DNA from: Methyloceanibacter superfactus
GTDB lineage: Bacteria > Pseudomonadota > Alphaproteobacteria > Rhizobiales > Methyloligellaceae
DNA: 64,000 bases
Reading direction: 5' to 3'
Assembly: GCF_001723305.1 (NCBI RefSeq)
Contig: NZ_LPWF01000016.1
Location: 124,001 to 188,000 of the forward strand
In this document: one piece after another, positions 1 to 64,000 of the stretch
Numbering within the stretch: the first letter of the stretch is position 1
Layout of the letters: every line of letters begins with the position of its first letter
Notes under the pieces: generated by a model
Database searches by the model: none
Seen by the model: the letters and a program-made list of their open reading frames with translations, nothing else
What the model was told of the DNA's origin: nothing
Translations under genes and position numbers: made by a program

Positions 1-1
1 C

Positions 2-364
2 GCCGGCGGTGCGGCCGGTGCTGCCATTGGCGGCAAGAAAAACCGCATCGGCGGCGTGGCGATCGGCGCGATGGCGGGCGGCATTCTCGGCAACCTGATC
101 GGTGCGGATATGGATGCGCGCGACCGCAAACTGGCGGCTGCCGCGGAGTATCAGGCCCTCGAATACGGCCAGCCCGGTCAGGCGACGCCGTGGAACAATC
201 CCTCCAACCAGCATCGCGGCCAGATTGTGCCGGGCAAGCCTTACCAGCAGGGCGGCTCGTTCTGCCGGCCCTATACCCACACGATCTATATCAGCGGTCA
301 GCCGCAGACGGCCCGTGGCACGGCTTGCCGGGGCCCGGACGGCACCTGGAATCCCGTCGGCTAG
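2..364 (+). CDS. Glycine-zipper envelope protein, C-terminal part
   Basis: The reading frame is open from the first bases of the window, so the true start lies upstream. The visible part begins with an Ala/Gly-rich stretch (AGGAAGAAIGGKK, then GAMAGGILGNLIGADMD) typical of glycine-zipper 2TM segments in the 17-kDa surface antigen (Rickettsia type) group. It continues with a soluble tail containing two cysteines, FCRPYTHTIYISG and ACRGPDGTWNPVG, also typical of that group. Such proteins are usually lipoproteins or outer-membrane-associated structural proteins, but the signal peptide or lipobox is outside the window. The family assignment is fairly safe; the function is unknown. A hairpin follows the stop codon and may end the transcript. 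Confidence 0.75.
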   Translation, partial: AGGAAGAAIGGKKNRIGGVAIGAMAGGILGNLIGADMDARDRKLAAAAEYQALEYGQPGQATPWNNPSNQHRGQIVPGKPYQQGGSFCRPYTHTIYISGQPQTARGTACRGPDGTWNPVG

Positions 365-392
365 TCACTCCACCGTCTGCGTGAGCTCCACG

Positions 393-413
393 TTCGCCGC
401 ACATTGCGGCGAA
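393..413 (+). terminator. Hairpin after the glycine-zipper gene
   Basis: A perfect 9-bp inverted repeat (TTCGCCGCA, 3-nt loop, TGCGGCGAA) lies 29 bases after the stop codon at 364. It is followed by TTAATCC, not a true T run, so it is a weak Rho-independent terminator candidate. The rest of the 365-503 gap shows no gene. Confidence 0.45.
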
Positions 414-503
414 TTAATCCGCGCGCGCCGGCCGGACCTTGCCCCACCAAGCGCCTTTCCCTATGCCTAGCCCTTCTTTGGCTTTTGGAGGCTCGCGCCG
501 CTC

Positions 504-1660
504 GTGCTGCTCTGGGTCATTCTCGCCGCCCTCACGGCAATCGTGCTGTTCTTCCTGTTGCGCCCGCTGGCGGGCGGCGGCGGGTCCGAGCCTGCGCGCG
601 AGGCGTTCAACGCCGCCGTCTATCGCGATCAGCTTGAGGAGATCGACAGCGACCGTGCCCGTGGGTTGATCGGCGAGGCGGAAGCCGAGTCGGCCCGTCT
701 CGAGGTGGCGCGCCGGCTGCTCGCCACCGACGCCAAGCGCCGCAAGGCGAAGGCGCGGACAAGGGCGGCGGGACCGGCCCGTGCGGCGCTGATCGCCGTG
801 GCGCTCGCCCTGCCGCTCGCCGCGCTCGGCCTCTATCTTTTCTACGGCTCTCCCCGTCTTCCCGATCAACCGCTCGCGGCGCGCCTGCAAGATCCGGCGT
901 CCGAGCAGAATATCGCCGTGCTGGTGGCGCGGGTCGAGGCGCGCTTGCGCGCCCATCCGGAGGAAGGCGAGGGCTGGGACGCGATCGCACCGGTCTATCT
1001 CAGCGCGCGCCGTTACGCCGACGCGGCGGAGGCCTATGCGCAGTCGATCCGTTTGCTTGGCGCGACGGCGAACCGCCTGTCGGGCTACGGCCAGGCGCTC
1101 GTCCTGGAGAAGGGCGGGCTCGTGACGGAAGAGGCGCGGACGGCGCTCGAGCGCGCCGTGGCGCTCGACGAGAGCTTGGTCGAGCCGCGCATTCTCATCG
1201 CCATCGCCAAGGAGCAGGACGGCGATTACGCGGCCGCCATCGACGGCTGGCGCGCGCTCTTGGAGAAGAAGGGCGCGGACGAGGCTTGGCAGGCGATGGT
1301 GCAGAAGCGGATCGCCAATGCCGAGGCGCATCTTTCAGGCAAGGCGCCCGCTGCGGCCGAGGGGGCGCCGCAAGGCGGGATGGCGGGGCCGAGCGCCGCT
1401 GATATCGCCGCGGCGCAGAATATGAGCCCAGCCGACCGTCAGGCGATGGTCGAGACCATGGTACAAAAGCTCGCCACAAAGCTTGAACAGAACAGCGACG
1501 ATCTTGCCGGTTGGCTCAGGCTGGTTCGGGCCTATACGGTGCTCGACCGCAAGGACGACGCACGGCAGCGCTCGCCCGCGCCAAGGCCCAGTTTGCCGGC
1601 AACGCGGACGCGACGGAGCAACTCGACGCGCTGGCCGCAGAACTTGGATTGAAGTCATGA
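504..1660 (+). CDS. ccmI: Cytochrome c maturation protein CcmI (CycH), frame break near the 3' end
   Basis: CcmI presents apocytochrome c to the heme-ligation machinery on the periplasmic side of the inner membrane. The protein starts with a membrane helix ([22 protein letters not shown] start), has a cytoplasmic segment with the family pattern [18 protein letters not shown], a second membrane helix near residues 92-110, and a periplasmic TPR-like domain. After about residue 353 (near base 1563) the original frame turns into Arg/Pro/Ser-rich text. One extra base there restores [12 protein letters not shown] and ends in a TGA at 1658-1660, overlapping the ccmE ATG by 4 bp. That tight overlap supports a missing base in the sequence rather than a truncated gene. 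It is the first gene of a ccmI-E-F-H (cycHJKL) operon. Confidence 0.9.
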
Positions 1661-2121
1661 CCCGGAAGCAGCGTAGAGGCGTCTTGATCGGCACATGCCT
1701 GGTGGTGCTCGGTGTCGCCGTAGGCCTCGTGCTCTACGCGATGCGGGATTCCATCGTGTTCTTCTACGCCCCGAGCGATGTAGCCGAGATGCAGATGTCC
1801 CCGGGGCAGCGGTTCCGCCTCGGCGGCCTCGTCGAGACGAGTAGCGTGGTCCGGGGCGAGGGCACGACCGTCCGCTTCGTCATCACCGATGGGGCGAAGA
1901 CGCTGCCGGTGACGTATACGGGCGTGCTACCCGATCTGTTCCGCGAGGGGCAGGGTGTGATCGCCGAGGGCACCTTGGAGCCTGACGGGGTGTTCCACGC
2001 CGACAACGTGCTGGCCAAGCACGACGAGAATTACATGCCGCCCGAGGTCGCCGCCAAGTTGAAGACGCAAGGCGTGTGGCGCGGCGAGGCCGGTGCCGCG
2101 GCGCCGAGCGCGACCAACTAG
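1657..2121 (+). CDS. ccmE: Cytochrome c maturation heme chaperone CcmE (CycJ)
   Basis: CcmE is a periplasmic, membrane-anchored chaperone that carries heme covalently bound to a histidine and hands it to the CcmF/CcmH complex. The 154-residue protein begins with a basic N-terminus, MTRKQRRG, and one membrane anchor, then the beta-barrel domain with [13 protein letters not shown] and [16 protein letters not shown]. The heme-binding motif [13 protein letters not shown] places the ligand at His122. The ATG at 1657 is chosen because the protein length fits the family and it overlaps the frame-corrected ccmI stop. A longer frame-open extension upstream lies inside ccmI and is not part of the protein. 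ccmF follows after 12 bp. Confidence 0.96.
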
Positions 2122-2133
2122 GATAGGTCAGGA

Positions 2134-4119
2134 ATGATTGCCGAGACCGGCCACTATGCGTTGATCCTCGCCCTTGGCGTCGCCATCGTGCAGATGCTGG
2201 TGCCGCTAATCGGTACGCATTATCGCGACCCAAAGCTCACCGCTGTCGCCGTTCCCGCCGCACAGGCCGAATTCATCCTCATCGGCATCGCCTTCATCGC
2301 CTTGATGACGGCTTACGTGACGTCGGACTTCTCGGTCGCCAATGTCTGGCAGAACTCCCATTCGGCGAAGCCGCTGCTCTACAAAATCTCCGGCGTGTGG
2401 GGGAACCATGAAGGCTCCATGGTCCTGTGGGTGCTGATCCTGGCGCTGTTCGGCGCCGCGGTCGCGACCTTCGGCAATAATCTGCCGCGCCAGCTTCAGG
2501 CCAATGTGCTCGCGGTGCAGAGCTCCATCGCCGTCGCCTTTCTGCTGTTCATCATCATCACGTCCAATCCTTTCATGCGGCTGGATCCCGCGCCGTTCGA
2601 CGGGGAAGGGCTGAACCCGGTGCTTCAGGATCCGGCCCTCGCCTTCCATCCGCCTTTCCTTTACGCGGGCTATGTGGGTTTCTCGATGGCGTTCTCTTTC
2701 GCCGTCGCCGCGCTGATCGACGGCCGCATCGATGCGGCCTGGGCGCGCTGGGTTAGGCCGTGGACGCTCGCCGCTTGGATGTGCCTCACCATCGGCATCG
2801 CCATGGGCTCGTGGTGGGCCTATTACGAGCTCGGCTGGGGTGGGTTCTGGTTCTGGGACCCGGTCGAGAATGCGTCCTTCATGCCGTGGCTCGCGGGCAC
2901 CGCGCTGCTCCATTCGGCGCTGGTCATGGAGAAGCGTGACGCGCTCAAAGTCTGGACCATCCTGCTCGCCATCATCACCTTCTCGCTCAGTCTCATGGGG
3001 ACGTTCCTCGTGCGCTCGGGCGTGCTCACCTCGGTGCATGCCTTCGCCGTCGACCCGGCGCGCGGCGTGTTCATCCTCGCCATCATGGGCGTGTTCATCG
3101 GCGGCGCGTTCGCGCTGTTCGCCTGGCGGGCGCCGCTGCTCAGCCAAGGCGGGCTGTTTGCGCCGATCAGCCGCGAGGGCAGTCTCGTTCTCAACAATCT
3201 ACTGCTGACCGTGGCCTGCGCCGCCGTGCTCGTCGGCACGCTCTATCCGCTGGCGCTTGAGGCGATCACCGGCGAGAAAATCTCGGTCGGCGCGCCCTTC
3301 TTCAATCTCACCTTCGTGCCGCTCATCGTGCCGTTGCTCATCGCCATGCCGTTCGGGCCGTTGCTCGCCTGGAAGCGGGGCGATCTGCTGGCGGCGGCGC
3401 AACGTCTGATGACGGCGGCGATCGCGGCTCTCGCCGTCATGATCCTGGTGCTCGCCGTGAACCAGCACGGCCCATGGCTGGCGCCGCTCGGCATCGGTCT
3501 CGGCATCTGGCTCATCATGGGAGCGCCAACCGAGATCGCCTATCGGGTCAAGCTGTTCGATGTCTCCGGGTCCGAGTCGTGGCGGCGGGCGCGAAACCTG
3601 CCGCGCGCGACGTTCGGCGGCGCGCTGGCTCATGCGGGCGTCGGCGTCATGGTGATCGGCCTCGTGTCCACCACGGCGTGGCGCTCCGAGCGCATCGAGC
3701 TCCTGGCGCCGGGCGAGTCGCTGGACATCGCCGGCTATGATCTCGCCTTCGCGGGCGTGGCGCCGCGCCAAGGTCCCAATTACAGCGAGCGGGTCGCCAA
3801 GTTCGTGGTGACGCGCGGGGGTGAGCCCGTCACCGAGCTCACCCCGTCGAAGCGCGCCTTCGCGGTGGAGAAGAGCGCCACCACGGAAGCCGGCATCCAC
3901 AATAGCTGGCGCGGCGACCTTTATGTGGTGCTCGGCGATCAGCTCAAGGACGGCGCTTATAGCGTGAGAGTCTATTTCAACCCGATGGTGCGGCTGATCT
4001 GGATCGGCGCGCTGATTATGTTCTTCGGCGGCGGACTCTCGCTATCCGACCGGCGCTTGCGGGTCGGCGCACCGAAGCGGGCGCGCTCGAAGATGGCGGC
4101 CGCGGCGGCGGTCGAGTGA
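2134..4119 (+). CDS. ccmF: Heme lyase subunit CcmF (CycK)
   Basis: CcmF is the large integral membrane component of the system I heme ligation complex, which joins reduced heme from CcmE to CXXCH motifs of apocytochromes. The 661-residue product is full length and has many membrane segments. The tryptophan-rich WWD heme-handling motif (WGGFWFWDPVENASFMPWL) starts near residue 235. Conserved segments include GVWGNHEGSMVLW and FLVRSGVLTSVHAFAVDP. The C-terminal periplasmic domain carries YDLAFAGVAPRQGPNYSER. The stop overlaps the GTG of ccmH (GTGA), consistent with translational coupling. The c-type cytochromes encoded at 19.6, 34.3 and 34.8 kb would be substrates of this machinery. Confidence 0.97.
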   Translation: MIAETGHYALILALGVAIVQMLVPLIGTHYRDPKLTAVAVPAAQAEFILIGIAFIALMTAYVTSDFSVANVWQNSHSAKPLLYKISGVWGNHEGSMVLWVLILALFGAAVATFGNNLPRQLQANVLAVQSSIAVAFLLFIIITSNPFMRLDPAPFDGEGLNPVLQDPALAFHPPFLYAGYVGFSMAFSFAVAALIDGRIDAAWARWVRPWTLAAWMCLTIGIAMGSWWAYYELGWGGFWFWDPVENASFMPWLAGTALLHSALVMEKRDALKVWTILLAIITFSLSLMGTFLVRSGVLTSVHAFAVDPARGVFILAIMGVFIGGAFALFAWRAPLLSQGGLFAPISREGSLVLNNLLLTVACAAVLVGTLYPLALEAITGEKISVGAPFFNLTFVPLIVPLLIAMPFGPLLAWKRGDLLAAAQRLMTAAIAALAVMILVLAVNQHGPWLAPLGIGLGIWLIMGAPTEIAYRVKLFDVSGSESWRRARNLPRATFGGALAHAGVGVMVIGLVSTTAWRSERIELLAPGESLDIAGYDLAFAGVAPRQGPNYSERVAKFVVTRGGEPVTELTPSKRAFAVEKSATTEAGIHNSWRGDLYVVLGDQLKDGAYSVRVYFNPMVRLIWIGALIMFFGGGLSLSDRRLRVGAPKRARSKMAAAAAVE

Positions 4120-4601
4120 CCATGCGTCTCCGTCAGTCAGTCCTTGCCATGCTTCTGGCTTGCGTGATCGGCGCGACGGCTATGGGTCCTGCGGTCGCGG
4201 TCCAGCCGGACGAGATCTTGCAGGATCAGGCGCTCGAGGCGCGGGCGCGGGCGCTGTCGGCGGGCTTGCGCTGCCTTGTCTGCCAAAACCAGTCGATCGA
4301 CGATTCGGATGCACCGCTGGCCAAGGATCTGCGGGTCCTCGTCCGCGAGCGGCTGAAGGCCGGCGACACCGACGAGGAGATCATCGATTTCGTGGTGGCC
4401 CGCTACGGGGAGTTCGTGCTGCTGAAGCCGCGCTTCACGCCGCATAATTGGGTGCTGTGGCTCGCCACGCCGCTCGTCCTGCTCGGGGCGTTCGCGGCGC
4501 TGGTGATCGCCTATCGCCGGCGGAGCACGGCAGCCGAAGCGCCGAAGCCGCTGACGGCAACCGAAAAGCGCCGATTGAAGCGGATCATGGGCGAAGGCTG
4601 A
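4116..4601 (+). CDS. ccmH: Cytochrome c maturation thiol protein CcmH (CycL)
   Basis: CcmH keeps the CXXCH cysteines of apocytochromes reduced for heme attachment. A signal peptide (about residues 1-28) is followed by the family motif ARALSAGLRCLVCQNQSI, with redox cysteines 53 and 56. Next comes the conserved helix-bundle segment DLRVLVRERLKAGDTDEEI and VARYGEFVLLKPRF. A C-terminal membrane anchor (WVLWLATPLVLLGAFAALVI) and a short basic tail follow. This is the CcmL/CycL-type 161-residue form without the TPR domain, which is supplied by the separate CcmI. The GTG at 4116 overlaps the ccmF stop; an ATG at 4122 is an alternative start. It ends the ccm operon; about 200 bp separate it from degP. 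Confidence 0.95.
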   Translation: MTMRLRQSVLAMLLACVIGATAMGPAVAVQPDEILQDQALEARARALSAGLRCLVCQNQSIDDSDAPLAKDLRVLVRERLKAGDTDEEIIDFVVARYGEFVLLKPRFTPHNWVLWLATPLVLLGAFAALVIAYRRRSTAAEAPKPLTATEKRRLKRIMGEG

Positions 4602-4713
4602 AGCCACGCTCGCCGGCGCCAGAGGGCCCCGCAAATGCCTTCAAATCCTGACTTTTCTCAGCCTCAACCTTACCGAAATTTAATCCCGCCGAAACCGCGG
4701 CGTAATTGGTGAA

Positions 4714-4729
4714 GGCCTATATGTAGGCC
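4714..4729. promoter_or_regulatory. Inverted repeat upstream of degP
   Basis: GGCCTA and TAGGCC flank a 4-base centre (TATG) about 80 bases before the degP start, within the 205-bp gap between ccmH and degP. It could be an operator or a small RNA hairpin. No promoter consensus was recognised with confidence. Confidence 0.25.
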
Positions 4730-4806
4730 CTTGGATGCCTGCCCCTAAGTGATTCCGGGCCAGGCGCGATCAACGGGATTTTTCCTTCTCAGGAGAGAGG
4801 TGACTG

Positions 4807-6369
4807 ATGAAAACTGACCAGAGCCCTGCCGCGAATGAGAGCCCGCGAGTGCGGAAGCTGACCCGCAAGCCCGCGCTCCTCGCCGCTGCCGCCCTGATCG
4901 CGACGGGCGCGTTGGGAATTACGCTCGGCAACGGCGTGCCCTTCGCGGCCGCCGAGACCGCACAGCCGGCGCAGACGATCGAGACGCCGTTCGGTCGCGC
5001 GCCGCTCACCTTCGCCGACCTGGTGGCCAAGGTCAGTCCGGCCGTGGTCAGCATCAACGTCAAGGGCGAGACCAAGGTCGCCGATAACGACATGCAGATT
5101 CCCGGCATGCCCGACCTGCCGGAGGACAATCCGCTCTACGACTTCTTTAAGCAGTTCAAGAAGGGCATGCCGCAGGGTCCGTCCAAGCCGACCCCGAGCC
5201 TGGCGCAGGGCTCCGGCTTCTTCATCTCCGAGGACGGCTATGTGGTGACCAACAACCATGTGGTCGAGGACGCCGAGGACATCACGGTGACGATGGAAGA
5301 TGGCGAGAAGTTCTCGGCCAAGCTCGTCGGCACCGACCCGCGCACCGACGTGGCGCTGCTCAAGATCACCGACAAGACGAAGACGTCCTTCCCGTTTGTG
5401 AACTTCTCGACCAAGGACCCGCGCGTCGGCGATTGGGTTCTCGCGGTCGGCAACCCCTTCGGTCTCGGTGGCACGGTCACGGCCGGCATCATCTCGGCGC
5501 ATAACCGCGACATCGGTTCCGGACCCTACGACTACCTGCAGATCGACGCGGCGGTGAACCGCGGCAACTCCGGTGGCCCGAGCTTCGATCTCGACGGCAA
5601 CGTCATCGGCGTGAACACCGCCATCTTCTCGCCTTCGGGCGGCAATGTCGGCATCGCCTTCGCCGTGCCGGCGGCGCTCGTCAAGCAGGTGGTCACCGAG
5701 CTGCAGAGCCATGGCAGCGTCGATCGCGGCTGGCTGGGCGTGGTGATCCAGAACGTCAACGACGACATCGCCGACTCGATCGGTCTCAAGGAGCCCAAGG
5801 GCGCCATGATCACCAAGGTGACGGAGGACGGTCCGGCGGCCAAGGAAGACATCAAGGCCGGTGACGTGATCGTCGGCGTGAACGGCGATGAGGTCGAGGA
5901 CTCCCGCGACCTCGCCCGAAAGATCGCCGAGCTCGAGCCCGATTCTCAGGTCAAGCTCTCCATCGTCCGCTATGGCGATGAGCGTGTGGTCGACATGAAG
6001 CTGGGTGCCTTCCCGAGCGCCAAGAAGCTGGCTGCCCTCCAAGAGGACAAGCCGGAAGACGCCGGCGAGCAGATGAAGGATCTCGGCCTGTCGCTTGCCC
6101 CGGCGGTGAAGTTCCCGGGCGCCGGCGAGGAGGGTGTCGTCATCACCGAGGTCGATCCTTCCAGCGATGCCGCCGACAAGGGCCTGAAGCCGGGCGACAT
6201 CATCCTGCAAGTCGCGGGCGTGACCGTGTCCGAGCCGGGCGATGTCGCGGCCGGGATCAAGAAGGCCATGGCCGCCTCCAAGACTGACAAGGATACCGTC
6301 AAGGTGCTCATGCAAGTCAAAACCGGCGATCAGACGCGCTTCGTGGCGCTTTCACTGAAGAAGGCTTGA
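4807..6369 (+). CDS. degP: Periplasmic serine endoprotease DegP/HtrA (Do family)
   Basis: This is an envelope quality-control protease/chaperone. Its 520 residues start with a cytoplasmic N-terminus and a signal or anchor segment (about residues 24-40), then a trypsin-like domain. The catalytic triad is visible: His151 in VVTNNHVVED, Asp181 in DPRTDVALLKI and Ser255 in NRGNSGGPSF. Two PDZ domains follow, one around RGWLGVVIQNVNDD and one around VVITEVDPSSDAADKGLKPGD. The start is supported by a strong AGGAGAG ribosome site 8 bases upstream. It sits between the ccm operon and a two-component pair on the same strand, an arrangement familiar in rhizobia, so a link to envelope stress sensing is plausible but inferred. 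Confidence 0.96.
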   Translation: MKTDQSPAANESPRVRKLTRKPALLAAAALIATGALGITLGNGVPFAAAETAQPAQTIETPFGRAPLTFADLVAKVSPAVVSINVKGETKVADNDMQIPGMPDLPEDNPLYDFFKQFKKGMPQGPSKPTPSLAQGSGFFISEDGYVVTNNHVVEDAEDITVTMEDGEKFSAKLVGTDPRTDVALLKITDKTKTSFPFVNFSTKDPRVGDWVLAVGNPFGLGGTVTAGIISAHNRDIGSGPYDYLQIDAAVNRGNSGGPSFDLDGNVIGVNTAIFSPSGGNVGIAFAVPAALVKQVVTELQSHGSVDRGWLGVVIQNVNDDIADSIGLKEPKGAMITKVTEDGPAAKEDIKAGDVIVGVNGDEVEDSRDLARKIAELEPDSQVKLSIVRYGDERVVDMKLGAFPSAKKLAALQEDKPEDAGEQMKDLGLSLAPAVKFPGAGEEGVVITEVDPSSDAADKGLKPGDIILQVAGVTVSEPGDVAAGIKKAMAASKTDKDTVKVLMQVKTGDQTRFVALSLKKA

Positions 6370-6395
6370 GTATCTCGTAAGCCTTCTACGCCGGA

Positions 6396-6427
6396 GGGCG
6401 GCGCGGTTTCCCCCCGCCGCGTCGCCC
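6396..6427 (+). terminator. GC-rich hairpin after degP
   Basis: GGGCGGCGCGG pairs with CCGCGTCGCCC (one G-U pair) around a 10-nt loop, 26 bases after the degP stop. There is no T run, so it may be Rho-dependent, an attenuator, or only an mRNA-stabilising structure before the response regulator gene. Confidence 0.4.
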
Positions 6428-6477
6428 ACCCCTTCGTTCCAGCCGAGTAAGCCACCTTGTCAGGAAAGCCCGCCGAT

Positions 6478-7158
6478 ATGCGCGTTCTGGTGATCGAGGA
6501 TGATCAAGAGACCGCGGCGTTTCTCAAGCGGGCCCTCAAAGAATCCGGCCACGTCGCCGAGTATGCGGCGGACGGCCAGACCGGCCTCGATCTCGCGCGG
6601 TCCAATGCCTACGACGTCCTGATCGTCGACCGCATGCTGCCCAAATGCGATGGGCTCGAGGTCATCAAGTCCCTGCGGACCGAGGAAATCCGCACGCCGG
6701 CGCTGATCCTGAGCGCGCTCGGCGAGGTCGACGACCGTGTCAAAGGCCTGCGCGCCGGCGGCGACGACTACCTCACCAAGCCTTATGCCTTCAGCGAGCT
6801 GCTTGCCCGCATCGAGGCGCTGGCCCGGCGCACCTCGCCGGAAGAGGGCTCGACCCGCTTCGTGGTCGGCGATCTCGTGCTCGACCGCCTGTCCCACAAG
6901 GTGACGCGGGCGGGCGAAGCCATTATGTTGCAGCCTCGTGAGTTTCGCTTGCTCGAATATCTGATGAAACACGCAGGCCAAGTCGTGACCCGGACCATGC
7001 TGCTCGAGAATGTGTGGGACTATCACTTCGATCCGCAGACGAACGTGATCGACGTGCACATTTCGCGGCTCAGGTCCAAGATCGACAAGAACTTCGCCAA
7101 CCCCCTCCTGCACACGGTCCGCGGCGCCGGTTACAGTATCCGTGACAGCGCTCACTAA
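6478..7158 (+). CDS. OmpR/PhoB-family response regulator
   Basis: A DNA-binding response regulator of about 226 residues. The receiver domain starts MRVLVIEDDQETAAFLKRAL, has the phosphoacceptor Asp51 in VLIVDRMLP, and ends with LTKPYAFSELLARI, the conserved Lys-Pro switch. The C-terminal winged helix contains LQPREFRLLEYLMKHAGQVV and VIDVHISRLRSKID. The ATG at 6478 is preferred because an AGGAAAG ribosome site lies about 9 bases before it; a TTG at 6457 would add seven residues. The 3' end overlaps the sensor kinase gene by 17 bp, so the two are almost certainly co-translated. The regulated genes cannot be read from the sequence; degP next door is a reasonable guess. Confidence 0.93.
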   Translation: MRVLVIEDDQETAAFLKRALKESGHVAEYAADGQTGLDLARSNAYDVLIVDRMLPKCDGLEVIKSLRTEEIRTPALILSALGEVDDRVKGLRAGGDDYLTKPYAFSELLARIEALARRTSPEEGSTRFVVGDLVLDRLSHKVTRAGEAIMLQPREFRLLEYLMKHAGQVVTRTMLLENVWDYHFDPQTNVIDVHISRLRSKIDKNFANPLLHTVRGAGYSIRDSAH

Positions 7159-8599
7159 GCTCTTCCGGACCACCACTTTCCGTCTGTCGCTGACCTATCT
7201 CGCGCTGTTCAGCGTGGCCGCCGTCTTGGCGGTCTTTTACATCTACTGGAACACGACGGTTCTGCTGTCGCGGCAGCTCAATCAGACTATCGACGCGGAA
7301 CTGAAAGGGCTCGCCGAGCAGTATCGCGCCGGCGGTCTCGATCAGCTCGTGCGCATCGTCGCCGAACGCAGCCAGACGCCGGGCAACAGCCTTTATCTCG
7401 TGGCCGACAAGGACGGGAAGCAGCTCGCCGGCAATCTCAGCGCCGTGTCGCCGCAACTGTGGGACAGTCTCGGACCGGTCGAGTTCGTCTATAGCCGACC
7501 TGCGCCTGGCGGCGTGGAGCGGCGGCTCGCTTTCGCCAACGTGTTTCGTCTGCCGGGCGGCTACCGCCTGATCGTCGGCCGGGACATCGAGGACCGGCGC
7601 GAGCTGGCGCGGCTGATCCGCACGACAATGCTGTGGGGGCTCGGCGTGATGGCCCTCGTGGGCATCGGCGGCGGCTATTGGGTCAGCCGCAGGCTGCTCA
7701 CGCGCATCGACAGTCTCTCCGCCACCACGCGCACCATCATGGCCGGCGATTTGACCGGGCGGCTGCCGGTGAGCGGCTCAGGCGACGAGCTCGATCGATT
7801 GTCGGAGAGCCTCAACCTCATGCTGGCGCGGATCGAGCAGCTCATGGCGGGGCTGCGCGAGGTGTCTGACAATATCGCCCATGACCTCAAGACGCCGCTG
7901 AACCGCTTGCGCAATCGGGTCGAGGAGGCACTGCGCGAACCTCATGACGAGACGGCGCATCGCGAGGCACTGGAACGGACCATCGAGGAGGCCGACGGCC
8001 TCATCAAGACCTTCAACGCGCTGCTTTCCATTGCCCGGCTCGAGGCGGGGGCGGCCGGGGAGAACCGCGAGACGCTCGACCTGGCGGCGCTGGTGGGTGA
8101 CGTGGCCGAACTCTACGAGCCCGTCGCCGAAGAGCGCGGCATCGGCCTTAGATCGGAAGCGGGCACGCCGATCGTCATTCACGGCGACCGTCAGTTGCTT
8201 GGCCAGGCCATCGCCAATCTCATCGACAACGCGCTCAAATACGGAGCCCTGAGCAGTGACGGGGGCAACGGTCGGGCGCCGGAAGTCGAGGTGCGGACGG
8301 AAGCCGGAGAGGGCTTCGCGCGTATTATCGTTGCCGACAGGGGCCCCGGCGTGCCGGCGGCCGAGCGCGATCGGGTGCTGGGCCGGTTCGTGCGGCTCGA
8401 AGCGAGCCGGTCGGAGCCTGGCAGCGGGCTCGGCTTGAGCCTTGTCGCCGCCGTGGCCAGGCTGCATGGTGGGTTCTTGAGGCTGGAGGATAACGAACCG
8501 GGCCTCCGTGTCGTCCTCGAATTGCCCACGGAGGGGGACGCGCTCGTCAACGGGGTGGCCGAGGAGCCGCCCGCGGGAGCAGAGTCGAGACCGACGTGA
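7142..8599 (+). CDS. Membrane sensor histidine kinase, partner of the OmpR-type regulator
   Basis: The 485-residue protein has an N-terminal membrane helix (LALFSVAAVLAVFYIYW) and a periplasmic loop of about 120 residues. A second helix (WGLGVMALVGIGGGYWV) is followed by a HAMP segment (SRRLLTRIDSLSATTRTIM). The HisKA box NIAHDLKTPLNRL places the phosphorylated residue at His247. The ATPase domain shows NLIDNALKYG, DRGPGVP and GSGLGLSLV. The GTG start overlaps the regulator gene and the stop overlaps glnE by 4 bp (GTGA). The periplasmic loop should hold the sensor, but no known ligand-binding fold is obvious. The direct coupling to glnE is positional and does not prove a role in nitrogen control. 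Confidence 0.93.
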   Translation: MTALTKLFRTTTFRLSLTYLALFSVAAVLAVFYIYWNTTVLLSRQLNQTIDAELKGLAEQYRAGGLDQLVRIVAERSQTPGNSLYLVADKDGKQLAGNLSAVSPQLWDSLGPVEFVYSRPAPGGVERRLAFANVFRLPGGYRLIVGRDIEDRRELARLIRTTMLWGLGVMALVGIGGGYWVSRRLLTRIDSLSATTRTIMAGDLTGRLPVSGSGDELDRLSESLNLMLARIEQLMAGLREVSDNIAHDLKTPLNRLRNRVEEALREPHDETAHREALERTIEEADGLIKTFNALLSIARLEAGAAGENRETLDLAALVGDVAELYEPVAEERGIGLRSEAGTPIVIHGDRQLLGQAIANLIDNALKYGALSSDGGNGRAPEVEVRTEAGEGFARIIVADRGPGVPAAERDRVLGRFVRLEASRSEPGSGLGLSLVAAVARLHGGFLRLEDNEPGLRVVLELPTEGDALVNGVAEEPPAGAESRPT

Positions 8600-11505
8600 C
8601 GGCGTTCGCCGAGCGGATCACCGAACTTCCCCAAATCTACGACGCCGCCCGCGGCGCCGATGTGCTTGCCAGTGCGCTTAAGGCACTGCGCGAGGTGCCA
8701 GCGCTTGCCGCGTCCGCCGAGCTCTTGGCCGCGCCGAAATCCGCGGCGCTGCTCGAGGCCGTGTTCTCGGCGTCACCCTATCTCGCCGCGCTCGCCGGGC
8801 GATCCCCCCATCTTCTGCTGGAATGCTTGACGCGCGATCCCGACACCCATCTGGCCGACGCCCGCGCTGCGCTGGCCGAAGATGTGGCGCAAGCGGCCGG
8901 CCAGAAGGAGGTCATGACGCTGCTGCGGCAGTTCAAGCAGCGCACGGCGCTGCTGACGGCGCTTGCCGATCTCGGCGGCGTTTGGCCCACGGCTGTCACA
9001 CTGCGGGCCTTAAGCGAGACGGCGGATGCGTCGGTGCAGGAGGCGGTGGCATTCTTGTTCCGCAAAGCGCGCGAAGCGGGGCAGGTCACCGGGCAGGAGG
9101 ACGCGGCGGGCTATTTCGTCATCGCCATGGGCAAGCTCGGCGCCATGGAGCTCAACTATTCGAGCGATATCGACTTCATGGTGTTCTACGACACCGAGTT
9201 TGCCGGGCTTGCCGCGGATGTCGAGCCGTCGTCCTTCTTCGTCCGCCTGACCCGCGATCTCGTCCGTCTGCTGCAGGAGCACACGGGCGACGGATACGTC
9301 TATCGCACCGACTTGCGGCTGCGGCCCGATCCCGGCGCGACCCAGATCGCGCTCTCCACCGACGCCGGCCTTACCTATTACGAGAGCTTCGGCCAGAACT
9401 GGGAGCGGGCCGCGCTGATCAAGGCGCGCATCGCGGCCGGTGACGTCGCTCTCGGCGGCGAGTTCCTGGACCAGCTCGCGCCCTTCATCTGGCGCAAATA
9501 TCTCGACTTCGCCGCCGTCGCCGACATTCACGCCATGAAGCGCCGCGTGCACGCCTTCAAAGGTCACGGCGCCATTGCCGTGGAGGGCCACGACATCAAG
9601 CTCGGCCGCGGCGGCATTCGAGACATCGAGTTCTTCGCTCAAACCCAGCAGTTGATTGCCGGTGGCCGGCATCCGGAACTCAGAACACGCGGCACGATCG
9701 AGACCCTTGAAGCCCTGGCGGGGGGCGGGTGGATCGAGCCGCAGACGGCGGACGATCTCACCCGCGCGTATTATTTTCTGCGCCGGATCGAGAATCGTAT
9801 CCAGATGGTGGGCGACGAGCAGACGCATATCATTCCGGCCGACCGCGCAGAGCTCGATCGGCTCGCCAGGCTGGCGGGGTTTGACGACACGGACGCGTTC
9901 GGCGATGCGCTCCTGGCCCAGTTCAAGCTGGTGGAGGCGCATTACGGTGCGCTGTTCGAGAAGATTCCGGAAGCACCCACATCGGCGCCCGGCATTGTCG
10001 TTGCCGACGAAAACGACCCGGCCACGCTGGCGAGCTTAAAGCAGCTTGGCTTCGACAATCCAGAGGCCGCGGTCGGCGCCATTCGCGCCTGGCAGTCGGG
10101 CCGCTATGCCGCGACGCGAAGCGCGAAATCGCGGGAACGGCTGACGGAATTTCTCCCCTTGCTGCTCGATGCCTTCGGCCGGACCTCGGAGCCGGACCTG
10201 GCGCTGGCCACCTTCGACAAGGTGATCGCGAGCATGCCCGCCGGGCTTCAGCTCTTCTCGCTGCTGGCCGCTAATCCGAGCCTGTTGCGCCTGGTCGCGG
10301 ACATCATGGGCACGGCGCCGCGGCTGGCGAATATCATCGGCCGCCGGCCGCGCTTGCTCGATGCGGTGCTCGATCCCGGGTTTTTCGGCGCGGTCCCTAC
10401 GCCTGCCAAGCTCAAGGAGCTGGTCGGGACGGCGCTCGAACTCGCCACCGACTATCAGGATGCGCTCGACCGGGCCCGGATCGTTGGCCGCGAGCAGGGC
10501 TTCTTGATCGGCGTCCGTGTGATGTCCGGCACGATCTCGGCGCGGCAGGCGGGTGCCGCCTATGGCGGTCTGGCCGAGACGCTGATCGAGGCGCTTGCCG
10601 GATTTGTCGGCGAGGAGCTCGAAAGCCAGTACGGGCGCATGCCGGGCGGCGAGACGGCGGTTGTGGCAATGGGCAAGCTGGGCGGGAGGGAGATGACGGC
10701 GGCGTCGGATCTCGATCTCGTCACCGTGTACGATTTCACCGGCGACGACGCCCACTCCGACGGCGAACGAAGCCTGCCGGGCACGCAATACTACACCCGT
10801 TTCACCCAGCGCCTGATCGCGGCGCTCTCGGCCCAGACCGCCGAAGGCGCATTGTATGAAGTTGACATGCGATTGCGGCCCTCCGGCAGCCAAGGACCGG
10901 TGGCGACCAAGCTCTCGAGTTTCGTGGACTACCAGACGGGCTCGGCCTGGACGTGGGAGCATCTGGCGCTGACCCGAGCCCGGGTCGTCACCGGACCCGT
11001 GGCGCTGCGCCTCGCCATCAACGACACGATCAGGTCCGTGCTGTCGCGTCCGCGTGACCGTGTCGCTGTGGCCGAGGAGGTCAGGGCCATGCGAGCGAGA
11101 ATCGCCGACGAGAAAGGCACCGCCGATATCTGGGATCTCAAACAGGTGCGTGGCGGATTGATCGACCTGGAATTTCTCGCGCAATTCCTGCAACTCGTCA
11201 GCGCCGCCGAGCATCCGGAGGTGCTCGATCAGAACACCGAGATGGCGCTTACCAAGCTCTCCGCCGCCGGTGTGCTAAGCCCTGGCGACTCCGAAATTCT
11301 GATTCCCGCGGCGCGGCTCTATCACACGCTCACGCAAATCTTGCGGCTGTGTCTCGACAAGCCGTTCGCCGCCGACAAGGCGCCGCTCGCCTTGCGGGAG
11401 CTGCTGGCGCGGGCATCCGACATGCCGGACTTCGACACGCTCGAGGCGACGCTCAAGGATACGCTCGGCGCCGTGCATGAGGCGTTCGACCGTCTGGTGG
11501 CGTGA
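8596..11505 (+). CDS. glnE: Glutamine synthetase adenylyltransferase/deadenylase GlnE
   Basis: This bifunctional enzyme attaches AMP to glutamine synthetase I and removes it, under control of PII protein and glutamine. The 969 residues show the tandem architecture: an N-terminal deadenylylase nucleotidyltransferase with MGKLGAMELNYSSDIDFMVF near residue 179, and a C-terminal adenylyltransferase with MGKLGGREMTAASDLDLVTV near residue 693. Each carries the two-Asp metal motif and is followed by a PII-uridylyltransferase-like helical region (for example KQVRGGLIDLEFLAQFLQ). The GTG start overlaps the kinase stop. The gene converges on the PleC-like kinase gene with only 17 bp between stops. The window holds glnII but not glnA, the usual GlnE substrate. 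Confidence 0.96.
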   Translation: MTAFAERITELPQIYDAARGADVLASALKALREVPALAASAELLAAPKSAALLEAVFSASPYLAALAGRSPHLLLECLTRDPDTHLADARAALAEDVAQAAGQKEVMTLLRQFKQRTALLTALADLGGVWPTAVTLRALSETADASVQEAVAFLFRKAREAGQVTGQEDAAGYFVIAMGKLGAMELNYSSDIDFMVFYDTEFAGLAADVEPSSFFVRLTRDLVRLLQEHTGDGYVYRTDLRLRPDPGATQIALSTDAGLTYYESFGQNWERAALIKARIAAGDVALGGEFLDQLAPFIWRKYLDFAAVADIHAMKRRVHAFKGHGAIAVEGHDIKLGRGGIRDIEFFAQTQQLIAGGRHPELRTRGTIETLEALAGGGWIEPQTADDLTRAYYFLRRIENRIQMVGDEQTHIIPADRAELDRLARLAGFDDTDAFGDALLAQFKLVEAHYGALFEKIPEAPTSAPGIVVADENDPATLASLKQLGFDNPEAAVGAIRAWQSGRYAATRSAKSRERLTEFLPLLLDAFGRTSEPDLALATFDKVIASMPAGLQLFSLLAANPSLLRLVADIMGTAPRLANIIGRRPRLLDAVLDPGFFGAVPTPAKLKELVGTALELATDYQDALDRARIVGREQGFLIGVRVMSGTISARQAGAAYGGLAETLIEALAGFVGEELESQYGRMPGGETAVVAMGKLGGREMTAASDLDLVTVYDFTGDDAHSDGERSLPGTQYYTRFTQRLIAALSAQTAEGALYEVDMRLRPSGSQGPVATKLSSFVDYQTGSAWTWEHLALTRARVVTGPVALRLAINDTIRSVLSRPRDRVAVAEEVRAMRARIADEKGTADIWDLKQVRGGLIDLEFLAQFLQLVSAAEHPEVLDQNTEMALTKLSAAGVLSPGDSEILIPAARLYHTLTQILRLCLDKPFAADKAPLALRELLARASDMPDFDTLEATLKDTLGAVHEAFDRLVA

Positions 11506-11522
11506 ACTCAGGGAGGGCGGCT

Positions 11523-13818
11523 TTAGGCGCTCTTGGCGAGCGGCGCTTCCTCGTCCGGGGCCGCCGCGCGCGTAGGGAGGGTGCAAGTCACCGTCGTGCC
11601 TTGTCCTTCGCGGCTCTTGATCTGGAGCGTGCCGCCGTGCAGTTCCACGAGCGCGCGGGAAATGGCGAGACCGAGTCCGCTGCCCTGATGGCTCTTGGAG
11701 AACTGGTTCTCCACTTGCTCGAAGGGACGGCCGAGCTTGCCGATGTCGGTCTCGGCAATGCCGATGCCGGTATCCTTGATGGCGATCTTCACCTGTCCGC
11801 GAAGCCGGGACACATGCACATCGACACGGCCGCTGTCGCGGGTGAACTTCACCGCGTTGGCCAGCAGATTGAGGAATATCTGCTTTAGAGCGCGCCGGTC
11901 GGCCTCGATGGCGAGATGGGCGGGGCCGTGCCGCTCCACCGTGATGTCGCGGTCGGCGGCTGCTTGACTCACCACCTTCATGCTGTCCTCGATGATGTCG
12001 GCCACGTCCACGGTGCCGACGCGAGGCTCATGCGTCCAGCCTCGATCTTCGACATATCGAGAATGTCGTTGATGACCTCGAGCAAATAGGCGCCGCTGGC
12101 ATAGATGTCGCGCGCGTACTCGTCATATTTGGGATGGCCGAGCGGGCCGAACAGCGCCTGCTGCATGACCTCCGAGAAGCCGATCACCGCGTTCAGCGGC
12201 GTGCGCAGCTCGTGGCTGATATTGGCGAGGAACTCCGACTTGGCGCGGTTCGCGGCCTCGGCGCGGTTCTTCTCCAGGGCATATTTCTCGGCGAGGTCGA
12301 CAAGCTGCTGTTTCTGGTGCTCGAGCTCGCGGCGCGACAGTCTCAACTCGGCGACGCTGGCGCGAAGCTGCTGCTCGCTCTCGCCGAGGCGCTGCTGGCT
12401 CTCCTTAAGCACGCTGATGTCGGTGCCGACGCTCACATAGCCGCCGTCGCGGGTGCGGCGCTCGTTGATGTGCAGCCAGCGGCCGTCCTCGATCTGCGCC
12501 TCATAGGTGCGGGAATCGTCGACATATTGGCCGGCGACGGCAATGCGCTTGGAGACGATGGGCTCGGAGGCAGCGGCGATTACCTCCTCATAGGGGCTAC
12601 CGGGCCGCACCATGTCGTCGGCTAGGCCGTGGAACTGCTGGTATTTGCTGTTGCACATGACCAGCCGGTTCTGGTTGTCCCACAGCACGAAGGCTTCTGA
12701 GATGGTCTCGACCGCGTCGCGCAGCCGGGCATTGGCGTCGCTTGAGCCCGGCACGGCGTCCTCGTCGGCGAGCACCGCCATGCCGGTCAGATAGGGCTCG
12801 GCGTCCGTCGGGCTGCGGGTGATGTGGCCGCGCAAGCGCACCGAGATCCAATGGCCCTCGGCGTGGCGCAGACGGAAGCATTGATCGAAGGCCGAGATGC
12901 CTTCGCGCATATGGCGGTCCAGCTCGGCGCGCAGGTCGTCGTCGGGGTGCAGCGCCTTGGCCAGGTTGCGGTAGGGCATCGCGTCACCGGTTGGCTCCAG
13001 GCCGAGCAGGCGGTGCATTGGCGCCGACCAATGGACATGGCCCCGGGCGAGGTTCCAGCGCCAGACGCCGCAACCGGGCAATGTCTCGGTCAGCTCTTGG
13101 GTCAGGCTGTCGCTGTCATTGCTCTCGCGTGTCGCCGCAGAAGGCACGAGATACCAAAGGCCGCCGGCGAACAGCGCGAGCACCAATCCGGCGCACACCA
13201 GGAGCGTGATCTCGATGATCGCGTCGCTGCGCCAGGCGCCGAGCGCGCCGCTGATGGCTGAACGAAGGCGATTTGCGCGTCGGTCTCGGGCACGTTGCGG
13301 ACGGTGACGAGCGCATCGGTGCCGTCGAGGAGGGTGATGCGGAGCACGCCTGCATTGGCGCCCATGATGGTGAGGGGTTGCTGCGGTCCGAGAATCGTGA
13401 GGAGGTTGCCTTTAAGGGGGCTATCGATCGGCGCCCGGGCTTGGACTTCGCTCTCGGCGTCGGCGAGGAGGGCGGTCCGCCCGTCGCGGGTCGCGCCTCT
13501 GGGCAGGCTGCCGGCCAGGGCGCCTTGCCAATCGGTGCTGGAACTGAGGGTCTCGTCCTTGAGGTGAAGGGCGGTCACGTCGGCGACCAGGGCAAGCTGG
13601 CGTTCGGCGGACGAAAGGGCCGATGTCTTGCCGTTGCCGATCTGGTAGGCGAAGCCGGTGATTGCTACGACGGCGAAGCCGATCAAGAGAAGTGGAACGA
13701 GGCGGCGCAATGCGTCAGTCGAGGGGAGATGCAGGTCGATAATCTGCCGCAGGTCCTGCCATTGCGGCCCCGCGACGGAAAAGACTCCCTCACCTCGCGC
13801 AGAACGTGCCCGCGCCAT
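11523..13818 (-). CDS. PleC-like PAS sensor histidine kinase, two frame breaks
   Basis: A large cell-cycle-type sensor kinase read in three adjoining frames. The N-terminal part (13818 to about 13257) has a membrane helix ([19 protein letters not shown]) and an extracytoplasmic region. One missing base near 13257 restores a run into a second helix ([19 protein letters not shown]). PAS-like domains follow ([19 protein letters not shown] and [20 protein letters not shown]). The HisKA box [19 protein letters not shown] is next, then [16 protein letters not shown] second break near 12024 joins it to the ATPase domain ([20 protein letters not shown]). The HisKA/linker pattern matches the PleC/DivJ/PdhS group that controls DivK phosphorylation. 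Which member this is remains inferred from the domain layout and the adjacent pepN. Both breaks are probably sequence errors. Confidence 0.85.
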
Positions 13819-13937
13819 TCGGTCCCCCTTCTTCTCCCGCGATCGTATTCCGGAGAAGTTGCCGCATCTCCGAATCGCTTCCGTCCATGGAATCGACGAT
13901 CAGAGCATCTGTCCAGAGGAAACCTGTGGAAATTCGG

Positions 13938-13952
13938 TTAATAACCCGTTGA
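13938..13952. promoter_or_regulatory. CtrA-like box upstream of the PleC-like gene
   Basis: On the minus strand the sequence reads TCAA, seven bases, TTAAC. The CtrA consensus is TTAA-N7-TTAA(C), so there is one mismatch. It lies about 120 bases upstream of the kinase start and just past the pepN stop codon. Cell-cycle kinases are plausible CtrA targets, but the short motif could occur by chance. Confidence 0.3.
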
Positions 13953-13966
13953 CAGAGGTTAAGACT

Positions 13967-16609
13967 CTAACCGTCGCCTAGGGTCTTGGTCACGATCTCG
14001 TAGCTGTCGGTGGACAAAGATTGCCCCGCGAGATCCTCGAGAGCGGCCTTGGCATGGCGTTGCCGGCCCGGTTCCAGGGTCCGCCAACTCTCGAATGCGC
14101 CGAGAAGCCGCGCGGCCACATGGGGATTGAAACGATCGATCTCCAATGCCTGGCCGGCCAGCAGCGCATAGCCCGCGCCGTCGGCACGATTGAAGCCTGA
14201 CGGGTTGGCTTGGGCGAAGCTGCCGATCAGAGCGCGCACGCGGTTGGGGTTCTTCAGCGAGAATTTCGGATGGGTGAGGAGCGCCCGCACGGTCTCCACG
14301 GAGTCGGGACGGGTGGCGCGGGCCTGCACGGCGAACCATTTATCGAGAACGAGCGGCTCGTCTTCCCAGCGCGCATAGAAATGCGCGAGCGCGTCATCGC
14401 GCACCGGCGATTGAAGCTGAGACAGAATGGACAGCGCCATGATGGCGTCGGTCATGTTCGACGCCTCGCGGTAGTGCGCTCGGCGCGCGCCGCCTGGTGC
14501 CTTGGTCGCCGCCAGCAGATCGAGCGCGGCGAGGCGCAGCGCACGAAGCCCGGCGCTTTGCGGATCCGGCGAGAAGGGAGCGTCCGTCCCGGCCGTGTCG
14601 TAAAGCGCGGCCAGCGTGTCGCCGATGCTGCCGCCGATCTTGGCGCGCAACGCCTCCCGGGCCGCATGCACGGCGTCGGTATCGACGTTGCGGGCAAGCT
14701 CCCGGGCAATGTCGGACTCGCTCGGCAGCTTCAACGTCTCGGCGCGATAGGCCGGACGCAGGGTGTCGTCCCTGGCCGCGGTGGCGAGCGCCTGGGCGAG
14801 CCGCACCGCCTCCTTGCCCGTCGCCCGGCCGACATCGCCCTCGCGCGCGGCGGCCGTGAGCAGATTGCCGGCGTAAGTTTGCGTCGCCTGCCATCGATTG
14901 AACGGGTCGCTGTCATGCATCATCAGGAACTCGATCTGATTGGCATCGAGGCTGGTGGTGAGGCGCACGGGTGCGGAGAAGTCGCGCAACAGGGAGGGTG
15001 TCGGGGGCGCGGGCACGTCGTGGAACTCGAAGACCTGCTCGCGGTCCGTCACCTCGAGGAGCCCGTCGGTGAGTATCTCGCCATTGAGCTTGAGCGGCAG
15101 CTCATCGCCATTGGCGCCGATGAGCCCCACCTTCAGCGGGATCAGCATGGGCTCTTTGCTGGTCTGACCTGGCGTCGGCGGTACGACCTGGCTCACATGC
15201 AGCTTTGCTGTCTTGGCGTGCGGATCGTAGTCGAGGGAGCAGGCAAGCTCCGGCGTGCCGCTTTGGGTGTACCACAGCATGAATTGCGTCAGGTCGCGGC
15301 CGGAGACATCGGCCATGGCGTCGACGAAGTTCTCGACCGTCGCCGCTTCGCCGTCATGGCGCTCGAAATAGAGGTCGAGGCCTTTGCGGAAAGGTCTCGC
15401 GCCGAGCAGCGTCTGCAACATGCGACAGACCTCGGCGCCCTTCTCGTAGACCGTCGACGTGTAGAAGTTGTTGATCTCGATATAGGAGGCCGGACGCACC
15501 GGGTGGGCGAGGGGACCGGCATCCTCCGGGTATTGATGAGTCTTCAACATGCGGGCGTCGATGATGCGCTCGACCGGGCCGGTGCGGACGTCGCTGGTGA
15601 ACTCCTGATCGCGGAAGACCGTGAGCCCTTCCTTCAGGCAAAGCTGGAACCAGTCGCGGCAGGTGACGCGGTCGCCGGTCCAGTTGTGGAAATATTCGTG
15701 GGCGATCACGCTTTCGATCGAGTGATAGTCTGCGTCGCTCGCGGTATCGGGTCGGGCCAGCACGAGCTTGTCGTTGAAGATGTTGAGCCCTTTATTCTCC
15801 ATCGCCCCCATGTTGAAGTCGCTGACGGCGACGATGTTGAACACGTCGAGATCGTATTCGAGGCCGAAGCGCTCCTCATCCCAGCGCATGGCGCGCTTCA
15901 GAGATTCCATGGCCCAGCCGCAGCGGTCCTCCTTACCGGGCTTCACATAGATGCCGAGCGCCACCTTTCGGCCCGAGGCGGTGGTGAAGCTGTCATGCAC
16001 CGAGGCGAGGTCGCCGCCGACGAGCGCGAACAGATATGAGGGCTTGGGAAAGGGATCGTGCCACACGGCGAAGTGCCGATCCGTGCCCGCAACGTCCCCC
16101 TGCTCGATCAGATTGCCGTTCGACAGCAACACCGGCGTCGTGGCGCGATCAGCCTCGATCCGCACGGTGTAGACGGCGAGCGCATCAGGCCGATCGATGA
16201 AATAGGTGATGCGGCGAAAACCTTCCGGCTCACACTGGGTGCAATAGGTGCCGCGCGAGCGATAGAGGCCGGAGAGCTCCGTATTGGCCTCGGGATCGCA
16301 CAGGGTGACAATTTCCAGGGTAAAGGGCTGGGCCGGCACGCTGTTAATGGTGAGCGAGCCATCGGAAAGCGCGTAATCGCCGGGCGACAGGTCCTTGCCG
16401 TCCAGGGCGACGCGCTCGAGCGCCAAATCCTCACCATCCAGCACCAGTGGCTGGCCGGGGGCCATTTTCGGGTTCGGGCGCATTCTGAGCTTGGAGGCGA
16501 TGCGGGCGTTCTTGGGCGCCAGGTGCACGTCGAGCGCGACCTCTTCGATGAGATATGCCGGTGGTGCGTAGTTCCGCAGGAACTTGGTCTGACGGCTGGA
16601 ATCGTTCAT
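13967..16609 (-). CDS. pepN: Aminopeptidase N (M1 family)
   Basis: This cytosolic zinc aminopeptidase trims N-terminal residues from peptides. The 880-residue protein is full length for the bacterial PepN type. The exopeptidase motif GAMEN is at residues 268-272. The zinc site HEYFHNWTGDRVTCRDW gives ligands His304 and His308 and catalytic Glu305, with the third ligand Glu327 in KEGLTVFRDQEF. C-terminal helical domains follow without a visible break. The PleC-like kinase gene lies just downstream on the same strand after about 150 bp. A divergent promoter region (16610-16766) separates pepN from the small membrane protein genes. Confidence 0.96.
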   Translation of the reverse strand: MNDSSRQTKFLRNYAPPAYLIEEVALDVHLAPKNARIASKLRMRPNPKMAPGQPLVLDGEDLALERVALDGKDLSPGDYALSDGSLTINSVPAQPFTLEIVTLCDPEANTELSGLYRSRGTYCTQCEPEGFRRITYFIDRPDALAVYTVRIEADRATTPVLLSNGNLIEQGDVAGTDRHFAVWHDPFPKPSYLFALVGGDLASVHDSFTTASGRKVALGIYVKPGKEDRCGWAMESLKRAMRWDEERFGLEYDLDVFNIVAVSDFNMGAMENKGLNIFNDKLVLARPDTASDADYHSIESVIAHEYFHNWTGDRVTCRDWFQLCLKEGLTVFRDQEFTSDVRTGPVERIIDARMLKTHQYPEDAGPLAHPVRPASYIEINNFYTSTVYEKGAEVCRMLQTLLGARPFRKGLDLYFERHDGEAATVENFVDAMADVSGRDLTQFMLWYTQSGTPELACSLDYDPHAKTAKLHVSQVVPPTPGQTSKEPMLIPLKVGLIGANGDELPLKLNGEILTDGLLEVTDREQVFEFHDVPAPPTPSLLRDFSAPVRLTTSLDANQIEFLMMHDSDPFNRWQATQTYAGNLLTAAAREGDVGRATGKEAVRLAQALATAARDDTLRPAYRAETLKLPSESDIARELARNVDTDAVHAAREALRAKIGGSIGDTLAALYDTAGTDAPFSPDPQSAGLRALRLAALDLLAATKAPGGARRAHYREASNMTDAIMALSILSQLQSPVRDDALAHFYARWEDEPLVLDKWFAVQARATRPDSVETVRALLTHPKFSLKNPNRVRALIGSFAQANPSGFNRADGAGYALLAGQALEIDRFNPHVAARLLGAFESWRTLEPGRQRHAKAALEDLAGQSLSTDSYEIVTKTLGDG

Positions 16610-16766
16610 GGCGGACGAATTAATCCTCGAGGGTGGCGGTTGGAAGCCGGGCGGCCATGCCTAATCCGAACCGTGGCGGCTGTCGAGGCTGGCCATGGAT
16701 TGCGGGATGAAACCCAAGGCCGTTTCGTGCGTTAGCCCCGCTACACCTCATGTCGGAGAGCCTGTT

Positions 16767-16956
16767 ATGAGCAAATTCACGCTAAAATGGCCGATCGCCA
16801 GGTGAGACAGCGCCGGAGGCCTATTCAGCTGAGAAGGCGCGGCAAGGCGAGATCATCCTTAAGACCAAATGGTCGCGGATTGTCTTCCTGACCGGGCTGT
16901 TTGGCGGCTTTGTGGTGCTTGCCATATTGGCGATCTTCCTGGGGATCCTAGTTTAG
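16767..16956 (+). CDS. Small single-helix membrane protein A, frame break near its start
   Basis: The 3' part (16801-16956) encodes GETAPEAYSAEKARQGEII followed by LKTKWSRIVFLTGLFGG and a hydrophobic end (FVVLAILAIFLGILV, TAG). That is one membrane helix preceded by a charged segment. No start codon exists in this frame. An ATG at 16767 (MSKFTLKWPIAR) has a good GGAGAG ribosome site and reaches the frame if one base near 16798 is extra. An ATG at 16787 would need one missing base instead. It is closely followed by a paralogous small protein (start 16976, with its own ribosome site). Function unknown; the core R(I/L)VF[10 protein letters not shown] is shared by both. Confidence 0.6.
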
Positions 16957-16975
16957 ACAGGAAACAGGAGAGCCA

Positions 16976-17212
16976 ATGACCACGGCAAAGATGGATCGAT
17001 CTTCATCCCGGCCATTGCATCAGGTGTCCGGCCGCGACTATCCGCGCGCGTGGATGCGGCGCATTGAGCTGTTCTTGGACGAAGGCCATCACCGCCTCGT
17101 GTTTTTCGGCGGTCTGTTCGGCGGATTTGTCTTGCTCTTCGTGGTAGCGCTTCTCATCGGCGTCATCATTGATGGATCGCCGATGGCGGTGTCGGCCGCC
17201 GCTCTCGGCTAG
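16976..17212 (+). CDS. Small single-helix membrane protein B
   Basis: The 78-residue protein has a polar N-terminus (about 45 residues) and one membrane helix ([20 protein letters not shown]), ending with a short tail. A strong ribosome site (CAGGAG) lies 6 bases before the ATG, and the gene starts 19 bp after small protein A. The helix region aligns with that of A, pointing to a tandem duplication. The TAG stop overlaps the stop of the convergent copper ATPase gene by 3 bp. No known family was recognised. It may be an accessory subunit of a membrane complex or a small regulatory membrane protein; neither is shown by the sequence. Confidence 0.6.
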
Positions 17213-19529
17213 TTGAGATCGATCCGCCGCAGGCGGAGCGCATTGCCCACCACCGAGACGGACGACAGGCTCATGGCCGCGGCGGCGACGATGGGAGACA
17301 GCAAGATGCCGGCGACGGGGTAGAGGATACCGGCCGCGACCGGTACGCCGACCGCGTTATAGAAGAACGCGAAGAACAGGTTCTGCTTGATGTTACGCAT
17401 GGTGGCACGGGCAAGTTTGACGCCGCGCACGACGCCACGCAAATCGCCTTTGAGCAGCGTCAGCCCGGCACTTTCCATGGCGACATCCGCGCCCGTTCCC
17501 ATGGCGATGCCGACATCCGCCTTGGCCAATGCCGGGGCGTCGTTGATGCCGTCGCCCGCCATGGCGACCACGGCACCCTTCTTCTGCAAGCCCTCTATCA
17601 GCGTCAGCTTCTCTTCCGGCTTTAGCCCTGCATGAACCTCGTCGATGCCGAGCTTGGCGGCGACGGCCTTTGCGGTGGTCGCGTTGTCTCCCGTGGCCAT
17701 GACGATGCGAAGGCCCACTGCGTGAAGCTTGGCGATGGACTCCGCGGCACTTTCCTTGATGGGATCGGCCACGGCGACGATGCCGGCGAGCTTGCCGCCG
17801 GCGCTAAGAACATCACCGTCTGACCGTCCTTGCGCCGGGCCTCGGCGGCGTCCGCCAGCGGGGCGATGTCGATGCCGGATGCTTCCATCAGCCGGGCATT
17901 CCCAAGGAGTGCGTCGCGATCGCCGACGCGGCCTTTGACACCCTGGCCGGTGATCGCTTCGAAGCCTTGCGCCTTCTCCGGCTTGAGACCTTTGTCTTCA
18001 GCGCCCCGCAGGATCGCCTCGGCCAGCGGATGCTCGCTGCCGGCCTCGAGCGCCGCGGCCAGGCGAAGCACGTCGTCCGGCTCGAACCCTTTCGCGGCCT
18101 CCACCCCGGTGAGGGTCGGCTTGCCCTCGGTCACGGTTCCGGTCTTGTCGACCACAAGCGTGTTGACGGCGGCGAGGCGCTCCAGCGCGCCGGCATTGCG
18201 CACCAGCACACCGGCCTGCGCGCCACGTCCGGTGGCCACCATGATGGAGATGGGCGTGGCCAGCCCGAGCGCGCAGGGGCAGGCGATGATGAGCACGCTC
18301 ACAGCGGCAACCAGGGCGTGGGCCAATTGCGGCGCCGGCCCGAAGTAGACCCAGACAAAAAAGGCGATAACCGCGACGGCAATGACCGCGGGCACGAAAT
18401 AGCCTGCGACCACATCTGCCAGGGCTTGAATGGGCGCGCGGGAGCGCTGGGCGTCGGCAACCATGTGGACCACTTGCGACAGCGTGGTCTCGGCGCCGGT
18501 GCGGTCGACGCGCATGTCGAAGGAGCCCGAGCCGTTCAAGGTGCCGCCGGTCACGGCGTCGCCTTTTGTCTTCTCCACGGGCACGGCTTCGCCCGTCAGC
18601 ATGGATTCGTCGACGGCGCTACGGCCCTCGGTCACGGTGCCGTCGATCGGGATCTTGTCGCCCGGCCGCACGCGCAAGACGTCGCCGACCTTGACCTCGG
18701 CGAGCGGCACCGTCTCGGTCTTGCCGTCCTTCAGGACCCGCAACGCGGTCTTGGGCGCCAGATCGAGCAGCGCACGGATGGCGCCGCCGGTCTTCTCCCG
18801 CGCGCGCAGCTCCAGCACCTGTCCCACCAGCACCAGTGCCACGATGACCGCAGCCGCCTCGAAATAGACAGGCACGAGACCATGGGCGTCGCGCATGGCG
18901 GCCGGGAACAGGCCGGGCGCGAGGGTGGCGACGACGCTGTAGAGATAGGCGGCGCCGGTGCCGAGCCCGATCAGGGTGAACATATTGAGCCAGCCCGAAC
19001 GCAGCGACTCGAAGCCGCGCACGAAGAACGGCCAGCCGCACCACAGGACGGCGGGGGTCGCCAGCACCAAGAGGAGCCATTGCTCGGCCTTAGGCGATAG
19101 GAAGGGCAGGAGATCGATGCCGAAGACATGCGCGCTCATGTCGATGGCGGCGATGACGACCGACAGCGGCACGGCGACCTTGAGACGCCGGGTGAAGTCG
19201 ATCAGCTCCTCGTTGGGCGCATCCTCCGGGAGCACGCCCATGGGCTCGAGCGCCATGCCGCAGATGGGGCACGGACCCGGCCCCTCCTGCACGACCTCCG
19301 GATGCATGGGGCAGGTGTAGAGGGTGCCGGGCGGCGCAGGCTCCGGCTCGTCCTGCTTGTTCAGATAGCGCTCGGGGTCTGCGGCAAATTTCGCCTGACA
19401 GCCGGCGGAGCAGAAATGGTAGACGTGCCCCTGATAGTCATGGCTGGGCTTGCCGGCATGAGGATCGACCTTCATGCCACAGACCGGATCGATGGCGAGA
19501 TGGGTATCGGCGGCTGTGGCTTCTGTCAT
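17209..19529 (-). CDS. copA: Copper-translocating P-type ATPase (CopA-like), one frame break
   Basis: A P1B-type ATPase exporting Cu(I) (or Ag) from the cytoplasm. A YHS domain ([20 protein letters not shown]) comes first, then a CPMHPEV metal-binding domain ([20 protein letters not shown]). After the membrane helices, the ion-site motif [14 protein letters not shown], the phosphorylation loop [22 protein letters not shown] and the hinge [18 protein letters not shown] are visible. Near base 17808 the frame breaks after DGQTVMFL; one added base gives [19 protein letters not shown] and a continuous protein of about 770 residues. ATG 19529 is preferred over the upstream TTG at 19553. The fused YHS and CPMHPEV domains are typical of CopA variants lacking CXXC MBDs. 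A divergent cytochrome gene starts 93 bp away. Confidence 0.88.
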
Positions 19530-19622
19530 GCTTTCAAAACCGTAGGGGCTCAACCCTCATATAGTGATTCATGCCTGGCACATCAGCGCCTAGCATAGTG
19601 TAAAGACCGGATTTGTCGGGGG

Positions 19623-20501
19623 ATGGTTTTGCGGACTCTTATCATCGAGATTTTTATCGCGCTTGCGGCCGTGGCCGGCTTCTGCGCCGGCTATCTGCTG
19701 TGGGACACGCAGACCAACTGGTACGCGGCCGACGTCTCGACACTGGGACCGGGGCCGGAGAACGATCTGATCCGCTACGGCCACGACCTGATCGTCAATA
19801 CGCCGCGCTACATCGGCAGAAGCGCCGAGAACCCCGACATGGCCTTCGCGGGCAACGATCTCAGTTGCCAGAGCTGCCACCTGAAGGCTGGTCTGCAGCC
19901 CTTCGCGGCGCCCTTCGTCTCGACGGTTGCCTCGTTTCCGATGATGGTCAACAATCAGGTGCTGCCGCTCAGTCAGCGCATCAATAGCTGCATCGAGCTC
20001 GGCTTGAACGGCCGGCCCTTGCCGGACGACAGTCGCGAGCTGCAAGCGCTCGTCGCCTATATGGTCTTCGTCGGCAAGGGAACGCCGCAAGGCGTGCGCG
20101 TACCGGGGATGGGGCTGATGCCCATCGGCTTTCCGGCGGCGGTGCGACGCGCGGCGCGGCGAAGCGGTCTACACCCAGCACTGCGCCAGCTGCCACAAGG
20201 CGGACGGGCAAGGGGAGAGGCTGGCAAGCCCGGCGGTCGGCTATGCGGTGCCGCCGCTGTGGGGCGAGGGCAGCTATAATGGCGGCGCAGGCATGGGCAA
20301 GATCGCTTACGCCGCGTCCTATATCCGCTCCAACATGCCTTTGGGCGTCGACTATCGCGAGCCACGCTCACGGTGCAGGAGGCTTGGGACGTGGCCGCCT
20401 ATATGAACGCCCAGCCGCACCCGGTGGCGCCGCCCGAGCCCGAGCCCGAGGAAGCGGCGGAGGGCGAGGAGGCTGCTCCCGAGGAGACGCCGCCCAACTG
20501 A
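19623..20501 (+). CDS. TsdA-like diheme cytochrome c, two frame breaks
   Basis: An exported c-type cytochrome with an N-terminal membrane segment (LIIEIFIALAAVAGFCAGYLL) and two heme sites, LSCQSCHLKAG and, after a frame break near 20145, HCASCHKADGQG. A second break near 20362 leads into TVQEAWDVAAYMNAQPHP and a Pro/Glu-rich tail ending at 20501. The pattern (INSCIELGLNGRPL, PPLWGEGSYNGGAGMGK, AASYIRSNMPLG) matches thiosulfate dehydrogenase TsdA and relatives, which couple two thiosulfates to tetrathionate or act in reverse. TsdA-like sequences also include cytochromes of unknown role, so the substrate is not settled. It is divergent from the copper ATPase. Heme attachment would need the Ccm proteins encoded at 0.5-4.6 kb. 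Confidence 0.78.
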
Positions 20502-20585
20502 TCCGCGCGTTAAGCATTGGGCGCTTGCGGGTCCGGCGCCCTGACGCCATGTTCAGGCCTGGAATCTCGTCGAGAGCGTAAGCCG

Positions 20586-21583
20586 TTGAAATCTGACTCA
20601 CACCGCTTTTGCGTCGCGCCCATGATGGAGTGGACGGACCGCCACTGCCGCAGCTTCCTGCGGCTCATCTCGCGCGCGCCTTCCTCTACACGGAGATGGT
20701 GACGGCAAAAGCCGTGCTCTATGGCGACCGCGAGCGCGTGCTCGGCTTCGATCCGGGTGAGCATCCTGTCGGGCTTCAGCTCGGCGGCAGCGATCCCGAC
20801 AAGCTTGCGGCCGCAGCGCGCATCGGCGCGGACTGGGGCTATGACGAGATCAACCTCAATATCGGCTGTCCGTCGGACCGGGTGCAGTCGGGCCGCTTCG
20901 GCGCGTGTCTCATGGCCGAGCCTGTGCTGGTCGCCGATTGCGTGCGGGCCATGGGCGAGGTCGCCGCGCTGCCCATCACCGTGAAGTGCCGCATCGGCAT
21001 CGACGATCAGGATGCCGAGGAGAGCCTCGACAGCTTCGTCGACACGGTGGCGAATGCCGGCTGCGCTACGTTCATCGTGCATGCGCGCAAAGCCTGGCTG
21101 CAGGGCTTGAGCCCGAAGGAGAACCGCGACGTGCCGCCGCTCGATCACGGCCGCGTTCATCGCTTGAAGGCGCGCCGGCCCGAGCTTGAGATCGTCATCA
21201 ATGGCGGCATCGCTTCGCTGGCCGAAGCCGCGCCGCAGCTAAAGCAGCTCGACGGCGTGATGCTCGGCCGGGCGGCCTATGCGGACCCCTATCTCTTGGC
21301 CGGGGTGGACAGCGCGCTCTACGGGTCGGAGGCGAAGCCTCCCAGCCGGGGCGAGGTACTCGACCGGTTCATGGTCTATGTGGAGCGGGAACTTGCCCGT
21401 GGTGTCCGGCTAAATTCCATGACGCGGCATATCCTCGGCCTGTTCCATGGCCAGCCGCGCGCGCGCGCCTTCCGCCGCCATATCGCCGAGAACGCCCATC
21501 GGGACGGCGCCGGCATCGAGGTGCTGCGTGAGGCGCGGGCGATTGTCTTGGGTGAGAGCTATGGGGCGGTGGCGGCCGAATAG
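20586..21583 (+). CDS. dusA: tRNA-dihydrouridine synthase A, frame break near the 5' end
   Basis: A flavin enzyme that reduces uridines in the tRNA D-loop. The N-terminal motif FCVAPMMEWTDRHCRSFLRL is in one frame. A missing base near 20674 joins it to RAFLYTEMVTAKAVLYGD in the main frame. The core shows PVGLQLGGSDPDKLAAAA, INLNIGCPSDRVQSGRFGA (catalytic Cys), FIVHARKAWLQGLSPKENR and INGGIASL, followed by the FMN phosphate-binding loop DGVMLGRAAYADPYLL. The DusA signature (C-P-S-D-R-V) separates it from DusB/DusC. The start is uncertain: TTG 20586 gives MKSDSHRFCVAP, close to the usual family start. The apparent ATG-type start at 20609 in the main frame is an artefact of the break. Confidence 0.9.
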
Positions 21584-21611
21584 CGGCGGCGCCGTTTGGC
21601 TGAAACCAATC

Positions 21612-21671
21612 TCGTCATGCCGGGCACCCCGGATCTGAGTTTCGATCCAAGCTAGTGCCCGGGCATGACGA
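21612..21671. repeat. Palindromic intergenic repeat, copy 1
   Basis: TCGTCATGCCGGGCA at the left and TGCCCGGGCATGACGA at the right form a long inverted repeat with one bulge around a spacer. It lies between the dusA stop and the end of the convergent methyltransferase gene. A related element is found at 54743-54827. These are typical of the CGTCATGCC-type palindromes dispersed in Rhizobiales genomes. It may also act as a bidirectional terminator here. Confidence 0.7.
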
Positions 21672-21707
21672 ATTCCGTTTGTCCGCTACGTCGTATGGGT
21701 TGCCGGT

Positions 21708-22331
21708 TCAACCAGTCTGGCGGGACGGTTTCTTGCGATCTCCGATAGCGAGGATGAGACCTTGGACGTCGAGGAAGCGGGCGGTGCGCTCGCAATATTC
21801 GCGGTAGCTCGTGCCGTAATGCTCCTTCAGCCACGCCTCTTCGACCAAGGACATCAGCACATAGGCGCCGATCATCACGCAGGAGAGGACGATGGTGAGG
21901 ATTGAGTTGGCGCCGATCGACAGGCCGATCAGGCCGACGATCGAGGCGGTGTATTGCGGGTTGCGGCTGAAGCGATACAGGCCGTGGCTCACGAGACCGT
22001 CGGAGCCGCAATAGGTGTTGCCAAGGCCGAGATTGAAGTAGCCGTAGACGGTGACGAACAGTCCGCCGAGGCCGAGCGGCAGTCCGATAATGAACCGTGT
22101 CCAATCGAGCAGCGAGGTCGCGTTCCAATCGAGAACGGCGACGACGAAGGTCAGCACCATGCCGCCGCGGAACAGTCCCCAGAAGGTGAGGCTCTGCCAG
22201 CTGCCCGGCGCCGGCGTGGGCCAGATGCGGAAGGGCGGAAAGAAGAGGGTGCGCAGCAGCAGGCAATCGAGGGTGAGGCCGACGATGAGGCCCACTGCGA
22301 AGACGGCGCTTGTGTAATCGAAATGGATCAT
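21708..22331 (-). CDS. Membrane methyltransferase of the isoprenylcysteine/phospholipid methyltransferase fold
   Basis: The 207-residue protein has about five membrane segments. The C-terminal signature GLYRFSRNPQYTASIVGLIG and VEEAWLKEHYGTSYREYCERTARFL is characteristic of the ICMT/PEMT-like superfamily, where the R-NP-Y motif and EE near the end bind S-adenosylmethionine. The start is placed at ATG 22331 (MIHFDYTSAVFAVGLIVGL); the open frame extends further upstream but reads Arg-rich shadow sequence there. Bacterial members methylate lipids, isoprenoid or thiol groups; the substrate cannot be predicted. It is encoded downstream of the phosphomannomutase gene on the same strand with a gap of 89 bp. 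Confidence 0.75.
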   Translation of the reverse strand: MIHFDYTSAVFAVGLIVGLTLDCLLLRTLFFPPFRIWPTPAPGSWQSLTFWGLFRGGMVLTFVVAVLDWNATSLLDWTRFIIGLPLGLGGLFVTVYGYFNLGLGNTYCGSDGLVSHGLYRFSRNPQYTASIVGLIGLSIGANSILTIVLSCVMIGAYVLMSLVEEAWLKEHYGTSYREYCERTARFLDVQGLILAIGDRKKPSRQTG

Positions 22332-22420
22332 AACAAGCGTGCAAGGAAGCAGATTCGGATTGCAAATTTGCGACAGAGATCTGACGGTTCTGTTGCGGTC
22401 ATCGCATTCCGAGACCTCTC

Positions 22421-23923
22421 CTAGATCTTTTGATTGTACTCCCCGACCTCCGGCTGCTTGGCGAGTTCCGCGTCGATCTCGGCGAAGATCGCGCGCATAT
22501 TTTCCTCCGACGTCGGGCTCTCTACCACGACGACCAGCTCCGGTTTGTTGGAGGAGGCGCGGACCAATCCCCATGTGCCGTCATCGAGAACGATCCGGAT
22601 GCCGTTCACGGTGATCAGTTCACGGATCTTCTGTCCCGCGAGCGTGCCGCCTTTTGCGGCAACGTCCTGAAAATGTTTCACCACGCGGTCGACCACGTCG
22701 TATTTCACCTCGTCGGCGCAATGCGGCGACATGGTGGGCGACTGCCAGGTGCGCGGCAGGGCATCCTTGAGCTCAGCGAGGGTCTTGCCGGGGTTGCGGT
22801 CGAGCATGTCGAGCACCGCGAGCGCGGAGACCAAGCCGTCGTCATAGCCCCGGCCGAGAGGGGGATTGAAGAAGAAGTGCCCCGATTTCTCGAAGCCGAC
22901 CAGCGCGCCGGTCTCGTGGCTGTAGCGCTTGATGTAGGAGTGGCCGGTCTTCCACAGGACCGTCTTGGCGCCGTGTTGCTTGAGGACGGGATCGGTCTGG
23001 AACAGACCGGTCGACTTCACGTCGGTCACGAAATGCGCATTCGGATTTTGCGCGGCGATGTCGCGGGCGAGCATGACGCCCACCTTGTCGGCGAAGATCG
23101 CCTCACCCGTATTGTCGACCACGCCGCAGCGGTCGCCGTCGCCGTCGAAGACGAGGGCGAGATCCGCCTTGTGCTCGAGCACGGCATCGCGCGTGGCGTT
23201 GAGCATGCCGAGATCTTCAGGGTTTGGGTTGTGGGCGGGGAAATTGTGATCGAGCTCGCAATTGAGCGGGATGACGGTGCAGCCGATCTCGGCGAGGACA
23301 TGCGGCGCGAAGGCGCCGGCGGTGCCGTTGCCGCATGACACCACCACTTTGAGCGGTCGCATCAGCTTGGGGCGCTTGAGCAGATCCGCCATGTAGCGCT
23401 CGGCCAAGTCTGGCACATAGATGTAACGGGCGCCCTCGTGATAGGGGGCGAATTTCGCGTTCATCACGATCTCCTTCAGCGCCGTCATGTCGTCGGGCGA
23501 GAAGGTGAGGGGCCGGTCGATGCCCATCTTGATGCCGGTCCACCCATTGTCGTTGTGACTCGCGGTGACCATGGCGACGCCTTCGACCTTGAGCTCGAAT
23601 TGCGCGAAATATGCCATGGGCGACAGCGCCAAGCCGATATCGTGGACCTCGGCGCCGCCGGCGAGCATGCCCGTGGTGAGTGCAGCCTTGATCGCGGAGG
23701 AATAAGAGCGGAAGTCGTGGCCGACGACGATGCGGACCGGCACGCCGCGCTCCCGCATCAAGGTGGTCAGCCCAAGACCGACCGCCTCCATGCCCAGCAG
23801 GTTGATCTCCTCAGGGTAGCGCCACCGCGCGTCATATTCGCGGAATCCGGTGACCTTGACCAAAGGCAGACGTTCGAACTCGGCGGTGTTGGGTACGAGG
23901 TCTTGGCGCGGTTTCGGGAACAT
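22421..23923 (-). CDS. Phosphomannomutase/phosphoglucomutase
   Basis: The 500-residue enzyme interconverts hexose 1- and 6-phosphates and feeds nucleotide-sugar synthesis for surface polysaccharide. The four-domain alpha-D-phosphohexomutase layout is intact: the phosphoserine loop MVTASHNDNGWTGIKMG, the metal loop LVFDGDGDRCGVVDN, the sugar-recognition loop VGFEKSGHFFFN and the C-terminal phosphate site RASSNKPELVVVVES. The GEKSG variant (FEKSGH) is usual in the AlgC/ManB group. ATG 23923 is chosen because GGGGGAG sits directly upstream; an upstream start would add 16 basic residues that look non-coding. A 230-bp gap to the divergent cation efflux gene probably holds both promoters. Confidence 0.93.
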   Translation of the reverse strand: MFPKPRQDLVPNTAEFERLPLVKVTGFREYDARWRYPEEINLLGMEAVGLGLTTLMRERGVPVRIVVGHDFRSYSSAIKAALTTGMLAGGAEVHDIGLALSPMAYFAQFELKVEGVAMVTASHNDNGWTGIKMGIDRPLTFSPDDMTALKEIVMNAKFAPYHEGARYIYVPDLAERYMADLLKRPKLMRPLKVVVSCGNGTAGAFAPHVLAEIGCTVIPLNCELDHNFPAHNPNPEDLGMLNATRDAVLEHKADLALVFDGDGDRCGVVDNTGEAIFADKVGVMLARDIAAQNPNAHFVTDVKSTGLFQTDPVLKQHGAKTVLWKTGHSYIKRYSHETGALVGFEKSGHFFFNPPLGRGYDDGLVSALAVLDMLDRNPGKTLAELKDALPRTWQSPTMSPHCADEVKYDVVDRVVKHFQDVAAKGGTLAGQKIRELITVNGIRIVLDDGTWGLVRASSNKPELVVVVESPTSEENMRAIFAEIDAELAKQPEVGEYNQKI

Positions 23924-24153
23924 TCTCCCCCCTGGCTTTTTGCGTTTCGGGCTAAATTCTGTCCATAACAAGCGTGACGAGAGCCGCGAAGTTCCTGAAA
24001 CAGAACTCGTTATGCATCGCTCCTAATGCAAGCGAGTTGCAATCGAAAAGAGAGCGCTTGCATCGCGCGGTCTAGGCCCCTAGGAGCCATTTGATCATCC
24101 ATCGCGGGGTCGGCTCCTGCGTCATCTCACCATCAAGCACCGTATCGGCTACT

Positions 24154-25042
24154 ATGAAGAAGGTGATCAAGCTCGCACTTTCGGGAATCGGCATCGGCGT
24201 TCTCGTCTTGGCGCTGAAATATGCGGCTTATCATCTCACCGGCAGCGTCGCACTGTACTCCGACGCGCTAGAGAGCATCGTTAACGTCGCGACAGCGCTC
24301 GCGGCCTTCTTTGCCGTTCGTCTCAGTGCCCGTCCGCCGGACTCCAATCACCCTTACGGTCACCACAAGGCCGAATATCTTTCCGCCGTGCTGGAAGGCG
24401 TGCTGATCGTCGTGGCGGCGATCGCCATCCTGCAGAGGGCCTATTTCGCTTACCTCGATCCGCGCCCGATCGAAGCGCCCTTTCTCGGCCTTGCGATCAA
24501 CGGCGTCGCCACGGTCATCAATGGCGCTTGGTGTCTAGTGCTGCTCCGGGCCGGCCGCACGCGCCGGTCGCCCGCGTTGCTGGCGGATGCGCGCCATCTC
24601 CTTACGGACGTGATCACGTCTATCGGCGTCTTCGCCGGCGTTGCGCTGGTGGCGGCCACCGACTGGCTCGTTCTCGATCCCCTCATGGCCGTCATCGTTG
24701 CCTGAACATCCTGTGGTGGGGATGGGTGCTCGTACGCCAGTCGATCGGCGGGTTGATGGATGAGGCGGTCCCCGAAGACGAGCTTGAGAAGATCCGTCAG
24801 GCGATCTCCTCCGCGCCGAAGGCGCGCTCGAGGCGCACGACCTCCGCACGCGTCACGCTGCGCGCGCCACCTTCGTGCAGTTTCACCTGGTGGTGCCGGG
24901 CAGTATGAGCGTTGCCGAGTCCCATGAGATTTGCGACCGGATCGAGGCGGCGATCAAGGCCGACGTGCCGGATGCGGTGGTCACGATCCATGTGGAGCCC
25001 GAGCACAAGGCGAAGCACCCGGGAGGCGTGCCGGTCGTATAG
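24154..25042 (+). CDS. Cation diffusion facilitator metal exporter, two frame breaks
   Basis: An inner-membrane divalent metal/proton antiporter (Zn, Fe, Co or similar). The first frame gives the membrane domain: MKKVIKLALSGIGIGVLVLA, ALYSDALESIVNVATALAAF, the SNHPYGHHKAEYLSAVLEG loop and LLADARHLLTDVITSIGVF with the Asp/His transport site. Near 24703 one missing base leads to LNILWWGWVLVRQSIGGLMDE, and near 24820 another leads to the cytoplasmic domain, ending TIHVEPEHKAKHPGGVPVV. The three pieces together make a normal-length protein of about 295 residues. A TTG at 24091 with an AGGAG site is an alternative start, but ATG 24154 fits the family better. The metal specificity cannot be called. 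Confidence 0.83.
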
Positions 25043-25057
25043 CGGGCCGCGCTGCCG

Positions 25058-25621
25058 CTATTGGACGAGCACGAGCTCGCCGCGTTGAATCTGGAAGCTC
25101 TTCAATCGGCCGAGGAAGGTCATGCCGAGAAGATTGGTCCCGAGGGCGCCCTTTTCGGCCACGGCTGCGGGGACGTCGCGAATGGTGATGTCCTCCACGC
25201 GCACCCGGTCCAGCGTCACCGGTGCCACATAGGTGATGCCATTGGCGGTCTGGACCGGCGCGGTGAAGTCGAGGCTGCGCGGCGACAGCCCGAGGCGCTC
25301 GGCATCTTCATAGGTGAGCACGACGAAGGTGGCGCCCGTGTCGGCCACGAAGCTGGCGAGACGATCGTTGACCGCCGCCTTGAAGACGAAGTGACCGCTC
25401 TCGTTCGCCCGCAACCTGACCTCTCGGGTGAAGCCGGACCCCTTGTTCTCGGGTGCGGCGGGGCGATCGCGCATGGCCTCGGCGAAGGTCGGCAGGCCAC
25501 CGCGGTCGGGTCCGAAGGCCGCACGCAGATCGTCAAAGAAATAGATCACCGCGAAGATGCCGAGGGCCAGAGCGCCCCACTGCATTGCCTCGATCAGCGT
25601 ATGTTTGGTGGCTGAACGCAA
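25058..25621 (-). CDS. Membrane-anchored retropepsin-like aspartic protease, copy 1
   Basis: The 187-residue protein has an N-terminal membrane helix (MQWGALALGIFAVIYFF) and a retroviral-type aspartic protease domain of the clan AA group (TIGR02281 type). The catalytic loop is ASFVADTGATFVVLTYEDA, and the C-terminal part shows NLLGMTFLGRLKSFQIQ, the conserved GM-FL-RL segment of the family. Such proteins form dimers, as each chain supplies one catalytic Asp. Its position next to a second, similar gene suggests a tandem duplication. No substrate is known. It is preceded by a 37-bp gap from the other copy and ends 15 bp from the convergent cation exporter. Confidence 0.87.
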   Translation of the reverse strand: MRSATKHTLIEAMQWGALALGIFAVIYFFDDLRAAFGPDRGGLPTFAEAMRDRPAAPENKGSGFTREVRLRANESGHFVFKAAVNDRLASFVADTGATFVVLTYEDAERLGLSPRSLDFTAPVQTANGITYVAPVTLDRVRVEDITIRDVPAAVAEKGALGTNLLGMTFLGRLKSFQIQRGELVLVQ

Positions 25622-25658
25622 AACGCCTCGCTTCGATAGCGGCGGGCGTGGAGGGCCT

Positions 25659-26359
25659 TTAGCCGCGCAAGGTTAGGAAGTCGCCGGAAAACTCATAGGA
25701 GCGGAGGCGGCTTAAGAAACTCATACCGAGCAGGCTTTGGGTGAGGGCGCCGGGCCGGGCCACCAGGGCCTCGACCTTGGTGCGGTCCAGCGGGCCGATG
25801 GCGACCTCGTCGAGCCGCACGCGCGCCGCCACGGTCCGCCCATTCGCCGTCATCACGGGAACCCGGTAAGTGAGCGTGTCGGGGTCGATGCCGGCCTTCC
25901 TGGCGTCCTCGGGCCGCAGCACGATGGACGAGGCGCCGGTGTCGACGATCATCGAGATCTCCTTGCCGTTGACCTTGACGGTGGCGAAGAAGTGGCCGTT
26001 CAGGCGTTTGCGAATGCGGACCTCGGTGAGGCCGCCGGCGCTTTGCTCGACGGTCATGGCCGTGCCGGGCAGGAGCTCGCCCACGACGCGGGCGCGATGG
26101 GTGTCAGCTCGTCCTTATAGGCGTAGAGCGTCACCAGGCCGAGACCGAGCGCGAGCCAGGTGACCGCATCGCGGAACATGGCGCTGGTGCCTCCCGCATA
26201 ACGTGTCACCAGCCCGCCGGCGACGTAAACGAGAAGAGCGAGGAAGACCGCGACATAGCCGAAGGTGGTGGCATCGAGGCCGACAATCATGCCATTAGCG
26301 TCGCTCACCAGCATCATGGCGCCGAGGGCGAGAATGAACAGGGCAAGCCAAGTGGTCAC
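25659..26359 (-). CDS. Membrane retropepsin-like aspartic protease, copy 2, one frame break
   Basis: The N-terminal piece (26359 to about 26092) has several hydrophobic segments ([56 protein letters not shown]). One missing base near 26092 joins it to the protease domain: [20 protein letters not shown] with catalytic loop [15 protein letters not shown], then [18 protein letters not shown]. The merged protein is about 233 residues. Three membrane helices distinguish it from copy 1, which has one. The GTG start overlaps the stop of the DUF1289 gene by 3 bp (GTGA), so the two are probably translated together. The break is likely a sequence error. Confidence 0.82.
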
Positions 26360-26549
26360 GCGCGTGAGCCTTCCGCTTCTGCCTGACGCTCCAGCTGCTC
26401 CAGGCGCTCGGCCAGGACAACCATGATGGCACGCCGGTCGGCGGGCGCATGTCTACCCAGCCCGCGATCTCCTCGCCGCTGCGGCCGCAGCCGACGCAGA
26501 GCCCGGACTTATCGTCGAGCAGGCAGATATTGATGCACGGTGTTTCCAA
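26356..26549 (-). CDS. DUF1289 small cysteine-rich protein, one frame break
   Basis: The N-terminus [20 protein letters not shown] followed by [14 protein letters not shown] carries the four-cysteine DUF1289 pattern (C-x3-C-x8-C-x2-C), probably a metal site. Near 26440 the frame slips. In the adjacent frame it continues as [19 protein letters not shown] and ends at 26356. A TTG serves as start because no ATG is in frame nearby. The protein would be about 64 residues. It is the first gene of a short operon with the aspartic protease copy 2. The role of DUF1289 is not known. Confidence 0.78.
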
Positions 26550-26632
26550 GAAGCCCTGCCGGTTGATCGTATCCCTCGGGCCTATGTAGGGAGTCTCGCG
26601 AGGCAGGGCAAATTAGGACCCGGGGGGGCAGG

Positions 26633-28192
26633 CTAGCTCGCGCGCTTGTCCCGGCCGGCCCGCCACGGCACGTCCGGCTTGTCGGGCTGATCTTCGCCCG
26701 GCTCGGCCAGGCGCGGCAGCGCCTCCATGACCCGGCTGCGGGGCAGGGTCACGGTCACCTCGGTGCCGTAGCGGAGCTTGCTTTTGAGCTCGAACGTGCC
26801 GTCATGCAGCTCGGTGAGCCCTTTGGTGATGGGCAGGCCGAGCCCGGTGCCGCCTTCCGCGGTCTGGTGGGCGAGCGACCCTTGGCCGAAGCTGCGGAGT
26901 ACGCGCGGAATTTCGCCTTCCGGGATGCCGGGGCCGGTATCCTTGATGCTGAGGAACTGGCCGCCGAGCGCCGTGCGCCCCACCTTCAGGGTGATGGTGC
27001 CGCCGGACGGGGTGAACTTGATGGCGTTGGACAGCAGGTTGAGACAGATCTGCCGTATCGCGCGTTCGTCGGCCCAAAGCTGCGACAGATTTTCCTCGAA
27101 CGACTCGACGATCTTCAGTCCTTTGTTCTCGGCGCGAAGCCGCATGAGGCGGTGGCAATCCTCGACAACCTCGGGGAGCGAGATGGGCGACTCGCGCAGC
27201 TCGTAGCGGCCGGCCTCGATCCGGCTGATATCGAGAATCTCGTTGATGAGCGTGAGCAGGTGCTGTCCGCTCTGGTGAATATCGTCGGCATATTCCTTGT
27301 AGGTAGGGTTGGCGTGTGGCCCCAGAATCTCGCCGCGCATGATTTCCGAGAAACCGAGAATGGCGTTGAGCGGCGTACGCAGCTCATGGCTCATCGTCGC
27401 GAGGAAGCGGGACTTGGCGAGGTTGGCTTCCTCGGCGCGCAGCCGGGCATCGTCGGAAATCGACTTCGACTGCTCGAGCTCCGCGATCAGGGCATCCTTC
27501 TCGGCCCGATATTCCAGCATGGCGAGGACGGTCGAGTTGAAGCCGTTCATGAGCCAAATGAAGTAGATGTGCACGCCGACGGCCATGGCCGCCATGGCCC
27601 AGAAGAATGGATTATCGAGGAGGGCGAAGCGCACCACGATGGCGATCGTCATCGGCAGCGTGCCGGCATAGACGATGGGCATCACCGTCGAGGCGAACAG
27701 CATCCGCATCGAGATGACGACGAGGAGGGAGGCGAAGATGAAGGTGTGAGCCGCCTCGCCTTGGGTCTCGGGACTGATGAAGGCGACGCTCGCCCAGGTC
27801 ACCCCGTAGAGGAACTCGGCGGAGGCGATCTTGGCGCGCCAGCTGGCGGTGGTGGCGTCGTCATGCGGGGCCTTGGAGAATTGCCGGCAAAGGGCGATGA
27901 GGATGCCCTTGGCCACGAACACGGCGCAGAGCCAGAGTAGCAGCGCGCGGGGGGGCGCCCAGAACATGGCGCCCATGGCGACGACGATGGCGAGCAGGGG
28001 CGTGGTGATGGCGGCTGAGAGTTCGTTCTTCACGAACATCATCAGGAGCTCGTATTCGAACTCCGGCCTCGGCCCCGATTTATAGGCGAGCTTCTCGCGG
28101 GCCTCCTGGACGCTGCGATAGGCACGCCGCTTATGGTTGTCGAGCGATCCCGAACGAACCCGCGGGGCCTCGGCTGACGCGCCTCCTGACAT
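26633..28192 (-). CDS. Membrane sensor histidine kinase of the PleC/DivJ/PdhS group
   Basis: The 519-residue kinase starts with a soluble segment and then five or six membrane helices (about residues 55-220). A coiled linker (EYRADKDALIAELEQSKSI-like) leads to the HisKA box [19 protein letters not shown] with phosphorylated His269. The segment DDIHQSGQHLLTLINEILDI, typical of PleC/DivJ relatives, follows, and the ATPase domain has NLLSNAIKFTPSGG and GGTGLGLPITKGL. There is no obvious periplasmic domain, so the sensor is probably in the membrane or cytoplasm. No response regulator gene is adjacent, as expected for kinases that act on DivK-type regulators encoded elsewhere. The family is clear, but the member cannot be named. 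Confidence 0.87.
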   Translation of the reverse strand: MSGGASAEAPRVRSGSLDNHKRRAYRSVQEAREKLAYKSGPRPEFEYELLMMFVKNELSAAITTPLLAIVVAMGAMFWAPPRALLLWLCAVFVAKGILIALCRQFSKAPHDDATTASWRAKIASAEFLYGVTWASVAFISPETQGEAAHTFIFASLLVVISMRMLFASTVMPIVYAGTLPMTIAIVVRFALLDNPFFWAMAAMAVGVHIYFIWLMNGFNSTVLAMLEYRAEKDALIAELEQSKSISDDARLRAEEANLAKSRFLATMSHELRTPLNAILGFSEIMRGEILGPHANPTYKEYADDIHQSGQHLLTLINEILDISRIEAGRYELRESPISLPEVVEDCHRLMRLRAENKGLKIVESFEENLSQLWADERAIRQICLNLLSNAIKFTPSGGTITLKVGRTALGGQFLSIKDTGPGIPEGEIPRVLRSFGQGSLAHQTAEGGTGLGLPITKGLTELHDGTFELKSKLRYGTEVTVTLPRSRVMEALPRLAEPGEDQPDKPDVPWRAGRDKRAS

Positions 28193-28425
28193 GACCTATA
28201 TTAAACTCGCAACTATCCCGCTGACCAAAAAGCCTCGAAGGATCAATGGTATAGCTCCGGCGCGCGGCCGGAGTCGGACCCCCCGATTTAGGCTTAACGA
28301 GAACTATCAGCGGAAATCCCTAACGGCGCGTTTACTGTCGCTCCGGGCTGACACGGGATGGGATGAGGCGGAGCCGCCGATAACGCGCTCACGAATGGAA
28401 GGGACTACGAAAAGATGGGAACTCC

Positions 28426-29169
28426 ATGCAACTGACCGTGATCGGCTGCGGCGACGCTTTCGGCGCAGGCAGCCGCCTCCAGACATCGTTTTGCGTCCGC
28501 TCCGGGCCTTCCACCTTCCTCATCGACTGTGGGGCGACGTCGCTCATCGGTATGCGCCGCCTTGGGATCAGCCCCAACGACATCGACACGGTGTTCATCA
28601 GCCATCTTCATGGCGATCATTTCGGCGGGCTGCCATGGCTCCTCATCGACGCGAAATATGTGAGCAACCGGACCCGGCCGCTGGTCGTCTTGGGACCGAA
28701 GGGCATCGAGGCGCGCTTCAACACTTTGGCCGAGGCGCTCTATCCGAATGCCAGCACGGCGGAGCGCGGCTTCGATCTCATCTTCGTCGAGTATGAAGAG
28801 CAGACGCCGTTCACGGTGGAAGACGTCACGGTGACGCCGTTCGAGGTGAAACATCCATCCGGTGCGCCGCCTTATGCGCTCAGACTCGAGGTCGACGGGA
28901 AGGTGATTTCCTTCACTGGAGATACCGGCTGGGTCGAGGTGCTGTGTGACGTGGCGCGCGGCGCCGAGCTCTTCATCAGCGAATGCTTCCAATACGACGT
29001 GACGATGCCCATCCATCTCGACTACCAAACGATCGATGCGAACTACGAAAGGCTCGGCGCCAAGCGCGTGCTGCTCACGCATATGGGTGACGCCATGCTC
29101 GCTGAATTGGGCAAGGTCGATGCCGCACGTTATCTGGTCGCCGAGGATGGCATGACCCTCGACCTATGA
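28426..29169 (+). CDS. Metallo-beta-lactamase-fold hydrolase
   Basis: A 247-residue cytoplasmic metallohydrolase similar to RNase Z-like and arylsulfatase-like members of the superfamily. The metal motif HLHGDH occupies residues 60-65 after DIDTVFIS. Further metal-binding segments are SFTGDTGWVE (Asp) and the late THMGD. The N-terminus MQLTVIGCGDAFGAGSRLQ resembles the beta-strand and gap of this subgroup. True RNase Z has an exosite arm that is not recognisable here, so the substrate is open. The stop overlaps the uracil-DNA glycosylase start by 4 bp (ATGA), pointing to co-expression. A 233-bp gap separates it from the divergent sensor kinase and shows no coding signal. Confidence 0.87.
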   Translation: MQLTVIGCGDAFGAGSRLQTSFCVRSGPSTFLIDCGATSLIGMRRLGISPNDIDTVFISHLHGDHFGGLPWLLIDAKYVSNRTRPLVVLGPKGIEARFNTLAEALYPNASTAERGFDLIFVEYEEQTPFTVEDVTVTPFEVKHPSGAPPYALRLEVDGKVISFTGDTGWVEVLCDVARGAELFISECFQYDVTMPIHLDYQTIDANYERLGAKRVLLTHMGDAMLAELGKVDAARYLVAEDGMTLDL

Positions 29170-29788
29170 CCGCGCCCGCGACTGAACTCGCCGATCTGCT
29201 CGGCGCGATCCGCGCTGCCGCCAGTGTGTCGAAAACCCTCGCGGCAAGACGCTGCCGCATGAACCGCGGCCGGTGTTGCGGGCAAGCGGCACGGCGCGGC
29301 TCGCCGTTTGCGGCCAGGCGCCGGGCACGCGCGTGCATGCCTCTGGCACGCCGTTCACCGATCCCTCCGGCGACAGGTTGCGCGCATGGATGGGCGTGAC
29401 CGAGGACGAGTTCTACGACGAGAGCCGTCTCGCCATCGTGCCCATGGGCTTCTGCTTCCCGGGACAGGACGCCAAGGGCGGCGATCTCCCGCCGCGGCGT
29501 GAGTGTTCGACCCTGTGGCACCGCCGCTTGTTCGACGCGCTGCCGCAGATCGAGCTTGTGCTCGCCGTTGGAGCCTATGCGCAGGAATTCCATCTCGGCG
29601 CATCGCGGGGCAAGACCTTGCAAGAAACAATGCTGCGCTGGCGGGAGCACCTCAAGGCAAAGCGGCGCCCCAGAATCTTGCCGCTGCCGCACCCGTCTTG
29701 GCGCAACAATGCCTGGTTGACCAAGAATCCCTGGTTCGAAGCCGAGCTGCTGCCGGTGCTGCGGCGCGAGGTGCGGCGGCTCCTGTAG
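29166..29788 (+). CDS. Uracil-DNA glycosylase family protein, one frame break
   Basis: A base-excision repair-type protein. The N-terminal frame gives MTAPATELADLLGAIRA. One missing base near 29215 restores CRQCVENPRGKTLPHEPRP and then VCGQAPGTRVHASGTPFTDP. The core continues with ESRLAIVPMGFCFPGQDAKG, ELVLAVGAYAQEFHLG and the late motif PLPHPSWRNNAWL, which matches the H-P-S-x-R-N segment of family 4/5-like glycosylases. The two cysteines restored near the N-terminus may be iron-sulfur ligands, as in family 4. This cannot be confirmed because the other ligands are not clear. The ATG overlaps the hydrolase stop. Confidence 0.82.
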
Positions 29789-29854
29789 GAAGCTCGCTTG
29801 CGGGTCGTAGAAAAATAATCTAACACCGTGAGCAGAGAAGCAGGGTAATGGAAC

Positions 29855-29868
29855 CTTGTTTTAACAAG
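29855..29868. promoter_or_regulatory. Inverted repeat upstream of the Lrp-type gene
   Basis: CTTGTT and AACAAG are separated by two T residues, 46 bases before the start at 29915. Lrp/AsnC regulators often repress themselves at A/T-rich inverted repeats, so an operator role is plausible. The evidence is position and symmetry only. Confidence 0.35.
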
Positions 29869-29914
29869 CCGCCATATCCGTGCGGAATTTTGCAGCCGGA
29901 AAATCAAGCAGGCC

Positions 29915-30400
29915 ATGGCGATACTCGACCGCATGGACCGCAAGATCCTCGAAATCTTGCAGAAAGACAGCACGCTGCCGGTGGCCGAGATCGGCAAGCA
30001 GATCGGCCTGTCGACCACGCCGTGCTGGCGCCGCATCCAGAAGCTGGAGGAGCAGGGGGTGATCGAGCGCCGCGTCGCGCTGCTCGACCCCAAGAAGGTC
30101 AATGTCGGGGTGACGGTGTTCGTCTCCATCACCACGAGCCATCACACGAAAGAGTGGCTCGAGCGGTTTCACGCCGCGCTCAACGATTTCCCCGAAGTGG
30201 TCGAGTTCTACCGCATGAGCGGCAAGGTGGACTATCTGCTCCGCGTGGTGGTGCCCGACATCGAGCGCTACGACGCGTTCTACAAGCGGCTCATCTCAAA
30301 GATCGAGCTGTCAGACGTGAGCTCGGCCTTCGCCATGGAGCAGATCAAGTTCACCACGGCGCTGCCGCTCGACTATGCCGCCGAGGAACCGCGGGTCTGA
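29915..30400 (+). CDS. Lrp/AsnC-family transcriptional regulator
   Basis: The 161-residue DNA-binding protein has the classic N-terminal helix-turn-helix (LDRMDRKILEILQKDSTLPV, QIGLSTTPCWRRIQKLEEQ). The C-terminal RAM (ligand-binding/oligomerisation) domain shows FPEVVEFYRMSGKVDYLLRV. Members respond to amino acids and form octamers. The inverted repeat at 29855 may be an autoregulatory operator. It converges with a beta-hydroxyacid dehydrogenase gene (stops one base apart), so target genes cannot be inferred from operon structure. The ligand is unknown. Confidence 0.93.
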   Translation: MAILDRMDRKILEILQKDSTLPVAEIGKQIGLSTTPCWRRIQKLEEQGVIERRVALLDPKKVNVGVTVFVSITTSHHTKEWLERFHAALNDFPEVVEFYRMSGKVDYLLRVVVPDIERYDAFYKRLISKIELSDVSSAFAMEQIKFTTALPLDYAAEEPRV

Positions 30401-30401
30401 G

Positions 30402-31271
30402 CTATTTGCGGCCGAGGCGCGCGATCAGGCTCGAAGTGTCCCAGCGGTTGCCGCCCATCTCCTGAACGTCCGCATAGAACTGATCGACAAGCGCCGTCAC
30501 CGGCAGGCTCGCGCCGTTGCGGCGGGCCTCGTCGAAGCAGATGGCGAAATCCTTGCGGACCCAGTCGACGGCAAAGCCGAAGTCGAACTTTCCCTCGATC
30601 ATCGTCCGCCAGCGATTGTCCATCTGCCAGGATTGGGCCGCGCCTTTCGAGATGGTGTCGATGACCTTCTCGACATCGAGGTTGGCCGCCTTGGCGAAGT
30701 GAAGCGCCTCGGCGAGGGCCTCGATGAGACCGGCGATGCAGATCTGGTTGACCATCTTGGTGAGCTGGCCAGAACCCGACGGGCCGATCAGATTGGCCGC
30801 GCGCGCATAGGCGTCGATCACCGGCTTTGCCTTGGTGAAATCGTCTTCGTCGCCGCCGATCATAACCGTGAGCGTGCCGCTTTCGGCGCCGGACTGGCCG
30901 CCGGAGACGGGCGCATCGAGGCTGCCTGCGCCGCGCTCACGCGCCGCGCCATGCAGCTCCCGGGCGATGGTGGCCGAAGCCGTGGTGTGGTCGACGAAGA
31001 CGGCGCCCGACTGGAGAGTTTGGAACACCCCATCCGGGCCGAGGGTCACCGAGCGGAGGTCGTCGTCGTTGCCGACGCAGGCGAAGACGAAGTCGGCATC
31101 GCCTGCCGCTTCGGCCGGCGTCGCGGCGAGTCTGCCGCCAAACGCATCGACCCAGCGCTCCGCCTTCTCGCGCGTGCGATTGAACACGGTCACGTCATGG
31201 CCGTGGGTTTTGAGATGTCCGGCGAGGGGGTAGCCCATCACGCCGAGCCCGATCCAAGCGACTTTGCTCAT
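30402..31271 (-). CDS. 3-hydroxyisobutyrate dehydrogenase-family NAD(P) oxidoreductase
   Basis: A beta-hydroxyacid dehydrogenase of 289 residues. The N-terminal Rossmann motif is VAWIGLGVMGYPLAGHL, with the cofactor-discriminating VFNRTREKAERW suggesting NADPH. The substrate-binding motif DAPVSGGQSGAESGTLTVM and the catalytic helix SGSGQLTKMVNQICIAGLIE (invariant Lys) follow. The ATG at 31271 was chosen over a longer frame, as MSKVAWIGLG is the usual family start. Members act on 3-hydroxyisobutyrate, tartronate semialdehyde, glyoxylate or succinic semialdehyde. The sequence alone does not choose between them. Confidence 0.88.
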   Translation of the reverse strand: MSKVAWIGLGVMGYPLAGHLKTHGHDVTVFNRTREKAERWVDAFGGRLAATPAEAAGDADFVFACVGNDDDLRSVTLGPDGVFQTLQSGAVFVDHTTASATIARELHGAARERGAGSLDAPVSGGQSGAESGTLTVMIGGDEDDFTKAKPVIDAYARAANLIGPSGSGQLTKMVNQICIAGLIEALAEALHFAKAANLDVEKVIDTISKGAAQSWQMDNRWRTMIEGKFDFGFAVDWVRKDFAICFDEARRNGASLPVTALVDQFYADVQEMGGNRWDTSSLIARLGRK

Positions 31272-31328
31272 GGGCGACGTTCCGTCCTTCGTTCCTGCGC
31301 TGCCTTTTCGTCGGCATAGCACAAAATG

Positions 31329-31355
31329 AAATGGCCGGGACGAGCCCGGCCATTT
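31329..31355 (-). terminator. Strong hairpin, terminator of the oxygenase gene
   Basis: AAATGGCCGGG and CCCGGCCATTT form a perfect 11-bp stem around a 5-nt loop. Read on the minus strand it follows the stop of the 2OG oxygenase gene at 31384 by 28 bases and is followed by TCATTTTGT. The core matches, with one mismatch, one arm of the palindromic repeat at 54743. Confidence 0.7.
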
Positions 31356-31383
31356 GCGAAAACCGATCTGAAGCGCAGCGCGA

Positions 31384-32085
31384 TCAGGCGATCGGCGCCT
31401 CCGGGAAGGCGAGCTGCTCGCGGGCGCGCCATTCGTCGGTCACGTAATTGATGATGAGCGACTTGCGCACGCCCTTGATCGGCCGCTTCTCGAAGCCGTG
31501 ATAGGTGTCGCTGCCCGGCACGAAGATCATCGCCGCGTTCGAGGCGAAGGGTGAACGGCCGACATGCTTCTTGTCGGCATCGTAGATATCGGTGCCGAGA
31601 TCCTCGTGGCTGTCGTCCGTCGACAGGTAGAGCAGCATGGTGAAGGACTTCACGCCGAGATCGGTATGCGGCTCAAGCCAGAAGCCGTCCGTGTCTTGGG
31701 CGAACTCGATACGCAGATAGGTGCCGTCGAGCTTGGTGCCGAATGCCTTCTCGACCAACTGGGTGACGCGCTTGTCCTGAAAGGCTTCGGCCACTGCCTC
31801 GCAGACCGGGAAGGCCGCGCGGTTGTCGGCGTCGAAATATCGGCGCGTGTTGTTGTGGAGCTCTCGCTTTCCCGACACGCCTTCGAGAGACGGGGCCGGG
31901 AAGGGGAGGGCAAGAATGTCCTCGATGGTGTCGGCCGGAAGACAGGTCCTCAAGACCCAGTGCGGGTAGGGCTGATCGGAGCGCTCACCCGCTGCGACGC
32001 TTTGCGAAAAGGCACGGACGACGTCGTCGGCCGAACTTTTCACAGTCTCAGCGTCTGATTGCTTTACCGCCACGCTTTCCCTCAT
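31384..32085 (-). CDS. 2-oxoglutarate/Fe(II)-dependent oxygenase
   Basis: The 233-residue protein has the double-stranded beta-helix iron motif His140-x-Asp142 (WLEPHTDLGVKSFTMLLYL) and distal His196 (SDTYHGFEKRPI). The 2-oxoglutarate-binding Arg207 lies in GVRKSLIINYV. The N-terminal half contains HNNTRRYFDADNRAAFPVC and LRIEFAQDTDGFW. This pattern occurs in prolyl-hydroxylase-like oxygenases of unknown substrate. ATG 32085 (MRESVAVKQSD) is used; a TTG at 32097 overlaps the stop of the upstream coding stretch by TTGA and would extend the protein by four residues. A strong terminator follows at 31329. Confidence 0.85.
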   Translation of the reverse strand: MRESVAVKQSDAETVKSSADDVVRAFSQSVAAGERSDQPYPHWVLRTCLPADTIEDILALPFPAPSLEGVSGKRELHNNTRRYFDADNRAAFPVCEAVAEAFQDKRVTQLVEKAFGTKLDGTYLRIEFAQDTDGFWLEPHTDLGVKSFTMLLYLSTDDSHEDLGTDIYDADKKHVGRSPFASNAAMIFVPGSDTYHGFEKRPIKGVRKSLIINYVTDEWRAREQLAFPEAPIA

Positions 32086-32093
32086 GGTGTAGG

Positions 32094-32282
32094 TCAACTC
32101 CCTCGAAACGATGCAAAAAATGCTGGCTGATCCAGCGCCCAGGCAGACCCATCCAACCGCTCAAATAGCACCCCGGCGCCCTTAGGCGCAAATGCCAAGG
32201 GCAGGTCCCCGTTGGGGCGAGCCCCAAGCACTAGATCGACCCAGGCTTCGCGCCATTGATTAGGGTCAAATCGCGCCAGCGA
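32094..32282 (-). CDS. Probable coding fragment with no visible start, upstream of the oxygenase
   Basis: Between the small acidic gene (stop 32283-32285) and the oxygenase start, one frame on the minus strand is open. It reads LARFDPNQWREAWVDLVLG, ARPNGDLPLAFAPKGAG, VLFERLDGSAWALDQPAFF and ASFRGS before TGA at 32094-32096. The composition is protein-like and the other frames are Arg-rich or broken. It is in frame with the acidic gene, separated only by its TGA, and has no ATG, GTG or TTG of its own. Either the TGA is a substitution error that splits one protein of about 126 residues, or the start lies in another frame before a missing base. No family recognised. Confidence 0.4.
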   Translation of the reverse strand, partial: SLARFDPNQWREAWVDLVLGARPNGDLPLAFAPKGAGVLFERLDGSAWALDQPAFFASFRGS

Positions 32283-32474
32283 TCAGTTGACGCTGATCCA
32301 GCGGATTTCGCTGAGGTCGAGATCCTCCTCGCCTTCTTCGCCGTCGGTGACCACGCGCTCGGAACGCAGGCATTGGGCGAGCAGCTCAAGCAGCGATGCG
32401 TGGAGCTCGCGCTCGGCCTCGAGTTGTGGCGGATTAGCGGCGAGGAACGCCAGGATCTCCCCGTAATCGGGCAT
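32283..32474 (-). CDS. Small acidic hypothetical protein
   Basis: The 63-residue product starts MPDYGEILAFLAANPPQLEA and then has an acidic tail (DGEEGEEDLDLSEIRWISVN). The start codon follows a GGGG tract. It is soluble, without signal peptide or membrane segment, and appears to belong with the downstream coding stretch (32094-32282), perhaps as one protein. No function is suggested. Confidence 0.5.
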   Translation of the reverse strand: MPDYGEILAFLAANPPQLEAERELHASLLELLAQCLRSERVVTDGEEGEEDLDLSEIRWISVN

Positions 32475-32540
32475 TGGAACCCCCGTATTTCCCCAGCAGA
32501 ACGAGGGTGGGGGAGCCGTGTGTCAAAACTTAGGCTCGTT

Positions 32541-33322
32541 CTAAAGCGTCGGAGCAAGTCCGGCACCGGGCCGAAGCTCAGCCGCCGAGATGATACGTCC
32601 GATCAGGCGCATGGGCATGCGGCCGCCGGCATCGCCGAAGAGGGACAAGCCGTCCACGCTGACTCCCGACGCGCAGATCTCCTCCATCACCGGCCAGAGG
32701 GCTTGCGACACCCGCTCCAGATGGGCCGCGTCGAGCGGGCCGGTGAGCGCGATGCAGAAGCGATACTCGCTCATCACGTGGGGATGGCCGAAGCTCCGTA
32801 ACAGCAGGCGCTGATGGTCGCTCAGATGGCGGCTGTCCTGGCCATCGTCGTAGCCGGCGGTCGCGGCGAAGTCGTCGAAGGCGTTCACGCATTGCGTGGC
32901 AAGCCAGTCGAGCTCGGGTCTCGGCTCGACTGGGCGTAGCACGAGATAGCGGCCCGACCGCGCGAGCGTCAGCGGCCCGGTCTCCACGGGTTTGCGGTGC
33001 GCGGCGAAGGTGACGAGGCGCGATTTCAACATGTCGAGCCCAACATTGTCGCGCAGCGCAAACGGTGGCCGGAAGAGGGCGTGCAAGCCGGTGTAACGGC
33101 CGGCGGCGGCCGGTGTCTTGGCAAGCCCGAGCCGGGGAGGCCGTCGCTGGAGAATGCCTGCAGCGTTGCGCCGTCATTGGCGCGGCCGAACCAAGAGCGC
33201 CCAAACGACGCGAGGGCGCTTCCCGGCTGTGGCGTGTAATAGATAGCGTAACGGGCGAAGCTCGATTGGCTAGGAACGGTACCCTGCGGGCGTTGACTGT
33301 CGAGATGAGCACAATTGAGCAT
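32541..33322 (-). CDS. DUF1045 family protein (2H phosphoesterase-like), one frame break
   Basis: The first frame gives ARYAIYYTPQPGSALASFG, RSWFGRANDGATL. One missing base near 33130 joins it to LGLAKTPAAAGRYTGLHALF, RPPFALRDNVGLDML and MSEYRFCIALTGPL. The two H-x-(T/L)-like motifs (YTGLHALF, FCIALTGP) are placed like those of 2H phosphoesterases, though the second lacks His. The DUF1045 family is often annotated as a phosphonate metabolism protein because members such as PhnN-associated genes occur in phn operons. No phn genes are in this window. The ATG at 33322 is used; the merged protein is about 260 residues. Confidence 0.75.
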
Positions 33323-33453
33323 CAGAACCTCCCTCGGCGCGCGAATGCGTCAGCCGCGCCTAATCCTTAAGGCTAACAGCCGGCTGTGGCGTGGACGCGA
33401 CCGGTTCTGGGCGATAGGGAGGCCGCGGGATGAAGACTTGGTGAATCGAATTT

Positions 33454-33467
33454 TTCGCAAATGCGAA
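33454..33467. promoter_or_regulatory. Inverted repeat upstream of the glutathione transferase gene
   Basis: TTCGCA and TGCGAA flank two A residues, 85 bases before the start at 33552. It could be an operator for the transferase gene or the divergent DUF1045 gene. The 229-bp gap holds nothing else recognisable. Confidence 0.3.
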
Positions 33468-33551
33468 CGAGCCAGCCTGCGCAGTGCGCCTTTGACGGCG
33501 ATGTGGTTCGTGTGCAGACCTGTGCAGCGCAACAATTAAAGTGGGGGAAGG

Positions 33552-34181
33552 ATGATCGATCTCTATACGTGGATGACGCCGAACGGTCAGAAGATCTCGA
33601 TCATGTTGGAGGAGGTCGGGCTTCCGTATCGCGTCCATCCAATCGACATCACCAAGGACCATCAGTTCGATCCGGCCTTTCTCAAGATCTCGCCCAACAA
33701 CAAGATCCCCGCCATCGTCGACAACGACAACGGGCTGCACTTGATGGAGTCGGGGCGCATCCTGCTCTACCTCGCCGAGAAGACCGGCCAGTTGTGGCGC
33801 CAGGACTTTCCCACCAAATGGCGCGTGGTCGAGTGGCTCATGTGGCAGATGGGCGGGGCGGGTCCTTTTCTCGGCCAGACCCATCATTTCGTGAAGTTCA
33901 ACCCGGGCAAGAGTTCCTACGCCGAGGAGCGCTACGCCAAAGAGGCGAAGCGAATCTGGGGCGTGCTGAACACGCGGCTCGCCGAGTCGGCATATGTCGC
34001 CGGCGACTACTCGATCGCCGACATCGCAATCTGGCCTTGGATCTCCCGCTTCGAATGGCAGACGGTTGACTTCGCCGACTATCCGCATGTGAAGCGCTGG
34101 TATGCGGCGATCGCCGAGCGGCCCGCCGTCAAGCGCGGTTGGGACGTGCTCGAGGAGGGGCGACCAATCCCCATGCCTTAG
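33552..34181 (+). CDS. Glutathione S-transferase, YfcG/Ure2p-like (Nu class)
   Basis: The 209-residue protein has an N-terminal thioredoxin-like domain starting MIDLYTWMTPNGQKISIMLEEV, with TPNGQK matching the Thr/Asn active-site segment of Nu-class enzymes such as YfcG. PNNKIPAIVDNDN (cis-Pro loop) and MESGRILLYLAEKTGQ (glutathione-binding Ser) follow. The C-terminal helical domain includes YSIADIAIWPWISRFEWQ. Nu-class proteins have disulfide-bond oxidoreductase activity with glutathione; the role here is inferred from the family. The window also encodes glutathione reductase at 48.6 kb. GGGGGAAGG lies just before the ATG. Confidence 0.93.
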   Translation: MIDLYTWMTPNGQKISIMLEEVGLPYRVHPIDITKDHQFDPAFLKISPNNKIPAIVDNDNGLHLMESGRILLYLAEKTGQLWRQDFPTKWRVVEWLMWQMGGAGPFLGQTHHFVKFNPGKSSYAEERYAKEAKRIWGVLNTRLAESAYVAGDYSIADIAIWPWISRFEWQTVDFADYPHVKRWYAAIAERPAVKRGWDVLEEGRPIPMP

Positions 34182-34309
34182 GCGAACCGGCGGGTAGAAG
34201 ACGGCGCTTGCGCATGGCAGGATGACGTCAATGCGCTCTTGGACAGCGCGAACGAAACGCAAGGTTGGATGAGGGCCGCCGCAATGCGCGGCCGATCTGG
34301 GAGAAGTCC

Positions 34310-34776
34310 ATGCAAAGAGTGACGTTCATCGTGGGCGCTTGCTTGGGCGCGATCGTCTTCGTTGCGGCGGCGAGTGCGGCCGACGATCTGGCCCAAGCCG
34401 TAAAGGAACGGCGTGAGCTGATGGACGACGTGGTGCGGCCCGCGGCGAAGCTCGGCGGCGACATGATCAAGGGCACGATCCCGTTCGATGGCGCCAAGGC
34501 GGCCGCGGCCATGCTGAAGATCAGCGATGTGCCGGAGACTTATGTGACGCTGTTCCCCGCGGCTCGGAAGTGGATGCTGTCCCCGATAGCGAGGCGTCGC
34601 CCAAGATTTGGGAGGACTTCGAGGGCTTCAAGGCGCTGGCGCAGAAGCTGGAAGATGCGAGCACGGCGGCGGCTGAAGCGGCCGAGCAAGGGGAAGGACC
34701 GTTCAAAGCCGCGTTCGGCGACATGACGAAAGTCTGCAAGGAGTGCCACAAGGCCTTCCGCGTGAAGAAGGACTAG
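34310..34776 (+). CDS. Cytochrome c', one frame break
   Basis: An exported four-helix heme protein. The ATG at 34310 follows GGGAGAAG and gives a signal peptide (MQRVTFIVGACLGAIVFVAA, cleavage after ASA-like AASA). The mature N-terminus DDLAQAVKERRELMDDVVRP is typical. Near 34562 one missing G restores FPAGSEVDAVPDSEASPKIW in the next frame. The heme motif CKECHKAFRVKK is at the C-terminus, as in cytochromes c'. Such proteins bind NO or CO and protect against nitrosative stress. Three more genes with heme, DUF4384 and caspase-like domains follow on the same strand; the diheme cytochrome is only 22 bp away. Confidence 0.87.
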
Positions 34777-34798
34777 GCCTTTTCGGGAGGACCGGGTT

Positions 34799-35773
34799 GT
34801 GCGCAGAGCCTTGCTCGTGCTGCTGGTGCTTGGTGCCGCGGGTGCGCTTGCCTTCTATCTGCTGACGATTCCCGTGACGGTGCCGGCATCGGCGCTGCCG
34901 GACGATCATGTCCCCGATCTCGATAACGGCAAGACCATGTTCACCGCAGGCGGTTGCGCCGAGTGTCACGCCGCGCCGGCCGGTGCGTGCGACGATCTCG
35001 ATATCAAGGACGAGACGGTGCTGGCGGGCGGGCGTTGCCTCAAGACCGATTTCGGCACCTTCTATGTTCCGAATATTTCCCCGGATAGGGAGACCGGCAT
35101 CGGTGCGTGGACCACGCTCGACTTCGTCAATGCCATGAAGCGAGGCGTCGCACCCGGCGGCGTCCATCTCTATCCGGCGTTTCCCTACACGTCCTATCAG
35201 CGCATGAGCTACGCCGATCTCATCGACCTCAAGGCCTATCTCGACACGCTGCCTTCGATCAGCAATGAAGCGCCGGCCCACGCGTTGCGCTTTCCCTACA
35301 ATATTCGCCGAGGGGTCGGGCTATTCCAACGCCTCTACGTGGACGGCAAGACGCGGGCGCCGGATGCTGACGCCAGCGACGAACTGAACCGCGGTGCCTA
35401 TCTCGCGCTGGGGCCCGGCCATTGTGGTGAATGTCACTCGCCGCGCAATTGGCTCGGCGGAACGATCGCGGCGGAGGCGTTTGCCGGGGCGAAGAGTCCC
35501 GAAGGCGGCACGGTTCCCAACATTACGCCGAGCGCGGACGGAATCGGCGATTGGACCGAGGAGGACATCGCCTATCTGCTGGAGGCCGGGAACACGCCGG
35601 ATTTCGACGTGATCGGCGAGACCATGGCGCCGGTGCAGGAGAATATGGCGAAGCTCACGCCGCAGGATCGGAACGCGATCGCCGCCTTCATCAAGTCGTT
35701 GCCGCCACGCCCCAATGCCGTGCAAAAATCGAAGGCCAAGGGTGAGACTGCTGGCGAAGAGGCCGAGAACTAG
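34799..35773 (+). CDS. Membrane-anchored diheme cytochrome c
   Basis: The 324-residue protein has an N-terminal anchor (LLVLLVLGAAGALAFYLL) and two class I heme sites, GGCAECHAAPAG and GHCGECHSPRNWLGG. Segments such as FGTFYVPNISPDRETGIGAW, FVNAMKRGVAPGGVHLYPAF and TVPNITPSADGIGDWTEEDI match cytochrome subunits of membrane alcohol, aldehyde and sugar dehydrogenases and related electron carriers. No dehydrogenase flavin or PQQ subunit is nearby, so its partner is unknown. It starts with GTG, 22 bp after the cytochrome c' stop, and very likely shares its transcript. The tail is Lys/Glu-rich. Confidence 0.9.
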   Translation: MRRALLVLLVLGAAGALAFYLLTIPVTVPASALPDDHVPDLDNGKTMFTAGGCAECHAAPAGACDDLDIKDETVLAGGRCLKTDFGTFYVPNISPDRETGIGAWTTLDFVNAMKRGVAPGGVHLYPAFPYTSYQRMSYADLIDLKAYLDTLPSISNEAPAHALRFPYNIRRGVGLFQRLYVDGKTRAPDADASDELNRGAYLALGPGHCGECHSPRNWLGGTIAAEAFAGAKSPEGGTVPNITPSADGIGDWTEEDIAYLLEAGNTPDFDVIGETMAPVQENMAKLTPQDRNAIAAFIKSLPPRPNAVQKSKAKGETAGEEAEN

Positions 35774-35878
35774 CGGCAGAGCGGGAGCCCCGTAAACCAT
35801 TCCCGTTCATGGGGCGTTCAGTTGCCGTCTTCTAAAGGGGAGCGGATAACCGTGGTTCTCGACCCAACGGAGGTCTTG

Positions 35879-38211
35879 ATGAGGTGGCGATCGATGCCCG
35901 CGCTGCTCGCGCTCGCCGTGCTGTGCATGGCGGCGGGATTGGGCCAGTGCCGTCGCCGTCGAGACGATGGCCGGGAACGTCGCGGCGACCCCCGACGATC
36001 CGGTGGCGCGCCCGCCCTGAACGCGCTCGACAAGCATTGCGCGCGCTGTCATCAGGCCGGGCCGGCCCTGAAGCGGCAGAAGCCCGCAAAGAATTTCGGC
36101 AACGTCCTGAGACTCGACGAGATCGCGCGCGACCCGGATTTGATCCTACCCGGCAACCCGGACGGTTCCGGCCTGTTCATTCAGATCGCCAAGAAGGACA
36201 TGCCCTACGATTGCTATCAGGAGTTCGACTGCGACGCCGAGCCGACGGCGAACGACGTCAAGGCCGTCTATGACTGGATCAAGGGGCTAGGCGATACGGT
36301 CGAGGCGGCGTGCGGAAACCGCGTGCCCATCGATACGGGCGCCATGGTCAGCGCGATCGCCGACGATATCGCCGCGCAGGATGCGTCCCGGCGTCCGGGC
36401 ATGCGCTACGTCACGCTGACACACTTCTATAATGCCTGCGCCTCGAACGAAGACATGGTGCGCTACCGGCAAGGCGTGGTGAAGCTGCTCAACAGCCTAA
36501 GCCGCAATTCGGTCGTGCTGAAAATGCGCACGATCGATCCGAACGCCACGATCATCGCCTTCAATCTCGATGATCTCGATTGGCGCAAGGAGGCTTGGGC
36601 GCGGATAGCCGGCGGCTATCCCTACGGCATGGAGCCGGAGGGGATGGCTTACGACACGGCAACATCCACCACCGGCACGAAGCTGCCCTGGGTCAGAGGC
36701 GACTGGCTCGCCTTCGCCGCGTCGCGTCCGCCGCTCTATTACGACCTACTCAGGTTGCCCGAGACATTCGCCGAGCTCGAACGGGAGGAGGGCGTCGACG
36801 TCAAAGCGAATCTCGAGGCATTCCTCGCCAGGCGCGCGGGCTTTCAGAAGTCGGGTGTATCCAAGCATAATCGTCTGATTGAACGGCATCCGATCCCGAC
36901 CGGCTATTTCTGGACATCCTACGACTTCAAGGGCGATGCGTCGGCCCAGAGCCTTTTCGTCCATCCGCTCGGTCCTTACGGCGCCGATGCTTTCCAGCAC
37001 GATGGCGGAGAGACCATCTTCAGCCTGCCCAACGGATTCCAGGCCTATTATCTCAACACCGCCGAGGGCGAACGTTTGCGCAAAGGCCCCACCGAGATCG
37101 TTCTCGACGATAGCCAGCGCGACCGCGCGGTGACCAATGCCATTTCCTGCTTCGGCTGCCACAACCAAGGCATCCGCCAGGCGTCCGACGACATCCGCGA
37201 GCATGTGCTGCACGACAAGAGCTTTCCCATGAGCGTTCGCCGTCAGGTCGAGGCGCTCTATGCGCCGCAAGCCGAGATGAAAGAGTTGCTCGCGTCCGAC
37301 GCGGCGCGCTTCCGCAAGGCGATGCTCCGCGCCGGTCTCGATCCCGATCTCGACTCGCAGGCCGAGGGCGTGGAGAGCATCAACTTTCTCTCGCGGGCCT
37401 ATGAGAAGTCTGTCGATCTGAGGATCGCGGCGGCGAGTACGGGCTTCAGGCGGACGTGTTGGCCGAAGGCTTGGCCAAAGCCGGCGGCGAGGCCGGCCGG
37501 ATCAAGCGCCGCCTGGAGCAGGGCGTGCTACCGCGCGAAATCCTCGAGGCCGAGTTCGGGGATCTGGTCGCCAAGGTCTCCACCAGCAAGCCCATCGAGA
37601 TCGCTTCGTTGACGCCGACCGCCGTGGCTCGGATCAGAGACGACAATGAAGACGTGTTCGACGATTTCGATCTGGCGCTTACCTCCGACAAGAGCACCTA
37701 CCGCGTGAACGACCTTCCCGTGTTCAGCATCCGGTCGGGCAGGGATTGCCACCTCACGCTGATCAATGTGGAGGCGGACGGGAACGGCACCGTGATCTTC
37801 CCCAACCAGTTTCAGCAGGACAATTTCCTGCCGGCGGAGACCGAGGCGCGGTTCCCGGGCGACGAGGCGCCATTCCAGTTCCGGCTCAAGGATCCCGGAA
37901 CGGAGACCGTAATCGCCATCTGTAACGCGAGCGGTGTCGAGGCCGATGGGATCGAGCACGATTTCAAGACGCGGCAGTTCACCCCGCTGGGGAATTATCG
38001 CGACTTCCTGACCCGCCAGATCGTGGTCGAAGGGGCTTCGAAGATCGCAGCTGGGCAGAAGGCAGCCGGGAGCCAGGTGGCGCTCAAGGCCAAGGAGGCT
38101 GGGTCCGACGACGATCAACCGGGCGCGGGCGAGTCCGGGGACACCGATTCCGGGGATTCCGAGGACACCGAGGTTCTGGCCCGGACTGCCATTAAGCTTG
38201 TGGTGCGTTAG
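35879..38211 (+). CDS. Exported heme-binding/DUF4384 protein, frame breaks
   Basis: A large protein of about 780 residues. The ATG at 35879 follows GGAGG. The signal peptide MRWRSMPALLALAVLCMAAG slips near 35945; the neighbouring frame reads ASAVAVETMAGNVAATPDDP and slips back near 36010. A first heme site HCARCHQAGPALKRQKPAKN is at about residue 54 and a second, SCFGCHNQGIRQ, at 424. The latter follows GGETIFSLPNGFQAYYLNTA, a segment I associate with heme proteins of Planctomycetes. A third break near 37432 leads to ADVLAEGLAKAGGEAGRIKR and then a DUF4384 domain (VNDLPVFSIRSGRDCHLTLI, NGTVIFPNQFQQDNFLPA). DUF4384 usually accompanies caspase-like domains, and one follows next. Function unknown. 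Confidence 0.75.
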
Positions 38212-38411
38212 CGGGTCCCATCCGGTCCCATGGCGCGGTTTGCCAATGTCTTGCCGCCATCGCCCCTTAGCGTTCCTGGTGGCGCTCCCGGAGAGGCCTT
38301 GGGTCGCCTGATTGCTTGGCCTAATCTTTGCTCTGGAAGATGGCAAATATGTTTGAAGTGGGCCGCGCCAGAGGGCGCGGTCAGAGTGCGTTTTTGCGTT
38401 TGAGGGTATCC

Positions 38412-40156
38412 ATGGCGGGGAGATTGGGACGCGGGCGGAGCCTGTTAGGCGGGCTCGTCCTTACGCTTGCGGGTACGGCGGCGTGCCTTGCCGTGGCACG
38501 TGCGGAGCCTGCGGCCGGTGCAGCAGCGGCACAAAATATGGTCATCGCGGTGGTGACGCCGGAGGTGGAGGCCACGGCGGCGGCCGAGCCCAAGGACAAG
38601 AAGGCCGAGGCGACGGCCTGGGTGCAACGCTGCTTTTCTCAGCTCGGATATTACAAGGGCCCGATCGACGGCAAGGCCAATGACGAGACGTGGACGGCCC
38701 ATTGGTATTTCAAGAACGAACACGGGATGAAGGCCTACGGCGATTTTCTCGCCGAACCGGTCCAGAAGAAGCTGAGGGCGCTGTGCAAGGACCTGCCGGT
38801 GGCGAAGCCCGAGCCCCCCGCGCCGCCGCCCGAGGCCGTCGAAGCGGAAGCGGCCGGCGCCGAGGCAGCCGAGCCGGCGACGGGGCCCGATGCGCCGGAG
38901 GCCGATACGACCGAGGCCAGTGAGACCGGCGTCACCGCGGCGCTCGCACCTCCCGCCGAATCCGCGCCGCCTATCGAGGAGGAGGCGCCCGTGCCGCTGA
39001 CGCGGCTTGAGATAGACTGCCTGCCGGAGGATCTTATCGGGATTCTGCGCAAGGCTCACGGCGACAGTGTCAGGGCCCGCGCTTGCGCGTCCGGCTGCCT
39101 GCCGTCGCCTGACGGGCTCAACCAGATCCAGCTCGATGATCTGCAGAGCCGCTATGGCGTTGTGTGGTGCCGCAATTGCGTGCAGATCGAAGGGCACTTG
39201 TCCCTGGCCGACGTGCGGAAGATCGAGAGCGAAGGTCATTTCGATCTTTGCACCATGCCGCCGCGCCACTTGCCGCGCCCGGGGAGCGGCAACGGCAACG
39301 TCGTGAAGTCCTTCACGCGCATTCGCGAGCTCTATCGGGCGTTGCCGGCCGCTGCGGAGAGTCCGGGTGACATTGCCGTCATCATCGGCAATAGCGCTTA
39401 CGAGAACCTGCCTACCGCCGAGACCGCACGGAACGACGCCGGCGCGATGTACTTCTTCCTCACCGAACATCTCGGCTATCGCCAAGACAACATTATAGAC
39501 GTGCGGAATGCGAAGCGTGCCGACCTGGAGCGGCTGTTCGGCCCGGTGCCGGGGTCCGACGGCGAGCTTGCCCGTCTGGTGCGTGCGCAGCCGGGCGGCC
39601 GGGTGATCGTTTATTATTCCGGTCTCGGGGCGACCAATAGCAGTCACAGCGACAATTATTTGTTGCCGGTGGACGCGGAGCCCTATCGCGAAGAACGGGG
39701 TGGCTATCCGCTGTCGACCCTCTACGACAATCTCGCCAAGCTCAACGCGAAGTCGGTGCTCCTCCTGCTGGAAAGCGAATATGGCCGGGATCACGGTTCC
39801 TATGTCCTGCCGCCCAACCTGCCCGAAACGACGAGCTCGGTCCTTCCGCCGGCGCCGCTCTCCACGGTGACGGTGCTCGCTGCGGCGGACCGGGGCCAGC
39901 GCACCCTGATCGACACGAGCTACGACATCGGGCTGTTCACTCGCTACCTGATCGAGGGTCTGGCCGGTTCCGCCGATCTTTATCCGGTCGCAACGGCGAT
40001 GGCATGGTCGATAGCGCTGAGATCTACGCTTACACCGCTGCCATGGTGAGGCTGTCGGCGCGCAAGACATTCGGGCTATTGCAGGAGCCGGTCTACTCGA
40101 GCGCGGCGACGCCTATGCTGTCGGGTTCGGACGCCGTCGCCGCCAAGCCCGATTGA
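38412..40156 (+). CDS. Exported caspase-fold protein lacking the catalytic His and Cys, one frame break
   Basis: Start ATG 38412 follows GAGGG and gives a signal peptide (LLGGLVLTLAGTAACLAVARA). A peptidoglycan-binding-like segment (WVQRCFSQLGYYKGPIDGKA) and a Pro/Ala/Glu-rich linker follow. The caspase-like domain starts near residue 320 with IAVIIGNSAYENLPTAETAR. The usual His motif YYSGHG reads YYSGLG (Leu405), and the usual DAC motif reads LLLESEYG, with Glu456 in place of the Cys. Both catalytic residues are thus absent, as in pseudo-caspases. A break near 39992 leads to GNGDGMVDSAEIYAYTAAMV, an EF-hand-like segment common at the end of such domains, and the stop at 40154-40156. It follows the DUF4384 gene by 200 bp. 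Confidence 0.8.
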
Positions 40157-40303
40157 TGGCGCGAGGCGGGAGACAGAGATAGTCAGCACACGAATTCTCC
40201 TTTACAACGGGCCTAGGATTTCTTAGGGACCAAGCCGGCTCGCAAGCGCACTCGCCCAAGGGCAGCACTGACATCGGCAATCTCGTGTGGGAGTAGACAT
40301 GAG

Positions 40304-41491
40304 ATGGACGTTTTCACTTCTGCCTCGGAGCTTCTTCGTCATCATCGTCCCGAGCGACCTGTCCTAGCTCTTCGGCCGCACGCCGCGCAGCGCGCGGCGA
40401 AGTGGTTTCTTGCCAACTTTCCCGGCCGGGTGCTCTACGCCGCCAAGGCGAACGATGCGCCGCAGATCATCGAGGCTCTGGCCGAGGCCGGCATCACGGC
40501 CTTCGATGTCGCTTCTCTGGTCGAGATCCAGCGGATGGCGGCGGTCAAGGACGCCGAGCTCTATTTCATGAATCCGGTGAGTCGCGGGGCGGCCATCTCG
40601 CGGGCTTATCGTGAGTTCGGCGTACGGCGCTTTGCCTTCGACTCCGCCGATGAGTTGGACAAGGTCATCGAGGAGACGGACGGGGCGGACGACCTCACCC
40701 TGTTCCTCCGGATCGCCTGTCCCAACACCCACAGCCTTATCCCGCTCGAAGGGAAGTTCGGCGCTAGCCAAGCGGAAGCGCCGGAACTCCTGCTGAAAGC
40801 GCGCCAGCGTGCGACCCGGCTCGGAATCACCTTCCATGTCGGCTCGCAGGCCGTAGTGCCCGCCGCCTTCGGTGAGGCAATCCGGCAGGTGGGACAGCTG
40901 ATCGTGTCCTCGGGCGTGCTGGTCGACGCCATCGACATCGGCGGCGGTTTTCCGAGCCGCTATCCCCATTCCGAGCGCCCGATCTGGCGAGCTTCATGGA
41001 CGAGGTGGTGCGTGCCGCGGACGAACTGGCGGAGCACTCTTGCGAGCCTTCTGTGTGAGCCGGGCCGGGCGCTGGTGGCCGAGGCAGAGTCCGTCATCGT
41101 CCGCGTCGACGCGCGCCGCGACAACGCGCTCTACCTCAATGATGGCGCGTTCGGGACGCTATTCGACGCAGCATATTCCGGCTTCCGTTTTCCCGCGCGG
41201 CTCGTCACGCCGTCGCGCGGCAGGACTGCGCCGGAGGCGGAGTTCGTGCTCTACGGTCCGACCTGCGACAGCTCGGATTATCTGCCGGGCCCCTTCATGC
41301 TGCCTGCATCGGTCACCGAAGGCGATTATCTCGAGATCGGACAGATCGGCGCTTACGGCCGCGTCTTGGCGAATCGTTTCAACGGCTTTGGTGTGTTCGA
41401 TGAGGTGGTGCTGACGGACGAGCCGATGCTGTCCATGTATGAGAGCGCCGAGGACGAGACCTCCCAAGCCGCGTGGCCGGCGCGCGCCTAA
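40304..41491 (+). CDS. Fold-type III PLP decarboxylase (ornithine/lysine decarboxylase-like)
   Basis: An alanine-racemase-fold decarboxylase making a polyamine (putrescine or cadaverine). PLP Lys is in VLYAAKANDAPQIIEALAEA. Further motifs are FDVASLVEIQRM, FAFDSADELDKVIEE, the phosphate-binding IDIGGGFPSRYP, CEPGRALVAEAE and YGPTCDSSDYLPGPF, the conserved Cys-Asp active-site segment. Between about 40978 and 41037 the frame reads WRASWTRWCVPRTNWRST, whereas the next frame gives PDLASFMDEVVRAADELAEH, a natural protein. Two compensating single-base errors are therefore likely. The substrate cannot be separated between ornithine, lysine and diaminopimelate, but the overall pattern is nearest to ornithine decarboxylase. 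A hairpin at 41515 may end the transcript. Confidence 0.83.
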   Translation: MDVFTSASELLRHHRPERPVLALRPHAAQRAAKWFLANFPGRVLYAAKANDAPQIIEALAEAGITAFDVASLVEIQRMAAVKDAELYFMNPVSRGAAISRAYREFGVRRFAFDSADELDKVIEETDGADDLTLFLRIACPNTHSLIPLEGKFGASQAEAPELLLKARQRATRLGITFHVGSQAVVPAAFGEAIRQVGQLIVSSGVLVDAIDIGGGFPSRYPHSERPIWRASWTRWCVPRTNWRSTLASLLCEPGRALVAEAESVIVRVDARRDNALYLNDGAFGTLFDAAYSGFRFPARLVTPSRGRTAPEAEFVLYGPTCDSSDYLPGPFMLPASVTEGDYLEIGQIGAYGRVLANRFNGFGVFDEVVLTDEPMLSMYESAEDETSQAAWPARA

Positions 41492-41514
41492 GCGCCGGAG
41501 TTCCCCATAACGAA

Positions 41515-41545
41515 AGAGGGCCGCGCTTTGGTAAGCCGGCCCTCT
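41515..41545. terminator. Bidirectional hairpin between convergent genes
   Basis: AGAGGGCCG and CGGCCCTCT form a perfect 9-bp stem around 13 bases, 24 bases after the decarboxylase stop. It lies about 50 bases past the stop of the convergent DUF2735 gene. No T run is present. Confidence 0.5.
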
Positions 41546-41596
41546 GCGATCAGTTGCTTGTCACGGTCGCGCCTCGGGCGCACCAGCAAGCCCATG

Positions 41597-41791
41597 TCAG
41601 TTCTTGCGCGTATGCGCAGCCTCCCGGACCGCCTCTTCGTGGTACCAGGCGCCGCCCGCGACGACATTGGCCGTCCGCAGCGCGAATTCGTCCATGGGCT
41701 TGACCTCATAGCGGCCGCTGGTTAGACCCGCGCGACCGCCTCTGGGGAACTGGTAGATCTTGGCGGTCCCCTCAAAAGAACTTGTCGTCAT
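41597..41791 (-). CDS. DUF2735 protein divergent from glnII
   Basis: The 64-residue protein is MTTSSFEGTAKIYQFPRGGR, then AGLTSGRYEVKPMDEFALRT and GGAWYHEEAVREAAHTRKN. DUF2735 genes are commonly found divergent from glnII in Rhizobiales, and the same arrangement is seen here. The ATG at 41791 follows GGAG; the frame is open further upstream, but that part lies over the promoter region. Its role is unknown; co-regulation with glutamine synthetase II under nitrogen limitation is plausible because the shared 428-bp intergenic region carries a sigma-54 element. Confidence 0.82.
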   Translation of the reverse strand: MTTSSFEGTAKIYQFPRGGRAGLTSGRYEVKPMDEFALRTANVVAGGAWYHEEAVREAAHTRKN

Positions 41792-42219
41792 TGTATTCTC
41801 CATTCGAATGTTTCGCGTCGAAGCACTAGCGACTCGACGACTGATTACCCTCACCATAACGAAATTCAGGGAGTCACTGCACAACAAATTTGCGGAATGA
41901 CTATTATTTCAGCGCCTTTTGCTTCTGCATTCTGGCGCAGCATTGTGCAGTGCGGTCGATGTCGCGTCGTCGACGAAACAATCGAAGACTTTTGGCGCGC
42001 GCCGAGGGCTCCGGCGAAGTGACGCTAATTATTACGAAAAAATGAATGGTCGGCGGCGGGACTGGCTTGCGCGTGGGGCCCCTGCGCCGGGACTGCACTG
42101 TCCCAGGGTCCGCATTGGCACAAATGCTGCTGGAATACCAACGCATTGGCCGCCAGTCATCCAGGCGACGTCAGAGACTCTCTCTCATTCCGCGAGAACA
42201 GCTTCAAGAAGGACCCGCA
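41792..42219. promoter_or_regulatory. Intergenic regulatory region of glnII and the DUF2735 gene
   Basis: This 428-bp stretch between divergent genes has no convincing coding sequence; the frames that extend glnII upstream are non-conserved and Arg-rich. It is less G+C-rich near 41860-41930. A sigma-54 element sits at 42116. Several TGCAC/GTGC half-sites occur (for example near 41887 and 42094), but none forms a clear NtrC palindrome. Confidence 0.6.
42116..42131 (+). promoter_or_regulatory. Sigma-54 promoter of glnII
   Basis: TGGCACAAATGCTGCT matches the sigma-54 consensus TGGCAC-N5-TTGC(A/T) at all key positions, with GG at -24, GC at -12 and the correct spacing. It lies 88 bases before the glnII start. 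In rhizobia glnII is activated by NtrC with sigma-54, so nitrogen-limitation control is expected. Confidence 0.8.
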
Positions 42220-43254
42220 ATGACAAAGTACAAACTCGAGTATATTTGGCTCGATGGATATACTCCGACACCGAATCTGCGTGGTAAGACGCTGATCAAA
42301 GAATATGGCAGCTTTCCTTCCCTCGAAGAACTTCCGTTGTGGGGCTTTGACGGAAGCTCGACCATGCAGGCCGAAGGCAAGAGTTCGGATTGCGTTCTCC
42401 AGCCAATTCGGGTCTTCCCGGACGCGGCGCGCAAGGACGGCGTCCTGGTGCTTTGCGAAGTGATGATGCCGGACGGCACGCCGCATCCGTCGAACAAGCG
42501 CGCGACCATTCTGGACGATGAAGGCGCCTGGTTCGGCTTCGAGCAGGAGTATTTCCTCTACAAGGACGGCCGTCCGCTCGGTTTCCCGTCCGACGGCTAT
42601 CCCGCGCCGCAGGGCCCCTATTACACGGGCGTCGGCTTTTCGAACGTGGGCTCGATCGCCCGCCAGATCGTCGAGGAGCATCTCGATCTGTGCCTCGCCG
42701 CCGGCATCAATCACGAAGGCATCAATGCTGAGGTGGCGAAGGGCCAGTGGGAATTCCAGATCTTCGGCAAGGGGTCCAAGAAGGCCGCCGACGAAATGTG
42801 GATGGCCCGCTATCTGCTGGAGCGCCTGACCGAGAAGTACGGCGTCGATATCGAGTATCACTGCAAGCCGCTCGGCGACACCGACTGGAACGGGTCCGGC
42901 ATGCATGCCAATTTCTCCACCACCTATCTGCGTGAGACGGGCGGCAAGGCGTATTTCGAGGCGCTGATGGCGGCGTTCGAGAAGAACTGCGCGGAACACA
43001 TCGCGGTCTATGGACCGGACAACCACATGCGGCTGACCGGCAAGCACGAGACCCAGGCGATCGATCAGTTCAGCTACGGTATCGCCGACCGTGGCGCGTC
43101 GATCCGCGTGCCGCACAGCTTCGCCAAGAACGACTACAAGGGCTATCTCGAAGATCGCCGTCCGAACTCGCAGGGCGATCCCTACCAGATTGCCTCGCAG
43201 ATCCTGAAGACGATCGAATCCGTCGCGTCCGAAAAGGTCAGCGCCGCGGCCTAA
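42220..43254 (+). CDS. glnII: Glutamine synthetase II
   Basis: A eukaryote-like glutamine synthetase that assimilates ammonium into glutamine using ATP. The 344 residues start MTKYKLEYIWLDGYTPTPNL and include LPLWGFDGSSTMQAEGKSSD (ammonium and ATP site), WFGFEQEYFLYKDGRPLGF (metal-binding Glu residues), GINAEVAKGQWEFQIFGKGS, GSGMHANFSTTYLRETGGK and NHMRLTGKHETQ. GSII is an octamer and is not regulated by adenylylation, unlike GlnA. A good AAGAAGGA ribosome site precedes ATG 42220. The sigma-54 promoter upstream and a strong terminator downstream make it a single-gene unit. The window also encodes GlnE at 8.6 kb, which acts on type I enzyme. Confidence 0.97.
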   Translation: MTKYKLEYIWLDGYTPTPNLRGKTLIKEYGSFPSLEELPLWGFDGSSTMQAEGKSSDCVLQPIRVFPDAARKDGVLVLCEVMMPDGTPHPSNKRATILDDEGAWFGFEQEYFLYKDGRPLGFPSDGYPAPQGPYYTGVGFSNVGSIARQIVEEHLDLCLAAGINHEGINAEVAKGQWEFQIFGKGSKKAADEMWMARYLLERLTEKYGVDIEYHCKPLGDTDWNGSGMHANFSTTYLRETGGKAYFEALMAAFEKNCAEHIAVYGPDNHMRLTGKHETQAIDQFSYGIADRGASIRVPHSFAKNDYKGYLEDRRPNSQGDPYQIASQILKTIESVASEKVSAAA

Positions 43255-43281
43255 GCTCTGCGACGTACGCGAAGACAAACA

Positions 43282-43315
43282 AATGGGGGTCCCCATCGCG
43301 GGGCCCCCATTTTTT
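43282..43315 (+). terminator. Rho-independent terminator of glnII
   Basis: ATGGGGG and CCCCCAT pair around an inner CCCC/GGGG stem, followed directly by TTTTTT, 28 bases after the glnII stop. This is the clearest intrinsic terminator in the window. The 43316-43489 gap after it holds no recognised feature. Confidence 0.9.
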
Positions 43316-43489
43316 CTTGGCGAATCGTTTCAAGCGGTTCGTGCCATTGGCTGACGCGGTGGTGAGAGAGATTGCCAGTTCGGGAGGTGACTATGCCTAA
43401 CGAGAGCGTGTACTGACGGCGCCCGGCGCGATGGGCTACACTGTCCTCCACTTAATGCTCAATCAGAAGCCGAGGGGGATTCGCACGCC

Positions 43490-43887
43490 ATGACCACCGA
43501 CAGTCTCCAGAGTGAATGGGCGCCACGCGTCCTCAGCGTCTTGCGCATCGTCGCGGCGCTGCTGTTCTTCGAACATGGGTCGGCGAAGCTGCTCGGCTTT
43601 CCGCCCTCGGACATGTCGCCGGCGGTCATGTCTCTGCCGTGGATCGCGGGCGTGCTCGAACTCGTCGGCGGCGCGCTTCTCGTGGTCGGCCTCTTCACGC
43701 GGCCCGTCGCCTTCGTTCTTTCCGGTCTGATGGCGGTCGCTTATTGGATCGCGCATGCGCCCAACAGCCCATATCCGCTTCTCAATCACGGCGAAGCCGC
43801 CATCCTGTACTGCTTCATCTTCCTCTATTTGGTCTTTGCCGGCGGCGGGCCTGGAGCCTCGATGCGCTGCTCAGGCGGAAGGGCTAG
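43490..43887 (+). CDS. DoxX-family membrane protein, one frame break at the end
   Basis: A 132-residue protein with four membrane helices. It starts MTTDSLQSEWAPRVLSVLRI and shows the DoxX signature LFFEHGSAKLLGFPPSDMSP and GVLELVGGALLVVGLFTRPV. The end of the original frame reads PGASMRCSGGRARRGYGARR, whereas one added C near 43852 gives GGGPWSLDALLRRKG and stops at 43887, the usual DoxX ending. The protein is likely intact. Family members have been tied to redox homeostasis or act as small membrane subunits, but no function is set. It converges with the ATP-grasp gene by 6 bp. Confidence 0.87.
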
Positions 43888-43893
43888 GCGCGG

Positions 43894-44919
43894 CTACGGG
43901 GCTCGTAGGCGCTTGCGAAGTCCGATGGCGATGATGCGGTCGAGCAGGGGGCCGTAGTTCATGCCGGCGGCCTCGGCGGCCTCGGCGAATTCCTCGCCGT
44001 AGCCGATGTCGGGGTTCGGATTGGCTTCGAGGAAGTACGGGCGTCCCTGGGTGTCGAGGCGGAAGTCCACGCGGGCATAGCCGCTGAGCTGGAGCAGACG
44101 ATAGAGACGCTTGCTCGTCTTGATCAGGAGCTGCTCGACCGCCGGCGGCAGGTCCCGTGCCGGGCCGATCTCGACGCCGCGGCGCTCTTGGAACTTGCGG
44201 TTCCACTTCGCCCGTCTCGTGGCGATCATGGGTGCGTCGGCGCGCAGCCGCCGCATTTCCAGTTCCCAGACGGGCAGCGTCTGCAAGCGTGCATTGCCCA
44301 TGACCCCGACATAGAGCTCTCGGCCATCCACGTATTGCTCGAGGATGAGGGGGGTGCCCACTTGCGCGTGCATGAATTCGATCCGCTCGGCGAGCTTCTC
44401 GTCGCTGTTGACGATGGAGGCCTCGGCGATGCCGATCGAGGCCTCCTCGACCTGCGACTTGACGATAAGCGGGTAGGTGAGCCGGGCAGGCTTGCGCTTG
44501 AGCTTGCGGCCGGCCGGGACGACGGCGAAGCGCGGAACGCGGATGCGATGGTAGTACAGGATCTTCTTCGACAGCGCTTTATCGCGGGCGAGCATCAAGC
44601 CGCGGGGATTGCAGCCGGTGTAGGGCACCCGCACGAGCTCGAGAAAGCTCACGACGTTCTGGTCGAGCATCGGCTCACCGTGAAACTCCTCGAGCAGGTT
44701 AAAGACGATATGCGGCTTGAAGTTCTGGATGGCGCGGCGGAGCGGCGTCAGGTCGTCATAGAGCCCAAGCGGCTCGACCTCGTGGCCCTGCTCACGCAAG
44801 CCGGTCACTACGTCATATTCGGTCTTGTATTCGACGACCTCTTGCTCTGGCTTGCCGGCGATGTCGTCGGGGGGCACCAGGTCAGCGTGCATCAGCACGA
44901 GCACCCGCTTCTTGAGCAT
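43894..44919 (-). CDS. ATP-grasp ligase, D-Ala-D-Ala ligase-like
   Basis: The 341-residue enzyme starts MLKKRVLVLMHADLVPPDDI and then EYDVVTGLREQGHEVEPLGL, a D-Ala-D-Ala ligase-like N-terminal domain. Further family segments are HIVFNLLEEFHGEPMLDQN, VPYTGCNPRGLMLARDKALS, the ATP-binding YPLIVKSQVEEASIGIAEAS, EQYVDGRELYVGVMGN and the metal site DFRLDTQGRPYFLEANPNPD. Differences from true Ddl (YTGCNPRGLMLARDKA in place of the usual YTGS-x-S) argue for another carboxylate-amine ligation. A zinc metallopeptidase gene immediately upstream (11 bp) is likely its operon partner. The substrate is unknown. Confidence 0.83.
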   Translation of the reverse strand: MLKKRVLVLMHADLVPPDDIAGKPEQEVVEYKTEYDVVTGLREQGHEVEPLGLYDDLTPLRRAIQNFKPHIVFNLLEEFHGEPMLDQNVVSFLELVRVPYTGCNPRGLMLARDKALSKKILYYHRIRVPRFAVVPAGRKLKRKPARLTYPLIVKSQVEEASIGIAEASIVNSDEKLAERIEFMHAQVGTPLILEQYVDGRELYVGVMGNARLQTLPVWELEMRRLRADAPMIATRRAKWNRKFQERRGVEIGPARDLPPAVEQLLIKTSKRLYRLLQLSGYARVDFRLDTQGRPYFLEANPNPDIGYGEEFAEAAEAAGMNYGPLLDRIIAIGLRKRLRAP

Positions 44920-44930
44920 GGCCTAGGGCC

Positions 44931-45926
44931 TCACATGACGTGCCATTCGCGCCCCCGATAGAGGTAGTTCATGCCATGCACCGTCAGCATGATGGCGAAG
45001 TCCAGGACTAGCTTGCGTTCGGGGCCGTCGGCGACGAGGCGCAGCTCCTTGCATCGCCCCATCATCTGCTCGAGAACCTGATTGAGCGTTAATTGGTACT
45101 CGCCGGTCCACTTGGCGACCATGCCTCTGATCTCGCGGCGGTGCCGCCGCAGAAACGTCGCCGCTGTCTCGCGCCGGTCGCGGGGACCCTCGGCCTCGCT
45201 GAACAGACGCTTTAGATCGCGGTCATAGGCATCGGTAAAGCCAACCGAATAGTGGGCCCGCTTGCGCTCGTAGTAGGTCCCTAGCGTCATCCGTTCGCGA
45301 GACAAGGGGAAGGGCTTGGCGCGGCTGCGAACCCGCGGCGGCTGACCGGCCAGTTCCGCCATCAGCCTGTCGACATATTTGAGTTTGCGCAGCGCCGGCC
45401 AGCCCTGGTAGTGCCGGCGCCAGTTGTAGCGGGGGCGCAGCCAGACCGCGAAAGTCTCGGCGAAGTCTTCCTCCGGATGGCTCTGGGCGTACCAGGCGGG
45501 AAGATTGTGTACGTAGCGGCGGCTCGCGGGATTGGGCCGGTAGGCCTCCGGATAGGGTGTGCTCGCCTTGCCGAACAGGCGCTGCCACTCGCGGCGGCGC
45601 TCCAGCTTGAAGGCGTGCTGGATGGCGTGCCCCAGCTCGTGGCGCAATAGCCGCAGGCAGGCGTCAGCCGTGGCTCCCTCCGCTTCGAGCATCTGCGAGC
45701 GCTCGAGACGCGTGAGCTTGGGATGGGCAAGATAGAACGGCAGCGCGACGCCAGGCACTCCGGTCGGCGAGAACCACTCATCGGATAGCCAGAAATGCGG
45801 GTTGAAGCGCAGGTCGCGCTGGCCGAGCTCATCGCGGACCCGGGCGATACGTTCCTCGAGCCAGGTTCCCTCGATGGAGACTTTCAGGTCACACAGCCTG
45901 ACAGACAGCAACTCGCGCTGCGTCAT
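44931..45926 (-). CDS. Zinc metallopeptidase paired with the ATP-grasp ligase
   Basis: The 331-residue protein has the zinc motif HELGHAIQHAF (LRLLRHELGHAIQHAFKLER), and a downstream acidic segment SHPEEDFAETFAVWLRPRYN may give the third ligand, as in gluzincin-like peptidases. The N-terminal part (FNPHFWLSDEWFSPTGVPGV, ALPFYLAHPKLTRLERSQML) and a basic C-terminal half are not familiar. There is no signal peptide. ATG 45926 follows GGGAG; the open frame upstream is Arg/Ser-rich and not used. It is 11 bp from the ATP-grasp gene. Peptide bond making and breaking enzymes in one operon suggest a peptide-tailoring or cell-wall-related function, which is inference only. Confidence 0.75.
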   Translation of the reverse strand: MTQRELLSVRLCDLKVSIEGTWLEERIARVRDELGQRDLRFNPHFWLSDEWFSPTGVPGVALPFYLAHPKLTRLERSQMLEAEGATADACLRLLRHELGHAIQHAFKLERRREWQRLFGKASTPYPEAYRPNPASRRYVHNLPAWYAQSHPEEDFAETFAVWLRPRYNWRRHYQGWPALRKLKYVDRLMAELAGQPPRVRSRAKPFPLSRERMTLGTYYERKRAHYSVGFTDAYDRDLKRLFSEAEGPRDRRETAATFLRRHRREIRGMVAKWTGEYQLTLNQVLEQMMGRCKELRLVADGPERKLVLDFAIMLTVHGMNYLYRGREWHVM

Positions 45927-46137
45927 GTGCTCCCAGGGATAATGCCGCCCGCTTGTCGTTCGATTTGAAGGCACTTGCGCAAGTCTAGTTGCTTTCACAC
46001 TTGAGCGACAGCGTCGCGCGCAAAGATCACCGCCCAAGGGCGGCGAAGGTCACCATACGCCCCGCGCGTGTGTCAGGTCTCCGGCACGGTCCGCTCCCGG
46101 CGCGAAGTCAATAAGCTTACTAATTTCCGAATGTTAA

Positions 46138-46213
46138 TGGTGGGCGGTACTGGATTCGAACCAGTGACCCCTGCGATGTGAACACAGTGCTCTACCAGCT
46201 GAGCTAACCGCCC
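46138..46213 (-). tRNA. tRNA-Val (CAC)
   Basis: On the minus strand a complete cloverleaf is visible. The acceptor stem GGGCGGT pairs with ACCGCCC, the D-arm is GCTC/GAGC, the anticodon stem CTGTG/CGCAG has loop TTCACAT (anticodon CAC), and the T-arm ACTGG/CCAGT has loop TTCGAAT. Discriminator A and an encoded CCA end complete 76 nt. It reads valine codon GUG. Confidence 0.97.
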
Positions 46214-46387
46214 GATCCGCTTGGCGCGTTCATCGTGCCAAGACCGGTTGCCCGATCTTTCGCGATGATGCGGCTGGAACGGGGGATTTAGCGAGTGGGT
46301 CCGGGGTAAGTCAAGGAAGCCGCGGCGCCGGCACTCTTGGCGTGCCTGGGAGCGGGGCGCCAAGGCGCCTCGATCCGAGCCAGCGGC

Positions 46388-46675
46388 CTACTGATCCGGC
46401 GCGGTGACCAGCTTGGTGACGGCGGCCAGGGTCGCCTTGGCCTCATCGAACTTCCCTTCGGTACACTGCGCATCGGCGTCGTCGAGAAGCATGCTGGCCT
46501 TCTCGACCATGGCCTCGTTCGGGGAATTGGCGCCTTCGATCTTGTCGTGGAACAGTCCCTCGACGCGGGCAAGCTCCTCGGTGCAAGCGTCCACCCCGGC
46601 CTGGTCGTCAACGGCGTGGGCTGCGCTCCCCATGAGCCCCAAAAAGCAAGCGCCGATTACGATGCGTTTGCGCAT
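46388..46675 (-). CDS. Small exported hypothetical protein
   Basis: The 95-residue product has a signal peptide (MRKRIVIGACFLGLMGSAAHA, cleavage after AHA) and a helical mature part with two cysteines (DACTEELARVEGLFHDKIEG, DADAQCTEGKFDEAKATLAA). The AGGAGAAGA ribosome site just before the ATG supports it. Mature length is about 74 residues and no family was recognised. The pair of cysteines may form a disulfide in the periplasm. It stands alone between tRNA-Val and gph. Confidence 0.75.
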   Translation of the reverse strand: MRKRIVIGACFLGLMGSAAHAVDDQAGVDACTEELARVEGLFHDKIEGANSPNEAMVEKASMLLDDADAQCTEGKFDEAKATLAAVTKLVTAPDQ

Positions 46676-46802
46676 TCCCGTCTTCTCCTTTTGCGTCAGC
46701 GTCCCAGTTCAAACCAGAGCCCGCGAGACTATCCGCCGACCATGACTCTTCGTTGCGACCGCGGCCGGCATTAGGCTCGATCTCGGGCAGAATTGGGGCG
46801 TA

Positions 46803-47495
46803 TTAGGACGGCGCGCCGGTCGCGTCTGTCAAGCGATTCAGCAAGGCGCGGATCTGCTCTTCAAGGGCATCAAAATGGTCGATGACGGCATCGGCGTGAG
46901 GGCCTTCCGGCGGTGGCGGCGCGTAGCCGAAGCTGACGAGGATCGAGGGCACGGACGCCGCTCGCGCGGCCGCGATGTCGACGGCGCTGTCGCCGACCAT
47001 GACCGGCGCGCGAGCGTCACCGCCGGCAAGGGCGATGGCGCCAGTGAGGTGGCCCGGGTCGGGTTTTGCGACGCCGAGCGTGTCGCGTCCGGCCAAGCCG
47101 GCGAAAAAGTGCTCGATGCCAAGGGCTTCGAGCAGCATGCGGGTAAGCCGCTCGCGCTTGTTGGTGCACACGGCGAGCGTGGCGCCGGCCGCCGTGAGCC
47201 GGTCGAGCGCCGCCAGGGCGCCCGGGAAGGGGCGGCTCATCGCGGCGATATTGGCCTCGTAGTGGACGAGGAAGTCGGTCAGCATCCGGTCGACGTCGTC
47301 TTCCGCCTGCGCCATCCGGAGTGCCTGCTCGATCATCACTCGAGCCCCGCGTCCGACCGCTTCCCGCACGGCGGCAGGCGCGACCGGGTCGTAGCCCCGG
47401 GCCATGAGCACGTGGTTCAGCGCATTGGTCAGGTCCGGCGCGGTGTCGATAAGGGTGCCGTCGAGGTCGAAGACGATGGTTGCACCTTTGAGCAT
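46803..47495 (-). CDS. gph: Phosphoglycolate phosphatase
   Basis: A HAD hydrolase that removes phosphate from 2-phosphoglycolate formed in DNA repair or photorespiration-like reactions. The 230 residues show motif [21 protein letters not shown], a cap domain with [18 protein letters not shown], motif [21 protein letters not shown], and motifs [24 protein letters not shown] and [20 protein letters not shown]. The pattern fits Gph rather than other HAD members. ATG 47495 ([13 protein letters not shown]) is chosen over the long upstream frame, which is Arg/Pro-rich. It is divergent from rpiA, with a 3' aldehyde dehydrogenase remnant in between. Confidence 0.9.
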
Positions 47496-47601
47496 GGCGC
47501 CTCTGTCACATGGGTCTCCCTGCCTGGCAAGCGTGGGCCTCGTGGTCCCCGTCCGGGGGCGGGTCTTGCGGCCCGGCAAGGGGCGGCGTAGAGAGCGGGC
47601 C

Positions 47602-47880
47602 ATGCAGTTGAAAGCCCCCACCATCATCAAGGATCTCGGTCACGCCATCCTATGCCTTTCGCGTGCTTGGCGGGTGGCCGAGGCGCTCGAATATGGCATG
47701 ATCGGCGTCAATGAGGGCATCATCTCCTCCGAGCTGGCGCCGTTTGGCGGCGTCAAGGAATCCGGTCAAGGTCGCGAAGGCTCCCATCATGGGATCGACG
47801 AGTTCGTTGAGTTGAAATACGTGATGATGGGGGGCTCGAAGGCTGATGGCGGACGCTGCGACCAAGGCCGACGACTATAA
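47602..47880 (+). pseudogene. Aldehyde dehydrogenase 3' remnant
   Basis: This frame contains [40 protein letters not shown] and [18 protein letters not shown], which is the C-terminal end of succinate-semialdehyde-type aldehyde dehydrogenases (catalytic and cofactor domains absent). Only about 60 residues of a roughly 480-residue enzyme remain. The natural stop after the Gly-Gly end is also lost, since the frame runs into rpiA for 35 bp. The 5' part of the frame ([20 protein letters not shown]) does not resemble the family. A deletion that joined an unrelated sequence to the enzyme's 3' end is the simplest reading. Confidence 0.75.
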
Positions 47881-48565
47881 GGTGCAGGCGGCGCGCCCCG
47901 CGATCGATCTCGTCAAGCCCGGCATGAAGCTCGGTCTCGGTACCGGCTCGACCGCCTATCATTTCGTGGAGGCGGTGGGGGAATTGGTGCGGAACGGGCT
48001 CGAGGTGCTTTGCGTGCCCACGTCCGAGGCCACGCGGTCCCATGCCGAGAAGCTTCGCATTCCGCTGTCCTCGCTCGACGAAACGCCGCAACTCGATCTC
48101 ACGGTGGATGGCGCCGACGAGATCGACGACCAGCTGCGCCTGATCAAAGGCGGCGGCGGCGCGTTGCTGCGCGAGAAGATCGTGGCGACCGCTTCGGACC
48201 GGATGGTGGTTATCGCCGACGAGAGCAAGATGTCCGAGACGCTGGGCTCGCATCCTCTGCCTGTCGAGGTGGTACGCTTCGGCTTGCGCGCGACCACGCG
48301 GCTAATCCAGGCGCTTGCCGCGGAGGCCGGCTGCGAGGGCGAGGTTCGCTTGCGGCCGGGGCAGGGGGATCTGCCCTTCATCACCGACCAGGGCAATCTG
48401 ATCGTCGATTGCGCCTTCCACACGATTCCCGAGCCGGAAGTGCTGGCCTTCGCGCTGAAGCGCGTGCCGGGCGTCGTGGAGCACGGGCTGTTTCTCGGCC
48501 TCGCCGATGTGGCCATCGTCGCCGGCAGCGGCGGCGTCCAAGTGATACGACGCGCGGGAGCCTGA
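47846..48565 (+). CDS. rpiA: Ribose-5-phosphate isomerase A
   Basis: This enzyme interconverts ribose 5-phosphate and ribulose 5-phosphate in the pentose phosphate pathway. The 239 residues show the phosphate-binding loop [19 protein letters not shown], the catalytic stretch [20 protein letters not shown], then [20 protein letters not shown] (Glu and Lys of the active site). The late segment [20 protein letters not shown] is also characteristic. No break is visible. The start ATG lies inside the aldehyde dehydrogenase remnant. Glutathione reductase follows after 7 bp, so the two may be co-transcribed and share a link through NADPH supply. Confidence 0.95.
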
Positions 48566-48572
48566 GATCCAA

Positions 48573-49967
48573 GTGGCAGAGTACGACTACGATCTGTTCG
48601 TCATCGGCGCGGGCTCGGGCGGTGTCCGGGCGGCGCGGCTGGCGTCGGAGATCGGCGCCCGCGTCGGCATCGCCGAGGAATATCGCATCGGCGGCACCTG
48701 CGTGATCCGCGGCTGCGTGCCGAAGAAGCTTCTGGTTTACGGCAGCCGCTACGGCGGCGAGATCGAAGATGCGCGCGGCTTCGGCTGGACGTGCGAGGAT
48801 ATGCGCTTCGATTGGCCGACGCTCATTCATAATGTCCGGCGCGAGGTCGACCGGCTGAATGGTGTTTATACGCGCACGCTGGAGAATGCCGGCGTCCAGC
48901 GCTTTCTCGCGCGCGCGACCGTCGAAGGGCCGCATACGATCAGGCTCGCCGACCGCGACGAGCCGGTCTCGGCGAAGTATATTCTGGTGGCAACCGGCTC
49001 CTATCCTTCCATGCCGCAGGTGCCCGGGGCGGAGCATCTGATCAGCTCCAATGAGTGCTTCCAGCTCGACGCGCTACCCGACAGCATCGTCATCATCGGC
49101 GCCGGCTATATCGGCATGGAGTTCGCCTCGATCTTCTCCGGGCTTGGCGTGTCGGTCACCGTGCTTTATCGCGGCGACCAGGTGTTACGCGGCTTCGACA
49201 TGGATCTCCGCGACGGCGTGGCCGAAGCCATGCGCGACCGGGGCATCGATCTCCGCATGGACACGGATATCGCCGCGATCGAGAAGGACGGCGACGGCTA
49301 TCGCGTCGCACTGAAGGACGGGGGATCGGTCTCCGCCGCCCTGGTGATGGCCGCCACGGGGCGCACGCCGAACACCATGGGTCTAGGGCTGCAGCAGGTG
49401 GGCGTCGAGCTCGGCTGGAACGGCCATGTGGTGGTGGACGACTACTCCAAGTCATCGGTGGACAGCATCTACGCGGTCGGCGACGTGACCGACCGGGCCA
49501 ATCTGACGCCGGTCGCCATCCGCGAGGCGACGGCCTTCATCGAGACCGTGTTCGAGGACAAGCCCAAGGCCATGAGCTATGAGTTCATTCCCACGGCGGT
49601 GTTCTCCGAGCCGGAGATCGGCACGGTCGGGCTGTCCGAGGAGCAGGCACGTGAAATGTACCGCGTAGTCGATATCTATAAGTCGAGCTTCCGGCCCATG
49701 CGGGCGACCATCAGCGGCCGCAACGAGAAGATGTTGATGAAGCTCGTCATCGATGCCGAGACCGACAAGGTGCTCGGGGTTCACATCCTCGGTCCCGACG
49801 CGGCCGAGATCGTGCAGATGGCGGCGGTGGCGCTCAAGCTCGGCGTCACCAAGGCGCAACTCGATTCGACCATGGCGCTACACCCGAGCGTCGCCGAGGA
49901 GCTGGTGACCATGCGCCACAAATGGGAGGCGCCGGTGCCCATCAAGGGGTCCGATGCGGCGGCTTGA
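48573..49967 (+). CDS. gor: Glutathione-disulfide reductase
   Basis: This flavoprotein reduces oxidised glutathione with NADPH. The 464 residues show the FAD motif LFVIGAGSGGVRAARLASEI, the redox-active disulfide Cys43/Cys48 in GGTCVIRGCVPKKLLVYGSR, the NADPH-binding GAGYIGMEFASIFSGLGVSV, and the FAD-binding IYAVGDVTDRANLTPVAIRE. The C-terminal interface has the catalytic His in MALHPSVAEELVTMRHKWEA. The start is GTG, with GAGATCCAAG just before it. The 3' end overlaps the following SDR gene by 14 bp. Confidence 0.95.
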   Translation: MAEYDYDLFVIGAGSGGVRAARLASEIGARVGIAEEYRIGGTCVIRGCVPKKLLVYGSRYGGEIEDARGFGWTCEDMRFDWPTLIHNVRREVDRLNGVYTRTLENAGVQRFLARATVEGPHTIRLADRDEPVSAKYILVATGSYPSMPQVPGAEHLISSNECFQLDALPDSIVIIGAGYIGMEFASIFSGLGVSVTVLYRGDQVLRGFDMDLRDGVAEAMRDRGIDLRMDTDIAAIEKDGDGYRVALKDGGSVSAALVMAATGRTPNTMGLGLQQVGVELGWNGHVVVDDYSKSSVDSIYAVGDVTDRANLTPVAIREATAFIETVFEDKPKAMSYEFIPTAVFSEPEIGTVGLSEEQAREMYRVVDIYKSSFRPMRATISGRNEKMLMKLVIDAETDKVLGVHILGPDAAEIVQMAAVALKLGVTKAQLDSTMALHPSVAEELVTMRHKWEAPVPIKGSDAAA

Positions 49968-50709
49968 GGACAAGATCGCGCTCGTCACGGGCGGAGGCGC
50001 CGGCATCGGCCGCGCCATATCCGAAACCTTCGCGCGCGAGGGTGCTCATGTCTTCGTGGCGGATATCGACGGCGACGCCGCCAAGACCGTGGCCGACGCC
50101 ATCGTCAAGGCGAATGGCGCGGCGACCGCCTATGCCGTTGACGTGACCGATACGGCGCAGGTCAAGGCGCTGATGGAGACCATCAAGGGCGCCCATGGCC
50201 GCCTCGATGTGCTGGTCAACAATGCGGGCATCGGCGAGCGCGCCGATTTCCGGCATATGGACGATGAGTCTTGGGACCGCGTGTGGCAGGTCAATGTGGA
50301 CGGCACGGTGCGCTGCGCGCGCGAGGCGTTCGACCTGATGCGCGCCTCCGGCAAGGCTTCCGTGATCAACCTGTCCTCGGTGATGTCGGCGAAGCACACG
50401 CGACAGATGTCGGTCTATTCGGCGACCAAGGGCGCGGTGTCTGCCCTGTCGCGCAGCCTCGCGGTGGAATACGCGCCCTACGGCATTCGCGTGAACACGC
50501 TGCTGCCGGGCTATGTGGAGACGGCGCTGATCGGCCGGTATCTCTCGAACCCGATGATCGCCAAGGCGCTGCTGACGCAAACGCCGCTGCGGCGCTTCGG
50601 CGAGCCCCAAGACATTGCCAACGCCGCGCTGTTCCTCGCTTCCGACGAGGCGGGCTATGTCACCGGCGCATCGCTCAATGTCGACGGCGGCATGGGGACG
50701 ACGCTTTAG
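49954..50709 (+). CDS. Short-chain dehydrogenase/reductase
   Basis: A classical SDR of 251 residues. The cofactor motif is LVTGGGAGIGRAISETFARE. The Asp in VFVADIDGDAAKTVADAI suggests NAD rather than NADP. The structural motif is LVNNAGIGERADFRHMDDE and the catalytic site is YSATKGAVSALSRSLAVEYA, with Tyr155 and Lys159. The family of 3-oxoacyl-ACP reductase/glucose dehydrogenase-like enzymes covers many substrates and none can be assigned. The gene overlaps gor by 14 bp, which suggests co-translation. Its tail VTGASLNVDGGMGTTL is complete. Confidence 0.88.
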   Translation: MRRLEDKIALVTGGGAGIGRAISETFAREGAHVFVADIDGDAAKTVADAIVKANGAATAYAVDVTDTAQVKALMETIKGAHGRLDVLVNNAGIGERADFRHMDDESWDRVWQVNVDGTVRCAREAFDLMRASGKASVINLSSVMSAKHTRQMSVYSATKGAVSALSRSLAVEYAPYGIRVNTLLPGYVETALIGRYLSNPMIAKALLTQTPLRRFGEPQDIANAALFLASDEAGYVTGASLNVDGGMGTTL

Positions 50710-50738
50710 AGCTTCGTGCGGTCGTTCAAGGGTCGGAA

Positions 50739-51227
50739 ATGACGCGCGCAAAACGAGCCAATCCAGCTAGGCGCTTGCATTTCGGGGCCGGGCTCACGCT
50801 GTGTGCCGTCTTGCTGTTCTTATCCGGCACCGTGCCGGTGCTGGCCGACGCTGCGGCGGCGGAGGTCAAGCGGGCTTTGACCCAATGGATGGCCGACTTC
50901 AATGCGGGCAAGTCGGACCGGGTCTGCGATCTGTTCGCGGACGACATTCGCGCCGACTATCGGGGATATCCCACGCGCGATCACCAAGCGGTCTGCGATC
51001 TGCTCACCAAGTCGCTGTCCGACAGCACCCGGGATTTCCGCTACGCCCTGGACATCAAGGAGATTCTGAGTTTCGGCGACGTGGTTGTCGTGCGTCTCGT
51101 GTGGACGCTGACGATCAAGCAGAACGATGGCCGGAAGATCACATCCGTCGAACCAGGCATGGATATTTTCCGGCGGCAGGCGGACGGGCGCTGGAAGATC
51201 GTCCGCTATATGGCTTACGAGGAGTAG
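50739..51227 (+). CDS. Exported NTF2-like (SnoaL/DUF4440-type) protein
   Basis: The 162-residue product begins with a basic stretch and a signal peptide (LTLCAVLLFLSGTVPVLADA, cleavage near VLA-DA). The mature part has the cone-fold pattern of NTF2-like proteins: AEVKRALTQWMADFNAGKSD, YPTRDHQAVCDLLTKSLSDS, VVVRLVWTLTIKQNDGRK and DIFRRQADGRWKIVRYMAYE. Such proteins are often ligand-binding or isomerase-like; no catalytic residues are certain. It follows the SDR gene after 29 bp and probably sits in the same operon. It converges with the carboxylate-amine ligase gene. Confidence 0.82.
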   Translation: MTRAKRANPARRLHFGAGLTLCAVLLFLSGTVPVLADAAAAEVKRALTQWMADFNAGKSDRVCDLFADDIRADYRGYPTRDHQAVCDLLTKSLSDSTRDFRYALDIKEILSFGDVVVVRLVWTLTIKQNDGRKITSVEPGMDIFRRQADGRWKIVRYMAYEE

Positions 51228-51245
51228 CGCCCGCCTAGGGTTTAC

Positions 51246-52421
51246 TTAAATGCCGGCTTTCGCCCGGGCGGCTTTCTGCTTCGTCTCCGGCAGGGTCAGC
51301 GTCTCCTCGACGATCTCGTCGACCACGGCGACGAGCGCCGCATGGTCGGTGCCGCCGAGCGTCTTCACCGCCTCGTAGCGCGCAAGTTGGCGGTCGGCCG
51401 ATGTGCCGCGTTGCAGGATCGTCCTGGCATGGGCGACCTCGGCGGTGCAGCCGAAATAGGCGGCGTCCTCGGCCACGAGATCGAACAGCTCTTCAAGCAG
51501 CGTGTCGAAGGGCACGATGGCGCCCCGGCCGAAATCCACCATGCCTTGCTCGACGCCGTAGCGCTGGGCGCGCCAACGGTTCTCGCGGATGAGGAAGGGC
51601 GGATAGTGGCGCCAGCGTTGGTTTTGGCGGCGCAAGCGATAGAGCAGCCGCAAGATGCAGCGATAGAGTGCGGCGATGGCGATCGTGTCCTCGATCAGCG
51701 GACAGACATCGGTGATGCGCATTTCGAGCGTCGGAAAGCGCGCGGATGGCCGCATGTCCCACCAGATCTTGGTGGCGTCCTCGATGAGTCCGGCGCTGAC
51801 CAGAAGCTCGATGGTGCGCTCGTACTCGCTATAGCTCGCGAAATTGTGGGGGAGGCCGGTGCGCGGCAGCTCGTCGAACACGGACAGGCGATACGACTTC
51901 AAGCCGGTCTGCGTGCCCTGCCAAAAGGGCGAGGACGTGGATAGCGCCAGGAGGTGCGGCAGAAAATACGGCGCTTGGCTCAGCAGGTCGATGCGCAGAT
52001 CGTCGTCCTCGATGCCGACATGGACATGCATGCCGCAGATGACGAGCCGGCGCGCCACGTGCTGCAGGTCCTTGGCCAGAACGTTGTAGCGTTCCTTGTC
52101 GGTGTGGTGCTGGCTTTCCCATTTGGCGAAGGGATGCGTGGAGGAGGCGATAGGTGCGAGTCCGAACTCGTCGGCGATGCCGCCGACGGTCGCGCGGAGC
52201 TCGACCAACTGATCGCGCGCCTCCTGTACCGTGTGACAGACGCGGGTGCCGACCTCGATTTGCGAGCGCAAGAACTCGGGGCTCACTTGGCCGTGCAGCG
52301 CCTCCTCGGCCTTGGCGAGTAGTGCCGGTGGCGGCTCGGGCGCGAGGTCGCGCGTCTCTTTGTCGACGAGGAGATATTCCTCCTCGATGCCGATGCTGAA
52401 ACTTGGTTCCGGAGTGACCAT
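51246..52421 (-). CDS. Carboxylate-amine ligase, YbdK (GCS2) family
   Basis: The 391-residue enzyme starts MVTPEPSFSIGIEEEYLLVD, where EEEY is the ATP/metal-binding motif of the glutamate-cysteine ligase 2 family. MHVHVGIEDDDLRIDLLSQ and PTLEMRITDVCPLIEDTIAI match further conserved blocks. Family members such as YbdK have weak gamma-glutamyl-cysteine ligase activity, but the physiological substrate is unknown. ATG 52421 is preferred over a TTG at 52478 that would add 19 residues and overlap the next gene; the family normally starts at this point. It is 49 bp downstream of the VIT1-like transporter gene on the same strand. Confidence 0.87.
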   Translation of the reverse strand: MVTPEPSFSIGIEEEYLLVDKETRDLAPEPPPALLAKAEEALHGQVSPEFLRSQIEVGTRVCHTVQEARDQLVELRATVGGIADEFGLAPIASSTHPFAKWESQHHTDKERYNVLAKDLQHVARRLVICGMHVHVGIEDDDLRIDLLSQAPYFLPHLLALSTSSPFWQGTQTGLKSYRLSVFDELPRTGLPHNFASYSEYERTIELLVSAGLIEDATKIWWDMRPSARFPTLEMRITDVCPLIEDTIAIAALYRCILRLLYRLRRQNQRWRHYPPFLIRENRWRAQRYGVEQGMVDFGRGAIVPFDTLLEELFDLVAEDAAYFGCTAEVAHARTILQRGTSADRQLARYEAVKTLGGTDHAALVAVVDEIVEETLTLPETKQKAARAKAGI

Positions 52422-52470
52422 GGCGCGTATGGTGGCATAACTGGCAAGGCTGGGGGTAGGGTGAATGCTC

Positions 52471-53211
52471 TCAGACAAGCCCCTTCAACAAGTCGCCGAC
52501 GAGATAGGCGACGCCGGCGGCAATCATCCCGATGACGAAAGTTTCCAGGCCGGCACGCCACCAGGGCGACGGCGACCAGTGGCTGCGAAACGAGCCGATC
52601 AAGAAGAAGGTCGCTCCGGCCATGACCGCCGATGGCAGCGCCGCATCCGGAAGATGTAGCGCATAGGGAATAAGGGGGACGGAACCGCACAACACGAAGG
52701 CGACAAAGGTCAGGACCGCCGCCTTTAGGGGCGAGCGAATCTGCGCCGGCATGCCGTGCTCTTCGGCCATCATGGTGTCGATCCACCGACCGCGATGCTC
52801 GGTGATGACGTTGACGGCGGAGTCCAGCGCTTCACCCTCGAAGCCCTTGGCGCGGAAAATCTGCCTGATCTCCTCGCGCTCGCCTTCCGGCGCGAGCGCC
52901 ACGTGGCGCTCCTCCATGTGACGGAGTTGCTGGTATTCGTCCTGCTCGGCCTTGGTGCCGGTGAAATTGGCGGCGGCCATGGAGAATCCGTCGGCGAGCA
53001 GGTTGGCGACGCCGAGAATGATCACCACGGTCGCTGAGAGGTTGGCGCCGACCACCCCCGCCATGATGGCGAATGTGGTGACCGTGCCGTCGATGCCTCC
53101 ATAGACCCAGTCTCGCAAGTAGCTCACGCGCGGTCCGTCGCGCAGGCGCTTGGCAATCGCGCGGGGCGTATGGCTATGCTCGAGGCGAACCAAAATTTCG
53201 TTCCTTCCCAT
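52471..53211 (-). CDS. VIT1/CCC1-family iron/manganese transporter
   Basis: The 246-residue membrane protein shows the family pattern [40 protein letters not shown] and [21 protein letters not shown] cytoplasmic segment ([20 protein letters not shown], with acidic metal-binding residues) and further helices ([20 protein letters not shown]) follow. CCC1/VIT1 proteins move Fe(II) or Mn(II) out of the cytosol. The ATG at 53211 ([20 protein letters not shown]) is used because the longer open frame upstream is not conserved. It is divergent from the DAHP synthase gene with a 115-bp gap. Confidence 0.9.
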
Positions 53212-53326
53212 GACCTTAAGGAATATGTGGCATGCATGGCGGGAGTCGGCAATTGCCGCAAGCCCGCCTAGCCACAGTCCCTTCAATCGCTTATATAGCG
53301 GGGACTTTTTGTTGGAGAGTGTGACA

Positions 53327-54721
53327 ATGGCACCGCGATGGAGCCCCGATAGCTGGCGTACGAAGCCGATCGAGCAGGTCCCGGTCTATCCCGATCCGGA
53401 TCAAGTCGCTCAGGTCGAGCAGCAGCTGACCTCGTTCCCGCCGCTGGTTTTTGCAGGCGAGGCGCGGGAGCTGAAGGCCAAGCTCGCCCGCGTCGCGCAA
53501 GGGGAGGCCTTTCTCCTTCAGGGTGGCGATTGCGCCGAGAGCTTCGCCGAGCACAGCGCCGACACGATCCGCGACTTCTTCCGCGTGTTCCTGCAAATGG
53601 CCGTGGTGCTGACCTATGCCGGCGGCTCGCCGGTGGTGAAGCTCGGCCGCATCGCCGGCCAGTTCGCCAAGCCGCGCTCCTCGCCCACCGAGACGCAAGA
53701 CGGCAAGGAACTGCCGAGCTATCGCGGCGACATCATCAACGGCATCGACTTCACCGAGGAGTCGCGGACGCCCGACCCGCAGCGCATGCTCATGGCTTAC
53801 CGGCAGGCGGCCGCCACGCTCAACCTGCTGCGCGCCTTTGCCCAAGGCGGCTACGCCAATCTGGAGCATGTGCATCAGTGGAATCTCGGCTTCGTCAAGG
53901 ATAGCCCCGCCGGGCACCGCTATCAGGAGCTTTCCGACCACATCGCCGAAACGCTGCGCTTCATGCGCGCCATCGGGTTGACGCCGGAGAATGCGCCGCA
54001 GCTTCGCTCGACCAGTCTTTATACGAGTCACGAGGCGCTGCTGCTCGGCTACGAGCAGGCGCTGACGCGCGTGGATTCCACTTCGGGCGATTGGTACGCG
54101 ACCTCGGGACATTTCCTGTGGGCCGGCGACCGGACGCGCCAGCTGGACAGCGCCCATATGGATTATCTGCGCGGCATCAAGAATCCGATCGGCGTGAAAT
54201 GCGGTCCGAGCATTAAGGCGGACGATCTGCTGAAGATGATCGACCTGCTGAGCCCGCAGAACGAGCCGGGACGGCTCACGCTGATCTGCCGCTTCGGTGC
54301 CGAAAAGGTGGGTAGCCATCTGCCGGCGCTGATCCAGGCGGTGGAGCGCGAGGGCAAGTCGGTCGTGTGGGCGTGCGATCCGATGCACGGCAACACGATC
54401 AAGGCCGGCAGCAGCGGTTATAGAACCCGGCCGTTCGACCTGATCCTGTCGGAAGTCGAAGCCTTCTTCGATATTCACCGCAGCGAGGGCACTCATGCGG
54501 GCGGCATCCATGTGGAGATGACCGGCCAGAACGTCACCGAATGCGTGGGCGGTGCCAAGGCCGTCACTGAGACGGATCTGTCGGACCGCTATCACACCCA
54601 TTGCGATCCCCGGCTCAACGCCGACCAATCGATCGAGCTCGCCTTCATCGTGGCTGAGCGGTTGAAGCGGGAGCGCGAGGGGCGTCCGGAACCCAAGGTG
54701 TCCATCGCCGCCGGCGAGTAG
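53327..54721 (+). CDS. Class II 3-deoxy-7-phosphoheptulonate synthase (DAHP synthase)
   Basis: This enzyme condenses phosphoenolpyruvate and erythrose 4-phosphate, the first step of aromatic amino acid synthesis. The 464 residues show [20 protein letters not shown] at the start, [20 protein letters not shown] (metal Cys), [59 protein letters not shown] (metal His) and [20 protein letters not shown]. This is the plant-like type II (AroG of Mycobacterium type), common in Hyphomicrobiales. ATG 53327 follows TTGGAGAG. A palindromic repeat lies after the stop, before nadE. Confidence 0.95.
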
Positions 54722-54742
54722 GCTCCCGGTTGGTATATAGGC

Positions 54743-54827
54743 TCGTCATGCCTGGCCTTGTGCCGGGCATCCAAGAATTTCTAGAAAGCAAAGACGTGGA
54801 TGGCCGGGACAAGCCCGGCCATGACGA
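54743..54827. repeat. Palindromic intergenic repeat, copy 2
   Basis: TCGTCATGCC at the left and GGCCATGACGA at the right are the ends of an imperfect palindrome. Each half holds its own smaller stem: CTGGCC...CCGGGC on the left and ATGGCCGGG/CCCGGCCAT (54800-54822) on the right. The right half is nearly identical to the terminator at 31329. Copy 1 of the family is at 21612. Confidence 0.75.
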
Positions 54828-54852
54828 ACGAGTTTCGGATTAGGCTCCGGTC

Positions 54853-56523
54853 ATGGCAGAGGGCAACAGAGACTCCTTGAAGCTCGCGATTGCGCAGCTC
54901 AACCCGGTCGTGGGCGACATCGAGGGGAATCTCGCCAAGGCCCGCAAGGTGCGCGGGCCGCTGGGCAAGGCCGGCGCCGACCTGATCGTCTTCACCGAGC
55001 TTTACCTCACCGGCTATCCGCTCGAGGACCTGGTGCTGAAGCCCGCGCTCAGAAGGCGGCGCGCGAGGCCTGCGAGGCGTTGGCGCGGGACACGGCCGAT
55101 GGCGGGCCGGCCATCCTCATGGGGCTGCCTTGGGGCGAGGCGCCATTCGTCTACAACGCCGTGGCGCTGCTCGACGGAGGCCGGATCGCGGAGGTGCGCT
55201 ATAAGTACAACTTGCCCAATTACGGCGTGTTCGACGAGAAGCGCGTGTTCGCGCCTGGCCCGGTTCCGGCGCCGATTCCGTTCCGCGGTCTCTCGCTCGG
55301 CGTGCCCATCTGCGAGGACATCTGGTCGGAGGAGGTCTGCGAGCCTTGGCGCAGGCGGGCGCGGAAATCCTTATCGTGCCTAACGGCTCACCCTATTGGA
55401 TGGGCAAGCAGGAAACCCGCTACGGCGTGGCCGAGACGCGCGTGGCCGAGACGCGCCGCCCGCTCGTCTATGTCAACCAGGTCGGCGGCCAGGATGAGCT
55501 CGTGTTCGACGGCGCATCCTTCGTGCTCAATGCCGACGAGGAGCTCGCCGTGCAGCTTCCGGCTTGGGAAGTGGCGCTCGCGGTCACCGAATGGCATCGC
55601 GAGGGCGGGCGCTGGCATTGCCTGCCCGGCCCGGTTGCCGCGGTGGAGGAGGGCGACGCCGCCAACTATCTCGCCTGTGTCACGGGCTTGCGCGATTACA
55701 TCGACAAGAACGGCTTTCCAGGCGTGGTGCTCGGGCTTTCCGGCGGCATCGACTCGGCGCTCTGCGCGGCGATGGCCGTGGATGCGCTTGGCGCGGAGCG
55801 CGTGCACTGCGTGATGATGCCTTACGAATATACCAGCGAAGAGAGCTTGAGTGACGCCAAGGCAATTGCCGAGGCGCTCGGCGTGCGCTACGACATCGTG
55901 CCGATCCACAAGAGCGTGGAGGGCCTAAACGAGAGCATCGGCAAGCTGTTCGAAGGCCTTGCCGCCGACGCGACCGAGGAGAATTTGCAGTCGCGCGCAC
56001 GCGGCACGCTGCTTATGGCCATCTCCAACAAGCTCGGGCCTCTCGTGCTCACCACCGGCAACAAGTCCGAGGTCTCGGTGGGCTATGCCACGCTCTATGG
56101 CGACATGAATGGCGGCTTCAATCCGATCAAGGATCTCTACAAGGGCCAGGTCTATGCGCTGTCGCGCTACCGCAATACGCACCGGCCCAAAGACTGCCGC
56201 GGACCGGAGGGGCTCATCATTCCCGAAAGCGTCCTCACCAAGGACCCGTCCGCCGAGCTCAAGCCCGGGCAGCGCGATCAGGATACGTTGCCGCCCTATG
56301 AAGCGCTCGACGACATCCTCAATTGCCTGGTCGAGCTGGAACTGCCGATTGCCGAGATCGTCGCGCGCGGTCATGCGCCGGAGCTCGTCAAGAAAGTGGA
56401 GCGCATGCTTTACCTCGCCGAGTATAAGCGGCGGCAGGCGGCCCCGGGCGTGAGATCACGGCGAAGAATTTCGGCCGGGACCGCCGCTACCCCATCACCA
56501 ACAAATTCCGCGAGCGGCTGTAG
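54853..56523 (+). CDS. nadE: NAD(+) synthetase, glutamine-dependent, three frame breaks
   Basis: This enzyme amidates nicotinic acid adenine dinucleotide to NAD using glutamine. The nitrilase-like domain begins AIAQLNPVVGDIEGNLAKAR, with FTELYLTGYPLEDL (catalytic Glu). Breaks near 55050 and 55342 interrupt it, and the middle frame carries VRYKYNLPNYGVFDEKRVFA (Lys) and GVPICEDIWSEEVCE (Cys). The synthetase domain has VVLGLSGGIDSALCAAMAVD (ATP P-loop), LLMAISNKLGPLVLTTGNKS and GGFNPIKDLYKGQVYALSRY. A third break near 56447 leads to EITAKNFGRDRRYPITNKFR and a TAG at 56521-56523 directly followed by the gltX ATG. All three breaks are one missing base, so the gene is probably intact in life. Confidence 0.9.
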
Positions 56524-57861
56524 ATGCCCGTCACCGTCCGATTTGCGCCGAGCCCCACGGGACGGCTTCATGCCGGGAACATCCGCACGGCGCTGCTCAA
56601 CTATTTGTTCGCGCGGAAGCACGGCGGCGATTTCATCCTCCGTCTCGACGACACCGATCAGGCGCGCTCGACCAAGGCGTTCGCGAAAGGCATCGAGGAG
56701 GACGTTGTCTGGCTCGGCATCCAGTGGGCGAAGCTCGTGCATCAGTCCGACCGCTTCGCGCTCTACGAAGGCGCGGTCGAGAGGCTGAAAGCGATGGGCC
56801 GTCTCTACCCGGCCTATGAGACGCCGGAGGAGCTCGACCTCAAGCGCAAGCGCCAGCTCGCCCGGGGCAAGCCTCCCGTCTACGACCGCGCCGCCTTGCA
56901 GCTCTCCGACGAGGACAAGGCCAGGCTGGAAGCGGAAGGACGCGCGCCCCATTGGCGTTTCAAGCTCGAGCCGCGCGACGTGGTGTGGGACGACCTCGTG
57001 CGCGGCCGGCAGCATGTGGACGCGGCATCTCTGTCCGATCCGGTGCTGATCCGGGGCGACGGCACCTATCTCTACACGCTGCCGAGCGTGGTCGACGATA
57101 TCGACCTCGGCGTCACCCATGTCGTTCGCGGCGAGGACCACGTGGCCAACACCGCGCCGCAGATCCAGCTCTTCGAGGCGCTGGGGGCTACGCCTCCGGC
57201 CTTCGGCCATCACAACCTCCTCGTCGGGCCGGACGGCCAGGCGCTGTCGAAGCGCGACCGGTCGCTGGCGATCGAGGGCTTGCGCGCCGAGGGTTTGGAG
57301 GCCCTGAGCGTGGCGAGCTACGCCGCCACTATCGGCACGTCGGACCCGGTCGCCCCCCATGTGAGCCTCGACGAATTGGTGGAGGCTTTCGACTTCATCA
57401 AGCTGTCGCGGGCACCGGCGCGCTTCGATCCCCATGAGCTTCGCTTGTTGAACGCCAAGCTATTGCACGCGCTCCCCTATGAGGCGGTGGCGGCCCGCTT
57501 GGAGGGTCTGGGTGTCGGCGGGGGCGAGGCTTTCTGGGAGGCGGTGCGGGGCAATCTCGCGGTGCTGTCGGAGGCCAAGATGTGGTGGGGCGTGGTGCAA
57601 GGACCGCTCACGCCGGTGATCGAGAGCCCGGAGCTTGCCGTCAGGCGGCGCAGCTGCTCCCGCCCGAGCCCTGGGGACGAGGAGACGTGGCCGGCGTGGT
57701 GCGCCGCCGTCAAAGCCGAGACCGGCGCCAAGGGCAAGGCGCTGTTCCACCCCTTGCGGCTGGCGCTGACGGCCGCGGAGACCGGGCCGGAGCTCAAGCA
57801 TCTCCTGCCGCTGATCGGCCGCGACCGGGCGCTGGCGCGGCTCGAGGGCAAGACGGCCTAA
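56524..57861 (+). CDS. gltX: Glutamyl-tRNA synthetase
   Basis: This enzyme charges tRNA-Glu (and possibly tRNA-Gln). The 445 residues show the HIGH-type motif [20 protein letters not shown] near the N-terminus, [30 protein letters not shown] and the KMSKS-type loop [20 protein letters not shown] near residue 240. In the C-terminal anticodon domain the text [12 protein letters not shown] interrupts a natural protein; the next frame over the same stretch gives [11 protein letters not shown]. Two compensating single-base errors near 57641 and 57675 are likely. The ATG abuts the nadE stop with no spacer. The 39 bases after the stop hold no feature. Confidence 0.93.
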
Positions 57862-57900
57862 GTCCCTTGGCCTAGATCCCTTGGACAGCCGAAGACTGGA

Positions 57901-59019
57901 TTAGTTCACCGCGGCGCTGGGCTGCTTGGTGATGACCGACTGTCCCGGCTCCGGCGGGGGAGGGGGCGGCGTGATGTCGGTCGTGACCTCGGTCGCGGGC
58001 TCGGCAGGCGCTTGTTCGACGGCCGGTGCGGCCGGTTCGGCGCTGCCGGTGATATCGAGATCGAGTTGAGGCGCCTCGCCGGCGTCGGCGGCAGGTGCCG
58101 CCGCAGCCGTCTGGGCTGCGCCGTCGGCCGGATCGGCCGCAGCCTTCTTATTGGCCGCCTCGATCTCGGTTGGGTTGTATTCCGCCTGCTTGCACGAGCA
58201 GCCCTTGACGTATTCCTTGCGGTATTTCAGCGCCACCGGCAGATCCATATAGGCGGAGCCGTGCAGCGAGATTGCCTGCTCGATTTCCTGGCCGGGGTTG
58301 CGATAGACGTAAAGCTCGGCGGGCGCGGCGCAATTCTGCTCGCACTGCGCCTTGTCCTGCTCCAGCCGGCTGCCATAGGTCGAGTAGCTGACCGGATAGT
58401 AGAAGCCGTCGCACAGGCGTACGCAAACCGAGCGATAGCGCCCGTTGGGATTGATGCTGCGATAGACCGGTGTCTGGTATTCCGGCTCGCGGTCCCCGCC
58501 GAAGAAGTCGAACAGACCGCCGCCGCGGCGCTCCGGGGCACCGCTACAGCCGCTGCGCTGCATCGCCTGGCGCAGCTCCGCTTGGAGGCGCCGATTGCCG
58601 CCGCCGCGCTGGAGCGACTTGCGCTGCTCTTGCAGACGGGCGAGCTGCCGGCGGGCGTCTTCCACCCGGGCATTCATGTTGAGGCATTTGGGATTGCGCT
58701 TCAGGGCGCGGCCGAAAATGAACAGGCGCTCGTAGCAGCCGGCGTCCTCCATGGAGGCCTGGGTGCCCTGGTAGATCCGGTCTTGCTGGGCGATCTCCTG
58801 CTGCAGACGGCCGAGCTCTTCGCCGCCGGCGCCTCCACCGGAGGCCGCGGCGAGTTCCTGCTGGAGCTGCATGCAGCGAATCTGCTGCTCGCTCATGCCT
58901 TGCGCGAGCGCACCGCCCGAGACGGCCAGGCCGATAAGCGCGAGCGCAACGATGCCGGGACGGCCGACCGACCGCGCAGACGGCGCGAACACGCGCCGAA
59001 GATGGCGATTAACGCTCAC
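57901..59019 (-). CDS. DUF2865 exported coiled-coil protein
   Basis: The 372-residue product has a signal peptide (GIVALALIGLAVSGGALAQG, cleavage after ALA). Coiled-coil helices follow, with heptad-like QQELAAASGG, LQQEIAQQDRIYQGTQASME and RRQLARLQEQRKSLQRGGG. The DUF2865 domain shows YRSVCVRLCDGFYYPVSYST and QDKAQCEQNCAAPAELYVYR, and then GCSCKQAEYNPTEIEAANKK; its cysteines may form disulfides. A Pro/Ala-rich tail completes it. DUF2865 is common in Rhizobiales and its function is unknown, with a link to peptidoglycan or the envelope proposed by the signal peptide only. It is divergent from cysS; the 268-bp gap has no clear promoter. Confidence 0.85.
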   Translation of the reverse strand: MSVNRHLRRVFAPSARSVGRPGIVALALIGLAVSGGALAQGMSEQQIRCMQLQQELAAASGGGAGGEELGRLQQEIAQQDRIYQGTQASMEDAGCYERLFIFGRALKRNPKCLNMNARVEDARRQLARLQEQRKSLQRGGGNRRLQAELRQAMQRSGCSGAPERRGGGLFDFFGGDREPEYQTPVYRSINPNGRYRSVCVRLCDGFYYPVSYSTYGSRLEQDKAQCEQNCAAPAELYVYRNPGQEIEQAISLHGSAYMDLPVALKYRKEYVKGCSCKQAEYNPTEIEAANKKAAADPADGAAQTAAAAPAADAGEAPQLDLDITGSAEPAAPAVEQAPAEPATEVTTDITPPPPPPEPGQSVITKQPSAAVN

Positions 59020-59287
59020 GATTGCTTTTCCGATCCCCGGGGAGCCTCTAACCCATTATGCGCCCTTAAATCCGGGGTCAATGAGGCATGAATATGATTG
59101 GCTCGCTTGACGATTTGGCCGTTTCCCGCCATAAGCGGCCCCATCATGATGCCAGAGCAACCCATCCTTATGATTTCGTGCTGCATCATTACCGGCTAGC
59201 AATCAGCTCGCGCGGGTCGTTCCTCCTTTAACCTTATTCCTTCTGCTGACGAACATCCGGCGAGCCTCAAGCCGAAGGGGCTTGGCA

Positions 59288-60694
59288 GTGGCGCTTACGC
59301 TTTACAATACGCTTTCCCGCAAGAAGGAGCCGTTCGCGCCCCTCGATCCGGCACAGGTGCGCATGTATGTGTGCGGGCCGACGGTTTACGACTATGCCCA
59401 TATCGGCAACGCGCGGCCCGTCATCGTCTTCGACGTGCTCTACCGCCTGCTGCGGCACCTCTATGGGCCCGAGCATGTCACCTATGTCCGCAACATCACC
59501 GACGTCGACGACAAGATCAACGCACGCGCCGCGAAGGACTATCCCGGCCTGCCGCTGAACGAGGCGATCGCCCAAGTGACCCAGAAGACGGCGGACCAGT
59601 TCCACGCCGACATGGACGCACTGGGGGCCTTGCCGCCCACGGTCGAGCCGCGCGCCACCGAGCATATCGGCGAGATGCGGACGATGATCGACCGCCTCAT
59701 CGCCAATGGCTGCGCCTATGTCGCCGAGGACCACGTGCTGTTCCATGTGGCGGCGATGCCCCGATTACGGGCGGTTGTCCGGGCGTCGCTGGACGAGATG
59801 ATTGCCGGCGCGCGCGTCGAGGTGGCGCCGTTCAAGCGCGACCCGATGGATTTCGTGCTGTGGAAGCCGTCCAAGCCCGGCGAGCCGTCATGGACTTCAC
59901 CTGGCGGCATCGAGACGCCGGGACGCCCGGGCTGGCATATCGAGTGCTCGGCCATGGCCGCGGCCCATCTCGGCGAGGTGTTCGACATCCACGGCGGCGG
60001 CATCGACCTCGTGTTTCCGCATCACGAGAACGAGATCGCGCAGTCCCGCTGCGCTCATGGCTCGGCCGTGATGGCGCAAGTGTGGATGCATAACGGCTTT
60101 CTCCAGGTGGAGGGAGAGAAGATGTCGAAGTCCCTCGGCAACTTCGTCACCGTGCATGAGCTGCTGACGGGCTGGCAGGGTTATGCCTGGCCCGGTGAAG
60201 CGCTACGCCTGAACATGCTCAGGACCCATTACCGCCAGCCGCTGGACTGGACCTTCGTCGGGCTCGACGAGGCGCATAAGACGTTGTGGGAGTGGTACGG
60301 CGCCGTGGAGGGCAGCGCGGCCGCGCCGGAGGCGCCGGCCTCGATCATCGAGGCCCTCTCCGACGACCTCAACACGCCGAAGGTCATCGCCGAGTTGCAC
60401 AAGCTGCATAGTGCCGGCCATTTCGAGGGCTTGCGTGCGGCACTTGGCTTGCTCGGCTTTTCGGGAGAACGGGCTAGGATCGAACGGTCCCGGCAGGATG
60501 AGGCCGGCAGCGAGGCGGCCGACGCTGACGCCGTCGATGCGTTGATCGCCGCCCGCAGCGACGCGCGCAAAGCCAAGAACTTCGCCGAGGCCGATCGCAT
60601 TCGCGGCGAGCTGGAGGCCATGGGCATCGTCTTGAAGGACGCCAAGGACCCCAACACGGGCGAACTCGTCACCACCTGGGAGGCGGCACGATGA
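59288..60694 (+). CDS. cysS: Cysteinyl-tRNA synthetase
   Basis: This enzyme charges tRNA-Cys. The 468 residues show [19 protein letters not shown] (first zinc Cys and HIGN near residue 38), [17 protein letters not shown] (zinc Cys/His), [17 protein letters not shown] and [20 protein letters not shown] (KMSKS at residue 278). Around 59759-59796 the frame reads [15 protein letters not shown], while the neighbouring frame gives PDYGRLSG, the conserved block of the family. A compensating pair (one extra C, one missing base) is likely. The GTG at 59288 follows GAAGGGG by 7 bases; a TTG at 59282 is an alternative. The stop overlaps the acetyltransferase ATG. Confidence 0.93.
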
Positions 60695-61197
60695 ACGCAC
60701 AAGCCAATCCCACGCTCGCCGTGCGGCCAATGCTGCCGGGCGAAGGGCGGCTCCTTGCCGAGATCTTCCGGTCCAGCATCACCGAGCTGACGGGCGAGGA
60801 CTATACCGAGATGCAGCAGGAGGCCTGGGCGGCGGCGGCCGAGGACGAGGCGGCCTTCGCCAAGCGGCTCGGCGACCAGTTGACCATCGTCGCCACGCTC
60901 GGCGGCGCGCCGGTTGGCTTCGGCACGCTCGAGACCGACGACAAGATCGGATTCCTTTACGTGCATCCGGCGGTCGCGGGGCAGGGCGTCGGCGCGGTTC
61001 TGGCCGATGCCTTGGAGAAGGTGGCCGGCGGGCGCGGCGTGGCGAGCCTCAAGGTCGATGCGAGCGATACGGCGTCCGGCTTCTTCGCCCGGCGCGGTTA
61101 TGTCCCTCAGCAGCGCAACAGCGTCCGCTGCGGGGATGAGTGGCTCGCCAACACCACGATGCATAAGCCGCTCGGCGGGAAAGAGACCGCGCAGTGA
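60691..61197 (+). CDS. GNAT-family N-acetyltransferase
   Basis: The 168-residue protein has the acetyl-CoA-binding motif [21 protein letters not shown] (Q/R-x-x-G-x-G/A type, here QGVGAV). It is preceded by [20 protein letters not shown] and followed by [20 protein letters not shown] and [19 protein letters not shown]. Its substrate cannot be predicted; GNAT members acetylate proteins, sugars, antibiotics or amino acids. Its ATG overlaps the cysS stop by 4 bp and its stop overlaps the GTG of the next small gene by 3 bp, so it belongs to a translationally coupled chain cysS-GNAT-small peptide-citramalate synthase. Confidence 0.88.
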
Positions 61198-61316
61198 AAC
61201 CGTTTCTCCGGGATGTGCCGTTCAAAGGATCGCGGCGCGTCTATTTTGTGATCAAGCTTGTGGTGCTGGTGCTGGCCGTGTTGCTGGCGCTGCACTTCTT
61301 CTTCGGCGTGGTGTAG
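61194..61316 (+). CDS. 40-residue single-helix membrane peptide
   Basis: A GTG overlapping the acetyltransferase stop starts [20 protein letters not shown], then KLVVLVLAVLLALHFFFGVV and a TAG at 61314. It has a basic N-terminus and one helix of about 20 hydrophobic residues, ending at the stop. The overlap with both neighbours (citramalate synthase starts 3 bp later) and the clean composition make it a likely real gene although it is too short for usual ORF cut-offs. No family was recognised. Confidence 0.6.
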   Translation: MKPFLRDVPFKGSRRVYFVIKLVVLVLAVLLALHFFFGVV

Positions 61317-61319
61317 GTC

Positions 61320-62924
61320 ATGGCTCGCGAACGGCTCTCGCTTTACGATACGACGCTACGGGACGGCGCCCAGACCCATGGCGTCGACTTCTCGCTCGAG
61401 GACAAATGGCTCATCGCCGAGCAGCTCGATGCGCTCGGCCTCGACTATGTCGAGGCCGGCTATCCCGGCGCGAACCCGACCGACACCAAGCTGTTCGGCG
61501 AGCCGCGCGCCCTTAACGCCAAGTCAACCGCCTTCGGCATGACCAAGAGGCCGGGCCGCTCGATCTCCAACGATCCCGGGTTCCAGGCGCTCCTTGCCGC
61601 CAACGCGGATGCCGTCTGCCTCGTGGGGAAGACCTGGGACTTCCATGTGGACGTGGCCCTCGGCATCACGCCGGAGGAGAATGTTTCCGGCATCAAGGAG
61701 TCGGTGGAAGCGGTCGTGGCATCGGGTCGCGAGGCGCTGCTCGACTGCGAGCATTTCTTCGACGGCTACAAGGCGAACCCGGCTTACGCGCTCGAATGCG
61801 CCAAGGCCGGCTATGAGGCCGGCGCGCGATGGGTGGTGCTGTGCGACACCAATGGCGGCTCCCTTCCCGAGGAGGTCGAGACCATTGTCGCCGAGGTGGT
61901 GAAGCATATCCCCGGCGATCACGTGGGCATTCACGTGCACAACGACACCGATAACGGTGTGGCCAATTCTCTCGCCGCGGTGCGCGCGGGCGCGCGTCAG
62001 ATCCAGGGCACGCTGAACGGTCTCGGCGAACGTTGCGGCAACGCCAACCTGACCTCAATCATCCCGACGCTCATGCTCAAGCCGGGCTATGCGGAACGCT
62101 TCGAGACCGGCGTCACGCCGGACAAGCTGCGGACGCTGACCCATGCCTCGCGGGTTCTCGACGAGATCTTGAATCGCGCGCCCAACCGGCATGCGCCCTA
62201 TGTCGGCGAGTCAGCCTTTGCCCATAAAGGCGGCATCCATGTCTCGGCCGTGCAGAAGGACCCGCGTACCTATGAGCACGTCCCGCCGGAATCGGTAGGT
62301 AATGTCCGCAAGCTCCTGGTCTCCGACCAAGGCGGCCGCTCCAACATCATGGCACAGCTCGACCGCATCGGCATCGCCGTGCCCAAGGACGACCCGCGCG
62401 TCACCCGCCTGCTCAATACGGTGAAGGAGCACGAGGCGGCCGGCTATGCCTATGAGGCGGCCGAGGCGTCCTTCGAGCTTCTGGCGCGGCGCATGCTGGG
62501 CAACGTCCCGCAATTCTTCGATGTGGATTCGTTCCGCGTCATGGTGGAGCGCCGCCACAACGCGCTCGGCGAGCTCGTCACCATCTCCGAGGCAACCGTG
62601 AAGGCGCGCATCGACGGCGACACGGTGATGTCCGTGGGCGAGGGCAACGGTCCGGTCAACGCGCTGGACAACGCGCTCCGCAAGGACCTTGGCCCGTACC
62701 AGAGCTATATCGATGACCTTGAGCTGGTGGACTACAAGGTGCGTATCCTCACTGGCGGCACCGACGCCGTGACGCGCGTTCTGATCGAGAGCCGCGACGG
62801 GGAGGGGAACCGCTGGTTCACCGTGGGCGTCTCGCCGAACATCGTCGACGCCTCCTTCGAGGCGCTGCTCGATTCCATCAACTACAAGCTGATCCGCGAC
62901 GGCGCGCCGGCGCCGGGCGCCTAA
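61320..62924 (+). CDS. cimA: (R)-citramalate synthase
   Basis: This enzyme condenses pyruvate and acetyl-CoA to citramalate, giving 2-ketobutyrate for isoleucine without threonine. The 534 residues begin with the HMGL/LeuA-type TIM barrel: LSLYDTTLRDGAQTHGVDFS (RDGAQ metal/substrate site), LDYVEAGYPGANPTDTKLF, ARWVVLCDTNGGSLPEEVET and GIHVHNDTDNGVANSLAAVR. The GLGERCGNANLTSIIPTL motif follows, and a regulatory C-terminal domain starts near residue 400 (DGDTVMSVGEGNGPVNALDN). Homologs without threonine-derived routes are common in Hyphomicrobiales. It ends a coupled chain from cysS. The ATG at 61320 follows GTAGGTC. Confidence 0.9.
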   Translation: MARERLSLYDTTLRDGAQTHGVDFSLEDKWLIAEQLDALGLDYVEAGYPGANPTDTKLFGEPRALNAKSTAFGMTKRPGRSISNDPGFQALLAANADAVCLVGKTWDFHVDVALGITPEENVSGIKESVEAVVASGREALLDCEHFFDGYKANPAYALECAKAGYEAGARWVVLCDTNGGSLPEEVETIVAEVVKHIPGDHVGIHVHNDTDNGVANSLAAVRAGARQIQGTLNGLGERCGNANLTSIIPTLMLKPGYAERFETGVTPDKLRTLTHASRVLDEILNRAPNRHAPYVGESAFAHKGGIHVSAVQKDPRTYEHVPPESVGNVRKLLVSDQGGRSNIMAQLDRIGIAVPKDDPRVTRLLNTVKEHEAAGYAYEAAEASFELLARRMLGNVPQFFDVDSFRVMVERRHNALGELVTISEATVKARIDGDTVMSVGEGNGPVNALDNALRKDLGPYQSYIDDLELVDYKVRILTGGTDAVTRVLIESRDGEGNRWFTVGVSPNIVDASFEALLDSINYKLIRDGAPAPGA

Positions 62925-62957
62925 ACGGCGAAGGGTTCAGATCGTGAGCAGGAAGCG

Positions 62958-63359
62958 GTGATAGAGCGTAGCGCGCGCTGCGCTTGCGGTGGCCTTATGG
63001 CGGCGGTGCAGGGCGAGCCGCTCGATGTCTATCTGTGCAGCTGCACGGACTGCCAGCGCGGAACGGGAAGCGCGTTCTCCTATGCCGCGTTGTTTCCGGA
63101 GGCTGCGGTGTCGATCGCCGGCGAGCGGCGGCAATACACGCATCGCGGGGACTCAGGGCGCGCCATCGACAGCACGTTCTGTCCGACGTGCGGGACGGCT
63201 ATTGCCTTCCGCGCCGAAGGTCTGCCGGGAACGCTCGGCGTGCCGGTGGGCTGCTTCGCCGATCCGGGCTTCCCGCGGCCCTCCAAGCTCTTCTGGGCGT
63301 CGCGGCGGCACCACTGGCTCGAGCTGCCCGACACCATCGCGCTAATCGAGACGCAGTAG
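62958..63359 (+). CDS. GFA/CENP-V-domain protein
   Basis: The 133-residue protein shows the zinc motifs of the glutathione-dependent formaldehyde-activating enzyme (GFA) fold: RCACGGLMAAVQGEPLDVYL, CSCTDCQRGTGSAFSYAALF and FCPTCGTAIAFRAEGLPGTL. GFA of methylotrophs accelerates S-hydroxymethylglutathione formation, but many members have other or unknown roles. The starter is GTG at 62958. It follows the citramalate synthase stop by 33 bp and is convergent with the LOG gene. A methylotrophic role is not supported by anything else in the window. Confidence 0.85.
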   Translation: MIERSARCACGGLMAAVQGEPLDVYLCSCTDCQRGTGSAFSYAALFPEAAVSIAGERRQYTHRGDSGRAIDSTFCPTCGTAIAFRAEGLPGTLGVPVGCFADPGFPRPSKLFWASRRHHWLELPDTIALIETQ

Positions 63360-63365
63360 GCCGCC

Positions 63366-63995
63366 TCAAAACTTCGCGGCGATCTCGGCTTCCGCCTCGG
63401 CCTCTTCGGGATAGGCTTCGAGCCTGCTCTCGATGGCCGGAAGAATGTCCTCGACGCGGTCGGCGACGGTCATCTTCAGTTCGAGCCCGGAGCGGATGAA
63501 GGTCTCGCCGCTCATCTTGTCGAAGAGTTCGAGCAGGGGATTCCAGAAGCCTGCGATATTGGCGAGCACGATGGGCTTTCTGTGCTGGCCGAGCTGCGTC
63601 CAGGTCAGCTGCTCGACGAATTCCTCTAGTGTGCCGAGCCCGCCGGGCAGCGCCACAAAGCCGTCGGACTTCTCGAACATCAAATGTTTGCGCTGATGCA
63701 TGTCGTCCACGACGATCAGCTCTTGGGCCTCGATCAGCATGTGCTCGCGCTGGCGGAGGAAGCCCGGAATGATGCCGGTGACGTAGCCGCCGTTCTCCAG
63801 CACCGCGTGGGCGACGGCGCCCATGAGGCCAAGATCGCCGCCGCCATAGACGAGGCCGATGCGTGAAGCGGCCAGGATGCGGCCCAGTTGACGCGCCGCC
63901 TCCATGAAGGCGGGATTCCGGCCGGCGCCCGAGCCGCAATAGACGCAGATATTCCTGATATTAAGCGTGTTCTTGCTGTCCTTCATGGGCCCCAT
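63366..63995 (-). CDS. LOG-family protein (TIGR00730, cytokinin riboside phosphoribohydrolase-like)
   Basis: The Rossmann-type protein of about 209 residues begins NICVYCGSGAGRNPAFMEAA, continues ASRIGLVYGGGDLGLMGAVA and has the catalytic motif FVALPGGLGTLEEFVEQLTW, where PGGxGTxxE is diagnostic of the LOG family. The plant-like enzymes release cytokinins from ribotides, and bacterial members cleave AMP or other nucleotides. The end of the gene is clear. Two starts are possible near the window edge, ATG 63995 and ATG 63986; the longer one is given and the true start could even lie outside the window. Confidence 0.9.
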   Translation of the reverse strand: MGPMKDSKNTLNIRNICVYCGSGAGRNPAFMEAARQLGRILAASRIGLVYGGGDLGLMGAVAHAVLENGGYVTGIIPGFLRQREHMLIEAQELIVVDDMHQRKHLMFEKSDGFVALPGGLGTLEEFVEQLTWTQLGQHRKPIVLANIAGFWNPLLELFDKMSGETFIRSGLELKMTVADRVEDILPAIESRLEAYPEEAEAEAEIAAKF

Positions 63996-64000
63996 CTGCC

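Follow-up and report, generated by a model that had tools for sequence, protein, structure and literature searches.

A putatively exported pseudo-caspase of Methyloceanibacter superfactus: lineage-wide absence of the catalytic cysteine and linkage to c-type cytochrome genes

In Methyloceanibacter superfactus, a member of a methylotrophic genus, a gene that we call caspA encodes a caspase-domain protein with leucine at the position of the catalytic histidine and glutamate at that of the catalytic cysteine, and the question this raises is whether such a protein is a former protease kept for another purpose, a decaying copy, a hydrolase of another kind or a product of sequence error, and what it might do next to the cytochrome genes that precede it. 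The window referred to throughout is the whole stretch of DNA that was analysed, 64,000 nucleotides of contig NZ_LPWF01000016.1 (positions 124,001 to 188,000 of the forward strand), and positions are given within it unless a contig is named. The features on which the argument draws are the following.

34265-34776, plus strand: cytochrome c' gene lying in two frames, with PF01322 matched in two parts (G000:C16:158394-158567; 158546-158761).
34799-35773, plus strand: diheme cytochrome c gene (CAECH, CGECH), frame intact (PF00034, E 4.6e-11).
35822-38211, plus strand: gene for a cytochrome-like part (CARCH, CFGCH) plus DUF4384 (E 6.8e-18), split near 37460.
38412-40049, plus strand: caspA, pseudo-caspase gene whose product is predicted to be exported; likely start ATG 38412, ORF as called 38328-40049, orthologs found.
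38412-38504, plus strand: signal-peptide-like N-terminus, MAGRLGRGRSLLGGLVLTLAGTAACLAVARA, from reading of the sequence.
38607-38696, plus strand: segment resembling a peptidoglycan-binding domain (PF01471, under the Pfam cut-off), which is residues 93-122 in the query of 572 aa.
39012-39254, plus strand: family-defining six-cysteine domain (its cysteines are alignment positions 3, 25, 29, 53, 56 and 80).
39372-39986, plus strand: in-frame part of the caspase (p20-like) domain, from Pfam, alignment and structure comparison.
39624-39626, plus strand: CTC (Leu) in the catalytic His column, from the sequence and the ortholog alignment.
39771-39779, plus strand: GAA AGC GAA (E-S-E) replacing D-x-C, with GAA 39777-39779 (Glu) in the catalytic Cys column.
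39980-40156, plus strand: frame break near 39985-39995, with the conserved EF-hand-like ending in another frame.

The plus-strand ORF 38328-40049 matches Peptidase_C14 (Pfam PF00656, E 4.8e-10, 39.9 bits against a cut-off of 21.4) and carries the motifs IAVIIGNSAYENL, YYSGLG and LESEYG, so the family start is kept, as the original prediction had claimed. Numbered from ATG 38412 the leucine is residue 405 and the glutamate residue 456, in agreement with that prediction, and both catalytic residues are indeed replaced; the dyad columns are anchored by a His-Cys relative (L030) with YFAGHG...LVLESCFSG at the matching columns. The His-Cys dyad of an active protease is therefore absent from the window protein, and what is present is the p20 domain with a substituted dyad that characterizes pseudo-orthocaspases. 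In another caspase of this genome (G000:C35) the dyad is complete (YYAGHG, LDACRD). The window protein begins with what reads like a Sec signal peptide, so the export that had been proposed agrees with what can be read from the letters, and the protein would probably be periplasmic. Two other proposed parts of the architecture did not hold. The peptidoglycan-binding-like segment reaches 13.8 bits where the cut-off is 23 (PF01471, E 0.067) and lies outside the query match, which starts after it, in five shorter members of the genus (436-494 aa: G004, G005, G007, G010 and G014); a peptidoglycan anchor was accordingly rejected as a family feature. The EF-hand-like end, with its NGDG stretch, is out of the caspA frame in the window, and no EF-hand family appeared in the Pfam results of the window protein (E<=1) or of two intact relatives (E<=0.1). 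Pseudo-orthocaspases are also marked by having no p10 domain; as to this, the Peptidase_C14 match spans profile positions 3-137 of 233 in the window protein and 3-225 in one relative. Each of the six N-domain cysteines is present in all 33 near-full-length family sequences. Additional Cys-rich modules (e.g. CAHPWTYSRGLRKCICVRSGYAV) lie N-terminal to the six-Cys domain in some longer members (L016, L018, L021, L024 and L027) and are not found in the window protein.

It had been stated that the replaced codons are not near a break, and this needs correction: about 210 bases past the Glu codon the caspA ORF departs from the family frame and runs through an unrelated tail to a stop at 40049. Of the cluster's four genes, three (cytochrome c', cytochrome-DUF4384 and caspA) have such breaks, while the diheme cytochrome c gene and the flanking genes that were compared with relatives are in single frames; a two-frame row at 30720-31887 was also listed in the frame-break scan, which we take to be an antisense ORF across two genes in single frames. 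In G008 and G013 caspA breaks at different places and neighbouring genes are broken too, and in G016 (G016:C120, L144) a C-terminal caspA remnant comes immediately after a cytochrome-DUF4384 gene whose frame is open, as if most of caspA had been deleted or the assembly were wrong at this place. The window cluster itself may have been recently damaged or mis-assembled. Nearby frame breaks could be taken to mean that assembly or base-calling error made both dyad substitutions as well, but the breaks are frame shifts and the dyad changes are substitutions, the Glu is common to six other genomes, which refutes error for the Cys column, and Leu arises independently in G012 (CTG) and in G226. Error of this kind is thus very improbable, and the earlier view that the substitutions are genuine stands.

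Searches for the six-Cys family covered 61 relatives, 397 genomes from the order, for which matches down to E<=1e-30 were taken, and 385 from the class, for which the limit was E<=1e-60; within this sample and these limits, the six-Cys form is confined to the order Hyphomicrobiales. Thirty-six distinct family sequences reach the active-site columns (37 rows, G087 being split over two contigs and counted once); outside this set are L143 (a paralogous fragment of G012, His/Asn), L142 (G012:C343, no motif) and the G016 remnant, which does not include the dyad columns. The Cys column holds Ser in 19 of the 36, Glu in seven, Gly in six, Asn in two and Asp in two, with Cys in none, while the His column holds His in 31, Leu in three, Tyr in one (G123) and Ala in one (G076), the three leucines belonging to separate lineages (the window, G012 and G226). 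Two positions ahead of the Cys column, all 36 have Glu. Orthologs with His and Cys at these positions had been named as the finding that would speak against a pseudo-enzyme, and here the outcome is divided, His in 31/36 going against that prediction and Cys in 0/36 going with it. Within the window's genus 14 genomes cover both columns, with His in 12 and, in the Cys column, Ser in eight and Glu in six. Related caspase domains that have no six-Cys domain carry both His and Cys in all 12 cases read (nine genomes), a count that covers only the caspase-only relatives whose DNA was read, four of them from G690, the other matches (mostly caspase-only paralogs) being unscored. A displaced catalytic cysteine was also looked for, and among the 33 near-full-length sequences no column of the caspase domain is Cys at >=60%; the only Cys or His columns that reach this level are the six N-domain cysteines, the dyad His (28) and His column 154 (21). 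The absence of Cys from every member, together with that of any other conserved Cys in the caspase domain, agrees with the original designation of the protein as a pseudo-enzyme, as far as this can be predicted from alignments.

The two residues have different histories. In a tree of 33 six-Cys family rows, six caspB rows (caspB being the caspase-DUF4384 gene described below) and 13 His-Cys rows, the six-Cys family makes up one side of a branch that is modestly supported (69/80), long-branch warnings apply to G076 and to some of the His-Cys rows, and every Leu sequence has a His-bearing sister (G000/G002, G012/G001 and G226/G039). The simplest account is a single loss of Cys, no later than the origin of the six-Cys family, followed, by parsimony, by five losses of His. 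Taken together, the contrast between Cys in 0/36 six-Cys sequences and in 12/12 caspase-only domains, the tree and the scatter of the His losses indicate a lineage-wide pseudo-caspase with a single loss of Cys and sporadic loss of His. The reading that both residues had been lost together is thereby replaced by one in which the Cys loss is old and family-wide and the His loss is scattered, and shedding of His again and again after the Cys had gone is what a true pseudo-enzyme predicts.

Since His is kept in 31 of the 36 sequences and Ser stands at the Cys column in 19, it might be supposed that much of the six-Cys family uses a His-Ser pair for serine-protease or esterase activity and that the window protein is an outlier without activity. 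The 17 sequences with Glu, Gly, Asn or Asp at the Cys column and the five that have lost His do not fit this, and Ser and non-Ser residues alternate among close relatives (Glu in G002, Ser in G008) in a manner unexpected for a catalytic nucleophile. This alternation disfavours a serine-type dyad, and a divergent hydrolase is improbable. Another use for a dead caspase would be to act as a simple substrate decoy; the S1-pocket Asp column, a position named for TbMC2 in the accessible part of PMC6426788 and transferred by reading of a yeast metacaspase alignment, is Asp in 18, Asn in 11, Ser in four, Glu in two and a gap in two of the 37 rows, and this variability counts against such a role.

Although it has no catalytic Cys, the domain is kept under purifying selection, with dN/dS over the six-Cys and caspase domains of 0.149 when the window is compared with G008 and 0.113 when it is compared with G002. 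This bears on the proposal that the window gene is a decaying pseudogene, in a cluster that is being lost from the strain, with the His-to-Leu change a part of the decay. Such a history would account for frame breaks in three of four cluster genes beside compared flanking genes in single frames, for the absence of the cytochrome-DUF4384 gene from 12 of 17 genus genomes and for G016, where only the C-terminal remnant of caspA is left beside that gene. It accords poorly with the low dN/dS of the in-frame domain and with the private amino-acid changes, which are fewer in the window lineage than in G008 (15 vs 28); Leu occurs also in G012, where the frame is unbroken (L040, an open frame of 647 aa), and the breaks could be assembly errors, as G008 and G013 are broken elsewhere in caspA and in its neighbours. 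Decay is therefore a possibility to be taken seriously, though on balance an unlikely one.

Structural comparison supports the caspase fold, although the models used are of low confidence. Two AlphaFold2 models, of the window protein and of the G002 ortholog, were built from six-row alignments and have mean pLDDT values of 46.8 and 42.9, weak overall with a better core; the six-Cys domain is mostly below 50 in both. With the window model the best Foldseek matches were metacaspase 7qp0 (E 8e-6) and MALT1 (1.4e-5), at a low query-normalized TM of about 0.28; VIA-align of the G002 model with MALT1 (7ak0_B) gave Z 10.3 and an rmsd of 3.5 over 165 residues, and a sequence profile finds yeast metacaspase 4f6p (E 2.4e-5). 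In the window model strand 197-203 is followed by the Leu and strand 247-254 has the Glu at its end, positions that we take to be the usual ones of the dyad in the caspase fold. By profile and model the fold would thus be common to caspA, the yeast metacaspase (4f6o/4f6p), 7qp0 and the MALT1 paracaspase; these are presumably active His-Cys enzymes, unlike caspA, and some of the entries are Cys mutants by title.

What, then, might a caspase fold that no longer cuts be kept for? The genes around caspA offer a candidate partner. The genes of the window follow one another as cytochrome c', diheme cytochrome c, cytochrome-DUF4384, caspA, PLP decarboxylase and glutamine synthetase, and those in genomes of a sister genus (g2) as cytochrome c', diheme cytochrome c, caspB and caspA; G021 seems to carry all five cluster genes, over two contigs. 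The cytochrome-DUF4384 gene is one open frame in G012, G015 and G020. A diheme cytochrome c gene lies within about 5 kb upstream of caspA in 19 of 20 genomes of the window's taxonomic family with readable flanks (the exception is G001), directly adjoining it in nine; this count leaves out G011, G019, G020 and G021, where the caspA contig ends. Presence and absence of the two genes go together in 27 of 30 genomes of the taxonomic family (both in 23, neither in G006, G009, G018 and G023), with caspA alone in G001 (77% complete) and the diheme gene alone in G016, which has the caspA remnant, and G029 (Fisher p 0.0026, kinship ignored). A cytochrome c' gene is found within 7 kb of caspA in 14 of 22 determinable genomes out of 23 chosen, where about 0.17 would be expected by chance, again ignoring kinship, or in 14/26 when G001, G007, G008 and G013 (readable flanks, none there) are added; the contig of G154 ends, so this genome was excluded, and G002, G011, G019, G020, G021 and G076 were left out because the caspA contig could not be judged. 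In four genomes of another taxonomic family (G040, G087, G123 and G181) the cytochrome c' gene is directly upstream of caspA, and the caspA-near cytochrome c' genes of both taxonomic families share one region of their tree with 10 others. These linkage counts are not independent and reduce to two taxonomic families. Evidence against the link comes from other taxonomic families (G037 and G039 among them) and from paralogous copies (G017b, G020b and G028b): a crude flank scan (up to 6 kb, in some cases much less) gave no CxxCH ORF at G037, G039, G017b, G020b, G028b and G076 and one doubtful CxxCH ORF at G226. None was found at three control His-Cys caspase loci (L113, L114 and L115), a number too small to weigh. 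On the other side of caspA, a PLP-dependent decarboxylase gene and then, where the contig reaches, a glutamine synthetase gene follow in Methyloceanibacter loci (40304-43254 in the window); G001 has no glutamine synthetase downstream of caspA.

Gene linkage is not interaction, and the arrangement could be an old gene order without functional meaning, caspA having some unrelated role in the cell envelope. The linked genomes are mostly of one taxonomic family, and the genus keeps the order with the decarboxylase and glutamine synthetase genes as well. This explanation has difficulty with the cytochrome c' gene directly upstream of caspA in the second taxonomic family and with the joint absence of caspA and the diheme cytochrome gene from the four genomes that have neither, and we consider it rather unlikely.

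The sister genus has in addition a second caspase-fold gene, caspB, a caspase-DUF4384 gene in tandem with caspA (L046 5726-7399; L087-L095). Judged by motif, its Cys place holds Ser (DTS) in nine of 10 loci, none being read in L096, and its His place holds Leu in five, Tyr in two and Phe in one of eight readable loci. It is like caspA in that the dyad is absent and the cluster is the same, and unlike it in having no six-Cys domain and in carrying DUF4384. As caspB forms a separate clade (100/100, on a long branch), its dyad appears to have been lost independently of that of caspA. There is also a clade of caspA paralogs (G012:C582, L143; and G017:C79, G020:C91 and G028:C138, L097-L099) with ASHG or SSHG and EANF, EVSF or EMSF; no cytochrome ORF was seen in the available flanks of L097-L099.

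The window protein is a variant of the established pseudo-orthocaspases. In its accessible part one survey counts 561 of these in Rhizobiales, links the type of dyad to the architecture of the protein's domains and names YS, YA, FS, QC and HA as common pseudo-dyads (PMC6426788), and according to the accessible part of an earlier survey 84% of putative bacterial metacaspases retain the dyad (PMC3501461). As far as these texts are accessible, the pseudo-orthocaspases of Rhizobiales and Cyanobacteria resemble caspA in having a bacterial caspase fold with one or both dyad residues replaced, but no six-Cys domain or cytochrome linkage is mentioned for them (PMC6426788, PMC3501461), and the six-Cys family has H-S/E/G/N/D (L-E in the window) in place of the common Rhizobiales pairs (PMC6426788). 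The accessible text of the former (PMC6426788) also limits pseudo-variants in Alphaproteobacteria to photosynthetic organisms, a rule to which Methyloceanibacter, as a methylotroph, would be an exception. The nearest tested analogue in the accessible texts is SyOC of Synechocystis PCC 6803, a bacterial pseudo-orthocaspase whose deletion raises oxidative-stress tolerance (PMC7889975), a phenotype that concerns oxidative stress, as a cytochrome-linked role also might; it differs from caspA in being cyanobacterial, in its Tyr-Gly dyad (PMC6426788) and in that the accessible texts mention no cytochrome cluster (PMC7889975, PMC6426788). No report of the six-Cys architecture, of separate histories for the two residues or of the cytochrome linkage was found in the literature searched, which was mostly without subscription journals and in part accessible only as partial text.

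Our best guess is that caspA functions as a binding scaffold, with c-type cytochromes as the candidate partner. We would propose that Cys was lost first and that the caspase fold was then retained as a periplasmic binding module, held by disulfides of the six-Cys domain, with which the protein might dock or assemble the c-type cytochromes encoded beside it; the purpose would probably be the handling of redox or of NO/oxidative stress, or electron transfer when the cells grow methylotrophically. We put the chance that caspA is a non-proteolytic, exported pseudo-orthocaspase scaffold working with the adjacent c-type cytochromes at about even. A wider and doubtful extension would be a periplasmic module of the Hyphomicrobiales in which one or two dead caspase-fold proteins are the dedicated partners of c-type cytochromes (cytochrome c', the diheme cytochrome and the cytochrome-DUF4384 fusion).

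Cytochrome c triggers caspases in animal apoptosis, and through this parallel a caspase fold near cytochrome c genes in Alphaproteobacteria will attract notice. Nothing supports a link to the apoptosis pathway, and the caspA-type proteins have no dyad and look exported. If the wider module exists, it would be a bacterial partnership between cytochrome c and a caspase fold that works by binding instead of cutting. The bacterial pseudo-caspases also gain a concrete and testable candidate partner.
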